DNA of 37,831 bases from Flavobacteriales bacterium (GTDB taxonomy: Bacteria > Bacteroidota > Bacteroidia > CAIKAF01): contig JAIXKU010000106.1 in the NCBI GenBank assembly GCA_026936045.1, positions 1 to 37,831 on the forward strand. The letters run 5' to 3'. Both the position numbers and the translations under genes were made by a program. Positions 1-37,831 of the stretch are shown here, in pieces (the first letter of the stretch is position 1; every line of letters begins with the position of its first letter). The notes below the pieces were generated by a model. That model had not been told where the DNA came from. It worked only from the letters and a program-made list of their open reading frames with translations, and ran no database searches.

Positions 1-543
1 CGTTTAGATACCGTTAGAAACAAGATACAAAAAGAAAGAGCCCGCGACGGTCTGAAGATTGTAGAAACGGAATACATTGCCATGCAACATGAGGTACAAC
101 TGCTTTCCGATTCTTTAGATCGTATCCGTCAATTAGGTATTAACGATTATACCTCACAATCGGAAGTTATAAATAAAGAATACGCCACAGCCGTATCAAG
201 AAGAGACCAGCCGGCCATAAAAGCATTAGAAGAAAAAATTTCAATTCTTTCTAAATATGGCGGTGTGTATGTTGCGATGACAGACAATCTTGAACTATAC
301 AGAAAACAACTTGCCGAAATTAAGATGAAATATGATCAGGCACGTGTGGATGCCGAACAGCAATTACCTCATAAGATGGTGGTAAACTATGCCTATCCTG
401 CTGATAGAAAGACGTATCCTAAGCGATCAATGATTGTCATAGGCGCTACATTTGCCACTTTCTGTATGTCTATATTCTTTATTATCGGATTAGAAAACTG
501 GAGGCGCTATAAACAACAAATTGCCCAATCCTCTTCTAAATAA
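1..543 (+). CDS. Wzz-like polysaccharide chain-length determinant protein, C-terminal part
   Basis: The reading frame is open from the first base of the window, so the start lies upstream and only the last 180 residues are seen. They form a long hydrophilic, probably coiled-coil region, then a proline-containing stretch (YPADRKTYPKR), one membrane span (about residues 142-162 of the fragment) and a short basic cytoplasmic tail. This is the usual end of Wzz/GNVR-type proteins, which sit in the inner membrane and set polysaccharide chain length or help export. No tyrosine-kinase domain follows, so it is the stand-alone form. The next gene starts 6 bases later in the same frame and encodes an O-antigen ligase/polymerase-like protein, which supports a shared role in surface polysaccharide assembly. 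The fold class is fairly clear; the exact polysaccharide is unknown. Confidence 0.75.
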   Translation, partial: RLDTVRNKIQKERARDGLKIVETEYIAMQHEVQLLSDSLDRIRQLGINDYTSQSEVINKEYATAVSRRDQPAIKALEEKISILSKYGGVYVAMTDNLELYRKQLAEIKMKYDQARVDAEQQLPHKMVVNYAYPADRKTYPKRSMIVIGATFATFCMSIFFIIGLENWRRYKQQIAQSSSK

Positions 544-549
544 TTCATC

Positions 550-2007
550 TTGATAGAGCGTATTAAATTGCAGTGGTTTTACTTCTTAAGTGCGCTTTTT
601 ATTGCATTGAATTCTGTTTTGCTCTATCATGAGATGTACTGGCTTTATCTCACGCCTGTAGTATTAGCCATTATAGCAATGGCTTTCCTATCAATAGAGA
701 AGCTCTTCTTATTTTGTGTTTTTGTTACACCGCTTTCACTTGATCTGAAAGAAGTAGATATCAGTGCGGCCCTCTCTATTCCCGCAGAACCCCTTATGAT
801 AGGTGCCACAGCAATGTTTCTTTTTAAAGTCTTGGCAGAAGGGTCCTTTCAAAGAAAGATATTATTACATCCCATAAGTCTGATAATCGGCTCATACCTC
901 CTATGGATACTGATTACTGCTTTTACAAGTCAAATTCCTTTAGTCTCTTTTAAGTTCTTAGCCACGCGGATTTGGTTTATTGTTCCTTTTTATTTTATGG
1001 CTGTTCATATATTTCAAAAGCCGGAGCAAGTGAGTCGTTTTCTATGGGCTTATAGTATTCCATTAGCCGGTGTCATCGTATACACTATAGTAAGACACGC
1101 TGAATGGGGATTTAGCCAAAAAGCAGGGCATTGGGTGATGACGCCATTTTATTATGACCATACACAATACGCCGCTGCATTGGCCATCTTCTTCCCTTTC
1201 TTGGTTGGCTATACCGTAAAAAACCGCTTAAGCCTGTTCTTTAAGATTCTCATTACTGCTATCATGGGTTTATTTGCAACAGGCATCCTACTCTCCTATT
1301 CTCGTGCGTCATGGCTAAGTATTGTCGGTGCCATGGCGATAGCTGTGATCATATTTCTACGCATACGCTGGTGGATGGTATTAATGGCTATTACAGGTGT
1401 CCTAATTCTACTTTTTTCATTCGAATCCGAGATTATGATGGCGATGAAAAAGAATAAGCAAGATTCATCCGGCCAGCTGAATAAACATGTGCAAAGTATG
1501 TCCAACATATCAACAGACGCATCCAACCTTGAACGCATTTTACGGTGGAATTGTGCCATACGTATGTTCAATGAAAGGCCTGTTACTGGTTGGGGACCTG
1601 GCAGCTATGTCTTTGTTTATGCACCGTTTCAATACTCCTATGAAAAAACCATTATCAGTACCAACTTTGGTGATGTGGGAAATGCCCATTCCGAATATCT
1701 AAGCGCCTTGTCTGAACAAGGATTACCCGGATTAGTCATTTTTGCTTTTATTATCATGTTTACAATCATTACCGGCGTTAAGGTATTTTATCGGCAAACA
1801 GTGCCCAAGCATTTACGCTACATAGTTCTTTGGCTTCTACTGGGCTTATGCACCTATTGGATACATGGGTTTTTAAATAATTTTCTTGAAACCGATAAAT
1901 TAGCTGTACCACACTGGGGATTTATTGCAGCCATCGTAGCTATAGATATTTTGTATAATAAAGATCAGACAAACCGTACAGCCATAAAAGCGATGTCGTC
2001 TTTATAA
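550..2007 (+). CDS. O-antigen ligase/polymerase family membrane protein (Wzy_C type)
   Basis: This 485-residue protein has about 10-12 hydrophobic segments and a large loop in its second half. The loop holds the family signature: an RPVTGWGPGSY motif followed by a NAHSEYLSALSEQGLPG motif with the conserved histidine. Members of the family polymerise O-antigen units or ligate glycans to a lipid or protein acceptor at the periplasmic face of the inner membrane. The start is TTG at 550; the stop codon of the preceding gene lies in the same frame at 541-543, so no upstream start is possible, and there is no clear ribosome binding site. It is probably cotranscribed with the Wzz-like gene. Its last 43 bases overlap the end of the convergent phosphatase gene. 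Ligase and polymerase activities cannot be separated by sequence alone. Confidence 0.85.
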   Translation: MIERIKLQWFYFLSALFIALNSVLLYHEMYWLYLTPVVLAIIAMAFLSIEKLFLFCVFVTPLSLDLKEVDISAALSIPAEPLMIGATAMFLFKVLAEGSFQRKILLHPISLIIGSYLLWILITAFTSQIPLVSFKFLATRIWFIVPFYFMAVHIFQKPEQVSRFLWAYSIPLAGVIVYTIVRHAEWGFSQKAGHWVMTPFYYDHTQYAAALAIFFPFLVGYTVKNRLSLFFKILITAIMGLFATGILLSYSRASWLSIVGAMAIAVIIFLRIRWWMVLMAITGVLILLFSFESEIMMAMKKNKQDSSGQLNKHVQSMSNISTDASNLERILRWNCAIRMFNERPVTGWGPGSYVFVYAPFQYSYEKTIISTNFGDVGNAHSEYLSALSEQGLPGLVIFAFIIMFTIITGVKVFYRQTVPKHLRYIVLWLLLGLCTYWIHGFLNNFLETDKLAVPHWGFIAAIVAIDILYNKDQTNRTAIKAMSSL

Positions 2008-3188
2008 GGCTGTGAGCCCTTAAATGATTCTAACGTAACAAGAAGCATGGGCGTAAGTTCCTTCGGATTCAGCATGCGATTATCGCTTATTAATGTACGA
2101 AGCGATTCTTGTCCAAAATAATTCCCGGCATCATCTTGTAGATCTGTTAGGCCGTCTGTATAACATGCTAATAGTGCAGAAGGATGAAAATAAATTTGCT
2201 TCGTTTTGACAAAAGGCATTTCATCTATCATACCAAGTCCGACACTCCCTTCATACAAATATTGTACGCGATTGTCATTACATAATATGGGAGGTAAATG
2301 ACCGGCATTGACATAGGTAAGTGCACGAGAACGTGTATGATATTTAGCTAAAAAGGCCGTTATAAATCTTTCACCCTTGGCATTCTCAATCACTTTGCGA
2401 TTCAAAACACGTGTCAACTCCTCTAATGATGGAATATAATGAAACAACGCTTTTATATTGGCCTGAAAGTTTGACATAAGCAGAGCTGCCGAAACCCCTT
2501 TACCTGATACATCGGCAATACAAATTGCATATTCATCTTCATTCAGTTGAAAGAAATCATAATAATCGCCCCCCACCTCTGAATGTGATTTGTAAAAAGC
2601 ATCAACTTCTATATCATGTGTTCTTGGGAAGGCATGTGGCAATAACATATTTTGTACTTCTGACGCCAATTCCAATTCTTTTTGTATGCGCTCCTGACGA
2701 ATATTTTCTTTAGCCAAATTCTTATTTTCAAAAGCTACATATATAATATTCGTTAGCGCTTGAATAAAAGAGATGTTATCTTTATCATGCAAATATTCTA
2801 TCTCTGCATCACCGCCAATCAGAACATAAGCCAGAGGTTTTTCTTTATGAAATACCGGTATGATTAAACTGAAAATATCAAATGTAGAATCTGGTATCTC
2901 ATATACCTCCAACGGATCATTTATCTTTCTTAAATAATCATGTACATTAATATTCTGAAGCGCTTGTGTTTCAACACCTGAGGTTAACTCCTGAACCATA
3001 ATCAGGTTAGGCTTTACTGTAAATACCACAAAGCGCTGAATACGCAACTGATTCTTTAATATAGAGGCATAAATCTGAAGTAATTGATCTTTGGAGAAGT
3101 TGGCATTAATGGCTTTGGTTACCTCAAGCAGAGAATTCAGCTTGAAATCTTTATATGATTTAGAGCCATTTGTTGATTCATTTGCCAC
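1965..3188 (-). CDS. PP2C/SpoIIE-type serine phosphatase with N-terminal GAF-like sensor region (RsbU-like)
   Basis: This is a 407-residue soluble protein. About the first 170 residues look like a GAF-type sensory region, followed by a short helical linker (residues about 160-185). The C-terminal half is a PP2C/SpoIIE phosphatase with the metal-binding motifs EVGGDYYDF, ADVSGKGVSAALLM, NAGHLPPIL, YTDGLTD and a final KDDIAF. In this family such enzymes dephosphorylate STAS-domain anti-sigma antagonists in partner-switching pathways; a STAS gene lies at the right edge of the window, but a direct link is only inference. The start is GTG at 3188, overlapping the end of the LpxD-type gene by 11 bases, which suggests translational coupling. 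No in-frame ATG lies near it. The 3' end overlaps the convergent ligase gene by 43 bases. Confidence 0.85.
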   Translation of the reverse strand: MANESTNGSKSYKDFKLNSLLEVTKAINANFSKDQLLQIYASILKNQLRIQRFVVFTVKPNLIMVQELTSGVETQALQNINVHDYLRKINDPLEVYEIPDSTFDIFSLIIPVFHKEKPLAYVLIGGDAEIEYLHDKDNISFIQALTNIIYVAFENKNLAKENIRQERIQKELELASEVQNMLLPHAFPRTHDIEVDAFYKSHSEVGGDYYDFFQLNEDEYAICIADVSGKGVSAALLMSNFQANIKALFHYIPSLEELTRVLNRKVIENAKGERFITAFLAKYHTRSRALTYVNAGHLPPILCNDNRVQYLYEGSVGLGMIDEMPFVKTKQIYFHPSALLACYTDGLTDLQDDAGNYFGQESLRTLISDNRMLNPKELTPMLLVTLESFKGSQPYKDDIAFMAVRFV

Positions 3189-4143
3189 GTTGTTTCTCTA
3201 ATAACTTTTCTAATTCATCAACTCGCTTTAGTAGTTCGGGAATCTTTTTTATAGAAACATATTCCTTCATCCTTTCTTTTGAATCTCCGGCAGGGCTTCC
3301 AAAATAGGATTTGCCGCCAGCTAATGTTTTACTCACGCCTGACTGAGCCAAAATAACAGCTCCTTTCCCAATGGTCAAATCACGATCAATACCAACCTGT
3401 CCCCAGATGAGCGCATAATCCTCAATTCTGACAATACCTGAGATCCCTACTTGAGCCGCTACAATACAATGCTTGCCTATTTTGGTATCATGACCTACGT
3501 GCACCTGATTATCTAATTTCGTACCGTCGCCTATGCTTGTTTCATCTGTTACACCCCGATCAACAGTACACCCGGCTCCAATCTCCACATCATCACCAAT
3601 AGAGACCGTACCACACGTAGGAAATTTCTCGTACGCATCGGGGCGACGTTTCATATAGAAAGCATCAGCACCGATTGTTGTATTAGAATGAATAATAACC
3701 CGATCGCCAATTTTAGTATTCTGATATATTGCAACATTGGCATGAATCAAACAATCCTTACCAATCACCACATTCTCTCCAATAAACACACCCGGTTGAA
3801 TTACCGTCCCCTCTCCTATCTTAGCAGAAGGATGAATCGGCGAAACGGACGGTTTAAATGAAATCCTATCTTCAATAATTTTTTTAAATATAGAAAAGGG
3901 ATCCGAATGAAAAATTAAATTTTTTCCCGGAGGGCAATCAATCTTTTTATCTATAATCACAACAGACGCTGCAGAGGCTAACGCCTTATCATAATATTTC
4001 GGATGATCTACAAACGTTATCTCTCCATGAGATACCACATGTATTTCATTAATACCCGTTATATTAAAATCGGGATCTCCGCTAAATTCACAAGATAACT
4101 GTTTGGCTAATACTGACAGACGGGAAGGTGTAATGAATTTCAT
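3178..4143 (-). CDS. lpxD: LpxD-type UDP-3-O-acyl-glucosamine N-acyltransferase (EF-P-linked paralogue)
   Basis: The 321-residue protein has an N-terminal LpxD-type uridine-binding domain (about 1-100) and then a left-handed beta helix of hexapeptide repeats (about 103-270), with a helical C-terminal tail (about 290-321). His218, in the HVGHDTKIGKHC segment, matches the position of the catalytic histidine of LpxD. LpxD adds a 3-hydroxyacyl chain to the 2-amino group of UDP-acyl-glucosamine in lipid A synthesis. From memory, many Bacteroidota carry a second LpxD-like gene next to efp and separate from the main lpxD-lpxC-lpxA cluster. The present gene has that context, 13 bases after efp, so it may be the paralogue rather than the main lipid A enzyme. 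Its own acyl acceptor is therefore less certain than its fold. Confidence 0.85.
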   Translation of the reverse strand: MKFITPSRLSVLAKQLSCEFSGDPDFNITGINEIHVVSHGEITFVDHPKYYDKALASAASVVIIDKKIDCPPGKNLIFHSDPFSIFKKIIEDRISFKPSVSPIHPSAKIGEGTVIQPGVFIGENVVIGKDCLIHANVAIYQNTKIGDRVIIHSNTTIGADAFYMKRRPDAYEKFPTCGTVSIGDDVEIGAGCTVDRGVTDETSIGDGTKLDNQVHVGHDTKIGKHCIVAAQVGISGIVRIEDYALIWGQVGIDRDLTIGKGAVILAQSGVSKTLAGGKSYFGSPAGDSKERMKEYVSIKKIPELLKRVDELEKLLEKQRGK

Positions 4144-4156
4144 GTAGGTAAATACG

Positions 4157-4720
4157 TTATTTTACTCGTTCATAATAAGAGCGGGTTCGGGTATCAACGC
4201 GTATCTTTTCGCCTGCATTGATGAATAAAGGCACTTTAATCTCAGCGCCTGTTTCAAGAGTTGCCGGCTTAAGGGTATTCTTAGCTGTGTCGACGGCTAA
4301 GCCCGGCTCAGTATATGTTACTTCCAACTCAACAAACTGAGGCAGCTCCACATTCAACGAAATTTCTTTATCGGCATGATAAAGCACATACACCTGCTCG
4401 CCTTCTTTCATCAAATCTGCGTTTTCAACCATATCTTTTCCCAGCGAAACCTGATCAAACGTATTGGTATTCATAAACACAAATCCATTCTCATCATTAT
4501 AAAGATATTGGTGAGGCCGTCGCTCCACAGTCGCTATATCTATCTTTTCTCCACCGGTAAACGTATGTTCGATTGTTTTGCCTGTATTTAAACTCCTAAG
4601 CTTTGTACGCACATTCGATCCGCCTCGTCCTGTCTGAAAACGTTGAAAATCAACTATCATCAATAAGTCACCTTGCATCTCTATGCACATACCCATCTTA
4701 AAGTCTGCTGTTGTTGCCAT
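4157..4720 (-). CDS. efp: Elongation factor P with arginine (R32) at the tip of the domain I loop
   Basis: This 187-residue protein has the three beta-barrel domains of EF-P and ends with the usual DTRTRSYYERVK-type terminus. EF-P enters the ribosomal E site and relieves stalling at proline runs. The loop that reaches the peptidyl-tRNA reads QTGRGGSNVRTK: the tip residue is Arg32 (codon 4625-4627), and the PGKG form with lysine found in E. coli and many Bacteroidota is absent. The loop spacing fits the arginine-type EF-P of Pseudomonas better than the lysine type. The ATG at 4720 follows a good promoter (4739-4768). The LpxD-type gene lies 13 bases downstream and is probably in the same transcript. 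Whether R32 is modified cannot be seen here. Confidence 0.95.
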   Translation of the reverse strand: MATTADFKMGMCIEMQGDLLMIVDFQRFQTGRGGSNVRTKLRSLNTGKTIEHTFTGGEKIDIATVERRPHQYLYNDENGFVFMNTNTFDQVSLGKDMVENADLMKEGEQVYVLYHADKEISLNVELPQFVELEVTYTEPGLAVDTAKNTLKPATLETGAEIKVPLFINAGEKIRVDTRTRSYYERVK

Positions 4721-4738
4721 TGATTTATTTCGTTCTCA

Positions 4739-4768
4739 CAAACCTATAAAATCCTGATTAAAAACAAA
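4739..4768 (-). promoter_or_regulatory. Bacteroidota-type promoter of efp
   Basis: On the minus strand the -7 element TAGGTTTG (4746 to 4739) matches TAnnTTTG. A TTTG lies 18 bases upstream (4768 to 4765), fitting the -33 spacing reported for Bacteroidota. The ATG is about 18 bases beyond the element. This is the best two-part match I found in the window. Confidence 0.65.
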
Positions 4769-4795
4769 AACATAAATCTATGATTTAGAAACAAA

Positions 4796-4825
4796 ATGGC
4801 CGAATTTTTATAAAAATCCGGCCAT
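4796..4825 (-). terminator. Hairpin terminator after the secreted Ser/Thr/Asn-rich protein
   Basis: Two 15-base arms (4796-4810 and 4811-4825) pair with one mismatch. The base of the stem is GC-rich (ATGGCCG against CGGCCAT) and the top is AT-rich. On the minus strand the hairpin follows the stop at 4843 and is followed by TTTGTTTC. It also separates that gene from the efp promoter. Confidence 0.6.
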
Positions 4826-4842
4826 CAGAAAAATAATTGGCG

Positions 4843-5787
4843 TTATTGCGCTATGATTTCTATTGACCCGTCCTGCCAGTTATGCATATCGCTAATACTC
4901 CAGCTGCGGGTTGATTGAGGAAAAACATATTGTAACTCAGGTGTAAATGTTTTTGTGTTCGCCGTTAAATATCGAGGGTCATTTACCCATTTAACATTAT
5001 TTACAATTGCCGGGCCGGTGACATCAACAATAATATTACCGGAGAAATTGGTTTGGCTATATATTATCAATCGCGTGCCGGGCGGAACAGCTATCCCATC
5101 AAAGGTATATTTTACCGCTTTTGTCAGATATTTTCCGATACGCTCATAACGGCCGGGAGCAAGGAATTCAGAATATTTATCCGAGATATATGCTCTAGAG
5201 GTATGCCCTTCCCAATACGTATCCGACATCACCAAACCGGTAAAATGCACCTGCTTATTTTCTATCCTCTCTTTAATTAATGCTGAATTATGATAGGCGT
5301 TAGGATCAACAGAACTTTCGAGCACCGTACGACTACCATCATTATTGATACTATACACCGTTGAACCAAAGCTGGGATCATCATACAAAGCACTTGGCAA
5401 AGACTCTGTATTGGCTGATTGATTATAGGTTGAATAACTTGATGATGTACCGTATGTATTGTAATTTGTATTATAGGAATATGTTGGCTGTTGATAATAC
5501 GGATTGCTGTAATTATTAGAACTAGTGTTTATTGTACTGCTGTTGTTCGAGCTGTAACTTGTTGTATTAGTCTGCGGTCGAATTGTTGAATTCATGGTAT
5601 TGGTGTTCGACTTAGAGATCGTTGTCGTTTGCTGCGTAGTAATCGAACTGCCACGTGTGGTTTCCGTCATCTGGATTACACGTCCCATCGAAGATTGTGT
5701 ATTAGCATTGCCTGCATTTTTAGTTTGAGCTACGAGCAGGGAGATTGGCATAATAAGAAACAGGATAAAGTAAATAATTCGTTTCAT
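4843..5787 (-). CDS. Secreted protein, low-complexity Ser/Thr/Asn/Tyr-rich N-half and a beta-rich C-half
   Basis: I do not recognise a named family. The start at 5787 is chosen because MKRIIYFILFLIMPISLLVAQ is a clean signal peptide; a longer frame to 5865 would add a basic stretch ahead of it. The mature protein begins with about 130 residues rich in Ser, Thr, Asn, Tyr and Gln, probably disordered. The rest (about residues 140-314) is more ordered and predicted beta-rich. One segment, near residues 245-275 (LIIYSQTNFSGNIIVDVTG), resembles a beta/gamma-crystallin Greek-key motif with an aromatic-x-x-x-x-F-x-G pattern, but this is a weak match. It stands alone between a terminator and ridA. 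Secretion to the periplasm or outer surface is likely; its role is unknown. Confidence 0.7.
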   Translation of the reverse strand: MKRIIYFILFLIMPISLLVAQTKNAGNANTQSSMGRVIQMTETTRGSSITTQQTTTISKSNTNTMNSTIRPQTNTTSYSSNNSSTINTSSNNYSNPYYQQPTYSYNTNYNTYGTSSSYSTYNQSANTESLPSALYDDPSFGSTVYSINNDGSRTVLESSVDPNAYHNSALIKERIENKQVHFTGLVMSDTYWEGHTSRAYISDKYSEFLAPGRYERIGKYLTKAVKYTFDGIAVPPGTRLIIYSQTNFSGNIIVDVTGPAIVNNVKWVNDPRYLTANTKTFTPELQYVFPQSTRSWSISDMHNWQDGSIEIIAQ

Positions 5788-5896
5788 GGCACTTCGTTTT
5801 TTAAAGTTTATAATGCGATTCAGAATGTTGTTCTTTCTTAACAAATATTTTACACGTTTTCTCAATTTTTTAAAGACAAACTATGTGCCAAAAAAA

Positions 5897-6289
5897 TTAT
5901 TTCGCAGCAATTGCAGAAATTTCCACTTGAGCGCCGGCTGGCAATGCTTTAACAGCAACGGTCTCACGTGCTGGGAAAGAGCCCTTTAGTGCTGAAGCAT
6001 AAACCTGATTCATAGCACCAAAATCACCCATATCAGTGAGGAATATCGTAGTCTTGAGTACATGAGAGAAATCCATATTCGCCTCTTTTAATATAGCCAA
6101 AAGATTATCCATAACCTGTTGTGTTTGTTGTTCAATAGTGCCTTCCACGAGTTTTCCGGTAGCCGGATTGATAGGTACTTGACCAGAGATAAAAACTGTG
6201 GTTTGCATATTCTGTACACGAATAGCCTGGCTATACGGACCGATAGGTTGTGGAGCGTTCGGTGTTAAAACAGTTTCTTTTGTAAACAT
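5897..6289 (-). CDS. ridA: RidA family enamine/imine deaminase
   Basis: This 130-residue protein spans the full RidA length. It has the N-terminal PQPIGPYSQA motif, FISGQVPINPATG in the middle, and the C-terminal signature FPARETVAVKALPAGAQVEISAIA, which holds the conserved arginine that binds the substrate carboxylate. RidA trimers hydrolyse reactive enamines and imines such as 2-aminoacrylate made by PLP enzymes. The start ATG at 6289 lies about 25 bases from a TAnnTTTG element. It is divergent from valS and is followed at 109 bases by an unrelated secreted-protein gene, so it is probably a single-gene unit. Confidence 0.92.
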   Translation of the reverse strand: MFTKETVLTPNAPQPIGPYSQAIRVQNMQTTVFISGQVPINPATGKLVEGTIEQQTQQVMDNLLAILKEANMDFSHVLKTTIFLTDMGDFGAMNQVYASALKGSFPARETVAVKALPAGAQVEISAIAAK

Positions 6290-6313
6290 ATTGATATTTT
6301 TCTGTATTTAGTC

Positions 6314-6321
6314 CAAATATA
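6314..6321 (-). promoter_or_regulatory. Candidate -7 element of ridA
   Basis: The minus strand reads TATATTTG here, a match to TAnnTTTG, 24 bases before the ridA ATG. I found no well-placed -33 TTG, so this is a one-part match. Confidence 0.4.
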
Positions 6322-6395
6322 ATACAGATCACGGTATTAACCCTAAGAAAAGGCAAAAAATAGAGTTTCATAAACAAAGCGCAAAAGCTAATTAT

Positions 6396-6403
6396 TACCT
6401 TTG
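6396..6403 (+). promoter_or_regulatory. Candidate -7 element of valS
   Basis: The plus strand reads TACCTTTG, a match to TAnnTTTG, 30 bases before the preferred valS ATG at 6434. It overlaps the TTG at 6401 that would be the alternative start, which argues against that start. No good -33 element was seen. Confidence 0.45.
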
Positions 6404-6433
6404 CTGCTAAGAAACTATAGACTGTTTGAAGCG

Positions 6434-9088
6434 ATGGAGAAAACATACAATCCACATACGGTAGAAGATAAATGGTATCATACATGGATGAGCAAAGGGC
6501 TTTTTACATCCAAACCAGATGAGAGAGATCCTTATACAATATTAATTCCACCGCCCAACGTAACAGGTGTCTTACACATGGGGCATATGCTTAATAATAC
6601 GATTCAGGATGTATTAATCCGTAAAGCCCGCATGAACGGCAAGAATGCCTGTTGGGTACCGGGTACCGATCACGCATCCATCGCCACTGAGGCAAAGGTG
6701 GTTGCCATGCTCAGAGAGCAAGGAATTAAAAAATCGGATCTTGGGAGAGAGGAATTTCTTAAGTATGCCTGGGAATGGAAAGAGAAGTATGGTGGTATTA
6801 TTTTAGAGCAGTTAAAGAAATTAGGTGCTAGTTGTGACTGGGAACGTACTCAATTCACCATGGATGAGCACTATTATCGCGCAGTAATTCGTGTATTTGT
6901 TGATTTGTACAACAAAGGCCTGATATATCGCGGCATGAGAATGATTAACTGGGATTGCGAGGCCAAAACAGCCCTTTCCAATGAAGAGGTTATTTATAAT
7001 GAAGCGGGAGAATCGTCTATTATGTATAGCGTACGCTATGAGGTAGAAAATGATAAGAATGGTATTATTATCGCCACTCAGCGCCCTGAAACCATCATGG
7101 GTGATGTGGCTCTTGCCGTAAATCCGATGGATGAGCGTTACAAACATCTTATTGGTAAAATAGCCCTCGTCCCTTTTATCAATCGTCGTATTCCAATTAT
7201 CGGAGATGCGTATGTTGATAAAGAATTTGGTACCGGATGTTTAAAGGTAACACCTGCCCATGATGTGAATGACTATGAGATTGGTCAACGACATCAGCTG
7301 CCTGTTATTGACACTCTTAGTGCCGATGGCACGCTCAATGAGAAATGTGAATTGCCTGAGTTTTATGGCATAGACCGTTTTGCAGCCCGAAAACTAATCG
7401 TAAAAAAAATGCACGAAGCCGGTATTTTAGTAGAAGAAAAAACGTTTACTACAAAAATAGGGCGTTCGGAGCGTACCAATACGGTTGTCGAACCGCGCTT
7501 GTCCGAGCAATGGTTCATTAGTATGAAGGCATTTTCTCAGCGCGCATTAGAAGCGGTAGAAAACAATGAAATAAAATTGCATCCGGCCAAGTTTAAAAAC
7601 ACCTATCGCCACTGGATGGAAAACGTAAAAGACTGGTGTATTTCTCGTCAGTTGTGGTGGGGGCATCGCATACCGGCCTGGTACTTCCCGAATGGTGAAA
7701 TGATAGTAGCAGAAACTATTGACGAAGCATTAGCTCTAGCTAAAAAGAAAAATCCTGATATAAAGAGAGAAGACTTACGGCAGGATGACGATGTATTAGA
7801 CACTTGGGCCTCTTCCTGGCTTTGGCCAGTAGCCGTGTTTGACGGGTTTGAGAACTTAGACCTAAAAACAGGAAAGATTGCCAAGAAAACTCAAGATTTA
7901 GCATACTATTATCCGACGAATGTATTAGTAACAGCGCCTGAGATTCTTTTCTTCTGGGTAGCCAGAATGATTATAGCCGGCTATGAATACATGGGTGACA
8001 TGCCTTTTAAAGATGTTTATCTGACAGGTATTGTGCGCGACAAACAAGGTCGTAAGATGAGTAAATCGTTGGGAAATTCACCTGATCCGCTTTTACTCAT
8101 TGAAAAATATAGCGCCGATGGTGTCAGAGCAGGTATGTTATTCAGTTCGCCGGCAGGTAATGATTTGCTCTTTGATGAATCACTATGTGAACAGGGGCGA
8201 AACTTTACCAATAAAATATGGAATGCCTTACGACTTATTAAAGGTTGGGAAGTTACTAATCAGACAGGTGACAAGGGTAATCAAATCGCTATTGAATGGT
8301 TTGACTCCCGCTTAAGTCAAGTGTTATCAGAGACCAATGATCTTTTTGAAAAATTCAGAATCAATGAGGCATTGATGAGTATATATAAGCTCATTTGGGA
8401 TGATTTCTGTTCCTGGTATTTGGAAATGATTAAACCGGCATTCGGCCAACCGATAGATCGGGAAACACTTAATCAAACAATACATTTCTTTGATACCCTG
8501 ATGCGTCTGCTTCATCCGTTTATGCCTTTTATTACGGAAGAAATATGGCATTTGCTTGATGATAAAAACAAGGAAGACTCTATCATGCTTGCTTCGTGGC
8601 CGAAAGCAAATACAGTAAATAATGAATTACTATCTATATATGGTGCGGCGCAAGCCATCATTATTCAAATACGTAATTACAGAAAAACAAAAAATATTCC
8701 GCAAAAAGAAATGCTTGCATTATATACATCCAACCAGAATACAGACTTATCTGAATGCTATCCCATCATCATGAAATTATGTAATCTTTCTGCAATAGAG
8801 GGCAAAACAAATAATATTCCAAACGCCTACGTTTTTGTTGAAGGCGAAACAGAATACTATATACCAATGAGCAATGACATAGATTTAGAAGCGGAATATG
8901 AACGTATAAATAAAGAGATTGTTTATCTAGAAGGTTTTTTGAAATCGGTAACAAACAAGCTCAACAACCCCGGATTTGTATCTAAAGCGAAACTCGAGAT
9001 CGTAGAAATGGAGAATAAGAAAAAAGCAGATGCCGAATTGCAGATTGCACTACTAAGAAAACAACTTATATCATTACAATCTAACTAA
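6434..9088 (+). CDS. valS: Valyl-tRNA synthetase
   Basis: This 884-residue class I synthetase charges tRNA-Val. The PPPNVTGVLHMGHM segment holds the HIGH-type motif (HMGH, residues 48-51), and KMSKS lies at 541-545. Between them is the editing (CP1) domain with the TQRPETIMGDVA and GTGCLKVTPAHDVNDYE segments. The C-terminal part includes the anticodon-binding helices and a final coiled-coil arm (about the last 65 residues), as usual for ValRS. The ATG at 6434 is preferred over a TTG at 6401 because the latter falls inside the candidate promoter and adds 11 residues unlike other ValRS. The following membrane protein gene starts 11 bases later and overlaps rsgA, so the three probably form one operon. 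Confidence 0.97.
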   Translation: MEKTYNPHTVEDKWYHTWMSKGLFTSKPDERDPYTILIPPPNVTGVLHMGHMLNNTIQDVLIRKARMNGKNACWVPGTDHASIATEAKVVAMLREQGIKKSDLGREEFLKYAWEWKEKYGGIILEQLKKLGASCDWERTQFTMDEHYYRAVIRVFVDLYNKGLIYRGMRMINWDCEAKTALSNEEVIYNEAGESSIMYSVRYEVENDKNGIIIATQRPETIMGDVALAVNPMDERYKHLIGKIALVPFINRRIPIIGDAYVDKEFGTGCLKVTPAHDVNDYEIGQRHQLPVIDTLSADGTLNEKCELPEFYGIDRFAARKLIVKKMHEAGILVEEKTFTTKIGRSERTNTVVEPRLSEQWFISMKAFSQRALEAVENNEIKLHPAKFKNTYRHWMENVKDWCISRQLWWGHRIPAWYFPNGEMIVAETIDEALALAKKKNPDIKREDLRQDDDVLDTWASSWLWPVAVFDGFENLDLKTGKIAKKTQDLAYYYPTNVLVTAPEILFFWVARMIIAGYEYMGDMPFKDVYLTGIVRDKQGRKMSKSLGNSPDPLLLIEKYSADGVRAGMLFSSPAGNDLLFDESLCEQGRNFTNKIWNALRLIKGWEVTNQTGDKGNQIAIEWFDSRLSQVLSETNDLFEKFRINEALMSIYKLIWDDFCSWYLEMIKPAFGQPIDRETLNQTIHFFDTLMRLLHPFMPFITEEIWHLLDDKNKEDSIMLASWPKANTVNNELLSIYGAAQAIIIQIRNYRKTKNIPQKEMLALYTSNQNTDLSECYPIIMKLCNLSAIEGKTNNIPNAYVFVEGETEYYIPMSNDIDLEAEYERINKEIVYLEGFLKSVTNKLNNPGFVSKAKLEIVEMENKKKADAELQIALLRKQLISLQSN

Positions 9089-9099
9089 AACAAACCATT

Positions 9100-9513
9100 A
9101 TGCTTACCATATCTTGGTTTTACGAAACGTTTTCTCATATATTGCAAGAATGGCCATTCATGGTGCTTGCCGGAAGTCTCTTTATCATTACATGGATTAT
9201 TAAAAGCTGCGGACTGACATTGGCCGGTTATGCTAAATTCAAACGCGCATTAGGCATAGCATTGATTGCAAACATCCTTGTATTTGGTGGATTCTTCACC
9301 ATGTTATTTCTCCAATACAGGCCGACAGCTATATTGCAAATGTTTATATTAATTCTTGTTATCGGAGCATTGATTGTAGATGTTTTTATCGTAACAATTT
9401 TTACCGGAAAAGGACGCTGGATGGGTGGCATTTTAGGAATTCTCATGTCTGATGCCATAATCACTATCAGCACCATTGTATTTTTAGTTCTAAGATTTTA
9501 TTTGCTGACATGA
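9100..9513 (+). CDS. Small four-span membrane protein of unknown function
   Basis: I do not recognise this 137-residue protein. It has about four hydrophobic segments (near residues 17-37, 50-72, 75-100 and 108-136) joined by short polar loops with basic residues (AKFKRA and TGKGRWMGG). It has no cleavable signal peptide, cysteine pair or obvious catalytic motif. The gene lies 11 bases after valS and its TGA stop overlaps the ATG of rsgA as ATGA, so it is almost certainly translated within the valS-rsgA operon. It is short enough to be an accessory subunit or a DUF-type protein; no function can be assigned. Confidence 0.75.
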   Translation: MLTISWFYETFSHILQEWPFMVLAGSLFIITWIIKSCGLTLAGYAKFKRALGIALIANILVFGGFFTMLFLQYRPTAILQMFILILVIGALIVDVFIVTIFTGKGRWMGGILGILMSDAIITISTIVFLVLRFYLLT

Positions 9514-10409
9514 ATGGACGCATATTAAAATCAACCGGTAGTTTTTACAAAGTAGCTACAGATGATGGTATTATTGAATGTAAGTTAGGCGGGCGGTTAC
9601 GCTTAGAAGAATTGAAACACACCAATCCCGTGTCGGTAGGCGACATGATAGAACTTTCAGAAGAAGGGCTTATCATTGATATTCTTCCACGCAAAAATTA
9701 TTTAATCAGAAAATCATCCAATCTCTCAAAGCAAACGCATATCATTGCTGCCAATATTGATTTTATTTGGATAATAGCAACATATAAACAGCCTCGCACA
9801 TCTACCGGCTTCATCAATCGTATATTGGTTACGGCAGAAGCTTACCAAATTCCCGCCGGTATGATCTTTAATAAAAAAGATCTGTTAAATGACGAGGAGA
9901 AAGAAGATGTATTATATCTGATAGATGCTTTTAAAAGAATCGGCTACCCCACACATCTTATCTCCTCTTTTGACAAAAATGATATTGACCTGATATGTCA
10001 GTCACTTAAGGATAAGACTACATTATTCACCGGCCATTCCGGCGCAGGGAAATCTACATTATTAAATGCTATTGAATCGGATTTGAATATACGTACCGGT
10101 ATGATTTCTCAGAAGTTTGAAAAAGGGAAGCATACCACCACATTCGCCGAGATGCATTCGATACAATCCGGTGGCTTTGTGATTGACACACCCGGATTGA
10201 AAGAATTTGGATTGGTCAATATGAGCGCTCATGAGTTAGCTGATTATTTCCCTGAAATGGTGGCTCTGCGTTCTAAATGCAAATTTCACAACTGCCTACA
10301 TCTGAACGAACCGGATTGTGAAATTATACGTGCCGTTTCAGATGGTCGCATAGCGCCGTTCAGATATCAGGATTATTTGGTAATGATTAATTCGGATGAG
10401 ATTATTTAA
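9510..10409 (+). CDS. rsgA: Ribosome small-subunit-dependent GTPase A
   Basis: This 299-residue protein is a circularly permuted GTPase. An N-terminal OB fold (about 1-70) is followed by G4 NKKD at 121-124, then G1 GHSGAGKST at 175-183 and G3 DTPG at 226-229, the permuted G4-G1-G3 order that defines RsgA/YjeQ. A C-terminal zinc motif follows (CKFHNCLHLNEPDC). RsgA acts late in 30S subunit maturation. The ATG overlaps the stop of the preceding membrane protein gene as ATGA. Its TAA stop (10407-10409) overlaps the stop of the convergent pgk gene, leaving no room for a terminator between them. Confidence 0.97.
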   Translation: MNGRILKSTGSFYKVATDDGIIECKLGGRLRLEELKHTNPVSVGDMIELSEEGLIIDILPRKNYLIRKSSNLSKQTHIIAANIDFIWIIATYKQPRTSTGFINRILVTAEAYQIPAGMIFNKKDLLNDEEKEDVLYLIDAFKRIGYPTHLISSFDKNDIDLICQSLKDKTTLFTGHSGAGKSTLLNAIESDLNIRTGMISQKFEKGKHTTTFAEMHSIQSGGFVIDTPGLKEFGLVNMSAHELADYFPEMVALRSKCKFHNCLHLNEPDCEIIRAVSDGRIAPFRYQDYLVMINSDEII

Positions 10410-11611
10410 AGAGCAGGTTGATTCTCTTCTATCGCTGCAATACCAGGCAAAATCACACCTTCCATATATTCAAGCATGGCGCCTCCACCTGTTGAAACAT
10501 AACTAATTTCGTCGGCCAGATGGAATGTATTAATAGCTGCCACCGAGTCACCACCCCCAACTAAAGAAAAAGCACCTGCTTTAGTTGATGCAGCAACGGA
10601 TAAAGCTATTTGACGCGTCCCTTCTTTAAATGCAGACATTTCAAAAACGCCCATCGGTCCATTCCAAAGAATAGTTTTAGCCCGCATGATAATCTCTTGA
10701 AATTGGTTGATGGCCTGGGGGCCGATATCCAGACCCATAAAGCCATCATCAATGCTATTGGTATGACATGTTTTTATTATAGCATCTGCACCGAAACGAT
10801 CAGAGCAAACAGAATCAATCGGGAAATTAACTTTTACGCCATGCTGTTCGCAAACCTTAAGAATCTCCAGCGCTTCGGATAGCATACCTTCTTCAACCAG
10901 TGAAGAACCTATGCTACCACCCTGTGCTTTGATAAAAGTAAAAACCATACCGCCGCCGATGATGAGATGATCCACTTTGTCCGCTAGGTTACGCAAAATA
11001 TTAATCTTAGATGAAACTTTAGCTCCACCGATAATGGCCACATAAGGATGTTGAATATCATCCAGCACTTTAGAAATATTACGAATCTCCTCAGCCATTA
11101 AAAATCCTAAAGCTTTATGTTCAGGAAAGTAAGAAGCAATCACTGCCGTTGATGCATGACGTCGGTGAGCCGTACCAAAAGCATCATTAACATAAAAATC
11201 GCCAAGAGCAGCCAATTGCTTAGCAAATCCGACATCTCCTTTTTCCTCTTCAGGGTAAAAACGCAAATTCTCTAGTAAAAGGATTTGACCGGGCTGTAAT
11301 CTTTTTGCGGCCTGCTCTGCTATCTCTCCTATACAGTCTGAAGCAAAAAGCACCTGATCTTTTCTGAAAATATGTTGAAGAACGGGCATGAGATGTTTAA
11401 GAGAATATTTCTCGGCAATACCTTTTGGGCGACCCAAATGCGATATGAGTATAGCCGAACCGCCATCATCAAGTACTTTCTTAATTGTGGGCACGGCTGC
11501 TCGAATACGTGTATCATCTTTCACCTGAAATTGCTCATCCAAAGGCACATTAAAATCAACACGAATCAGTACCTTTTTATTCTTAAAATTTTCAGCATCT
11601 ATCGTTCGCAT
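10406..11611 (-). CDS. pgk: Phosphoglycerate kinase
   Basis: This 401-residue enzyme transfers phosphate from 1,3-bisphosphoglycerate to ADP in glycolysis. The N-terminal domain has the VLIRVDFNVPLD substrate loop, SHLGRPKG and NLRFYPEEEKGD; the C-terminal domain has AIIGGAKVSSKI, WNGPMGVFE and the closing SLVGGGDSVAAI and STGGGAMLE motifs. Length is as usual for bacterial PGK. The ATG at 11611 is chosen over an upstream in-frame start at 11626 because it gives MRTIDAENF, a normal PGK beginning. A TAnnTTTG element lies 12 bases before it. The next minus-strand gene upstream (the epimerase) ends 60 bases before the pgk start; pgk may have its own promoter. Confidence 0.97.
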   Translation of the reverse strand: MRTIDAENFKNKKVLIRVDFNVPLDEQFQVKDDTRIRAAVPTIKKVLDDGGSAILISHLGRPKGIAEKYSLKHLMPVLQHIFRKDQVLFASDCIGEIAEQAAKRLQPGQILLLENLRFYPEEEKGDVGFAKQLAALGDFYVNDAFGTAHRRHASTAVIASYFPEHKALGFLMAEEIRNISKVLDDIQHPYVAIIGGAKVSSKINILRNLADKVDHLIIGGGMVFTFIKAQGGSIGSSLVEEGMLSEALEILKVCEQHGVKVNFPIDSVCSDRFGADAIIKTCHTNSIDDGFMGLDIGPQAINQFQEIIMRAKTILWNGPMGVFEMSAFKEGTRQIALSVAASTKAGAFSLVGGGDSVAAINTFHLADEISYVSTGGGAMLEYMEGVILPGIAAIEENQPAL

Positions 11612-11623
11612 AAGTAATTTTTG

Positions 11624-11631
11624 CAAAGATA
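11624..11631 (-). promoter_or_regulatory. Candidate -7 element of pgk
   Basis: The minus strand reads TATCTTTG, a match to TAnnTTTG, about 12 bases before the pgk ATG. A TTTG lies 24 bases further upstream (11659 to 11656), slightly outside the usual spacing. Confidence 0.5.
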
Positions 11632-11671
11632 ATATTTCGTAAAAATTAAAGAAGTCAAACGTTAATTCTGC

Positions 11672-12616
11672 TTACTTAATCGTGTTTTTGATGGCCTGTA
11701 TGATTTGAAGCAACCCGGATTCTAATGACGTGCGTTCACGCTTCAACAGCCCATTCATTTTACTGATATCGGGTAATCGCCTTGACATATCGCCTTCCGG
11801 CAATGGCGGCAGATGCTCTATCCTAGACGCTGAGCCTGTCAACTGAATGATGGTCTCAGCCAATTTGAGAATCGTAATCTCTTTGTTGCCGCCGATGTTT
11901 ATCACATCGTTCACATAACGATTATTTATAAACGTTTCATAGCAGGCGTCAATATTGTCATCAACAAAACAAAAGGTACGTGTTTGGCTGCCATCACCAT
12001 AAATGGTGATAGGTTGATTCTCTAATGCCAGACGGATAAATTTAGATATAACAAAATCCTTACTTTGTTTCGTTCCATAGGTGTTGAAGAAGCGAAAGAT
12101 GGTATAATCCAACCCAAATTCCTGCTTATAAGAACGCAGATAAGCCTCTCCCACATTCTTCACCACCGCATAAGGAAGATACGAATTAAGCGGTGTGGTT
12201 TTTTCATTCTGCGGAAACTCAACCGGTTCGCCATATACTTCTGAAGAAGACGAATAGAATACCCGTTTTACCCCTGTATTTTTTGATAATGAAAGAACAT
12301 GTTCGATACCCTTAATATCATCCAAAACACTAACCGGATTGCTTAGGGTGCGCTTAACCCCAACCAAGGCTGCATAATGAAAAACATAATCAAATCGAAA
12401 AGCATAAAATATATCGGAAATATCACGAAACTGATTTACATCACATTTAATAAATCTGATATTCGGATACGTATTGAGATCGGGTAATTTTTCTTGCAGC
12501 CCGGTTCGAAAATTATCCACAATCAGCACGTCGTTTTGGGAATCCTTCGCCAACTTCTCAGCCATAGCACTACCAATAAATCCTGCGCCGCCTGTCACCA
12601 AAATTTTCTTTTTCAT
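11672..12616 (-). CDS. NAD-dependent sugar-nucleotide epimerase/dehydratase (extended SDR)
   Basis: This 314-residue protein is an extended short-chain dehydrogenase/reductase. It begins with the NAD-binding TGGAGFIGS motif and has the catalytic serine region SSSSEVYGEP and the YxxxK pair in YAVVKN. Relatives are UDP-glucose 4-epimerase, UDP-glucuronate decarboxylase and similar nucleotide-sugar enzymes; the C-terminal half includes FCFVDDNIDA, which is common among them. The exact substrate cannot be told from sequence. The gene lies downstream of rfbA in the same direction (78 bases apart), so a role in making nucleotide sugars for surface glycans is likely. The ATG at 12616 precedes a normal Rossmann start. 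Confidence 0.88.
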   Translation of the reverse strand: MKKKILVTGGAGFIGSAMAEKLAKDSQNDVLIVDNFRTGLQEKLPDLNTYPNIRFIKCDVNQFRDISDIFYAFRFDYVFHYAALVGVKRTLSNPVSVLDDIKGIEHVLSLSKNTGVKRVFYSSSSEVYGEPVEFPQNEKTTPLNSYLPYAVVKNVGEAYLRSYKQEFGLDYTIFRFFNTYGTKQSKDFVISKFIRLALENQPITIYGDGSQTRTFCFVDDNIDACYETFINNRYVNDVINIGGNKEITILKLAETIIQLTGSASRIEHLPPLPEGDMSRRLPDISKMNGLLKRERTSLESGLLQIIQAIKNTIK

Positions 12617-12694
12617 GCTTTTAAGAACGGTTTTTAGTATTAATACTTCGATTCATCTTTCATCTATTTACACTCATGATTAAGTCATGTACAA

Positions 12695-13564
12695 TTACCA
12701 ATCGCGCTCTGCTATTTTCATCAGATATTGTCCATAACCACTTTTTAGCAAAGGCTTCGCCAATTCAATCAATTGATCTTTTGAAATAAAATTCATATTG
12801 TAAGCCACCTCTTCTATACAACCTATTTTTAGGCCCTGACGATCTTCAATAACCTGAACAAACTGACCGGCTTGCATAAGCGATTGAAATGTTCCTGTAT
12901 CAAGCCAGGCTGTACCTCGATCCAAAACATATACATTCAATTTTCCCATCTCAAGGTAAATACGATTGACATCCGTAATCTCATATTCTCCTCTCTGACT
13001 TGGCTTCAGGTTTCTAGCAATCTCGACAACCTGATTATCGTAAAAATAAAGCCCCGGCACCGCATAATTAGATTGCGGGTTCTTAGGCTTCTCTTCGATT
13101 GAAATAGCTTTACGACTCTCATCAAACGCTACAACACCATATCGTTCCGGATCCGAAACGTGATATGCAAAAATAACACCGCCCTGCGGCTCGCCGATAG
13201 ACTGTAATTGCAAAGGCATGGCCGTACCGTAAAAAATATTATCTCCTAAGACAAGCGCTGCGCTATCATTCCCGATAAATTCTTCACCCAAAACAAAGGC
13301 TTGTGCCAATCCGTTGGGCGATTCCTGCACTTTATAACTAAACGATAGGCCCAACAATTCTCCTGTGCCAAACAATCGTTGGAAATGAGGCAAGTCATGT
13401 GGTGTAGAAATTATCAATATCTCACGAATACCGGCCATCATCAGTGTGGACAATGGATAGTATATCATCGGCTTATCATATATAGGCATGAGCTGCTTAC
13501 TGATAGCCATTGTAATCGGATACAAACGTGTGCCGGATCCTCCGGCTAGAATAATACCTTTCAC
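12695..13564 (-). CDS. rfbA: Glucose-1-phosphate thymidylyltransferase
   Basis: This enzyme joins glucose-1-phosphate and dTTP to give dTDP-glucose, the first step to dTDP-rhamnose. It has the nucleotide-binding [16 protein letters not shown] motif, [18 protein letters not shown], the [10 protein letters not shown] metal-site region, and the [10 protein letters not shown] and [10 protein letters not shown] motifs of RmlA. The start is uncertain: neither candidate is ATG. GTG at 13564 gives MKGIILAGG, the usual RmlA beginning (290 residues); TTG at 13573 would add three residues. A -7 element sits only 7-17 bases upstream, so the leader is very short. The remaining rml genes are not in this window. 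Confidence 0.95.
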
Positions 13565-13580
13565 CTTGGGCAATTTTCTA

Positions 13581-13588
13581 CAAATGTA
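13581..13588 (-). promoter_or_regulatory. Candidate -7 element of rfbA, very short leader
   Basis: The minus strand reads TACATTTG, a match to TAnnTTTG. If used, transcription would begin about 3-4 bases later, only about 4 bases before the TTG or 13 before the GTG start. No clear -33 element was seen. Confidence 0.4.
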
Positions 13589-13691
13589 CTGATTTTGTTG
13601 TTTTCTTCACACCCCACTCATTTTCTTTCAAAAGGCGTCTCTTTAGGCATTAGAAGCGATATTTTATTACATTCGTTTTTTAAATGATACA

Positions 13692-15506
13692 GTGAAACGA
13701 TTAACTGACATCTTCATAAAAAAGCCTCTTCAAAGTGTTCTTTGGCTTTGTTTTACTATAGGTCTTCTTCAACTTATTTCCGTCAGATGGTGGGATAACA
13801 ATTGGCAAGACATGATAAGCAGTGATGCTTTTGGCTATTATGCGTATCTGCCCTCTACATTTATTTATCATGATTTTCAATACGGCTATGCCAAAGAGAT
13901 GCAAGATACATATCATGCACACGACCAGTCACCCTACTTTTTTGCGCCGTCGCATGATGGGAAATTGGTAAATAAATATTATGTTGGCACAGCGTTGTGC
14001 ATGCTGCCATTCTTCATTATAGCACATATCACAACCCTTCTAACAGGCTATCAGCCAGATGGATTTTCATTTTGGTATGCTGTATTCATTTCATTCGGAA
14101 CACTCTGTTATACCATAGTCGGGCTTTACTTCTTAGCCAAAGCGCTTCTTCTCAAAAAATATACTATTCGACCTATCTCTTTCGTTATCGCCTGTCTTTT
14201 TCTTTGCACCAATTTATATTATTACAGCGTGCATGAAGCGGCCATGTCGCACGCTTATTCATTCTTCTTTATTTCCTTATTTATTTATCTGGTTCTCTCT
14301 TTTCAAGAAAAAAGAAGAACCTTACTTTTATTAGGAATCTCTCTTGGCATGATTATAGCCATAAGGCCTAGTAATCTGATTATTATTACTGCATTACCTT
14401 TTCTGTTAGAAAATAAGGAATCATTGTTTGATTGGTTTAAACGTGTATTCTCCAAACCTAAGAATCTTATCCTCCCTATTTTTTTACTTCTTCTGCCAAT
14501 AGGGATTCAATCTGTTTTTTATTATTTGCAATGTGGGAAATTTTGGGTTTATGCTTATCAAGGAGAGAGTTTTGACTTTGCGCAACCTCATATCATGGCC
14601 TCACTGTTCAGCGCTGAACGTGGCATGTTCGTGTGGACACCATGGATGTTACTGCTCATTCCATCCATTATCATTTCTATTATCAAAAAAATATATATAA
14701 TCATCAGTTTCACATTCTTTTTTATACTTATTTTCTATCTGCTTTCCTCATGGCATATTTGGTTCTATGGCGGTGGTTTTGGGTTAAGACCTTATATTGA
14801 TTTCTACCCTGTATTCGCATTCATGATAATGTACGGCATTACGGATTTATTAGGATTCAATATCGTTAAGCCATTCCTTTTTTTATTCGCCGCTTGCTGC
14901 CTATTTCTCAATCTGTTTCAGCAATACCAATACCGTTTAAGCATTATACCGTATATGGGTGTCACGCAGAAAAGCTACTGGCAAGTATTTTTGCAAACAG
15001 GCAAACAATTCAGATTTATGATGAGTCCGGATAAAGACGTACTTGTAGATACATTCTCAGTGGGAAAAGGCATATGGTTCAGCAATCATTTTGACGGTGA
15101 TACAGTATGGAGAAAAACGAATAGTCTTGCGGATAAAATAAGCTATTCTGCGCCGTTCTCTATTCACCTTAATCAATCAAACCTGTATTCACCGGTTTTG
15201 TCATTTAGACTTACCGACTCTTTATCTGTGGTAAACTATGTTGTAGTCAAAGCCATGATTTTTCAGCAGAATGTGCGTCACAACACACAAGTAGTATTAA
15301 GTGTAGAGAATGAGGATCATGACATCATTCTGTGGAGAGGGCATTATATAATCCATGATATACAGGAAGAACAAAAATGGCTCCCATATTTTTATATGTT
15401 TGATATTCCAAATGGGATCAGACAGGGACAAAAAGCAGAGGTCTATTTTTACAAGCAGGACAAATCGGATTTATATATTGATGATGTGAAAGTCGGTTTT
15501 TACTAA
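13692..15506 (+). CDS. Multi-span membrane protein, possible GT-C-type glycosyltransferase
   Basis: This 604-residue protein has about 11 membrane spans in its first 430 residues and a soluble, probably periplasmic beta-rich C-terminal domain (about 440-604). After the first span comes a loop with SSDAFGYYAYLPS; an acidic residue in this first loop, and the general layout, fit GT-C glycosyltransferases that use lipid-linked sugars, but I cannot name a family, so this is a tentative reading. The start is GTG at 13692; there is no suitable ATG. It is preceded by sugar-nucleotide genes on the other strand. Its last 28 codons and stop are repeated at 19931-20016 as a non-functional remnant next to the phosphoesterase gene, evidence that it once lay directly against that gene. 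Confidence 0.75.
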   Translation: MKRLTDIFIKKPLQSVLWLCFTIGLLQLISVRWWDNNWQDMISSDAFGYYAYLPSTFIYHDFQYGYAKEMQDTYHAHDQSPYFFAPSHDGKLVNKYYVGTALCMLPFFIIAHITTLLTGYQPDGFSFWYAVFISFGTLCYTIVGLYFLAKALLLKKYTIRPISFVIACLFLCTNLYYYSVHEAAMSHAYSFFFISLFIYLVLSFQEKRRTLLLLGISLGMIIAIRPSNLIIITALPFLLENKESLFDWFKRVFSKPKNLILPIFLLLLPIGIQSVFYYLQCGKFWVYAYQGESFDFAQPHIMASLFSAERGMFVWTPWMLLLIPSIIISIIKKIYIIISFTFFFILIFYLLSSWHIWFYGGGFGLRPYIDFYPVFAFMIMYGITDLLGFNIVKPFLFLFAACCLFLNLFQQYQYRLSIIPYMGVTQKSYWQVFLQTGKQFRFMMSPDKDVLVDTFSVGKGIWFSNHFDGDTVWRKTNSLADKISYSAPFSIHLNQSNLYSPVLSFRLTDSLSVVNYVVVKAMIFQQNVRHNTQVVLSVENEDHDIILWRGHYIIHDIQEEQKWLPYFYMFDIPNGIRQGQKAEVYFYKQDKSDLYIDDVKVGFY

Positions 15507-15554
15507 TCAGCCACATACACCCCTCTTTGGCCTAATTCAACAGCCTATATATTG
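15418..15554 (+). repeat. 137-bp direct repeat, left copy
   Basis: This copy matches 19928-20064 at 128 of 137 positions without gaps; all nine differences are transitions. Its left part is the live 3' end of the 604-residue membrane protein gene. Its right part (15503-15554) is a dead copy of the 3' end of the phosphoesterase gene on the other strand. The match ends sharply at both sides. Confidence 0.95.
15503..15554 (-). pseudogene. Remnant of the 3' end of the metallophosphoesterase gene
   Basis: On the minus strand this reads as the last 17 codons of the phosphoesterase (live copy at 20013-20064), but a CAG codon has become TAG (15545-15547), and there are also Met to Ile and Asp to Gly changes. 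No upstream coding part remains. It marks where the phosphoesterase gene ended before the intervening segment arrived. Confidence 0.8.
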
Positions 15555-15778
15555 TTTTGAATTCTTGGTATTTATCATAAATTAATTGATTGATCGTATT
15601 TAGAATTGGCTATCCGTTTCGGAAATAGTGTAGAAGACAAGAGTTGTATTGGGAGATGAAGAAAAAATACACCTCTTAGAAAATATGACCGATACAAGCA
15701 ACCGTTCTGAAAAATAAAACGCCTTATTTTTTTTTATTGGAGAAAAGTAATTAAATTGAATATTATAAAAGTGCTGTT

Positions 15779-17215
15779 ATGAAAAAATCAATACCTCTGT
15801 TACTCTTTATGCTAACGGCTTTTATTGGTGTTGCAGCCCAACACCCGGAGGCCAAACGTGCCAATATTTGGTATTTTGGCAATGGTGCAGGATTAGATTT
15901 TAGTAGCGGTACTGCTGTTGCTATTACCAACGGACAATTAGACTCGTGGGAAAGTTGTGCCTCTATTTCTGATATTAATGGCAATTTATTATTTTATACA
16001 GATGGAGATACCGTTTGGGACAGAAACCACAATGTTATGCCTAACGGGACAGGATTGTATGGCAGTTGCACGTCTACTTCGTGGTATAGCAATAGTGCCA
16101 CACAAGGAGTAATTATTATACCACAACCCAACTCCTCAACTATTTTTTATGTATTTACGGTGGACTGTGCTGAAAATTTAGGTGCAAAAGGAATGAACTA
16201 TTCCGTTGTTGATTTAACCCAAAATAACGGCTTTGGAGATGTTACACTCAAAAATCAATTTTTGTTCGCTCCCACTACCGAAGGCATGGCAGTTACCATG
16301 AACTGCGCCGGTGATAGTGTTTGGGTCGTAGGACACGAATACGGAACCAATGCTTTTTATGCTTATCTTATTACCGAGAATGGGTTAAATACTATGCCTA
16401 TAATTTCTAATGTCGGACAAATTTATAATTTATTTGGGCAAATGAAATTTTCTCCAGATGGAAAACGATTAGCATATCAGGGTTATATTTATAACTTTAA
16501 CAATGGACTTATAACCAATCCATTGTTTATTAATTTTGATGGATACGGTTTGTCTTTCTCCCCTAATAGTAGAAAGTTATATTATTCAATTAGTGGTTTT
16601 TTTATTGGACAATATGATATTACTTTAAATAATGCCTCAGAAATAATAAATTCTTTTCAACCGATTTACCAGGGTATCAGTAATGATGGTATTCATGGTT
16701 TACAAATTGGGATAGATGAAAAAATATATGTATCAAATCAAGATACCACAAAGATTTCATCAATTGATTTTCCTAACAATTCCGGTATAGCAGCAGGTTT
16801 TAATCTTTTTTCTGTTGACCTGAACGGTAAAAAATGTCAATATACCTTACCTTCCTTTATCGAAAGTTATTTTAATGAGAGCTATGATACGGATTGTGCC
16901 CAGCCCGATTCCATGATTTCTGCCGTTATCCCCAACGTATTCTCGCCCAATGATGACGGCATTAACGATTTGTTCAGCCTGCAATTAACAGGCTATAAGA
17001 GCATAGACTGGACGATATATAACCGCTGGGGCATGGCGGTTTGCAACGGCAAAGCAGATACGGACAGCAGCACAGCAGCCAATATCCCACTATGGGACGG
17101 CAGAACCGTCGCCGGCATAAAAGCCACGCAAGGTGCTTATTATTATATTATTCACTTAACCAAAAAAGGAGGTGTCAATGAAACAAAAAAAGGATTTCTG
17201 CACATTTTTTATTGA
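15779..17215 (+). CDS. Secreted protein with type B T9SS sorting domain (gliding motility-associated C-terminal type)
   Basis: This 478-residue protein begins with a signal peptide (MKKSIPLLLFMLTAFIGVAAQ). Residues about 25-370 form a beta-propeller-like passenger with repeats of the SPDGKRLAY and SPNSRKLYY kind, preceded by ANIWYFGNGAGLDFS, common in this family. The C-terminal domain (about 383-478) starts with VIPNVFSPNDDGINDLF and continues with YNRWGM, LWDGRTVAGIKATQGAYYY and a final GFLHIFY: the CHU_C/type B sorting signal. Such proteins cross the outer membrane through the type IX system. The passenger is strikingly AT-rich (67 GC of 240 bases at 16441-16680 by hand count) but the sorting domain is not (116 of 240 at 16921-17160). 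The next gene starts 32 bases later. Confidence 0.9.
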   Translation: MKKSIPLLLFMLTAFIGVAAQHPEAKRANIWYFGNGAGLDFSSGTAVAITNGQLDSWESCASISDINGNLLFYTDGDTVWDRNHNVMPNGTGLYGSCTSTSWYSNSATQGVIIIPQPNSSTIFYVFTVDCAENLGAKGMNYSVVDLTQNNGFGDVTLKNQFLFAPTTEGMAVTMNCAGDSVWVVGHEYGTNAFYAYLITENGLNTMPIISNVGQIYNLFGQMKFSPDGKRLAYQGYIYNFNNGLITNPLFINFDGYGLSFSPNSRKLYYSISGFFIGQYDITLNNASEIINSFQPIYQGISNDGIHGLQIGIDEKIYVSNQDTTKISSIDFPNNSGIAAGFNLFSVDLNGKKCQYTLPSFIESYFNESYDTDCAQPDSMISAVIPNVFSPNDDGINDLFSLQLTGYKSIDWTIYNRWGMAVCNGKADTDSSTAANIPLWDGRTVAGIKATQGAYYYIIHLTKKGGVNETKKGFLHIFY

Positions 17216-17247
17216 TTGCTATTAAAAACTTTTAAAAACGTAATATT

Positions 17248-19827
17248 ATGAAACCAATTATTAAACAATTACTCATCGGAGTACTGATAGGACTACCGAT
17301 AGTTTGCAATGCACAGTTTTTATTAAATTTCCCATTTAATGATTATGTAAGAACCTCTAATCCTGGCACATTACAAAAAGTTGGTATAGGCAATTTTCCT
17401 ACCAACGCCAGTGTACAAGCCAAGCTGCATGTCAACTCATTTTTGCTGGCGGCCAATCCGGCTACCAACGGCCGGCTTTTCCGCACGGATGGCGATTCCA
17501 CTCTAAACAATATGTGGCAGTTGTTTACCGGTGCTAACGCAACAGCCCAAACAGAGCGTTTCCGGCTGATGATACCGAGCAACTCTAATGATGTGCAACT
17601 CAGAGCTACGCAAAACGGAAGCATGAGTTTTTTTACTAACGATACGCAGCGCATGACGATCTTAAACAATGGCCAAGTAGGTATTGGTTTGGTAAATCCC
17701 GATATGCCTTTGACAATTAAGGGCGGCATAAATGATGTCACCACGTCCGGCTGGAGACGAGGCATACACATGCTGAATCATTCCGTCATATCGTGGAGTA
17801 ATGAATTAGATTCTCCCGGCTTTTATATGGGTATGCCTAACTGGCCGGCCGATCATTCTTTTTACTGTGCCATGGCCACTAATCTTCAAGGTACAGGAGT
17901 CTCCAACTTCGTATATCGTATTGTCAATAATCCGATAATCGGCACGACATCCCCTAATCAGGGTGATATGGATTATTTTCACAGCATTAACATATATAAA
18001 AATTTAGGCATTGGTTTAAATGCAGGCGTTAGCAATATATTAAATCCAACCAACAGGGTGGAGATTAACACCACCGCCACCAGCGGCGGTATGGCACCGC
18101 CTGTTTTGGCGCCTAACGGGAACTCCGGTTCAAATGTACCTAATTTCGGAGGTGGTACTGGATTTTCCGGCTTGCGTTTTACGGATTTACGCGCCAACTC
18201 CGCACCCTATTCGGCTAATCCCGGTTCCGGTGTGCTGGCGGTGGATGTTAACGGTGATGTTATTTATGTACCCGATGCTATAAACAACGCTACTAACGCC
18301 AACAACGGATGCAGCATAGATCCGCTTAATCCTGATATCGTTCAGTGGGGGCAGGATATCAACGCCGCCGGTAACCCGGCTCAGTTACTCAACAACCGCG
18401 AAATACCTCTGATGAACAAAAATGCGTATTTCTTAGGTCAAAACTCCACCACCCAGGGTATCAATGCCATAGGCATTGGTTATCCCAATACCGTTGCCCA
18501 ATTACCTGCCCGGATGAGCGTATGGGAAAATCCCGGTCAGAATGTCAGCTTTAATACGGTCGGCATCCTGGGCTTAAACTCCTCAACCCCTGCTCTGATA
18601 TCCGGCCTGAGTTTTGTCGGTGTTGCCGGGTATGCCAATGGCATAGACAGCATGGAGAATAAAAATGAACATATCGGCGGGTATTTTCGCGCCGATGGCG
18701 GCCTGATAAACTACGGCGTGAAAGGTATCGCCAGTATGGGACATCCCAGTTTCGGCAATAAAAATTATGGCGGTGATTTCTTGGCCGACGCCAATCAATC
18801 CAATTCTGCAAACCATGGTGTACACAGCATGGCCCTCAATGGTCAGATCAGCTATGCCGGCTGGTTTGCGGCCGGCGGTGCACAAACCGAAAATATTGGC
18901 CTGAATACGATGGCCTCCGGTAACACGATGAGCTCTGTTAACATAGGCATAAGAACTTCTGCCGGCGGGCTACCGGGTAGCTACACCTATGCCATTTATG
19001 CACAGGCGCCTGTTGATTCCGGCTTTAGTTATGCCGGCTGGTTTGAAGGTGATGTGCATGTCAACGGCGTGGTGACTACATCGGATAGCACAATCAAGGA
19101 AAATATCAACCCGCTGCAAAGCGTATCTCAACAATTATCACAGCTCAATCCGGTATCTTTCAACTATAAACAAAATGCGGTGCCTCAACTTACTTTAGAT
19201 ACAAAGCAGCATTTCGGCCTTCTGGCTCAGGAAGTGGAATTAATCTGGCCAGCTTTGGTACAAAATTCACAGATAGCGCCTGTTTTTGATTCTACCGGCG
19301 CTATCATTCATCCGGCGGCAACAGTTAAAAGCCTCAATTATATTGAACTCATTACATTGCTTATTGCAGGATACAAAGAGCAAGAGGAAAAAATAAAACA
19401 GCAGGATTCGATACTGCAAAACATACAGCAGGAAATCCAGATGCTTACGGGGGTGATCACCAAATGTTGCAGCCAGTCTCAGCTCATGCTAACACCGGAT
19501 AATAATCAACAATACCCTTCCATACAACATCAATACACGATGGATATTATCCTGCGCAACGAAGATATGATTGTGCTCAACCAAAATGCACCCAACCCCT
19601 TCAAAGAGCAAACAACCATTACCTGGTATCTGCCCGAACGGGTGCAACGCGCTCAGCTTATCTTCACCAATAATTTGGGGCAGGTCATCAAAATGGCAGA
19701 TATCCGCGAAACCGGACACGGGCGCATTATCGTTTATGCCGACGACCTCAGCAGCGGTATATACAACTACAGCTTAGTGGCAGACGGACAAATCATTGAA
19801 ACCAAACGTATGAGTAAGGTGGATTAG
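17248..19827 (+). CDS. Fibre-like secreted protein: S74 chaperone domain followed by type A T9SS sorting domain
   Basis: This 859-residue protein has a signal peptide (cleavage after about CNAQ, residue 25). A long Gly/Asn/Ser-rich body (about 30-600) resembles tail-fibre-like surface proteins of Bacteroidota. Residues about 608-700 form a peptidase S74 intramolecular chaperone: SDSTIKENINPL, with Ser612 and Lys617 at the five-residue spacing of the autocleaving Ser/Lys dyad, then LSQLNPVSFNYK and FGLLAQEVE. A coiled coil follows (about 709-738). The end (about 773-859) is a type A T9SS sorting domain with LNQNAPNPFKEQTTITWYLP and a final GxxxxxK-like strand. The body is GC-richer (119 of 240 bases at 18601-18840) than the passenger of the previous gene. 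It is probably cotranscribed with that gene and ends at a strong terminator. Confidence 0.88.
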   Translation: MKPIIKQLLIGVLIGLPIVCNAQFLLNFPFNDYVRTSNPGTLQKVGIGNFPTNASVQAKLHVNSFLLAANPATNGRLFRTDGDSTLNNMWQLFTGANATAQTERFRLMIPSNSNDVQLRATQNGSMSFFTNDTQRMTILNNGQVGIGLVNPDMPLTIKGGINDVTTSGWRRGIHMLNHSVISWSNELDSPGFYMGMPNWPADHSFYCAMATNLQGTGVSNFVYRIVNNPIIGTTSPNQGDMDYFHSINIYKNLGIGLNAGVSNILNPTNRVEINTTATSGGMAPPVLAPNGNSGSNVPNFGGGTGFSGLRFTDLRANSAPYSANPGSGVLAVDVNGDVIYVPDAINNATNANNGCSIDPLNPDIVQWGQDINAAGNPAQLLNNREIPLMNKNAYFLGQNSTTQGINAIGIGYPNTVAQLPARMSVWENPGQNVSFNTVGILGLNSSTPALISGLSFVGVAGYANGIDSMENKNEHIGGYFRADGGLINYGVKGIASMGHPSFGNKNYGGDFLADANQSNSANHGVHSMALNGQISYAGWFAAGGAQTENIGLNTMASGNTMSSVNIGIRTSAGGLPGSYTYAIYAQAPVDSGFSYAGWFEGDVHVNGVVTTSDSTIKENINPLQSVSQQLSQLNPVSFNYKQNAVPQLTLDTKQHFGLLAQEVELIWPALVQNSQIAPVFDSTGAIIHPAATVKSLNYIELITLLIAGYKEQEEKIKQQDSILQNIQQEIQMLTGVITKCCSQSQLMLTPDNNQQYPSIQHQYTMDIILRNEDMIVLNQNAPNPFKEQTTITWYLPERVQRAQLIFTNNLGQVIKMADIRETGHGRIIVYADDLSSGIYNYSLVADGQIIETKRMSKVD

Positions 19828-19830
19828 GAA

Positions 19831-19870
19831 ATAAATGGTGGAAGATAAGAACTTATCTTCCACCATTTAT
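19831..19870 (+). terminator. Strong hairpin terminator after the S74/T9SS gene
   Basis: Two perfectly complementary 19-base arms (19831-19849 and 19852-19870) are separated by two bases; the stem begins 3 bases after the stop codon at 19825-19827. A short T-containing tail follows. It would end transcription from the two cargo genes before the convergent phosphoesterase. The perfect symmetry means it could also act for transcripts coming the other way. Confidence 0.75.
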
Positions 19871-19898
19871 TTAAGCATTCAGCTTTTATTAAGATAAC

Positions 19899-19906
19899 TA
19901 TATTTG
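19899..19906 (+). promoter_or_regulatory. TAnnTTTG element ahead of the remnant ORF
   Basis: The plus strand reads TATATTTG, a match to the -7 consensus, 8 bases before the ATG of a 33-codon remnant ORF. It may be chance in this AT-rich gap. Confidence 0.25.
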
Positions 19907-19914
19907 CTTCTCTC

Positions 19915-20016
19915 ATGTACAAAGACGTCAGACAGGGGCAAAAAGCAGAGGCCTATTTTTACAAGCAGGACAAATCGGATTTATATATTGATGATGTAGA
20001 AATCGGTTTTTACTAA
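19915..20016 (+). pseudogene. 33-codon remnant of the 3' end of the 604-residue membrane protein gene
   Basis: The frame ATG TAC AAA GAC GTC runs into a copy of the last 28 codons of the membrane protein gene, ending in IGFY and TAA. Compared with the live copy it has three amino-acid changes (Val to Ala, Lys to Glu, Val to Ile) and two silent ones. It has no membrane part and is most likely a fossil, though a start codon and a promoter-like element stand in front of it. Its stop overlaps the stop of the phosphoesterase gene. Confidence 0.7.
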
Positions 20017-20064
20017 TCAGCCACATACACTCCTCTTTGGTCTAATTCAACAGCCTGCATATTG
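19928..20064 (+). repeat. 137-bp direct repeat, right copy
   Basis: This copy matches 15418-15554 at 128 of 137 positions. Its left part (to 20016) is the dead 3' end of the membrane protein gene; its right part is the live 3' end of the phosphoesterase gene. The distribution of live and dead halves is the mirror of the left copy. Confidence 0.95.
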
Positions 20065-20522
20065 AATATTCGCTCGGCTTCAATTTCAAATTTCAATAAG
20101 GTAATCATTTTATGCCAGCCATAATTTCCGGCCGCTCCCGGATTAAGAAAAAGCCATTGGTTGGGATTATCGTATTGCACTTTAAGTATATGAGAATGTC
20201 CGCAAATAAAAATTTGGGGCTGATGTGCCTTAACAAACAGAAAAGCCCTTTTATCATACTTTCCCGGATAACCACCAATATGGGTCATACAAACTTTAAC
20301 TTGCTCAACAGTAAAGTATAAATCTTCATTTAGTTGCTTACGTATCTTCTGTCCGTCAATATTGCCATAAACGGCACGCAGTGTTTTGAATGCGGTTATT
20401 TCCTTCAACACCTCTTCAGATCCAATATCGCCGGCATGCCAGACTTCGTCACAATCGGAAAGATAATGAAACAAACGCGGATGAATATACCCATGCGTAT
20501 CGCTGATTAAACCTATCTTCAT
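20013..20522 (-). CDS. YfcE/MJ0936-type metallophosphoesterase
   Basis: This 169-residue soluble protein has the calcineurin-like metal-binding series in order: SDTHG (residues 8-12), HAGDIGS, YGNID, MTHIGG and GHSH. Its size and the spacing fit the compact YfcE/MJ0936 phosphodiesterase group, which needs two divalent metals; the natural substrate is not known. The gene starts 6 bases after the stop of batE, so it is probably the last gene of the bat transcript. Its 3' end lies in the right copy of the 137-bp repeat, and a decayed copy of its last 17 codons sits 4.5 kb away. Confidence 0.9.
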   Translation of the reverse strand: MKIGLISDTHGYIHPRLFHYLSDCDEVWHAGDIGSEEVLKEITAFKTLRAVYGNIDGQKIRKQLNEDLYFTVEQVKVCMTHIGGYPGKYDKRAFLFVKAHQPQIFICGHSHILKVQYDNPNQWLFLNPGAAGNYGWHKMITLLKFEIEAERIFNMQAVELDQRGVYVAD

Positions 20523-20528
20523 CGCTGA

Positions 20529-21275
20529 TTAAGGAATAGAGATACGGCTTATCAGATTCTCCTCTATCCAACCGGATTTATCTTCATACGATACATTCAG
20601 CCATCCTTGCTTCTCTTTCAATATATTGACTTTACTGCCATAATGCAATAAGAACAAGGCAACCGATTTATCCGGGCTGCTATATACCGTTGCTTCCGTA
20701 TTCATTACAACGGCTTCTTTTTTATGCCAATCAACATAATACCATTGCGCCTGACCAATAGAAAATAACGCCGGTAAAACCCAAATCACAACACCAATCA
20801 GCATGGCCTTTTTCAACATCAATGAGTGAACAAGATAGGCCAATAGAAACGATATAAAACTTAGCATGAAGAACAGAATACTTAGCCATGCCCAATAATC
20901 AATATGCATGAGATTCCGAACAGAAAGCAGAAAACCAGTCAAACCGGCATAGGTTAATACCGTCTGCTTATCTGGAAGCTGAGATTGTGTAACTTTTAAG
21001 TTATATAAAATATCGGGATTATTCGGATTAAGCCGTACAGCCTTCTCATAATTCAAAACAGCTTCTGCATAGTTTCCTGTTTTAAAAGCAGCATTCGCTA
21101 AATTATAATAAAGCGCCCATGAAATATTGTCTTGTTCGCTCAGTTGACGATATAATGATAAAGCTTCATCAAATTTACCTTTGCTGTATGCTTCATTAGC
21201 CCGACTCATATCTATGGCTGCTCGAGAAGAAAGGCTTAACCCCAAAAAAGCTATTATAAGAATGAAGAATCTCAT
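20529..21275 (-). CDS. batE: BatE: TPR and SH3b membrane protein
   Basis: This 248-residue protein has a signal peptide or first span, TPR repeats (about residues 22-100), two to three membrane spans (about 130-175) and a C-terminal SH3b domain (about 185-248) ending near GWIEENLI. That order is characteristic of BatE of Bacteroides and relatives. Its ATG overlaps the stop of batD as ATGA. BatA to BatE form an envelope complex linked to aerotolerance in Bacteroides; the molecular action is not known. The TPR and SH3b parts are expected on the periplasmic side. Confidence 0.85.
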   Translation of the reverse strand: MRFFILIIAFLGLSLSSRAAIDMSRANEAYSKGKFDEALSLYRQLSEQDNISWALYYNLANAAFKTGNYAEAVLNYEKAVRLNPNNPDILYNLKVTQSQLPDKQTVLTYAGLTGFLLSVRNLMHIDYWAWLSILFFMLSFISFLLAYLVHSLMLKKAMLIGVVIWVLPALFSIGQAQWYYVDWHKKEAVVMNTEATVYSSPDKSVALFLLHYGSKVNILKEKQGWLNVSYEDKSGWIEENLISRISIP

Positions 21276-23074
21276 AGGCTCGTATTTTTTTCAAGAGACG
21301 AAATCAGTTCGGCTGCCGCATCAAACAATTCGATGCCTGATTGTTGAGCAGTAGGCGAAAAACGTGCAAATTCACAAGTATCCAACACATGTATAACCCT
21401 TGCTGACAAAGCATGGGGAAGTGATTTTTGAGCAAACTTATCAAGAATCATCTCACGGTTCATCTCGGCAAAAGGGATGGAAAACTTATCCGATAAATAA
21501 GAAAGTAATGACTTATTGACTTCCTCATAATACACATCCAATTTCTGCTCGTTGAGTAAATCTTTTGCTTTCTTAAGACGTTTCATAGCAACCGCATTGG
21601 CTTTTCGGACACGCACAGCATCCCAATCTGTTTGCCGTAAGAATAAAAATCGTCTGAAAGAGAAAGTGAGTAAGATTAACACGAAAGGCAAAGCTGCTAA
21701 AATATAATAAACAGCAGAACGATAAAAAGCGCCAACAGATTGAGCAGGCAGTTGATTGCGGTCATCAATATAACGAATATCAGAGCCTATCATCACCACC
21801 TCAGCACCTGATGATATTTGGTTGGTAGCCGTAGAACCTTTAACCTGTATTTTAAATGTATCAGATTTTAATTCAAAAAATTTCTTTTGTTTGGGGTCGA
21901 AAAAACTAAAATGTACGGGGCCAAATGTATAATCACCACCTACTCTTGGCACGATTAGAAATTCAAAAATCTTTTTTCCTGTCACACCGGCCGATGTGAC
22001 TTTATACTTATCGGAAATCTGCGGATCGAACACTTCAAAGGAAGCCGGAAACTCAATGTGCGGTTTGTCTATTAACATCAGGTTTCCTTCACCCGATACG
22101 GTTACTTTTAAAGAAATGGCGTCATTCGCTTCTATCTCATTTTTATCCAAGACCGCTTTCATATCAAATTTCCCGACCGCATTATAAAAATCTCCCGGTC
22201 TGTTATCGGTGGGTAATGGCAAAACATGAAATGATATCTTTGGGCTTACTAAGTTTATTCTCTCCTCTTTAACTTGTCCGCCGTAGAAGAAATCCTCCCA
22301 CATATTACCGGATTTTAGAACCCTTTGCACGAGCACTTTGGCTGTAACAGCATCAAAGACAAGCGTACCACTGCGTTGCGGGATAAGGATGGATTTTCTT
22401 AAAGTAGCCACGTTCATGCGGCGGCCGTTTATATTCTCCTGCCTGAATCTTGTATCAACAGCATCTTCTACATCCTGCACCCATCCGCCCTTCAGTTCGG
22501 GGTATTTTATTTCTTCTAACGAAACGCTGTTAAATATCGAATAAATCTGAATGGTAAGCTGAACCTGTTCTCCCTCAAAAACAGATTGCCTGTTGGCAGA
22601 TGCCGTAATAAAAATATCCTGAGATGAGAGATTGGAAGGCACTGACGTTGATGGCGGCGAAGGCGTATTCGATGCCGGCGGATTATTGGATGAGCTGCTC
22701 ATGGCAGAGCCGCCAACCTCCATCTCTATCACATTTGATTTTATGGTGCGATTACCTGAAACAATACTGGCCGGCTCAATCGTAATACTGCCTGTACGCT
22801 GTGCTGAAAGGTAATAACTGATTTCTGTTGACTGCGACATGGCGCCGTTCACAACCGTCATATTCTGAGACTGCATCGGGCCTCCTACAATAGAGAATCC
22901 GTCAAAAGTTGGCGCACGAAAATCACGTGCCTGCATATTCTCAATCCTGTATGATATTTTAAACCGCTCACCCACGGCAACCTGTTGCTTACTGACAGAA
23001 CATGAAAAGGATTGGGCAATAAGCTCATGCACTGTAAGGGGAAATAGCAATAATATAAACAAAAAGTATCTCAT
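21272..23074 (-). CDS. batD: BatD: large Ig-like-repeat membrane protein
   Basis: This 600-residue protein has a signal peptide (MRYFLFILLLFPLTVHELIAQ), several predicted beta-sandwich domains over about residues 25-430 (starting with the SCSVSKQQVAVGERFKISY pattern of the family), one membrane span (about 455-477) and a cytoplasmic helical tail of about 120 residues. This is the BatD layout. The start at 23074 gives a clean signal peptide and lies 4 bases after the batC stop; an in-frame start at 23101 would put extra basic residues ahead and overlap batC. A Ser/Pro/Asn-rich linker lies near residues 125-150. Confidence 0.88.
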   Translation of the reverse strand: MRYFLFILLLFPLTVHELIAQSFSCSVSKQQVAVGERFKISYRIENMQARDFRAPTFDGFSIVGGPMQSQNMTVVNGAMSQSTEISYYLSAQRTGSITIEPASIVSGNRTIKSNVIEMEVGGSAMSSSSNNPPASNTPSPPSTSVPSNLSSQDIFITASANRQSVFEGEQVQLTIQIYSIFNSVSLEEIKYPELKGGWVQDVEDAVDTRFRQENINGRRMNVATLRKSILIPQRSGTLVFDAVTAKVLVQRVLKSGNMWEDFFYGGQVKEERINLVSPKISFHVLPLPTDNRPGDFYNAVGKFDMKAVLDKNEIEANDAISLKVTVSGEGNLMLIDKPHIEFPASFEVFDPQISDKYKVTSAGVTGKKIFEFLIVPRVGGDYTFGPVHFSFFDPKQKKFFELKSDTFKIQVKGSTATNQISSGAEVVMIGSDIRYIDDRNQLPAQSVGAFYRSAVYYILAALPFVLILLTFSFRRFLFLRQTDWDAVRVRKANAVAMKRLKKAKDLLNEQKLDVYYEEVNKSLLSYLSDKFSIPFAEMNREMILDKFAQKSLPHALSARVIHVLDTCEFARFSPTAQQSGIELFDAAAELISSLEKNTSL

Positions 23075-23078
23075 ATCT

Positions 23079-23819
23079 TTACCAATCTTTTTCAACACCA
23101 CTGCTCTTGGCTCCTTTCTCTTTCTGCTGATCTTTTAAATCTTTCTCTCGGTTTTTTAATGCATTCAAAATACGCTCCGCTTCTTCTTTTGTCATTTGGT
23201 TAGGCTTATTTTCTTGCTTTTGCTGCTCCTGTTTTTCATCCTGCTTCTGATCCTCTTTTTTATCCTGATCTTTCTTGTCATCCTGATTCTTTTGTTGCTC
23301 GTCATTCTTATTTTGATCTTTCTTATTGTCTTTATTTTGCTGCTGTTGCTGTTGTTGCAACATCTTCTTGGCATAAGAAAGATTGTAGCGTGCATCTTCG
23401 TTGGACGGATTCGATTTCAACGATTCTTTATAGGCGTCTATCGCTTTTTGAAATTCTCGTTTCTGAAGCATGCTGTTTCCTAAATTATAATACCCTCTCG
23501 ACTTCAGATTTTCATCTTTCAAGCCATTGAGCGATGCCTGATAATGTGTCATAGCGGAATCATAATTCCCCTTTTTATACAACGTATTACCCAAATTAAA
23601 ATGAGCGGTAGGATTATCCGGCTTTTTCTCAAATGATTTATTATAGGCATCAGCAGCCGCATCATAATCACCTTTCTTATACTCTAAATTCCCTTTTCTG
23701 ATAATGGGTTTATAATTATCCCCAAACCACGACTGTGCCTGTAACGGAACCAATACAAGTATTAGAAAGATGCCAAACAAAAGACGCTTAAAAACAATAT
23801 GTAGAACAAAATCTCTCAT
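23079..23819 (-). CDS. batC: BatC: TPR protein with long Gln/Lys/Asp low-complexity tail
   Basis: This 246-residue protein has a signal peptide (residues about 8-29, ending LQAQ), three or four TPR repeats (about 35-155), then a run of glutamines and a long Lys/Gln/Asp/Asn-rich segment (about 160-215), closing with a helical MTKEEAERILNAL region and the C-terminal KDW. This is the usual BatC. It starts 1 base after batB. TPR repeats suggest it scaffolds the Bat complex in the periplasm. The low-complexity segment produces a spurious leucine-rich frame on the opposite strand. Confidence 0.88.
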   Translation of the reverse strand: MRDFVLHIVFKRLLFGIFLILVLVPLQAQSWFGDNYKPIIRKGNLEYKKGDYDAAADAYNKSFEKKPDNPTAHFNLGNTLYKKGNYDSAMTHYQASLNGLKDENLKSRGYYNLGNSMLQKREFQKAIDAYKESLKSNPSNEDARYNLSYAKKMLQQQQQQQNKDNKKDQNKNDEQQKNQDDKKDQDKKEDQKQDEKQEQQKQENKPNQMTKEEAERILNALKNREKDLKDQQKEKGAKSSGVEKDW

Positions 23820-23820
23820 T

Positions 23821-24858
23821 TTATCTTTTTGGTGTTAAGAAGTCCATACGTGTTAACATACCGGTTGATTGTTCACTAATAAACCCTTCGAGGATAATAA
23901 GAAAAATAGCCAAGGCCAAAGGCCATTGAAACTGCTCTTTCCCATCCTCATATCTTTTCATGGATACCACTTGTTTATCCATTCTGTCAATTTCTTTTTT
24001 TATCTGATCCAACGCCAGTGTCGGGTTATTCCCTTTGACGTAAATACCGCCGCCTTCGGATGCTATCTCTTTTAAAATTTGTTCATTCAGTTTTGTGATA
24101 ACCGTTTGTCCGTTTCTGTCCGTTTTATATCCGGATACAAGGCCGTTATTGTAGATCGGAATGGGAACACCTTGTGGCGTACCAATACCGATAGTATGTA
24201 CAAATACATTCTGTTTTTTAGCCTTTCTAGCCAGCTCCACAGCTTCGCCTTCGTGGTCTTCGCCATCTGTAATAAGGATAATAGCGCCGCTTGAAGCCCT
24301 GTCAACAGGCAGAGATTCCATCGCCATGTTGATAGCAGCAGAAAGCGATGTACCTTGTGTATTGACATCATCTGGGGTAATAGACTGAACCGTCATTTTA
24401 GCCGTAGCATAATCAATGGTGATAGGCACTTGCTTACGTGCCGAACCGGCAAAAACAATAATACCTATTCTATCGCCTCTTAAACGATCGAGTAAAACAG
24501 AAATGGCCTGTTTCGCTCTCTCCAAGCGATTAGGTTTTAAATCTTCGGCCAACATACTATTGGAGACATCTAAAGCAATGATAATATCAGCGCCTTTTGT
24601 TTCCACATCCTGTACTTTCATACCCATCTTTGGTCGTGCCAGCGCCACCACCAACATCGTATATGATAAAATAAATAAGATATGCTTTAAAACAATTTTA
24701 AAACGGGAATAGCGTGGAAACATTTTCGGTTGCAATACTCCTGAGGCTAAAAGCGCCATCTTATTCTTCTTCCATTTCAAAAAAAGGATCAGAGCCATAA
24801 TCCAAGCGGGTATGGCCAACAAAGCATAAAACATCCATGTATTTGAGAATGTAATCAT
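23821..24858 (-). CDS. batB: BatB: VWA-domain membrane protein
   Basis: This 345-residue protein has membrane spans near residues 9-28 and 55-74, a von Willebrand A domain (about 88-300) and a C-terminal span (about 313-330). The metal-ion-dependent adhesion site is intact: Asp97-x-Ser99-x-Ser101 in ALDVSNSM, a threonine in TQGTSL and aspartate in LITDGEDH. VWA proteins of this kind partner with MoxR ATPases, and a moxR gene heads this operon. It follows batA by 1 base. The VWA domain is predicted to face one side of the membrane between the spans; the side is not clear from sequence. Confidence 0.9.
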   Translation of the reverse strand: MITFSNTWMFYALLAIPAWIMALILFLKWKKNKMALLASGVLQPKMFPRYSRFKIVLKHILFILSYTMLVVALARPKMGMKVQDVETKGADIIIALDVSNSMLAEDLKPNRLERAKQAISVLLDRLRGDRIGIIVFAGSARKQVPITIDYATAKMTVQSITPDDVNTQGTSLSAAINMAMESLPVDRASSGAIILITDGEDHEGEAVELARKAKKQNVFVHTIGIGTPQGVPIPIYNNGLVSGYKTDRNGQTVITKLNEQILKEIASEGGGIYVKGNNPTLALDQIKKEIDRMDKQVVSMKRYEDGKEQFQWPLALAIFLIILEGFISEQSTGMLTRMDFLTPKR

Positions 24859-24859
24859 A

Positions 24860-25858
24860 CTACGGAATCTGTCTGTAATATAACCATTTTAATAACCATT
24901 CTAAAACGAATATCATAGAACCGGCAGCCACTAACCACCAGTATTTATCCGGCTTATTATGATACTCCATCACCTTCACAATATTCTTTTCCATTCTGTC
25001 AATCTCCGCATAAATTTCTCTAAGCTTAGATTCGTTTTCTGCTCTGAAATATTTTCCTCCGGTAATAGTAGCAATATCTGCTAACAGTTGCTCATCAATT
25101 TCTACATCAATATAGTCGTATATGTACTGATTGCCGGCTGTACGCGCCACAGGCGACTTGGCTTTTCCTCGTTTTCCGACACCAATCGTATAAACACGAA
25201 TACCAAACGTATGCGCTATCTCTGCTGCGGTTGTGGGTGATACCACACCGGCATTATTCACACCGTCCGTAAGGAGAATAACCACTTTACTTTTTGACTC
25301 GCTATTGCGAAGCGATGAAACGGCTGTTGCCAATCCCATGCCGATAGCTGTACCATCCGACAGCATCCCATCTTTCAAACTTCTCAATTGGTTAATCACC
25401 GCGCCCTGATCTGTAGTAAGCGGACACATCGTCATACTCTCTCCGGAGAATGCCACTACACCAATACGGTCGTTTGGGCGATTGGTAACAAAATCCTCCG
25501 CGATAACCTTTGATGCTTCCATCCGATTCGGGCGAAAATCTTCCGCCAACATACTTACCGACACGTCCATTGATAATACAATATCAATACCTTCGGTGGT
25601 GGTTTGCGATGTACCGATAAATCCTTGCGGTCTAGCCAAGGCAACTATAAATAATGCAATAGCTGACAAGCGCAAAACAAATGGTATGACACGGGTACGT
25701 TGTCTAAATGAGCGAGGAAGTTTTTTTAATAGGGCGTCAGATGAAAAAAGTAAATGTGAGGTTAGTCTTGTATGATAGATAACATATAAGATAATCGCTA
25801 TAGGAACAATCAGCAGCAGCCACAACAGCCACGGATGTGCAAAAGATATATCAGGCAT
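24860..25858 (-). CDS. batA: BatA: VWA-domain membrane protein
   Basis: This 332-residue protein resembles batB in layout: two spans (about 8-28 and 58-76), a VWA domain with Asp98-x-Ser100-x-Ser102, TDG at the LLTDGVNN motif, and a final span near 310-327. The ATG at 25858 gives MPDISFAHPW, a usual BatA start; in-frame ATGs at 25864 and 25876 are possible. It overlaps the stop of the preceding gene by 8 bases. Two VWA proteins encoded in tandem next to MoxR and DUF58 genes are typical of the Bat cluster. Confidence 0.9.
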   Translation of the reverse strand: MPDISFAHPWLLWLLLIVPIAIILYVIYHTRLTSHLLFSSDALLKKLPRSFRQRTRVIPFVLRLSAIALFIVALARPQGFIGTSQTTTEGIDIVLSMDVSVSMLAEDFRPNRMEASKVIAEDFVTNRPNDRIGVVAFSGESMTMCPLTTDQGAVINQLRSLKDGMLSDGTAIGMGLATAVSSLRNSESKSKVVILLTDGVNNAGVVSPTTAAEIAHTFGIRVYTIGVGKRGKAKSPVARTAGNQYIYDYIDVEIDEQLLADIATITGGKYFRAENESKLREIYAEIDRMEKNIVKVMEYHNKPDKYWWLVAAGSMIFVLEWLLKWLYYRQIP

Positions 25859-26834
25859 TGTCATCCGCATGATCATCTGTTTTAAGAGCTGTTAATTCAA
25901 CTAATAACTTGGCATTTGAAAAAGCCATTTCATGTTCGTTGATGCCGGGGATAAGCTTAGCAAACTTTACCAAATCAGATAGGTTCAACAATTGCATTAA
26001 TTGTTGTTTGGGCTCCTCATTCATTCTAATATGTGAAACTGATTGTAATATTTCTGCCGTTGTCATTTCTGCCGCATCAATGTTATAACGATGATTCAAA
26101 TACCGGCGTACGATATCGGTAAGTTCACTATAGTATCGTTTCACCTCACCTTTCTGCCAAAGTTTCTTAATATATAAAGCATTCAATGCTTCAATAGCTA
26201 TTTCATGTGCCGGACGTGTCTGGACAACTACCGGTACAGGCTCTGTCGGTTTTCTCTTCCTGCGTTTCCGTACATATATAAAGATTAGCACTGCAATAAG
26301 TATAACAGCCAAAAGTATAATAATATAGTCCATAAAATCATCCCAGCCAAAGGGCGGTTCTAAAGGCGCTGAGATATCGTGAAAGCCTTTTAAGGTATCA
26401 ACAGGCAGTGTTGAAGAATAAAGCAATAAAGAATCCGTATAAATAGAAAGGGTATCATCCGCACTCAGATATTGAAAACGAAAAGGCGGAATGGTAAACA
26501 CGCCCGAATCAAAAGATGTGATGGTGAGACGTTGGGTAAAAAGAATTTGTTTTTTATCCTCGGAAAAAGACGTATCAATAGTGCCTTGTTTTAACACCTC
26601 TATTTCTTTAGAAAGGTTTGGTTCTATCACCGGCCAAACAAGGACGGTTTTATCATCTTGCTCGGCAGAGAGCAACAGTTCCGCTTGTTCTCCAACTTTA
26701 ATATTCGTTGTATCAATAGAAACCTTAACCTTTGCATTCTGAGAAAAAAGAAAAGATGGGATTAAGAAAAGGATAAAAGAACTTATCATGCCCTCTTTCA
26801 TCCTAGCTTTATATTTGCATATCATCTCTGTCAT
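25851..26834 (-). CDS. Bat-cluster membrane protein with Ig-like N-half and DUF4381-like C-half
   Basis: This 327-residue protein has a signal peptide, a beta-rich domain (about residues 32-165), one span (about 170-190), a basic stop-transfer patch (RKRRKRK) and a cytoplasmic helical domain (about 205-320) that resembles the DUF4381 tail (KRYYSELTDIVRRYLNHRY). It sits between the DUF58 gene and batA, the usual place for this accessory gene. The start is uncertain: ATG at 26834 overlaps the DUF58 stop as ATGA, while ATG at 26801 gives a more compact signal peptide. Its role is not known, but the layout matches the BatD tail and suggests it interacts with the DUF58/VWA proteins. Confidence 0.8.
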   Translation of the reverse strand: MTEMICKYKARMKEGMISSFILFLIPSFLFSQNAKVKVSIDTTNIKVGEQAELLLSAEQDDKTVLVWPVIEPNLSKEIEVLKQGTIDTSFSEDKKQILFTQRLTITSFDSGVFTIPPFRFQYLSADDTLSIYTDSLLLYSSTLPVDTLKGFHDISAPLEPPFGWDDFMDYIIILLAVILIAVLIFIYVRKRRKRKPTEPVPVVVQTRPAHEIAIEALNALYIKKLWQKGEVKRYYSELTDIVRRYLNHRYNIDAAEMTTAEILQSVSHIRMNEEPKQQLMQLLNLSDLVKFAKLIPGINEHEMAFSNAKLLVELTALKTDDHADDNA

Positions 26835-27706
26835 TTTTTTCTACCTCTTTTTTTAAACAAATTGCGTAATGGTTTAATGTATGGCATAGAGATATCAATG
26901 GTTGTATGATCTATCCCCGAACGCATTAGCAACTGATTCAATTTTTCTTCCTGTACACCTGTCGCAGCATAAAAGGCATTTCGTACATGTTTACTATCTG
27001 TGTCAATCCATGTCAGAAGACCTGTTTCCGCATCTTTCACTTTAATCATGCCGGCTACAGGTAAATGCCTTTCAATAGGGTCCTTTAACTGTAGGCATAT
27101 GAGATCGTGTTTTCTTGCAGCGATCTGCAAGGTATCCTCAAAATTTTGATCTATAAAATCAGATATCAGAAAGGCGGTACATCGTTTCTTAACAACACGT
27201 GTAAAATGCTTCAACGCCGTATTGACAGATGTCTTCTTACTATCCGGGTTAAAATTCAACACATCACGAATGATACGCAATACATGGGCTTTCCCTTTTC
27301 TTGGCGGGATAAAAAGTTCTACCTGATCGGTAAAAAGAATTGCGCCTATCTTATCATTATTCTGACTAACCGAGAATGCTATAACGGCTGCCAATTCTGT
27401 AAGGATCTCTCTTTTGGTTACATGACGACTGCCCGTTTCGCCCGATCCGCTCATATCTAAAAGCAGCATGACCGTAAGCTCTCTTTCTTCTTCATATACC
27501 TTGACATAAGGATGATCAAATCGCGCTGTTACATTCCAATCAATATTTCTAATATCATCGCCAAACTGATACTCCCGAACCTCACTAAAAGACATACCGC
27601 GCCCTTTAAAAGCACTGTGATACTCACCAGAAAACATTTCGTTGGTGAGCCCCTTTGCCTTTATCTCAATTCGTCTGACTTTCTTTATCAGTTCCGCGAT
27701 TTCCAT
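26831..27706 (-). CDS. DUF58 domain protein of the bat operon
   Basis: This 291-residue protein has no membrane span. The defining DUF58 pattern is near residues 33-70: GRGMSFSEVREYQFGDDIRNIDWNVTAR in outline, with YVKVYEEERE after it. The rest has a VWA-like fold with a DMSGSGETGS segment in place of a full MIDAS. DUF58 proteins occur next to MoxR ATPases and are thought to link ATPase and VWA partners. It lies 27 bases after moxR, and its stop overlaps the ATG of the next gene. The exact role in the Bat complex is unknown. Confidence 0.88.
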   Translation of the reverse strand: MEIAELIKKVRRIEIKAKGLTNEMFSGEYHSAFKGRGMSFSEVREYQFGDDIRNIDWNVTARFDHPYVKVYEEERELTVMLLLDMSGSGETGSRHVTKREILTELAAVIAFSVSQNNDKIGAILFTDQVELFIPPRKGKAHVLRIIRDVLNFNPDSKKTSVNTALKHFTRVVKKRCTAFLISDFIDQNFEDTLQIAARKHDLICLQLKDPIERHLPVAGMIKVKDAETGLLTWIDTDSKHVRNAFYAATGVQEEKLNQLLMRSGIDHTTIDISMPYIKPLRNLFKKRGRKK

Positions 27707-27733
27707 GACAATAAGCGTTCTTTTCTAAAAGCT

Positions 27734-28726
27734 TTATGGTACTTCTACGGCATTCAAGATATCCCGAATAATATCTTCTGTTGTTATATTCTCAGCTTCG
27801 GCTTCGTATGTTAAACCAATCCGATGACGCATCACATCAAATGCAACAGCCCTCACATCTTCCGGAATAACATAGCCTCGTCTCTTGATAAAAGCATAAG
27901 CCTTTGAAGCAAGTGCTAAATTGATGCTTGCACGAGGTGAACAGCCAAAGCTGATGAGCTGACTGTATTTTTCTAGTTTATAATCTGCTGGCTTACGTGA
28001 AGCATAGACAATATCTACAATATATCTTTCAATCTTCTCATCCATATACACATCTTTCACCATCTCACGTGCTTTGATGATATCATCGGGATGAAGGATA
28101 CAATTTATTTTAGGGAAATCGTGTGCAATATTGATGCGAATAATTTTCTGCTCCTCTTCCTTTTTAGGATAATCGAGCACCACTTTGAGCATGAATCGGT
28201 CAACCTGTGCTTCTGGCAAGGGATAGGTTCCTTCTTGTTCTACCGGATTTTGTGTAGCTAAAACAAGAAATGGTTCGGATAATTTAAATGTTTGGTCGCC
28301 AATAGTTACTTGACGTTCTTGCATTGCTTCCAAAAGAGCAGATTGCACTTTTGCCGGTGCACGGTTAATCTCATCGGCTAAAATAAAGTTGGCAAAAACA
28401 GGTCCTCTTTTTACCGAGAATTCTTCTTTCCTTTGATTGTAGATAACCGTTCCAATTAAGTCGGCGGGTAAGAGATCCGGTGTAAACTGGATACGGCTAA
28501 ACTTTGCATCAATGGTTTGAGCCAGCGATTTGATGGCTAATGTCTTGGCTAGACCGGGCACACCTTCTAAAAGAATATGTCCGTTAGACAGCAAGCCGAT
28601 AAGCAAACGCTCAACCATGTACTTCTGGCCTATGATCACCTTGTCAAGCTCGGTCATCAGTAAATCTACAAAAGCGCTTTGCTCTTTAATTTTTTCATTA
28701 ATCTCACGGATATCAACTGTTTCCAT
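27734..28726 (-). CDS. MoxR-family AAA+ ATPase, first gene of the bat operon
   Basis: This 330-residue ATPase has Walker A GVPGLAKT at 55-62, Walker B with LADEINR, sensor 1 ATQNPVEQEG and the YPLPEAQVDRF arginine-finger region, all typical of MoxR. MoxR ATPases act as chaperones for VWA proteins and metal insertion; BatA and BatB are the likely clients here. The ATG at 28726 is preferred over an in-frame start at 28756 because it gives METVDIREIN, and because the earlier start overlaps the candidate promoter. It begins a minus-strand run of nine genes ending with the phosphoesterase. Confidence 0.93.
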   Translation of the reverse strand: METVDIREINEKIKEQSAFVDLLMTELDKVIIGQKYMVERLLIGLLSNGHILLEGVPGLAKTLAIKSLAQTIDAKFSRIQFTPDLLPADLIGTVIYNQRKEEFSVKRGPVFANFILADEINRAPAKVQSALLEAMQERQVTIGDQTFKLSEPFLVLATQNPVEQEGTYPLPEAQVDRFMLKVVLDYPKKEEEQKIIRINIAHDFPKINCILHPDDIIKAREMVKDVYMDEKIERYIVDIVYASRKPADYKLEKYSQLISFGCSPRASINLALASKAYAFIKRRGYVIPEDVRAVAFDVMRHRIGLTYEAEAENITTEDIIRDILNAVEVP

Positions 28727-28753
28727 ATACCGAAGTTTTTTTACATGTAAGAG

Positions 28754-28761
28754 CAAATGTA
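28754..28761 (-). promoter_or_regulatory. Candidate -7 element of the moxR-bat operon
   Basis: The minus strand reads TACATTTG, a match to TAnnTTTG, 27 bases before the moxR ATG. No clear -33 TTG lies at the right distance. Confidence 0.45.
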
Positions 28762-28845
28762 ATCACTTGAAAGGACTATGGATATTGATAGAGGTTAATT
28801 TTTGTTAAGCTCCGATTGTAAAGAAATTAATAATTCATAACAAAA

Positions 28846-28872
28846 AAATACGCCTTCAATGAAGGCGTATTT
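28846..28872 (-). terminator. Rho-independent terminator after icd
   Basis: Perfect 12-base arms (28846-28857 and 28861-28872) with a three-base loop. On the minus strand the stem is followed by a run of T (the arm end plus TTTT), as in a textbook terminator, 30 bases after the icd stop codon. Confidence 0.85.
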
Positions 28873-28902
28873 AAGTTATTGGGTTTGGCTGATAGCCGGA
28901 GA

Positions 28903-30129
28903 CTATGCAAGTGCTTTTTTTAGATTTGAATCTAATGCTTCAAGGAACTCTTCCGTATAGAGATAATGCTCCCCATGCGAAACATTATTACCATGGATAC
29001 ATACAGCAAGATCTTTTGTCATGTTTCCGCTTTCTACCGTTTCTACGCAAACCTTTTCCAAGGTCTGGCAGAAATGTATCAATGCTTGATTATTATCTAG
29101 CTTTCCTCTGAATTCTAAGCCGCGTGTCCAGGCAAAGATAGAGGCTATCGGGTTGGTTGAGGTAGGCTTGCCTTTTTGATGGTCACGATAATGGCGTGTA
29201 ACAGTTCCGTGAGCAGCCTCTGCTTCCATTATTTTGCCATCGGGCGTTATCAATGTGGACGTCATCAAGCCCAATGATCCAAAGCCCTGAGCTACGGTAT
29301 CTGATTGCACATCGCCATCATAGTTTTTGCAAGCCCAAACAAAATTACCATTCCATTTAAGCGCTGAGGCTACCATATCGTCAATAAGACGATGCTCATA
29401 GGTGATACCTGCTGCATCAAGAGCCAATTTAAACTCCTTATTGTATATTTCTTCGAAAATATCTTTAAATCTACCATCGTACTTTTTCAGAATGGTATTT
29501 TTGGTAGATAAATAAAGCGGCCACTTTTTCTGTAATGCCGTGTTAAAGCATGAACGTGCAAAGCCTCGAATAGACTCATCCGTATTGTACATGGCAAGTG
29601 CCACACCGTCTCCTTTAAAGTTATACACTTCGTGTTCTATCACCTCGCCGTTATCCCCTTCAAAGCGAATGGTTAATTTCCCTTTGCCTTTAGTAACAAA
29701 ATCCGTTGCCCTGTATTGATCACCAAAAGCATGACGACCGATACATATAGGCGCTGTCCAATTAGGAACCAAACGCGGTACATTCTGACATACTATCGGC
29801 TCGCGGAAAACAGTGCCATCAAGGATATTACGAATCGTACCATTGGGTGATTTCCACATTTGTTTCAAATTAAATTCAGTCACTCTGGACTCATCGGGTG
29901 TAATCGTGGCACATTTAATACCCACACCATATTTTAATATTGCATTGGCGGCATCAATGGTAACCTGATCGTTTGTCTCATCACGATGTTCAATACCTAG
30001 ATCATAATATTTGATATCAACATCCAAATAAGGAAGAATCAATTTTTCTTTGATAAACTTCCAAATAATTCTTGTCATTTCATCACCATCCAGCTCCACA
30101 ACCGGGTTAGCCACTTTAATTTTGCTCAT
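28903..30129 (-). CDS. icd: NADP-dependent isocitrate dehydrogenase, eukaryote-like homodimeric type
   Basis: This 408-residue enzyme oxidises isocitrate to 2-oxoglutarate in the citric acid cycle. It has [14 protein letters not shown] near the start, [20 protein letters not shown], the [17 protein letters not shown] motif, [28 protein letters not shown] (in outline) and [16 protein letters not shown], which belong to the type II (homodimeric, eukaryote-like) NADP-IDH group rather than to the E. coli type. The ATG at 30129 gives [12 protein letters not shown], the usual start; an in-frame start at 30159 is less likely. There is no Shine-Dalgarno sequence. A strong terminator follows, so it is probably transcribed alone. 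Confidence 0.96.
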
Positions 30130-30229
30130 AATAACACGTCTATTAATATTTAGGCGCAAATTTGCTAAAAAGATACAGAAAGCCCAAAAAATCTTCTTAG
30201 GCCAATATTAATAAGGATTTCAGAAAAAT

Positions 30230-31384
30230 CTACTTACTGATTTTCTGACGAATGGCTGTCGGAATACCGTCTTTATGCACCATAAAATTCATGGTACGCA
30301 AGCGCACGTATGATTCAGATGCAAAGAAATAACCGTCACACTCGTTGGATGTGGCGCCCCATGAGTTTTTGACATGATAATAAATATTCCCATGCTGGTC
30401 TTTGTATTTGCCTGTTATCTGCATCCCGTGATCGTCGGTTGTTTCGTAGTTATCAAAGTCGTTCTGACGCATTTCCTGCGTAATCTTTCGCTGAGGTACC
30501 GGTGTGTTAAAAATCGTATCTTTTTCTTCTTTACTCATGCTATCCCAATCTTTAGCCGGCATGATGGCTACTCCGTTTCTGAATGAAAATCCTTTATCAC
30601 TAACATCAGCCCCCCAGGCCACAGTATATCCTTTAGACAAGGCATAATCCAATACTTGTATCATCTCATCCATTGGCAGATTATAAACCGGATCCCACGC
30701 CCAGTTATCCGGGATTTCTAAAATAAAGGAGGAATAAAAAGGATGATGCGTATAAGATGTGATGTCCACATAATTATCCGGATTTAAGCCCAACCATTGC
30801 GCAAATGAAGTAGGCGTATATGATTTACCATTGAAAGTAAAGGTGTCTGGCTGTTTGCCGAAATAAGCATCTAGTAAGCCATTTAAAGCGATTTTCCATG
30901 CAGCGGTAAGTGTTCCGTTTTTACTTTTGATGATGGCATCGGCAAAGGCCTTGATTACCTCATCCAGCTCACCATGATTAATTTTTGTTTCGCCGTAAAT
31001 ATTAGCCGGATAGGCTAGTTCCGGTACAATACCATATTTTCTCAATATACTGATAGGATCATGAAAAGCACCGCCGGGACCCAGATTTAAACTACCATGT
31101 AGTCGTACGTATTTCACCACCTTTTCAAAATACACATTACGGACGATAAACATTTCACTTAAATCAACATCTGGTTTTCCCATGCGTTTCAATTCCGACT
31201 CAAAGAAAGACAGTGTAGAGAAGCTCCAGCACGTCCCCGATTTGCCCTGGTCTTTAACAGAACTGGCATCGTTCTCATATATTTTTGTAAATAAAAATCC
31301 ACCATTGGATTTATTACGAATCGCATCTTGAGCCAATACAGTGAATGGAGCCGCAAATAAGAAAATTAGAAACCACTTTTTCAT
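30230..31384 (-). CDS. Secreted C1B-type cysteine peptidase (bleomycin hydrolase-like)
   Basis: This 384-residue protein starts with a signal peptide (cleavage after about residue 18, VLA-QD). The papain-like triad is intact: Gln46 and Cys52 in DQGKSGTCWSFS, His319 in DDHGMQITG and Asn340 in VKNSWG. Length and the WGADVSDKGF and EIPDNWAWDP segments fit the C1B (bleomycin hydrolase/aminopeptidase C) group, but the signal peptide points to a periplasmic or exported form. The start at 31384 is ATG; the TTG two codons earlier is not needed. It is divergent from the sensor kinase gene, with which it shares an inverted promoter motif. Confidence 0.88.
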   Translation of the reverse strand: MKKWFLIFLFAAPFTVLAQDAIRNKSNGGFLFTKIYENDASSVKDQGKSGTCWSFSTLSFFESELKRMGKPDVDLSEMFIVRNVYFEKVVKYVRLHGSLNLGPGGAFHDPISILRKYGIVPELAYPANIYGETKINHGELDEVIKAFADAIIKSKNGTLTAAWKIALNGLLDAYFGKQPDTFTFNGKSYTPTSFAQWLGLNPDNYVDITSYTHHPFYSSFILEIPDNWAWDPVYNLPMDEMIQVLDYALSKGYTVAWGADVSDKGFSFRNGVAIMPAKDWDSMSKEEKDTIFNTPVPQRKITQEMRQNDFDNYETTDDHGMQITGKYKDQHGNIYYHVKNSWGATSNECDGYFFASESYVRLRTMNFMVHKDGIPTAIRQKISK

Positions 31385-31406
31385 ACTCAATCTTTTTAGT
31401 TTAAGA

Positions 31407-31414
31407 CAAACCTA
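31407..31414 (-). promoter_or_regulatory. -7 element of the cysteine peptidase gene, one arm of a divergent motif pair
   Basis: The minus strand reads TAGGTTTG (TAnnTTTG), 22 bases before the peptidase ATG. The wider string ATGTAGGTTTGT is the same as that in front of the divergent sensor kinase gene, and both are preceded by an A-run. Confidence 0.5.
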
Positions 31415-31516
31415 CATAATTTTTTTTCCAAAACACCCTAGATTGGATATGAAATTTGCAATTAAAGACTCCTTCTTTCTTTTATAATGTATAGCAATGA
31501 GCTCTAAAAAAATATG

Positions 31517-31524
31517 TAGGTTTG
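31517..31524 (+). promoter_or_regulatory. -7 element directly before the sensor kinase start codon
   Basis: The plus strand reads TAGGTTTG (TAnnTTTG) and only four bases separate it from the ATG at 31529. If the element is used as a -7 box, the transcript starts at or next to the A of the start codon, giving a leaderless message. No -33 TTG was seen at the right distance. Confidence 0.5.
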
Positions 31525-31528
31525 TTAC

Positions 31529-34500
31529 ATGAGCCGACGTCTTATTTTCATATTGTCGCTATGCATGACACAGGTTTTCGCCACGCCTCAGCTGCAATTC
31601 AAAAAAATCTCAGTCGGTGATGGACTCACACAAAACACCATAACGGCTTTGTTTCAGGATCGTCTTGGCTACCTATGGATTGGCACACAAGATGGCCTCA
31701 GCTTATACAACGGTAGCAGTTTTCGTCATTTTAAAAATAACCCATCCGACTCTACGACACTTTCCGATAATTTTATCATTGATATATATCAGGATGCTAA
31801 TGAGCAGATTTGGATAGCCACGCGTAACGGGCTCAATCTTTTTGATAAAAAGACATTCCAGTTTAGACGATTTTATGGGACGGCCTACACAACACGAAAA
31901 TACCACAATACATTTACCCGGATTGCAGGAATAAACAACGACTTTGTGATTATACAAAAAGCCGGATTCTTAATAGGTCATACCTCTACGTTTACATTTT
32001 ATCCTATTCAAAACATCATTCATAAATATTTCAGAAACATTCAGCTACAGCGCTTATTTCCATATCAGGGCGGATTTATGGTTACAAGCAATCGCGGGTT
32101 GATTATCTTCGATCAGAAAACCTATTTCAACTTTATTCCTATTCGTCTTAGAGATGGCGAAATCATCACCTCTGTTATGAAGTGGGAAAATGATGATGAG
32201 ATATGGATAGGCAGTACTCATGGCTTATACACTGCAAAAAAAAACAGTCTAAACAAGAAGCCCCTAATATCGTTTTGGGAAAATAAGTCGAGATACCGGA
32301 TTAGCTGCATGGAAGAGGTTGATTCTGTAACATGCTGGATTGGTTCTGAGAACGGATTACTTATTACTAATAAAAATTATCCTGACAAACCAATGCACAT
32401 TCACCCTGAGAGCAAATATAGAGAAGGTATTTCTTCCGAGAATATTAATAATATTCTAAAAGCAAAAGATGGTCTTATCTGGGTAGGTACTATTAATGCC
32501 GGTCTGAATATTTTTGATCCTCAGACAAACCGGTTTCATATTATAGAGCTAGACACCAATGCCAACTCGAGCCGCATCAATACAGCTTGGGGATTATTTC
32601 AGGAAGATGATAAAAAACTGCTCGTTGGGAATAATGACGGGTTGCAGCTTATTCAATTCAACAGACCCATTAAAGAGATTGCAAATGGGCAGACCATGAA
32701 CTGGCAATATAATATGCAGAGTTTGAAGGAGAATGATTTCAGCACACTCATAACTTTTATTCATGGCGACTCTTCCAACTATTGGTTAGCTACGAACGGC
32801 AACGGTCTTATACAATATGATTATCTGAAAAAGAAGTTAACCCGCTATACAGATCAACCAAAAGCACCTTCCATTGCCAGCAATTACATTCATCATATTT
32901 CGGGAAACGACCATATACTATGGCTTAGTACACAAAACGGAATTACCCGATTTAACCCTGTTTTGAATCAGTACGACAATATCAAAATATCGGATTATTC
33001 GGCTGAGTTAAATGATTTTATTTTATCAACTTATATATCTAAAGACAATAAACTACTTCTTGCCTGCTCCGTAAACGGGCTTTATATTAAAGATCTGCAA
33101 AACGAGAAAGTCAGCGTATATCAACATAATGATACCATACCGGAAAGTCTTAGCTTTAATATCACAACATCAGCCTGCGAAGACGAACAAGGTTATTTCT
33201 GGATAGCCACTTTAGGAGGTGGTGTCAATCGCTTTAACCCAAAAGAAGCCCATTTTGAGCATTTTGGGCAGGAGAAAGGATTGCTTGACGAAGTTGTATA
33301 TACACTTGTTCCTGACCATTTAGGCAATATTTGGTTTTCTTCAAATACCACCATAGGAAAGATTAATACAGCGACACTTAATCTTAGGGTGTTTCCCATC
33401 AATGACATTTTCTCCGGCGTTGAGTTTAGCCAAAACTCATATCATTTTTCAAAAGATGGTATTCTGTTTTTTGGGGGGACAAGAGGTGTTGTATTCTTTG
33501 ATCCTGTGCAATTTCAGAATAAGGAACTAGCTGAACGTATTGTATTATCAGACCTGCGATTAAATTACAGACTACTTCAACCTTCCGACACCGCATTTAT
33601 CGTAGGAAATCCGCTCATGCCTGATCAAATAAACATGAAACCCGGCATTCGATCACTATATGCCGACTTTTCTGTATTAGATTATAGGAACCAGGCCAAT
33701 ATACAATTTTCTTACATGTTAGACGGCCTGACAGACCAATGGATTGAACTCCCCAAAAAACAACATGCTGTTTTTCTATCTAATCTACCCTTCGGTGATT
33801 ATGTTTTAAAAGTTAAGTACCGGCTTCAAGGGGAGTCATGGTTCTCGGTAGGTCTGCAGATACCCATTCATGTCATACCGCCGTTTTACCAAACCTTATG
33901 GTTTAAAGTCTGTGTATCCATATTCATAATAATCTCTATCGGGCTAAGCATTTATTTTATTTCTACTCAACGACTAAAACGCCGACTGCGTAAAGTAGAG
34001 ATGGAGACCAAAATACAAACCGAAAAAAACAGAATATCGCGTGAGCTGCATGATAATATCGGTTCTCAACTCACCTATGTTATTTCGTCCATTGACAAAA
34101 TCAGTTATCGGCTAAAGCCAGAGACCGCTACAGATGAAAAAAAAAAGCTGGATAATCTCGGCGATTTTACAAGACAAACGATGAAAGAATTAAGAGAAAC
34201 GATACATACACTCAATAAAAAGCAATACGCGTTAAGCGAATTGACTGAAAAAATTAAGGAGCTTGCCGATTCGTATATGTCAAACACCGATACTATCATT
34301 GAAATTAATAAGTCCGGCAATCCTCTAGACACGTTGACACCCATCGCATTTACTCATTTATATCGAGTGGTACAGGAAGCATTACAAAACATATTGAAAT
34401 ATGCCTCCGCTTCTAAGGTAATAATACATATTTCCATTCAAAGCCAAGAATTAAAGCTGCAAATTCAAGATAACGGCAAAGGCTTTGAGACAGAAAAGGT

Positions 34501-34630
34501 TATACGTGGCAATGGTCTCAGAAATATGCAACAACGTATTTTAGAGCTTAACGGTGTTATAGGTATTGAAAGCAAGCCTGGTAATGGCACATACATCACA
34601 ATAACAGTTCCATTGCAGGATGAAGCATAA
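31529..34630 (+). CDS. Propeller-type sensor histidine kinase (HisKA_3), non-hybrid
   Basis: This 1033-residue protein has a signal peptide (about 1-18), a long periplasmic sensor of two-component propeller repeats (about 25-680, with repeated LWIGTQDGLSLY, IWIATRNGLNLF and LIWVGTINAGLNIF units), a Y_Y_Y domain (about 690-785), one span (about 793-812), a short coiled coil, a HisKA_3 domain with phosphoacceptor His841 in SRELHDNIGSQLT, and a HATPase domain with VVQEALQNILKYA, QDNGKGFE and GNGLRNMQQR. In Bacteroides hybrids the receiver and AraC-type output lie in the same chain; here neither is present and a NarL/LuxR-type regulator follows 66 bases later. The ligand is unknown. Confidence 0.92.
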   Translation: MSRRLIFILSLCMTQVFATPQLQFKKISVGDGLTQNTITALFQDRLGYLWIGTQDGLSLYNGSSFRHFKNNPSDSTTLSDNFIIDIYQDANEQIWIATRNGLNLFDKKTFQFRRFYGTAYTTRKYHNTFTRIAGINNDFVIIQKAGFLIGHTSTFTFYPIQNIIHKYFRNIQLQRLFPYQGGFMVTSNRGLIIFDQKTYFNFIPIRLRDGEIITSVMKWENDDEIWIGSTHGLYTAKKNSLNKKPLISFWENKSRYRISCMEEVDSVTCWIGSENGLLITNKNYPDKPMHIHPESKYREGISSENINNILKAKDGLIWVGTINAGLNIFDPQTNRFHIIELDTNANSSRINTAWGLFQEDDKKLLVGNNDGLQLIQFNRPIKEIANGQTMNWQYNMQSLKENDFSTLITFIHGDSSNYWLATNGNGLIQYDYLKKKLTRYTDQPKAPSIASNYIHHISGNDHILWLSTQNGITRFNPVLNQYDNIKISDYSAELNDFILSTYISKDNKLLLACSVNGLYIKDLQNEKVSVYQHNDTIPESLSFNITTSACEDEQGYFWIATLGGGVNRFNPKEAHFEHFGQEKGLLDEVVYTLVPDHLGNIWFSSNTTIGKINTATLNLRVFPINDIFSGVEFSQNSYHFSKDGILFFGGTRGVVFFDPVQFQNKELAERIVLSDLRLNYRLLQPSDTAFIVGNPLMPDQINMKPGIRSLYADFSVLDYRNQANIQFSYMLDGLTDQWIELPKKQHAVFLSNLPFGDYVLKVKYRLQGESWFSVGLQIPIHVIPPFYQTLWFKVCVSIFIIISIGLSIYFISTQRLKRRLRKVEMETKIQTEKNRISRELHDNIGSQLTYVISSIDKISYRLKPETATDEKKKLDNLGDFTRQTMKELRETIHTLNKKQYALSELTEKIKELADSYMSNTDTIIEINKSGNPLDTLTPIAFTHLYRVVQEALQNILKYASASKVIIHISIQSQELKLQIQDNGKGFETEKVIRGNGLRNMQQRILELNGVIGIESKPGNGTYITITVPLQDEA

Positions 34631-34671
34631 TATACGACAATTGACGTATTATAATGTCGGCGTGAATAATC

Positions 34672-34679
34672 TATCTTTG
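34672..34679 (+). promoter_or_regulatory. Candidate -7 element of the response regulator gene
   Basis: The plus strand reads TATCTTTG (TAnnTTTG), 17 bases before the preferred ATG at 34697. This suggests the regulator can be transcribed apart from the kinase gene that ends 41 bases upstream. No -33 match at the right distance was seen. Confidence 0.45.
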
Positions 34680-34696
34680 TATTATAGATCTTGACA

Positions 34697-35359
34697 ATGA
34701 AAAAAATTAAGATTGCCATAGTTGATGATCAGCCATATCTTTTAAGCAGTTTAAAAGAAACGCTTGCCATGATGGAAGAATCCGAACTAGTCTTCTCTGC
34801 TTCCAATGGTCAGGAGGCGATTCATGAATTAAATCGCGGCAAGAAACCAGAATTGATTCTCATGGACATCAATATGCCTATTATGAATGGTATTGAAGCT
34901 ACCGGTATCATCACACAACAATTTCCTGAAATAAAGGTGCTGATGTTAACCGTATTTGAAGATGAACATAATATCTTCGATTCAATTATGGCCGGTGCGT
35001 GTGGTTATCTTTTAAAAGACGAAAAGCCGAATGTGCTTCACAATGCCATTTATGAAGCCATGGAGGGCGGCGCTCCCATGTCAACAAACATTGCTTTAAA
35101 GGCCTTGCAAATTATTCGTAACGGTCCGCCGCAATCTGCACAGGCTAGTGCTAATTATGATCTTTCTAAGCGGGAAATAGAAATTCTTGAAAAGATAGCC
35201 GCCGGGAAAAATTATCAGGAAATAGCCGATATGTTGTTTATCAGTCCTAAAACCGTTAGAAAGCATATTGAGAACATCTATCAAAAACTGCGCGTTCATA
35301 ACAAAGTAGAGGCTATCAACTTGGCTCGTAAAAACAAGCTGATACAGATATTCGTATAA
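34697..35359 (+). CDS. NarL/LuxR-family response regulator
   Basis: This 220-residue protein has a receiver domain with the acidic pair Asp10-Asp11, phosphoacceptor Asp57 (LILMDINMP) and a lysine in YLLKDEKP, then a LuxR-type helix-turn-helix (about 150-215) with LSKREIEILEKIAAGKNYQEIADMLF in outline and SPKTVRKHIENIYQKL. The HisKA_3 kinase directly upstream is its natural partner. The start ATG at 34697 is preferred to a TTG two codons before. A possible operator is an imperfect palindrome at 34632-34649. Confidence 0.95.
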   Translation: MKKIKIAIVDDQPYLLSSLKETLAMMEESELVFSASNGQEAIHELNRGKKPELILMDINMPIMNGIEATGIITQQFPEIKVLMLTVFEDEHNIFDSIMAGACGYLLKDEKPNVLHNAIYEAMEGGAPMSTNIALKALQIIRNGPPQSAQASANYDLSKREIEILEKIAAGKNYQEIADMLFISPKTVRKHIENIYQKLRVHNKVEAINLARKNKLIQIFV

Positions 35360-35416
35360 GACTATTTATACCGTATTTTATGTATATTTAGTACTTTAGC
35401 GCAATAATATATTGCC

Positions 35417-36250
35417 ATGAATACCTCTTTCAAGATTCAAACAAAAGACAATCTCTCTTTACAAGGATATACATGTCCTGTTTCGCAAACACCAAACGCC
35501 GTTATCGTTCAAGTGCACGGCATGGGAGAACATGCAGAACGCTATGAGCATGTAGCCACATTCTTTTCCGAAAAGAATATCGCGTGGTTCAGCATAGACC
35601 TTCGCGGACATGGTCGTTCAGAGGGAAAGCGAGGACATACACCTGATTATGAAGCTTTATTAACCGATATAGAGCAACTGTACAGGCATGCCTCACAATC
35701 CTATTCCAATCTGCCAATCATTCTTTATGGACATAGCATGGGTGGAAACCTCCTACTGAATTATATAATCAGAAAAAAGCCTCAGGTCGCCGGAGCTATT
35801 ATTACTTCACCTTATTTACGACTAAGCTTTGAACCGCCTGCATGGAAAGTAACACTAGGTAAAATATCGGCCGGTATCTTACCCACATTAACACAGTCCA
35901 CCGGCCTAGACACAAAAGCACTTTCTCGTGATTTGGATGTAGTGAACGCATATGATAACGATCCGCTGGTACACGATAAAATTACATCTGCTTTTTTTGT
36001 AAATGTGCACACGGCCGGCCCTTATGCTATCGAACATGCTAATCAAATTCAGATTCCCATTCTGCTCATGCATGGCACCTCAGATGCGATTACTTCCTAT
36101 AAAGCCTCTGAAGAATTAGCCCATAGAAACACGAAATATATTACGCTAAAATTATGGGAAGGATTATACCATGAAATCCATAATGAGCCGGAAAAACTGG
36201 ACGTGTTGAATACGATGTTTGATTGGATGAAAAACAATCGCCTTTTTTAA
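35417..36250 (+). CDS. Monoacylglycerol lipase-like alpha/beta hydrolase
   Basis: This 277-residue protein lacks a signal peptide and belongs to the Hydrolase_4/monoacylglycerol lipase group: HGMGEHAERY oxyanion-hole region, IDLRGHGRSEGKRGH, and the triad Ser107 in YGHSMGGN, Asp223 in GTSDAITS and His252 in GLYHEIHNE. It would cleave acyl esters such as monoacylglycerol or lysophospholipid in the cytoplasm; the natural substrate is not known. It lies 57 bases after the response regulator in the same direction, without a clear promoter, and converges on the lptF/G-type gene 22 bases away. It could be part of the regulator transcript or separate. Confidence 0.9.
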   Translation: MNTSFKIQTKDNLSLQGYTCPVSQTPNAVIVQVHGMGEHAERYEHVATFFSEKNIAWFSIDLRGHGRSEGKRGHTPDYEALLTDIEQLYRHASQSYSNLPIILYGHSMGGNLLLNYIIRKKPQVAGAIITSPYLRLSFEPPAWKVTLGKISAGILPTLTQSTGLDTKALSRDLDVVNAYDNDPLVHDKITSAFFVNVHTAGPYAIEHANQIQIPILLMHGTSDAITSYKASEELAHRNTKYITLKLWEGLYHEIHNEPEKLDVLNTMFDWMKNNRLF

Positions 36251-36272
36251 TAAGTGTAAAAAAGATTTGCTT

Positions 36273-37358
36273 TTATTTCTGTGCAAACCGAATAAGCACA
36301 ATACCTACAATAATAAAGAAGAAGTTGGGCAACCAAACAGCTAACCATGGCTGTAAAAGGCCGTTTAATGCAAAGGTGGTGGTAACTCGCATCATAAAGA
36401 TGTAAGAGAATGCCATCGCTACACCCATAGTAAGATGGAAGCCAATGCCGCCGCGTACTTTTCGACTGGCTATTGGCACTGCAATCAACGTAAGGATAAT
36501 CGTGGAAAAGGGATTGGCATTCCGTTGATTTTTCTCAATTAAATAGAAATTAACGTATTCTGAACCCTTTGACTTCTCATCTTCAATAAATGTATTCAGC
36601 TCAGCGTTGCTCATTGTTTCAATCTTCTTCAAATCAAGTTTAAAGAAAGCCGGCGTGAAAGCAAAAGTAGTATCCATCAGTGTACCCTGTCTAACCGTTT
36701 CTTTCGTATCATCAAAGCTTCTGATAATATAATCATGCAATTGCCAATGACCGTTCAAGCTGTCATAAACAATATGCCCGCTCATGATTTTTAAGACTAG
36801 CCTATCGTTCCGCATCTTCTCATAAGCAAATTTAGAAGCCCTGTTGGCCCGTACATCATATCTTTCTATAAACACAAATTCTCCTTGACTAAGTTGTCTA
36901 TGAAAGTTCATAGATGTTTCCGCCCGTTTTGAAAAGTATTTTTTCTCAAAAGCCACCCTCACTTCATTAGAATGGGGTAAAATAAAATTGGTCAGACCCC
37001 AACTGATAGACGCAATAAGAAAAGCCGAAAAAAGGAACGGTAAGAGCAATCGCCAATAGCTGACACCTGTTGCTAAGATTGAAATAATTTCCAAACGACT
37101 AGCCATACGAGAAGTAAAGAATATGACCGATATAAAAACAAAAAGCGGACTGAACAGGTTGCCGAAATAGGGAATAAAATTTAGATAGTAGTCGAGCAGA
37201 ATCTCATGAAGTTTAGGCGCATATCCCGGACGGCCGATTAATCCATCTAGTTTTTCAGACACATCAAAAACAACCGTCAAGGCCAATATCAACGAAATAG
37301 CTACAAAAAATGTAGCTAAAAATCGGCTTATAATATAGCGATCAATATGCTTGAACAC
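36273..37358 (-). CDS. LptF/LptG family permease (YjgP/YjgQ)
   Basis: This protein of about 361 residues has three N-terminal spans, a large periplasmic beta-rich domain (about residues 135-265) and three C-terminal spans, the layout of LptF and LptG. With LptB these form the ABC transporter that extracts lipopolysaccharide from the inner membrane. It opens with the family pattern IDRYIISRFLATF. I cannot tell LptF from LptG. The start is uncertain: GTG at 37358 gives MFKHIDRYI, close to the normal beginning, while a TTG at 37394 would add 12 residues. No ATG is available near the N-terminus. Confidence 0.88.
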   Translation of the reverse strand: MFKHIDRYIISRFLATFFVAISLILALTVVFDVSEKLDGLIGRPGYAPKLHEILLDYYLNFIPYFGNLFSPLFVFISVIFFTSRMASRLEIISILATGVSYWRLLLPFLFSAFLIASISWGLTNFILPHSNEVRVAFEKKYFSKRAETSMNFHRQLSQGEFVFIERYDVRANRASKFAYEKMRNDRLVLKIMSGHIVYDSLNGHWQLHDYIIRSFDDTKETVRQGTLMDTTFAFTPAFFKLDLKKIETMSNAELNTFIEDEKSKGSEYVNFYLIEKNQRNANPFSTIILTLIAVPIASRKVRGGIGFHLTMGVAMAFSYIFMMRVTTTFALNGLLQPWLAVWLPNFFFIIVGIVLIRFAQK

Positions 37359-37434
37359 AAGAAACAAAATTAACCTGATTTTCGAGGTTGACAAAGAAAG
37401 CCCGTCCTATTAGTGAAGATATTTTCTCAAAAAA

Positions 37435-37466
37435 TTGCAGAATTAGCATTTATTTGCCTAAATTTG
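37435..37466 (+). promoter_or_regulatory. Bacteroidota-type promoter of the STAS gene
   Basis: TTG at 37435-37437, a 21-base spacer and TAAATTTG at 37459-37466 fit the TTG-N17-23-TAnnTTTG pattern. The ATG follows 13 bases later. Confidence 0.5.
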
Positions 37467-37479
37467 GTATGTAATTAAT

Positions 37480-37831
37480 ATGATTGAAAGTATGAGTTTT
37501 CAAGTTAAAAAAAATGACCATTATCTGTTGTTAAAATCAACTGTTGAGAACTTGGATAGTTCCATTTCTCCCGATTTAAAAGCGGAGATTGTGTTTCAAA
37601 ACGGGAAAGGTGAGAAAAATATTGTCATTGATTTGAAAGATGTCAAATACATTGATTCATCCGGATTAAGCGCTATTTTGGTAGCTAATCGTTTGTGTAA
37701 AAGCTGTCAGGGTGTATTGGTCTTAACAGGGGTAAATGACTCTGTCATGAAATTGATTACTATTTCACAATTGGACTCTATACTTAACATCATTCAAAAC
37801 CCCAATGAAATTATTGACTATATTATCATGG
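37480..37831 (+). CDS. STAS-domain protein (anti-sigma factor antagonist-like), cut by window end
   Basis: The frame opens at ATG 37480 and is still open at the last base, giving 117 residues. It has the STAS fold pattern with IVIDLKDVKYIDSSGLSAIL: the serine pair before Gly-Leu is where anti-sigma antagonists such as SpoIIAA and RsbV are phosphorylated. LVLTGVNDSVMKLITISQLDSIL fits the later helices. Its promoter is clear. Such proteins bind anti-sigma kinases unless phosphorylated, and PP2C phosphatases such as that at 1965-3188 reactivate them; a functional link between the two is inference. Only a few residues are probably missing at the C-terminus. Confidence 0.88.
   Translation, partial: MIESMSFQVKKNDHYLLLKSTVENLDSSISPDLKAEIVFQNGKGEKNIVIDLKDVKYIDSSGLSAILVANRLCKSCQGVLVLTGVNDSVMKLITISQLDSILNIIQNPNEIIDYIIM

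Follow-up and report, generated by a model that had tools for sequence, protein, structure and literature searches.

A T9SS cargo gene pair inserted at the border of two convergent genes with duplication of 137 bp of resident DNA

How did two T9SS cargo genes come to stand between two convergent genes, with a copy of the border between those genes on either side of them? This question is raised by a locus in the window, by which we mean the whole stretch of DNA that was analysed (37,831 nucleotides); the features of the locus are collected in Table 1. A repeat search of the window aligned the two border sequences as direct repeats of 137 nt at a spacing of 4510, with 128 of 137 positions identical (93%), and self-BLAST of the pair gave E = 7.6e-54. 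All nine mismatches (15428, 15442, 15488, 15489, 15492, 15521, 15531, 15547, and 15548) are transitions, as the first-pass annotation had reported. That pattern is unremarkable (9/9 gives p ~0.06–0.1), because the insert and its paralogue on another contig of the same genome, C259, show 38 differences, of which 28 are likewise transitions.

Reading frames through the two copies agreed with the further description of each as holding one live and one dead gene end, in opposite arrangement. In the left copy the membrane-gene stop (15504–15506) is live and the dead phosphoesterase tail reads NNI*AVELGQRGVYVAD*; in the right copy the phosphoesterase stop (20013–20015) is live and the 89-nt membrane-gene tail is an orphan. 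The live gene end is on the outer side in both copies. As a refinement of the earlier description, the membrane-gene and phosphoesterase frames overlap at their stop codons inside the junction. The repeat is not a dispersed element: a whole-genome search found only two copies in the 2.79-Mb genome, both at this locus, and the next match had E = 0.33.

Table 1. Features of the insertion locus (coordinates of the window)
Feature	Coordinates	Strand	Description or basis
Membrane (glycosyltransferase-like) protein, 604 aa	13692..15506	+	Left neighbour of ancestral junction; ORF
Left junction copy	15418..15554	.	Live membrane-gene 3' end and final ~50 nt of phosphoesterase, dead (in-frame TAG)
Insert leader	15555..15778	+	AT-rich, 28% GC, unmatched elsewhere in own genome; genome comparison, GC
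Cargo 1, 478-aa secreted protein	15779..17215	+	CHU_C (T9SS type B) sorting domain; Pfam/NCBIfam
Cargo 2, 859-aa chimera	17248..19827	+	Peptidase_S74 at 612–671, weak type A sorting tail; Pfam/NCBIfam, relatives
Segment common to window and C259 paralogue	18635..19834	+	97%; ends 7 nt after stop
Palindrome	19829..19872	.	Hairpin downstream of cargo 2, terminator-like, with a stem of 20 bp; z -5, dG -29.5 kcal/mol including flanks
Right junction copy	19928..20064	.	Dead 89-nt membrane-gene tail and live phosphoesterase 3' end
YfcE/Metallophos_2 phosphoesterase	20013..20522	-	Right neighbour of ancestral junction, then Bat operon; ORF, Pfam/NCBIfam

The genus comparison covered the window's genome (G000) and three others (G001, G002, and G003). 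In G003 the order RsgA, Pgk, epimerase, nucleotidyltransferase, membrane gene, phosphoesterase, Bat operon is identical, the distance from the membrane gene to the phosphoesterase is 7 bp, and a single junction is present with the cargo genes absent. This empty syntenic site bears out the proposal that the two genes were once neighbours and that about 4.4 kb entered between them with duplication of the junction, and it rules out the alternative that all relatives carry the insert. The membrane protein, which had no confident Pfam match and a weak LA_3751/3752 glycosyltransferase similarity below the cut-off, has a 59% identical orthologue in G003, adjoining the phosphoesterase there. Nucleotide divergence between G000 and G003 is 36% for the membrane gene and 32% for the phosphoesterase (57% and 55% at third positions), compared with 6.6% between the repeat copies (95% interval 3.0–12.1%). 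The duplication is therefore far younger than the split of the two genomes, so that G003 represents the ancestral state and not a loss, and the insertion took place in the window's lineage. The phosphoesterase of G001 has a different neighbour, and thus the adjacency of the two genes is limited to part of the genus. A scan of GTDB r220 for closer relatives recovered a single contig, apparently the G003 one.

Relative to the G003 layout, the recipient lost no gene at the site, and resident DNA was duplicated. These results demonstrate an insertion with duplication of a resident block: the insert lies exactly between direct copies of resident sequence, of which the empty site contains one. Both 3' ends lie within the duplicated block, so that neither neighbour lost its own end and the remaining halves became dead. 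The overlapping convergent ends in this block illustrate how a narrow gene border can receive two extra genes with both neighbours left unharmed.

With G003 as outgroup, six of the nine repeat differences could be polarised. Three derived bases (15442, 15488, and 15492) are in the dead membrane-gene half of the right copy, two (15547 and 15548) are in the dead phosphoesterase half of the left copy, and one (15531) is in the live half of the right copy; the nonsense change is among those in the dead halves. The placement of 5/6 derived bases in dead halves (p = 0.11 under equal rates) weakly supports, on this small number of sites, descent of both copies from one resident junction with drift of the dead halves since then.

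The insert contains two ORFs, both for cargo proteins, and no recombinase ORF, which agrees with the earlier reading. The CHU_C domain of cargo 1 was above its cut-off (E 9e-17). Among 395 class genomes the closest relatives of cargo 1 all belong to family f33 (G047, 67%; G362, 50%; and G303, 48% protein identity), and in all three of these genomes the gene after the cargo 1 relative begins like cargo 2, with an S74-gene N-terminus. The best relatives of cargo 1 within the genus are only ~41% identical and match its N-terminal 370 residues. For cargo 2, the Peptidase_S74 domain scored 45.6 bits against a gathering cut-off of 22, and the Por_Secre_tail (type A) match, at E 9e-4, was below its cut-off. 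Residues 1 to ~160 resemble the S74 gene of G047 (52% protein identity, with 31 of 40 residues identical at 41–80). Residues ~320–859 are genus-type (62% identity to the S74 gene of G003, with 36 of 40 identical at 801–840). By these alignments cargo 2 is a foreign N-terminus joined to a genus-type C-terminal two thirds, and the GC content also shows a step, with 37.5% in cargo 1 and 47% in the C-terminal part of cargo 2. Because cargo 1 and the cargo 2 N-terminus are adjacent in the other family and the C-terminus is genus-type, the comparison shows the insert to be a mosaic, in which a foreign CHU_C/S74 pair was presumably fused to a resident S74/T9SS gene.

Part of the genus-type stretch of cargo 2 has a second copy in the genome, 97% identical, at the start of C259; it takes up 1200 bases there and is followed by a different gene (HMG-CoA-lyase-like by inspection of its translation). 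This paralogue and the mosaic nature of the insert are new relative to the earlier reading. C259 starts with an exact 55-mer in common with the window (18635–18689); the next 454 bp (18690–19143) contain 36 differences, with dN 0.060 and dS 0.129, and the following 644 bp (19144–19787) are identical. The identical block suggests either recent gene conversion or a collapsed assembly, and the 55-mer start suggests a k=55 assembly-graph fork. Because of that fork, the contig path (phasing) inside cargo 2 is uncertain. The junction copies are unaffected: neither falls within the forked stretch, and the longest run of identical bases that they share is 45 nt. The paralogue dS of 0.129 and the repeat distance of 0.070, in which only one side is neutral, make the ages of the two duplications compatible. 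Intragenomic copying of the whole 4.4 kb found no support as an origin of the insert: the match covers just 1.2 kb, although C259 begins at an apparent assembly fork and its copy may extend further upstream.

As to how the cassette entered, we tentatively favor recombinational integration, most likely by a single crossover (Campbell-type), which would have placed it at the convergent-gene border in one event. The integrating molecule would have carried the cassette already joined to a resident-type copy of the junction, and a RecA-dependent crossover at the junction would have integrated this donor, so that a single integration brought in the 4.4 kb with its two T9SS cargo genes and duplicated 137 bp. 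Later, the two S74 copies would have undergone gene conversion, and the dead halves of the junction copies would have drifted. The repeats could in principle recombine with each other, excising the cassette and restoring a single junction. The single crossover is ranked first. In E. coli, small non-replicative donor plasmids that entered by this route left duplications of the homologous locus of 109–950 bp, a range that includes 137 bp (Amarir-Bouhram et al. 2011; PMC3240628). This route requires a donor already carrying the junction beside the cassette, and no such donor molecule or genome was found in a comparison of the three other genus genomes. The passage of the contig across assembly forks inside cargo 2 also counts against it. 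Neither joint of the insert has an obvious microhomology or recombination signal.

The main rival, which we consider possible but less likely, is replication template switching (MMBIR-like), in which insertion and duplication would be made in one step without a pre-joined donor. The fork would exit at the phosphoesterase side, copy 4.4 kb elsewhere, and re-enter 137 bp upstream. Such a path would account for an insert exactly flanked by the duplicated block, for the arbitrary within-codon end points, and for the lack of insert–target homology; both junction copies appear derived from the same resident sequence, and C259 provides a very similar paralogue as a possible template. However, homology with C259 stops at 19834, 93 bp before the right repeat, and the joints are without visible microhomology, though 6–7% drift might have erased any. 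The single crossover and the one-step template switch are not separable from the sequence.

It is improbable that the locus is an assembly artefact or a product of strain mixture, in which a metagenome contig wrongly joined two loci inside cargo 2. The bin is compatible with such an error, consisting of 341 contigs with 3% contamination at 97% completeness, and the 55-mer and the 644 identical bp are both points at which the assembly graph would fork. Against this, each junction copy, lying outside the forked stretch, is continuous with its own flank, the longest identical run between the copies is shorter than the apparent k of 55, making the repeat itself unlikely to be artefactual, and the flanking genes adjoin in G003.

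Capture of foreign DNA by end joining at a staggered break with 137-nt fill-in would yield a perfect direct duplication around any captured DNA, but we give this route little credence. Overhangs of 137 nt are very long, and a search for Ku was negative in G000 (97% complete), G001, G002, and G003 but positive in G004 and G020. Because no Ku was found in these four genomes, classical Ku end joining is disfavored at this locus, which leaves room for a Ku-independent form. Less credible still is a remnant of a site-specific integrative element that has lost its integrase, with the 137-bp repeats as attL and attR. Direct repeats restoring the 3' ends of the target would resemble the attachment sites of islands, and a 7% difference between copies would fit an att site borne by the element. 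The insert, however, consists of T9SS cargo without a recombinase, the repeat spans two gene ends although one usually suffices for an att site, the derived bases fall mainly in the dead halves, no further copy of the site is present in the genome, and the cargo genes have no viral relative. A transposon or IS insertion does not fit the 137-nt length of the duplication, and neither terminal inverted repeats at the insert edges nor a transposase ORF was found. A phage or plasmid origin of the cargo is unsupported: viral contigs yielded no relatives of either gene, and those on plasmids were remote (best match 36% identity).

The first-pass annotation had also suggested that surface-protein genes may be swapped in by the mechanism at work here. 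A recurrence scan for long direct repeats was performed on 718 kb of G000, 363 kb of G003, and 393 kb of G001; the G000 portion lay around most of the CHU_C and Por_Secre_tail genes (27 and 69 matches), with contig C153 and the other T9SS contigs outside it. These sequences yielded no further long direct duplication of a gene junction. The other repeats recovered were a CRISPR-like array, one repeat in G001, and repeats that were tandem or lay within genes. The array, on contig C56, was rejected as a second case, since it looks like a CRISPR array beside cas-like genes. In G001 the two repeat copies (85% over 98 nt) stand on either side of the CHU_C gene in the corresponding CHU_C and S74 pair, one within the S74 gene and the other as a dead fragment upstream; this arrangement hints at a process of the same kind but could be the remnant of an older gene copy. 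General swapping of surface genes was therefore not borne out by these results, which provided no second case in G000 and one weaker, different parallel in G001. The absence of further cases is partial evidence, because a fragmented assembly hides young, near-identical duplications.

The gene neighbours of the CHU_C and S74 pair differ among G000, G003, and G001. It is conceivable, although we think it rather doubtful, that such pairs form a modular surface-protein cassette in this class that relocates by recombination anchored on the conserved S74/sorting C-terminus, with the front part (the CHU_C gene and the S74 N-terminus) exchanged and partial duplications left on the flanks as scars; the module in the window and that in G001 would then be two examples. 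Our literature search found no paper linking S74 domains with the T9SS. Were modular exchange to hold in additional genomes, it would point to a way in which T9SS surface repertoires become diverse.

The locus can be compared with several known systems. The E. coli integrants that support the single-crossover route likewise have foreign DNA flanked by a short duplication of the target locus; they were made with a laboratory plasmid and marker, whereas the window contains a natural cassette and a duplicated block spanning two convergent gene ends. In homology-facilitated illegitimate recombination foreign DNA also enters with homology at one end only, but its typical products have a recipient deletion of similar size and 3–10 bp of microhomology (PMC3240628). 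This reading was rejected for the present locus, where recipient DNA was duplicated, no gene was lost relative to G003, and no microhomology was seen. The merodiploids formed during pneumococcal transformation similarly arise by integration through alternative pairing that duplicates resident DNA, and a small duplication without flanking repeats was also found there. Those duplications are mostly of 100–900 kb between pre-existing repeats, with no case of 137 bp (PMC3784515). The sequential displacement of T6SS effectors resembles our case in that modules of secreted proteins are swapped between strains at defined places; in that system (PMC5361080) effector genes displace each other at a fixed locus, whereas the cassette in the window occupies a new locus and displaced no cargo gene there. 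The kind of event described here is already known, and the window contains a single clear recombination scar and not a proven gene-swapping system. As a fossil of gene acquisition in which no mobile-element enzyme took part, the locus can be read unusually well: one can identify the empty site, the duplicated border, the lineage from which the cargo pair came, and the native part of the chimera.

The 3' end of cargo 2, the chimeric S74/T9SS gene, has a 97% paralogue on another contig of the same genome (G000), in which a 644-bp identical block adjoins a stretch that is 8% diverged; this pattern suggests either gene conversion or a collapsed assembly. The palindrome beyond the gene (folding z-score −5) resembles a terminator, although it lacks a clear T run.

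In G001, another genome of the genus, the corresponding CHU_C + S74 pair has a direct repeat on both sides of its CHU_C gene. The repeat copies are 85% identical over 98 nt and 77% over 133, and the upstream copy is a dead piece of the S74 gene's N-terminal region. The N-terminal module of the S74 protein of G003, also of this genus, has five matches in adjacent ORFs of G000, which apparently form a tandem family.

Other repeats were observed in G000. CRISPR-like repeats adjoin ORFs whose inspected translations are similar to Cas2, Cas1, and Cas9, and an exact 459-bp tandem duplication spans two ORFs, each of ~200 aa.

Record JACSSC010000047.1 (L126), titled Candidatus Competibacteraceae, is probably mislabelled, because it codes for the same membrane protein as contig G003:C41 and its gene order is Bacteroidota-type.

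Coordinates of the repeats, palindrome, and paralogous stretches
Feature	Position	Locus	Remark
Palindrome	window 19829-19872		20-bp stem; directly 3' of cargo 2
Cargo 2 end	window 18635-19834		
Cargo 2 paralogue	G000:C259:1-1200	L114	
Direct repeat, G001	11430-11562 / 13127-13259	L117	
S74 N-terminal module matches	G000:C153:6826-12094	L120-L124	
CRISPR-like repeats	14333-20000 (G000:C56)	L197	
Tandem duplication	10793-11904 (G000:C89)	L207
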